Below the pieces are notes generated by a model. It ran no database searches. It saw only the letters and a program-made list of their open reading frames with translations, and was not told where the DNA came from. This document shows, one piece after another, positions 1 through 9,164 of a DNA stretch of 9,164 bases. The stretch lies in contig PMJE01000147.1 of NCBI GenBank assembly GCA_003157315.1, positions 1-9,164 of the forward strand, given 5' to 3'. This DNA comes from Myxococcales bacterium. Lineage in GTDB: Bacteria > Myxococcota > Polyangia > Fen-1088. The translations under genes and the position numbers were made by a program. Numbering within the stretch: position 1 is the stretch's first letter; every line of letters begins with the position of its first letter.

Positions 1-94
1 ATAGGGATAGTTTGGGCGCGTAGGTGGGTGTGGTTTGCAGAAGACGGCGCTTGTTCCTATGCTCCGCGAACAGTGCGGGCAAGTGGAGCTGCCT

Positions 95-1663
95 CTACTG
101 GTGCGGTAGGTACCACGGATCTGCATCGTAGGTATCGACAGCCGTGCCTGAGCTGTCTTGATAGATCACCACAAAGGACAAGTCGCCGTGGGACGTGACC
201 GTCGGCTCGCCAACCCCCATAGTCGTGCCAGCCGAAACAACGAGAGTCGGGGCGTCCCAACTGTTCCAATCGCCGGGCGTATCCTGCGGGGCTCGATAAA
301 TGGCTTGCTTGAAATCGGCTGGGTTCGCAGCGCTGAAGTACAGCCACCAAACCGAGCCGTCATTATATAGGTGCGGCTGCTGGGCAGGCCCACCGAGGTT
401 CGTGATGGCTGTGTCGTTGACAGTCGTGGCTTCGGTTGGGGACGACCAGGACACGCCATTGTCGGCGCTGGTCGAGTAGAACACGTGCTTGCCGTCCGTC
501 ACTCCTTGCAGGTTCTGGCTGTCGAAAAACAATACCAGGACGCCGCCCACGAGCTCGATGTGGGGATTGTCAAACTCTGTCCCGGCGGTGTTGAGCGGCG
601 ACGGCAGGGCCATGCCTGTGGGGCTGGGGCTCAATCCGACGTTTTGCAGCAGAGCGATCTTGGGACCGCCTGGAGCGAGAGAATCGTCTGTGTACACCAC
701 CCGGTCATACCCCGTATGTGCTGTGTTCAGGTCTCCTTGAAATGCGCCCAGATCGTAGCCTGTCGCCATGTGGAGGTTGGACAGGCACCAACTAGTGAAC
801 GGGACGCTGGTGGCACTGCGCTGAGCGATGGCCACGTCGGCGTGAAGCCAGGGATTGGGCGGTGAAATGTTGGTCGGAAACACCTGTCCCGCCAGCGTGG
901 GTCCCCGTCGGTACAGGTAGAACAGAGTAGGCGATACACCGTCGAGTACGGCTTTGAGCAAGTCCATCGGAATGTAGGTTGCGTAAAGATTCAGCCCGTC
1001 GCGACTGATGTAAATGCCGTCTTCCCACGCCAGGGTGGACAGGGGTTGCGCGTAGGGCGTTGTGAACTCCCCGGGGAGCTCATTGACTGGCGCTTGCTTG
1101 GCTTTGGCGGCCGCCCAGCTGGAAGCTCCCGCCGTGGATGCCGTAATCACAGTCGGTCCCAGGCACGCCGAGCAACTCGCGGTCGCGCCTCCTTCAACTC
1201 CGGTGCAGGTCCAGATCCAGGGATCCGAGCCGCTCACTTGGGAAGGCGTCCCCGCGGCGCACAATCCACTCGTCGGCGCACTCGATTCGGCCACGCCGTA
1301 CGACAATCCGCAAACGCCGTCGACAGCGCTGGCTGGGGCCGAGCAAGTTGCCGTGGTGCCTCCGCCGCTGCCGGCGCAACTTGACATACCACCCGACGGG
1401 TAGCCGCCTCTCCCGCTGCTGCCGGTCGTCGTGCTGTTGCCGCCCGTTGCATTTCCACCTGAGTTGCTTGCACCCGCCCCACTGCTGCCGCCCGTGGCAC
1501 TGCCGTTCACTCCACCGCCGGCGAGTGCTCCGCCTTTCCCGCCGCCACCGCCTGAATTCCCCTTTTGTTCCGTGCCGCTCGACGAGCGGCACGCCACACC
1601 AAAGCTCGCAAGCAAAGTAGCTGAGAGAAGGATGGTGAACTTGCCCGAAAGACTGTGTCGCAT
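95..1663 (-). CDS. Secreted lipoprotein with Gly/Ser-rich linker, Cys module and Asp-box beta-propeller-like domain
   Basis: Predicted 522-residue lipoprotein, probably displayed on the outer membrane or cell surface; its ligand or substrate is unknown. Seen: residues 1-24 form a signal peptide (charged start MRHSLSGK, then a hydrophobic stretch) ending in GVAC, with Cys25 as the likely lipid-modified residue. Arg26 follows, so there is no Asp retention signal. Residues 29-95 are almost entirely Gly, Ser, Ala, Asn and Thr, a flexible linker common in myxobacterial lipoproteins. Residues 96-167 hold a cysteine-rich module. Residues ~195-522 look like a beta-propeller, with a good Asp-box (SADNGVSW, 399-406) and segments such as FDNPHIELVGGVLVLFFDS and WWLYFSA that resemble sialidase or GH43-like blades. 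I chose the ATG at 1663 because it places the signal peptide at the N-terminus. The frame is open upstream to 1891, but that would bury the signal peptide, and no strong ribosome binding site precedes 1663. Enzymatic activity cannot be asserted; a glycan-binding or glycosidase-like role is inference only. Confidence 0.85.
   Translation of the reverse strand: MRHSLSGKFTILLSATLLASFGVACRSSSGTEQKGNSGGGGGKGGALAGGGVNGSATGGSSGAGASNSGGNATGGNSTTTGSSGRGGYPSGGMSSCAGSGGGTTATCSAPASAVDGVCGLSYGVAESSAPTSGLCAAGTPSQVSGSDPWIWTCTGVEGGATASCSACLGPTVITASTAGASSWAAAKAKQAPVNELPGEFTTPYAQPLSTLAWEDGIYISRDGLNLYATYIPMDLLKAVLDGVSPTLFYLYRRGPTLAGQVFPTNISPPNPWLHADVAIAQRSATSVPFTSWCLSNLHMATGYDLGAFQGDLNTAHTGYDRVVYTDDSLAPGGPKIALLQNVGLSPSPTGMALPSPLNTAGTEFDNPHIELVGGVLVLFFDSQNLQGVTDGKHVFYSTSADNGVSWSSPTEATTVNDTAITNLGGPAQQPHLYNDGSVWWLYFSAANPADFKQAIYRAPQDTPGDWNSWDAPTLVVSAGTTMGVGEPTVTSHGDLSFVVIYQDSSGTAVDTYDADPWYLPHQ
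1166..1384 (-). repeat. 57-residue cysteine module in the lipoprotein: one truncated and one complete copy
   Basis: Within the lipoprotein, residues 96-109 (C-AGSGGGTTAT-C-SA) match the end of the next module, residues 153-166 (C-TGVEGGATAS-C-SA), with the same C-x10-C spacing and an offset of 57 residues. The complete copy runs from about residue 110 to 166 and carries the features DGVCG, SSAP, LCAAGT and PWIWTC. This pattern is familiar from extracellular proteins of many Gram-negative bacteria, where it often occurs in tandem; its function is not known to me. The first copy keeps only its end and fuses directly to the Gly-rich linker. The cysteines (96, 107, 118, 135, 153, 164, 167) probably form disulfides outside the cytoplasm, which is inference. 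Confidence 0.6.
1349..1579 (-). repeat. Low-complexity Gly/Ser/Asn/Thr-rich linker coding region
   Basis: Lipoprotein residues 29-105 are dominated by GG, GGS, GGN and STTT-type runs with almost no hydrophobic residues. At DNA level this is a run of GGN, GCN, AAC and AGC codons on the minus strand. It probably acts as an extended tether holding the cysteine module and propeller away from the membrane. Its far end overlaps the truncated cysteine module copy. Such tracts change length easily by slippage, so its length may differ between strains. Confidence 0.7.
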
Positions 1664-1716
1664 GGGACTGAAGCTTGGGGGGGGTGTCTGCTGTGGATAC
1701 GAAGGGTGAAGGTGCC

Positions 1717-1722
1717 ATTCTA
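1717..1722 (-). promoter_or_regulatory. Possible -10 element for the lipoprotein gene
   Basis: The minus strand reads TAGAAT here, a 5/6 match to the sigma70 -10 box, which would give a leader of roughly 45-50 nt before the ATG at 1663. I find no acceptable -35 hexamer 16-18 bp upstream, so this is a weak candidate. The rest of the 280-bp gap between tRNA and lipoprotein gene holds a 6-bp stem with 6-nt loop (1747-1764) and the 9-bp inverted repeat at 1902-1924, and nothing else I can support. Confidence 0.2.
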
Positions 1723-1901
1723 GGCTATCTTCGCCCGCTTGGCCGCTGCTGGCCCTGACCAGCAACCCGTTCGTTTCTCCAATCATCCAATCTCCCCATC
1801 TCTTTGTTCCCGCCTCCTGTCTTCTTAGAGGGCAAGAACCAAGGGGTCTGACCTTGTACGCGGGAGAAGGAGAACACCTGGGTTCCCGCAATTTCCGACC
1901 G

Positions 1902-1924
1902 TCGCCTTATCCTATATAAGGCGA
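1902..1924 (-). terminator. Perfect 9-bp inverted repeat downstream of tRNA-Leu, possible terminator hairpin
   Basis: Positions 1902-1910 (TCGCCTTAT) and 1916-1924 (ATAAGGCGA) are exact reverse complements separated by 5 nt. In the direction of tRNA transcription the hairpin begins 19 nt past the tRNA 3' end, the right place for a terminator. No T-run follows it, so it is not a classical intrinsic terminator. It could instead limit 3' processing or serve as a protein-binding palindrome upstream of the lipoprotein gene. The symmetry is certain; the function is inference. Confidence 0.4.
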
Positions 1925-1943
1925 GGTCTCAAATCTGCGGGAG

Positions 1944-2027
1944 TGCGAGGAGGGGGACTTGAACCCCCATGGCTGTTAACCGCTAGCACCTCAAGCTAGT
2001 GCGTCTACCAAGTTCCGCCATCCTCGC
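1944..2027 (-). tRNA. tRNA-Leu (anticodon GAG)
   Basis: An 84-nt class II tRNA folds completely by eye on the minus strand. The acceptor stem GCGAGGA pairs with TCCTCGC (2021-2027 with 1945-1951), and the discriminator base A is at 1944. The D-arm has a GCG/CGC stem and GG in its loop. The anticodon stem CTAGC/GCTAG encloses the loop TTGAGGT, placing anticodon GAG at 1990-1992, which reads CTC leucine codons. The long variable arm (GGTTAACAGCC region) is typical of tRNA-Leu. The T-arm GGGGG-TTCAAGT-CCCCC is perfect. The 3' CCA is not encoded (the bases after the discriminator read CTC), so it must be added by tRNA nucleotidyltransferase. Confidence 0.97.
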
Positions 2028-2046
2028 GGGAAGGCCAGAGTGGCAG

Positions 2047-2075
2047 CTTATAGTAAGGCCCAGGGTCGGTGTCAA
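2047..2075 (-). promoter_or_regulatory. Sigma70-type promoter of tRNA-Leu
   Basis: On the minus strand TTGACA (2075-2070, 6/6 to the -35 consensus) is followed by exactly 17 bp and then TATAAG (2052-2047, 5/6 to the -10 consensus). Transcription would start near 2040, giving a short leader of about 13 nt before the mature tRNA 5' end at 2027. The whole promoter sits in the 66-bp gap after the stop codon of the large TPR gene, so the tRNA does not depend on readthrough from it. Unusually strong for a GC-rich genome, as expected for a tRNA gene. Confidence 0.85.
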
Positions 2076-2093
2076 TTCAATGCCAGTATGGGG

Positions 2094-2879
2094 TTACGCC
2101 GCCGGACGCCCCAGGCCGAGCAGATCGCGCGCATCAAGATACGCGTCGCTGACGGCAAAGCGAAGCAGATCGCGCAACGGGCCGGGCCGGCCGGCGTGGT
2201 CGCGCAGGGTTTCTGCATCCGGCGCGTCTGCGACTCCCGGGATCGATTCGCGCCCAACCATGCGGACCGCCGTGCTGGCGACACCGCACATGAGCAACCC
2301 AGCGCGGTTGCCTGCTTCGCGCGCCCCTTCCCGCCAACGCATCGGATCGAGGGCCACCTCGGCGTGCTCTTGAAACAGCTCGCCCACCCGCTTGGCGATC
2401 TTGTAGGGCAGCGCCTTCTTCAACTTGGCTGCCTGCTCCGCCGCGGCGTCCTCGCTGCCGGCACGGAAACGCGCATGCTTGGGGTGGAAGGCCTTGAGCA
2501 CGCCCATGAACAAGGTGTCGAACTCCGGTGCCGGCAACGTCGCAGCCAGCAGATACTCGGGCCGGCTGAGCTCGAGGGCGCGGCCGATACGGAAACGCAG
2601 CTCGCCGACTGCGGCTTCGCCGGCCAAGCGCGGACCCACCACGATCGCCGGCGGTGCCACGCCAACCAGGCTCATCCCATCGAAGTCCGCGTCCGGCCGC
2701 AGGTAGAGACTGGTGCGCCGGTTGCCCAGGGCCTTGCCTGCCTGCCCCCAGATCTGGGCTATGGCCAGGTCCGCCACCGTCGACACCTTGTCCTTGGCGG
2801 TAACGCCGAAGCTGTCCAGGTTGGCCTGCGAAAGTCCGGGCGCCCCTTCCCACACGGCCGCTAGCACCTCGGCCATGAA
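2094..2879 (-). other. C-terminal domain: probable catalytically dead M48-type peptidase fold
   Basis: Residues ~2095-2355 are not TPR. Two blocks resemble the M48 family. Block 1 (2151-2206) has SLYLRP, then a strand PPAIVVGPRLA, then GELRFRIGRALELSRPEYLL, where active members typically have a strand followed by ELRFVLGHELGHIKSGH. Block 2 (2275-2300) has REAGNRAGLLMCG where active members have ExSADRAGLLxCx. Aligned this way, the HExxH residues become Arg2194, Ala2195 and Leu2198, and the downstream glutamate ligand aligns with Arg2281. The resemblance is from my memory of the family, not a search. If correct, the domain keeps the fold but cannot bind catalytic zinc. Confidence 0.6.
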
Positions 2880-5800
2880 ATGCACGTCGGGCAGCGGATT
2901 CAGATACTTGCCGCGCCCTCCGTCCTCCAGAGTTCCCGCATAGGGATCGTCGGGCTTGCGTTCGGGCGCCGGGTTCTGCGCCAAGAAGTCCCTATCATCG
3001 TCGGTCGCCAAGCGCAGCACGTCCAACACCTCGAGCAGGGAACGCGCCCGATCGACATGCCCGAGACGGATGTGATCCGCCGCCAGAGCGTGCAAGGATT
3101 CCTCACGTGCCGGATCGAAGACCAGAATGGCCTTGTGGTTCTCGATGGCCATCTCTCGGTGCTCGGGACGGGCACCATAGATCTCGGCCAGAGCTAGGCG
3201 TGCCTCCACCCGATTGGGGTCGGCTGTGATCGCTGCCTGCAAGGCGCCCACCGCGGCTGCCGGATCGGTAGGTACCAGCAGAGCACCCAGCTTCGCCCAT
3301 AGCTCGGCACGCCGGCGCGCCAGCTCCGCGTCCGCCGCCGGCTCGGCCAGTTGGGGCAAGACTCGTTTCAGGGTTTCGCCCACATCAGCCCCGCGGCCGG
3401 CTCGCTCATACGCCTCGCACAGGGTCCACAGGGCAGTCTCGTCTGTGGCATCGTCGGTGAGCACCTGCTCAAGCAAGTCCGCCGCCCTGTCGAAGTTGCC
3501 TTGCTCCATCTCGAACCCGGCGATTTCGCGTCGGCGCGCGGCTCGCTCCTTGGGCTCAACCACTATGTCGGCGATCCGGCGCGCAGTTTCGATGGCAGCA
3601 CGCAGGGCACCCTCTGACCGCTGGGTAGCCATCGTCTTCTCCAGCAGGGGCACCTGGTCTGGGCTGTCGCCCTCAACCCGGGCAACCGCTTCTTCGTAGG
3701 CTTCGCGGGCTGCCCCGGTATTGCCCAGGGCCAGGTGTAGATCGCCGATCTGCTCGTACAGCCTGCACTGCTCGACCGGATCGCCACAGGACTCGGCCAC
3801 CTGGCGCAGCGATCGCGCCGCTTCCAGCTTGTCTCCCCGTTCAATCGCCAGATCGGCCAGCGCGCGCAGCGTCTGCGGATGGCTGGGAGAAAGGCGCACG
3901 GCCGCCGCGTGCAGAGCCGCCGCGCGCTCAGGCCGTTTCTGTCGCAGCTCAGCCATCGCCCCGTGGGCCAGGGCCAGCGCCACTTCCTCAGGGTAGTTGG
4001 GCGCTGCTGCGTGATCCGCGATCCCCTCGAAATGGGTGGCCGCATCCCGCCAGCGTCGCGCCTGAAAGCGATTTTCGCCGAGTGCAATGCGCAGCATGAG
4101 TTGCCCGGGCAGAGCCTTGTCCGCCTCCACCAGTTGCCGGTAGCCTTCGTCAAGGCGCCCCAGCTTCTCGTAGACCTCGCCCAGCCGGTGATAGAGCTTG
4201 GCGGTCTGCTCGGGCTGGCCGCGCATGCGCCGAAGCGCCTCGTTCAATCTGCGCTCTGCCCGATCCCACTGCTCTTCGCGGTACAGGATGTCGGCCATGG
4301 TGACCACGGCGGGCAGATGATTGGGGTCAAGATCCAGCGCCTCGTCGAGCCGGCGTTCGGCCTCGGCAAGACCGTCGGTTTTCTCACATAACGCGCGGGC
4401 GAGATTGGTCAGCACCGCGGCTTTGGCTGAAGGCGAGTCGCACAGGCTGAGCTGGCGCTCGTACAGTTCCTTGGCCTCGTCGATGCGGCCCTCGCCTGCC
4501 AACATGGCAGCCAGCGCTGCCAGCACCTCGGGATTCGAAGGATGGAGGTTGACCGCTTTTTCGAAGCAAGCCCGCGCCTTGGCCGCCTGGCCGATCTGAT
4601 CGCGGAAAACCGCGCCCGCCTCCAGCAAGGCGGCCGCCTGTTCGGGCTGGCCCGCCAGCGCATCAGCCCGGCGCAAAAGCGCGGCCGCGTAGGCCTGGAA
4701 ATCGTTGCGCTTGAGGTAGAAGCGCGCCAGTGCGGCGAGCACCGCCGGATCCTCTGGCTGCAGCGCCAGTGCCGCCTCGATGGCTTGCTGGGCTCCCTTG
4801 GGGTCCGAGAGGTCATCGGACTTGAGCTGAGCCATCTCGAGGTCAAGGGCGGCAATCAATTTGGGATCGTTGCCAGCCTTGCTCAGCACCTCGATGCGCT
4901 GCTCGAGGATACGCAGGGCCTCATGCGCCAGGCCCGCACTGCGCAGATTGCGCAACAGCGCGGCCGCGGTCCGCTCGTCGGAAAGCGCATCGGCGCCCAG
5001 GCTGCGCAGACAAGCCGCCGCGGCCTCCGGGTTGCCCAACTTCTCTTCCAGAATGCGCGCGCGCCTCCACACCAGTTCGTTCTTCTCCGTCCCCTCCGAG
5101 ATCTCCGAGCGTCGGCGCAGCACCTCGACCAGGGCTTCGAAGCGCCCCAATGCCTGCTGCAAACGGTCCAGCGCTGCCAGCGCCTCGGCGTCCCGTGGCG
5201 CTCGTCTCAGGATGTCTTCGTACATGTCCACTGCCCGCGCGGGCAGCGACAGCTCACGTTCGTATATCTCGGCCAAGCGCCAGCGCGCCTCGCGCGCGTC
5301 TTCTCCCTCTCCGGTCAATTCCAACTCGCGCTGCAGCGCTGCCGCTGCCTTTTGCGCCATACCCACCCGACCGTAGAGCCGCGCCAGCGCCGCGTAGCCG
5401 GCGCGCGCCTCGATGGCCAGCGCCGGGCTGCGTGGGTCACCCGCCGCCAGTCCACGCTCCTCCTCGTCGGTGCTCGCCACGAACCGTTCGAGCGTGTCCA
5501 CCGCTTCGTAGGGCCGTTCTAGCCGTTTTTCGTAGAGCTCGGCCAGTTCGAAGGCGCGGCTGCGCGCCTCGGCGCCTTCCAGGCGTCCACCCGGCACCGT
5601 GATGCGACGTTCTAGTACCTGGGCCAACTCGGCCCAGCTCTCTCGAGTTCGGTGCATCTGCTCAAGCCGATCGAGCGCAACGGGATTGTCGGTCTCCAGC
5701 ACGATGACGCTGCGGTAGCGCTCTTCAGCCAAAGCGACCTGTCCCAGCTCTTCGCGAATCTGTCCAACCCGCAGGTGCAGCGCGATCGCCTCTGGGCGGG

Positions 5801-8800
5801 CCGCCCGCTCTGCCGCACGCAGGTAGATATCGCAGACGTGATCCCATCCGTCCCCCTCGCGCGCTAAGCGCTCCATCTCGCCGCGCACTGACTCGTCCGA
5901 GGTCTGCAGGACGAAAGCCCGCTCCAGCGTCGCCAACGCCAGGTCATTGTTGTGGGCGCCCCGCTCCCAAATCTCGGCTTGTTTCTTCAAGTAGCGATGT
6001 CGGCTAATCAGATCGGCTGGCAACAACTCGTAGGCCTGCACCCATTCCTGCCAGGGCGTCTCGAACCTGGCCACGGCTGCTGAGCCGCTCGCGGCGGGCG
6101 GCTCGGGCAGGTCCGCCTGGTCAACGATATCCAACTCGCCAATATCGATCTCACCCGTCACCTCGTCGAATTCCAGCGCCGGGACGGCCGCCCCTACCAA
6201 CACGGGCGAAGGGGTCAACAGGTCAACATCGGCGCTCTCGACCTCGGGCGCGGCCGCCTCGGGTTCCGCGTGCAGGGCCGCGGAAGCCTCCGCTTGTGCC
6301 GCTTCCTCATAGCGGCCAATCAGAAAGGCCAGCCGCCACAAGTTGGCCGCAATGTCTTCGTCCTCTGGTGCCAGCCGGAAGGCATTCAGGTAGGCGCGGA
6401 AGGCGCGCACCCGATCCTTGACCTTGTCTTCGACCAAGGCGGCTGCCCGCCGTACCACACTCACCTTCTCCGCCGTGGTGGCGGCCAGCGTGAAGGCTTG
6501 CCCCTCGACCGCCAGCGCATCCTCCCAGCGCCCGGTGACCTCAGCCAGACGCAAGATTTCCAGCCGAGCGGACTCGTTGCCGGGAGAAACCGCGAACGCG
6601 CGCAACAACTCGTCAAGCGCACCCGAGGGATCGCCCATCTCGGTTTCGCGCACGCCTGCGCGCAGGCAGAGCAGGGAAAAACGCTCCTGGGGCGCGGGAC
6701 GGCCGCGCGCCACTTGCGCGTAGACATCGAGCAGCCCTTGCCAGTCCTTGGTTGTCCGCGCTAGCCGTTCCAGCTCGGGAAGCAGGATCTCCGCCGCCGG
6801 ATCGTGGGACAGCGCCTCGCGCAGCACGGTGAAGGCGCGCGCCGGTTGCTGCAGCCGGCTCTCGCACAACCCGGCCACCTTCATCGCCACCTGTACCTGC
6901 GCGAGCGGATCAGGCGAGCGGGCACCCTCGCCCGCGTAGACCTTGATGAGGTCCTCCCACAACCCGTGGGCCTCGGCGGTCGCCTCCAAGCGGCCCAACG
7001 TCTCCTCGTCGGGCTTCTCCACGTAGGCGCGCCGGAAGAGCTCGAAGGCCCGGCGTGGCTCGCCGAGCATGGTTTCGGCCGCCCCAGCCATCTCGAAGAG
7101 CAGCCGGCGCCGTTGCGTGGCGTCCTCGGTCTTGCGCAGAACCTTCTCCGCGGTGGCGATGAACGCCTCGCCATCCTTGGTTTCGGCGTAAAGCGACGCC
7201 AGAGCGGCCAGGGCATCCGACTGCTCAGGCTCGATCTCGACCACTCGTTCGAAGGCGCCAATCGCCTTCTTGGCGTCCTGCAAGCGGTCGCGGTACAGGC
7301 ATCCGATCTCCAGCGCCCGCTCGACTCGCTCTTTGGGATCGGTGGCGAAGCTGAGCTGCCGTTCCGCCACGCTCGCCACGCGCGGCCAATCGTTGCCAGC
7401 CTCGGCCACTCGACGCAGGGCCTGGTGTGCCTCCACGCTCGTGGGATCGAGATCGCTGATGATGTGCTCCAGCGCGCGGATCGCCTCGGCCGAATCGTTC
7501 AGCTTCTCGACCAGCAGGTTGGCGCGCTGGAGCGCCAGGGGAACCGCCTCGGCGGGATTGCTCAGCAGTGCAATACGCCGGGCCAGCAGGTCAGCCAACC
7601 CACTCCAGTCAGACTGCGCCGACGCGATGGCGGACAGCGCCTCCAATCCCTCGCGATCGGTGGGCAGGATCTTGAGCAGGTCCTGCCACGCTTGTTGCGC
7701 GCGCGGAATCTGCTTGAGTCCATCACTGGCGAGGCGAGCTAGCCGCCGCAGCAACTCCGCCTGGGCCGACGGATCGGTGGCCAGAGCAGTGATCTGCATG
7801 TCCAGGGTGCGCGCCAGTTCATCGAGCCGCCCGGTCTTTTCGTAGCCGACCAGCAGCGCCTGCAGGGCCTGCTGGTCCCCGGGAACATGCTTCAGCACAT
7901 TCTCCCAGTACGGGATGGCCCGGTCGAAGTCGTCGAGCTGGTTCTGCAAGACATCAGCAATCCGACGGACCAGACCCAGCTTCTCCTCCCCAGCCGCAGC
8001 GTAGCGGAGGTGGTACTCCAGCAGCTTGATCAGCTTGGGCTTGTCGTTCGTCTGCTCGAAGATGGCTTCCAGGCGCACAAGTGCGTCCCGGTCGCCAGGT
8101 AGGAGCTTGAGAATCTGCGCCGCAGCCCACGAGGCGGACGCCAGATCGGTCAACCGCTCCCCGTAAAGCCCGAGCAACCGTCGCAGCAGATTGATTCTTT
8201 CCGCGTCGACGGTGGCCAGCTCGACCTGGCTGCGCAGGAGGGTGGCAAGCTCAGCCCACTGCTCAGATCGCTCGTACGCGTCCACCACCGCGCGTAGCGC
8301 GACCACGTCCTTGGGATCGAGCGTGAGGACTTCGCGGTAGGCCGCCGCGGCGCGATCGGGCGCGTCGAGCTTGTCAAGGTACAGCCGGGCCAAGCGACGC
8401 AGAATCTCCGCCCGGGCGCTGGGCTCGCTGGCGGCCGCTTCCTCGACCAGCACCTTGGCCATCTCCTCCCAGCGGCCGGCCTTCTGCAGGATGCGCTTGC
8501 AAGCCTCGCGCGCTCGCTGGTAACTGGGGTCCAGCTCGGCCATCTGCCGCCACACCGCCAGGGCGCGATCGACGTCGCCCAGCTTGGTCTCGGCGATGAC
8601 CGCCACCTCTTCCCAGCGAGGCAAGAGATCGGAAACCGCGGCGCCGGTCGAGCGCTCGTGGTTGAGCGCGAATTCCAGCACATCGGCCAGTTCGCGCCAG
8701 GCACCGCGCTGGCGAAAATGCTCGGCATAGGCGTGCAGCGCTTCGGGGTCACTTGGCCTGGCTTGCAGTATGGCGTGCAGATACACCGCAGCCTGCTCGC

Positions 8801-9164
8801 GGTCACCCAGCCGGTCGCGGTACAGCGACGCCAGCTCGCGCTGCAGGTTGAGACGAAACTCCGGGTCCGTCGCCTTCTCGAGCTGCCGCTCGCGCAGCTC
8901 GGCCAGCTTGCCGTAGTCTTGGCGACCCAGGTAAAGCGCGGCTAGCTCTTGCGACGCGGTCCCACCCGGTGGCTCAAGCGCCACGATTTCCTGGTAGATG
9001 CGCATTGCCTCGGCAACGTCGTTGAGCGAGGTGCGAGCCAGTTGCGCCCGCTTGAACAACACCTCGATCTTCTCTTGGTCGGTGGCCGCCGTCGCCACAC
9101 GCTCGCGCAGAAAGCGGTCCAGATCAGGCAAGCGGCCGGCGTTGGTCAGCACGCGCTCCATGAG
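2094..9164 (-). CDS. Giant tetratricopeptide-repeat protein with C-terminal pseudo-M48 peptidase domain (5' end outside window)
   Basis: Open through the window edge: an ATG lies at 9161, but the frame continues to 9164 and the array begins mid-unit, so the true start lies outside. Residues are counted from that ATG (2,355 to the stop). Seen: residues ~1-955 are a TPR array with a ~72-residue period, such as LARLYLDKLDAPDRAAAAY followed by YERSEQWAELATLL. Residues ~956-1030 are an acidic Ala/Pro-rich spacer. Residues ~1036-2053 are a second TPR array, closer to canonical 34-residue repeats in its later part. Residues ~2095-2355 form a globular domain resembling M48 peptidases but lacking the zinc ligands. 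TPR arrays build superhelical protein-binding scaffolds, so a large assembly platform is likely; the partner is unknown. Myxobacteria carry comparably large TPR proteins in gliding motility (AgmK/GltI class), a possible relation I cannot test. Without the N-terminus, secretion or membrane anchoring cannot be judged. No frameshift or internal stop is seen. Confidence 0.9.
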   Translation of the reverse strand, partial: LMERVLTNAGRLPDLDRFLRERVATAATDQEKIEVLFKRAQLARTSLNDVAEAMRIYQEIVALEPPGGTASQELAALYLGRQDYGKLAELRERQLEKATDPEFRLNLQRELASLYRDRLGDREQAAVYLHAILQARPSDPEALHAYAEHFRQRGAWRELADVLEFALNHERSTGAAVSDLLPRWEEVAVIAETKLGDVDRALAVWRQMAELDPSYQRAREACKRILQKAGRWEEMAKVLVEEAAASEPSARAEILRRLARLYLDKLDAPDRAAAAYREVLTLDPKDVVALRAVVDAYERSEQWAELATLLRSQVELATVDAERINLLRRLLGLYGERLTDLASASWAAAQILKLLPGDRDALVRLEAIFEQTNDKPKLIKLLEYHLRYAAAGEEKLGLVRRIADVLQNQLDDFDRAIPYWENVLKHVPGDQQALQALLVGYEKTGRLDELARTLDMQITALATDPSAQAELLRRLARLASDGLKQIPRAQQAWQDLLKILPTDREGLEALSAIASAQSDWSGLADLLARRIALLSNPAEAVPLALQRANLLVEKLNDSAEAIRALEHIISDLDPTSVEAHQALRRVAEAGNDWPRVASVAERQLSFATDPKERVERALEIGCLYRDRLQDAKKAIGAFERVVEIEPEQSDALAALASLYAETKDGEAFIATAEKVLRKTEDATQRRRLLFEMAGAAETMLGEPRRAFELFRRAYVEKPDEETLGRLEATAEAHGLWEDLIKVYAGEGARSPDPLAQVQVAMKVAGLCESRLQQPARAFTVLREALSHDPAAEILLPELERLARTTKDWQGLLDVYAQVARGRPAPQERFSLLCLRAGVRETEMGDPSGALDELLRAFAVSPGNESARLEILRLAEVTGRWEDALAVEGQAFTLAATTAEKVSVVRRAAALVEDKVKDRVRAFRAYLNAFRLAPEDEDIAANLWRLAFLIGRYEEAAQAEASAALHAEPEAAAPEVESADVDLLTPSPVLVGAAVPALEFDEVTGEIDIGELDIVDQADLPEPPAASGSAAVARFETPWQEWVQAYELLPADLISRHRYLKKQAEIWERGAHNNDLALATLERAFVLQTSDESVRGEMERLAREGDGWDHVCDIYLRAAERAARPEAIALHLRVGQIREELGQVALAEERYRSVIVLETDNPVALDRLEQMHRTRESWAELAQVLERRITVPGGRLEGAEARSRAFELAELYEKRLERPYEAVDTLERFVASTDEEERGLAAGDPRSPALAIEARAGYAALARLYGRVGMAQKAAAALQRELELTGEGEDAREARWRLAEIYERELSLPARAVDMYEDILRRAPRDAEALAALDRLQQALGRFEALVEVLRRRSEISEGTEKNELVWRRARILEEKLGNPEAAAACLRSLGADALSDERTAAALLRNLRSAGLAHEALRILEQRIEVLSKAGNDPKLIAALDLEMAQLKSDDLSDPKGAQQAIEAALALQPEDPAVLAALARFYLKRNDFQAYAAALLRRADALAGQPEQAAALLEAGAVFRDQIGQAAKARACFEKAVNLHPSNPEVLAALAAMLAGEGRIDEAKELYERQLSLCDSPSAKAAVLTNLARALCEKTDGLAEAERRLDEALDLDPNHLPAVVTMADILYREEQWDRAERRLNEALRRMRGQPEQTAKLYHRLGEVYEKLGRLDEGYRQLVEADKALPGQLMLRIALGENRFQARRWRDAATHFEGIADHAAAPNYPEEVALALAHGAMAELRQKRPERAAALHAAAVRLSPSHPQTLRALADLAIERGDKLEAARSLRQVAESCGDPVEQCRLYEQIGDLHLALGNTGAAREAYEEAVARVEGDSPDQVPLLEKTMATQRSEGALRAAIETARRIADIVVEPKERAARRREIAGFEMEQGNFDRAADLLEQVLTDDATDETALWTLCEAYERAGRGADVGETLKRVLPQLAEPAADAELARRRAELWAKLGALLVPTDPAAAVGALQAAITADPNRVEARLALAEIYGARPEHREMAIENHKAILVFDPAREESLHALAADHIRLGHVDRARSLLEVLDVLRLATDDDRDFLAQNPAPERKPDDPYAGTLEDGGRGKYLNPLPDVHFMAEVLAAVWEGAPGLSQANLDSFGVTAKDKVSTVADLAIAQIWGQAGKALGNRRTSLYLRPDADFDGMSLVGVAPPAIVVGPRLAGEAAVGELRFRIGRALELSRPEYLLAATLPAPEFDTLFMGVLKAFHPKHARFRAGSEDAAAEQAAKLKKALPYKIAKRVGELFQEHAEVALDPMRWREGAREAGNRAGLLMCGVASTAVRMVGRESIPGVADAPDAETLRDHAGRPGPLRDLLRFAVSDAYLDARDLLGLGRPAA
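3003..6056 (-). repeat. TPR array II
   Basis: Residues ~1036-2053. The ~72-residue spacing of anchors continues less evenly: 1106, 1176, 1268, 1341, 1411, 1488, 1560, 1632, 1704, 1778, ~1852, 1924. From about residue 1450 onward the repeats look like textbook TPRs, for example ARACFEKAVNLHPSNPEVL and AERRLDEALDLDPNHLPAV. The 1176-1268 unit is about 20 residues longer because of an inserted acidic loop near residues 1230-1250 (STDEEERGLAAGDPRSPAL). The final TPR-like helices (HIRLGHVDRARSLLEVL) lead into the C-terminal domain. Confidence 0.8.
6072..6296 (-). other. Acidic Ala/Pro-rich spacer between the two TPR arrays
   Basis: Residues ~956-1030 break the TPR pattern. They are rich in Ala, Glu, Asp, Pro and Val, contain the acidic core FDEVTGEIDIGELDIVD and end in PEPPAASGSAAV. 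The segment is probably disordered, and may serve as a hinge or docking segment. It begins immediately after a complete unit (anchor Tyr951), so it sits between whole repeats and does not interrupt one. Confidence 0.7.
6297..9164 (-). repeat. TPR array I, ~72-residue supra-repeat
   Basis: Aligning on the position usually occupied by Trp in motifs such as GRWEEMAKVL and DWQGLLDVYA, anchors fall at residues 11, 83, 155, 231, 302, 374, 446, 519, 592, 664, 735, 807, 879 and 951. Intervals are 70-76 residues, mostly 72. Each unit is a canonical TPR (LxRxARLYxDxLxDxxRAxxAY...LDP type) plus a longer second TPR carrying the Trp anchor. At DNA level the period is about 217 bp, but the copies are strongly diverged, so this is an old protein-level repeat and not a recent tandem duplication. 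Confidence 0.85.

What the first reader, a model, noticed from the sequence alone, without database searches (positions are those of the whole stretch)
2292..2711. Pseudo-M48 metallopeptidase domain fused to the end of a giant TPR scaffold
The C-terminal domain keeps the hydrophobic and glycine framework around both M48 zinc-binding motifs (GELRFRIGRALELSRPEY and REAGNRAGLLMCG), while every expected catalytic or ligand position is changed: His to Arg2194, Glu to Ala2195, His to Leu2198, Glu to Arg2281. Two independent blocks matching in the right order make chance unlikely. Known M48-TPR combinations such as BepA put an active peptidase before a TPR domain; here the order is reversed and the peptidase looks dead. 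That suggests a binding or regulatory module, perhaps sensing substrates recruited by the TPR superhelix. I do not know of a described family of this kind.
Basis: partly seen in the sequence, partly recalled or inferred. Interest (0 to 1): 0.75.

Follow-up and report, generated by a model that had tools for sequence, protein, structure and literature searches.

The report
Dead M48 peptidase caps giant TPRs
The tail of a giant repeat protein from a myxobacterium-like bacterium is a peptidase fold that has lost its zinc site, and it is one member of a large, so far unnamed family of such dead-peptidase tails on scaffold and signalling proteins in that phylum.

Summary
Confirmed. The C-terminal ~270 residues of the 2355+ aa TPR protein (window 2094-9161, minus strand) are homologous to M48 zinc peptidases. 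Profile-profile comparison with 8 M48 enzymes from related genomes gives probability 98.6, E 5e-16 (best of 100 column shuffles: probability 0.6). It is not a one-off: 97 of 188 genomes of the phylum have strong matches, and in all 125 copies examined the domain ends the protein, mostly behind TPRs, some with SIR2, response-regulator or kinase-like N-termini. In a sample of 60 copies, K/R replaces the first His in 57 and D/E stays at the Glu ligand in 52, suggesting a salt bridge instead of zinc. Weak matches in 8 other genomes bridge the family to true HExxH enzymes. No Pfam or NCBIfam model covers the domain; I found no paper. Most likely a non-catalytic C-terminal cap and docking module; function is inferred.

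The parts
2094..9161 (-). giant, cytoplasmic-looking TPR protein, 2355 codons in the window, 5' end outside it (relatives ~2650 aa)
   Evidence: full-length relatives start MPSEREYEQ.. or similar with no signal peptide visible to me (no predictor run)
3030..9161 (-). TPR superhelix, residues 1-~2044
   Evidence: best stretches of Pfam TPR families lie within residues 4-1948; an NCBIfam TPR model below its cut-off reaches 2044
2097..2954 (-). linker and pseudo-M48 domain (P0001, residues 2070-2355)
   Evidence: AF2 pLDDT 91.5, pTM 0.91; M48 structures rank first; hhalign to M48
2556..2609 (-). former active-site helix, residues 2185-2202 (VGELRFRIGRALELSRPE); HExxH replaced by R2194-A2195-L-E-L2198
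   Evidence: column alignment to HExxH; 0 of 146 subfamily rows with HExxH
2268..2345 (-). second M48 block, residues 2273-2298; Glu ligand position = R2281, ADR motif = GNR (2284-2286)
   Evidence: position 212: L54 H39 R23 E10 of 146, Arg217 146 of 146
2469..2489 (-). subfamily-specific FHPKHAR motif, residues 2225-2231 (H2226 and H2229)
   Evidence: each His in 145 of 146 rows of the window's subfamily; not conserved in the 60 wider-family copies
2127..2129 (-). R2345, invariant near the C-terminus
   Evidence: 146 of 146 and 60 of 60

Best explanation
The domain shares ancestry with soluble M48 zinc peptidases that have an ADR-AGLL-like second motif, and has lost the zinc site. Shown by comparison: homology, predicted fold, absence of HExxH in all family rows examined, C-terminal position. 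Inferred: it works without catalysis. It caps the last TPR repeats as a rigid unit, and the remodelled former substrate groove and the new invariant residues (Arg217, Ser269, Arg276 in P0001 numbering; in the window's subfamily also E128..RPEY, HPxH and WR) dock a protein partner or peptide. The N-terminal part (TPR only, or SIR2, response regulator, kinase-like) supplies input or output. In the wider family a K/R at the first His position and a D/E at the Glu position probably form a salt bridge where zinc sat, holding the two helices together.
Confidence: 0.6

Rival explanations
1. The domain is only a structural end-cap that stabilises the TPR superhelix, with no binding partner of its own.
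For: Last domain in all 125 copies examined; TPR plus domain folds as one confident unit.
Against: A 270-residue fold with many invariant polar residues (Arg276 60/60 and 146/146; HPxH, WR, E128 in the subfamily) is more than a cap needs. Some paralogues with the domain show no TPR hit at all (5 of 22 scanned).
Confidence: 0.25
2. The window's subfamily carries a new metal or catalytic site (the conserved H2226-P-K-H2229 pair with E2197/E2202), so it may still be an enzyme of another sort.
For: Both His in 145 of 146, E128 in 146, E133 in 145.
Against: The His pair is not conserved in the wider family; whether these residues are near each other in space was not measurable here.
Confidence: 0.07
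3. The giant protein of the window's own clade works in type IV pilus control, as a partner of the neighbouring TPR protein.
For: In G001 pilO, pilP (below Pfam's cut-off), a pilQ-like secretin, a biotin carrier, a biotin carboxylase (my reading of the sequence), an 801-aa TPR protein and the giant gene follow on one strand, with two short unassigned frames between. Carboxylase, 801-aa protein and giant lie together in G001-G004. In M. xanthus the TPR protein SgmX (MXAN_5766) activates type IV pili (passages of PMC7668184 and PMC7519303). That SgmX sits at this place in M. xanthus is my recollection, not tested.
Against: In G005, G006, G007 and G010 carboxylase and TPR protein stay together but the giant gene is elsewhere; in G008 and G009 all three are apart. 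Pilus genes were looked at only in G001. Orthology to SgmX was not tested.
Confidence: 0.15
4. The resemblance to M48 is convergent; the domain has another fold.
For: No Pfam, NCBIfam or PDB sequence hit for the domain; weak Foldseek E-values.
Against: Whole-domain profile match with both motifs in register, absent from shuffles; M48 structures first in an unguided structural comparison; the family profile itself reaches Pfam-recognised M48 enzymes.
Confidence: 0.02

Closest known systems
M48 zinc metallopeptidases (PF01435), soluble group with an ADR-AGLL-like second motif
   Same: Predicted fold, order of the two motifs, GELRF..G helix start, Arg and Gly of ADRxG
   Different: HExxH gone in all family rows examined; Glu ligand gone in the window's protein; fused at the end of larger proteins; no Pfam M48 hit
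Stand-alone M48 proteins without HExxH in the same phylum (L184, L186, L187)
   Same: Pfam M48 just over its cut-off, first His and Glu of HExxH lost, Glu ligand and ADRAGL-like motif kept
   Different: 312-384 aa with no TPR hit; L186 and L187 keep the second His; they fall among the enzymes in the tree, not with this family
BepA (YfgC), M48-TPR protein of E. coli
   Same: M48 fold combined with TPRs (passages of PMC7950410)
   Different: BepA has an active peptidase first and TPRs after it and is periplasmic (PMC8423444 abstract start); here TPRs come first, no signal peptide is visible and the site is dead
SgmX (MXAN_5766), TPR effector of MglA in M. xanthus
   Same: Large TPR protein of a myxobacterium; an 801-aa TPR protein sits beside the window's gene in its clade
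   Different: SgmX is described as composed solely of 14 TPRs, 1060 aa; no pseudo-peptidase
FtsHi pseudo-proteases of Arabidopsis
   Same: Pseudo-proteases derived from zinc metalloproteases (title and abstract start in a search listing)
   Different: Other peptidase family, AAA+ and membrane-bound

Membership tests
M48 peptidases (PF01435) | homology over the catalytic core | tested here: met
   hhalign probability 98.6, E 5e-16, 181 columns, controls; M48 chains lead the structural list
M48 peptidases (PF01435) | HExxH motif | tested here: not met
   R-A-L-E-L in the window; 0 of 146, 42 and 60 rows
M48 peptidases (PF01435) | third zinc ligand Glu | tested here: not met
   R2281 in the window; E in 10 of 146 in the subfamily; D or E in 52 of 60 in the wider family
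M48 peptidases (PF01435) | HPx4R plug (passages of PMC7950410) | tested here: inconclusive
   His2322 aligns with the plug His but is H in only 44 of 146; the alignment there is uncertain
M48 peptidases (PF01435) | score above Pfam's gathering cut-off | tested here: not met
   no M48 hit for P0001 nor for any of 42 members at E <= 1
M48 peptidases (PF01435) | zinc binding and peptidase activity | not testable with these tools
   needs protein
BepA family | M48 domain before TPRs | tested here: not met
   TPRs first, domain last
BepA family | periplasmic export | tested here: inconclusive
   no signal peptide seen by eye in the 11 full-length relatives printed; no predictor was run
TPR proteins | array of TPR repeats above cut-off | tested here: met
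   TPR_19 146.5 bits against cut-off 25, and others

The most novel reading that the evidence does not exclude
Myxococcota have amplified one dead M48 peptidase into a common C-terminal targeting module, in which a conserved Lys/Arg-Asp/Glu salt bridge took the place of the zinc ion. It is shared by giant scaffolds and by signalling proteins with SIR2, response-regulator or kinase-like N-termini, so that one recognition fold addresses many different outputs, including possibly cell suicide or defence.
Probability: 0.4. Interest if true: 0.78.

Novelty: new variant of a known kind. Interest (0 to 1): 0.6.

Why it matters
Pseudo-proteases are known, but I know of none from M48 that has become a widespread, multi-copy C-terminal module of TPR proteins. 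If the docking role holds, it gives a handle on many unannotated giant scaffolds in Myxococcota, a phylum with elaborate social behaviour, and shows how a metal site can be replaced by a fixed charge pair, with surviving partial sites (RLCGH, AELAH) as steps to compare. It also shows that database silence hides a family present in about half of the sampled genomes of a phylum.

Tried and rejected
Pfam and NCBIfam scans of the domain alone: nothing. PDB by sequence, single and by profile: nothing credible. Foldseek on its own: best hit MATCAP at 5.8e-3, none at E <= 0.001; only the second-look aligner showed M48 first. BLASTP of the window's domain against the look-alike enzyme L080 finds only the second block, E 0.002. 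The third protein search, with the paralogue alignment, returned mostly the window's subfamily, so it did not settle whether the family exists outside Myxococcota. Neighbourhood as a guide to function: the linkage to the 801-aa TPR protein is confined to 4 of 10 genomes. PADLOC: only weak hits. Literature: eight searches listed no paper that describes such a domain, judging by titles, abstract starts and the passages opened; subscription papers and preprints were not searched.

A count that I first read too simply: one search gave 105 of 188 genomes at E <= 1e-6. In 8 of them the matches were weak (best E 6e-12 to 4.4e-7). I looked at those 8: G034, G151 and G156 match through true M48 enzymes with HExxH, G024, G048 and G083 through stand-alone M48-like proteins without it, G078 and G137 through C-terminal AELAH forms. 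So 97 genomes (best E 2e-26 or lower) carry strong matches, 49 of them seen by eye through the 60 copies. A first tree without these sequences looked like one clean loss; a second with them keeps the 98 family rows on one side of a branch (99/99) but puts three other HExxH-less proteins among the enzymes and the two AELAH forms on the enzymes' side.

Rows dropped: 148 of 184 proteins with the domain complete were used. P0168 and P0182 (partly out of frame by eye) were counted but left out; P0182 stayed a row of alignment A1, used. L023-L026 repeat genes held as L014, L013, L012, L005, and are counted in the 65. One search scored only up to 12 candidates per genome, so its counts are lower bounds. 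The 60 copies were chosen by me from the rows printed. Four long-branched family rows and one enzyme were left out of the second tree.

Full report
What is there. The window holds one very long minus-strand frame, 9161..2094, open at the window's edge. It encodes a TPR protein (TPR_19 146.5 bits and other TPR families). Relatives are about 2650 aa long, and the 11 I printed begin with MPSEREYEQ or close variants, with no signal peptide that I can see, so I take it as cytoplasmic. The last 286 residues match no Pfam or NCBIfam model and no PDB sequence credibly.

The domain is a conserved family. Searches gave 149 long and 63 shorter relatives at E <= 0.01. Where the listed names give a taxon they say Polyangia, once only Deltaproteobacteria. 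The scan of genome contigs found 22 loci, titled Myxococcales, Myxococcota, Deltaproteobacteria or Proteobacteria MAGs. In 146 complete, in-frame domains the former active-site helix is strongly conserved with new letters: position 125 R114/Q16/H15, 126 A108/G36, 128 E146, 129 L137, 131 R145, 133 E145. The second block has N136 and R146 at 216-217. H157 and H160 (145 each), W207 and R208 (146) and R276 (146) also stand out (P0001 numbering, add 2069 for the window's protein).

Sequence evidence. Ten genomes reached through the loci each give 6 to 10 matches to the domain at E <= 0.1, some of them two pieces of one copy. I aligned 38 of these paralogues with 4 members of the window's subfamily (A3), and 8 of 15 PF01435 proteins with HExxH from the same genomes, mostly chosen for an ADR..G-like second block (A4). 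One enzyme reads GELRFVIGHELGHALSNH and YAELSADRLGMLACGDFDTA, against GELRFRIGRALELSRPEY and GAREAGNRAGLLMCGVASTA in the window. hhalign gives probability 98.6, E 5e-16 over 181 columns, with H101, E102, H105 and E140 of the enzyme under R125, A126, L129 and R212. The window's subfamily alone gives 95.8 and 7.8e-9, and with 146 rows 96.7 and 4.5e-10. Controls: 100 column shuffles reach at most score 18.6 against 112.8; reversed profiles 11.1 and 10.5. Against single sequences, 7 of all 15 M48 enzymes score 46.8-66.0 and the other 8 score 9.5-19.8; of 95 neighbouring proteins, 6 are pieces of the domain itself and the other 89 score 23 or less. So the kinship is to one M48 group.

Spread. With the paralogue profile, 105 of 188 genomes of the phylum match at E <= 1e-6 (the phylum is unnamed by the tool, but the starting genome's record is titled Myxococcales). 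Of these, 97 have best E 2e-26 or lower, and 96 of the 105 show two or more matches. The printed rows lie in frames of 497 to 4677 aa. I read 60 copies from 49 genomes: none has HExxH; position 125 is K or R in 57, position 212 D or E in 52, both in 50; R217 57, F121 58, S269 58, R276 60, W207 52. All 60 end within 32 residues of the stop; all 65 frames of the first set end within 36. PF01435 itself is matched in 107 of 112 genomes of the phylum; none of the matches listed there (the list is cut) lies in a frame over 1140 aa.

Edge of the family. The 8 genomes with only weak matches turned out to hold bridging sequences. Three match through M48 enzymes with HExxH (HELGH; Pfam 65-81 bits). Three match through 312-384 aa proteins that Pfam calls M48 at 20.7-23.8 bits but that lack HExxH: L186 and L187 read GRLCGH, L184 GQVMGA, all with E..[AS]DRAGL kept. 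Two match through C-terminal domains of ~800-aa proteins that read AELAH, with Glu and second His kept and the first His gone; these have no Pfam hit at all. In a tree with these included the 98 family rows form one side of a branch (99/99), the AELAH forms branch next on the other side, and the three stand-alone proteins fall among the enzymes (87/84, not starred). So the zinc site has probably decayed more than once, or in steps, in this part of M48, and the family here is one old branch of that. The root is unknown.

Architectures. Of 22 paralogue frames scanned with Pfam (a few are cut by the stretch or contig), 15 have a TPR family above its cut-off, 2 only below it (L058, L170), and 5 show nothing (L028, L062, L064, L166, L175). 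Two have a SIR2-like N-terminus (L051, L056), two a receiver domain with DUF4388 (L058, L177; L058 also a DnaJ match below cut-off), one a Pkinase match just above cut-off (L178).

Reading. A constant C-terminus with changing N-termini argues for a shared docking or capping role rather than an enzyme on its way out. The K/R and D/E at two former zinc ligands suggest that a salt bridge replaced the metal; in the window's subfamily this has drifted (acid at 213 in 104 of 148, at 212 in 11). Modelling the last TPRs with the domain gives one confident unit (pTM 0.88). No coordinates could be read, so contacts remain inference.

Context. In G001 the gene follows pilO, pilP, a pilQ-like secretin, a biotin carrier, what I read as a biotin carboxylase, and an 801-aa TPR protein; the last two lie beside the giant gene in G001-G004 but not in G005-G010. 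This hints at, but does not establish, a link to pilus control. The TPR protein resembles SgmX in kind and, as I recall, in gene position; not tested.

Known or new. Pseudo-proteases are a known kind; this M48 lineage behind TPRs and its spread are, as far as my eight literature searches and the profile libraries go, undescribed.

Noticed in passing
L051:2229-6683 (-) and L056:996-5816 (+): Paralogues with a SIR2-like N-terminal domain, TPRs and the dead M48 at the C-terminus, an arrangement reminiscent of NAD-depleting defence proteins (weak ThsA match for L051).
   Followed up: partly
L058:1457-4831 (+) and L177:70-3618 (-): Response-regulator receiver, DUF4388, TPR-like repeats and the dead M48 domain in one protein.
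   Followed up: partly
L180:7-2427 (+) and L188:58-2532 (+): Proteins of ~800 aa whose C-terminal domain keeps AELAH (first zinc His gone, Glu and second His kept) with TADRAGL; no Pfam hit. Possible living intermediates.
   Followed up: partly
L184, L186, L187: Stand-alone proteins that Pfam calls M48 but that lack HExxH: a second group of probable M48 pseudo-peptidases in the phylum.
   Followed up: partly
L166, L168, L172, L175: Short paralogues share an N-terminal segment that by eye resembles a TerB-like helical domain; Pfam found nothing in the two tested, L166 and L175.
   Followed up: no
L028:1863-3581 (-) and L062:2117-3724 (-): Two paralogues of ~550 aa without TPR hits seem by eye to share an unidentified N-terminal domain (C-R-[VI]-N-[FY]; no Pfam).
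   Followed up: no
window 2469-2489 (-): HPxH motif (H2226, H2229) nearly fixed in the window's subfamily only; it could be a new metal or partner site.
   Followed up: partly
window 95-1891 (-): Downstream gene for a Ser/Gly-rich, perhaps exported protein with a BNR-repeat (sialidase-like) match just below Pfam's cut-off.
   Followed up: no
relatives such as P0021, P0022, P0129, P0131, domain position 125: Fifteen of 146 relatives have His at the first zinc-ligand position (GHALEL) but none has HExxH; remnant or reversion is open.
   Followed up: no
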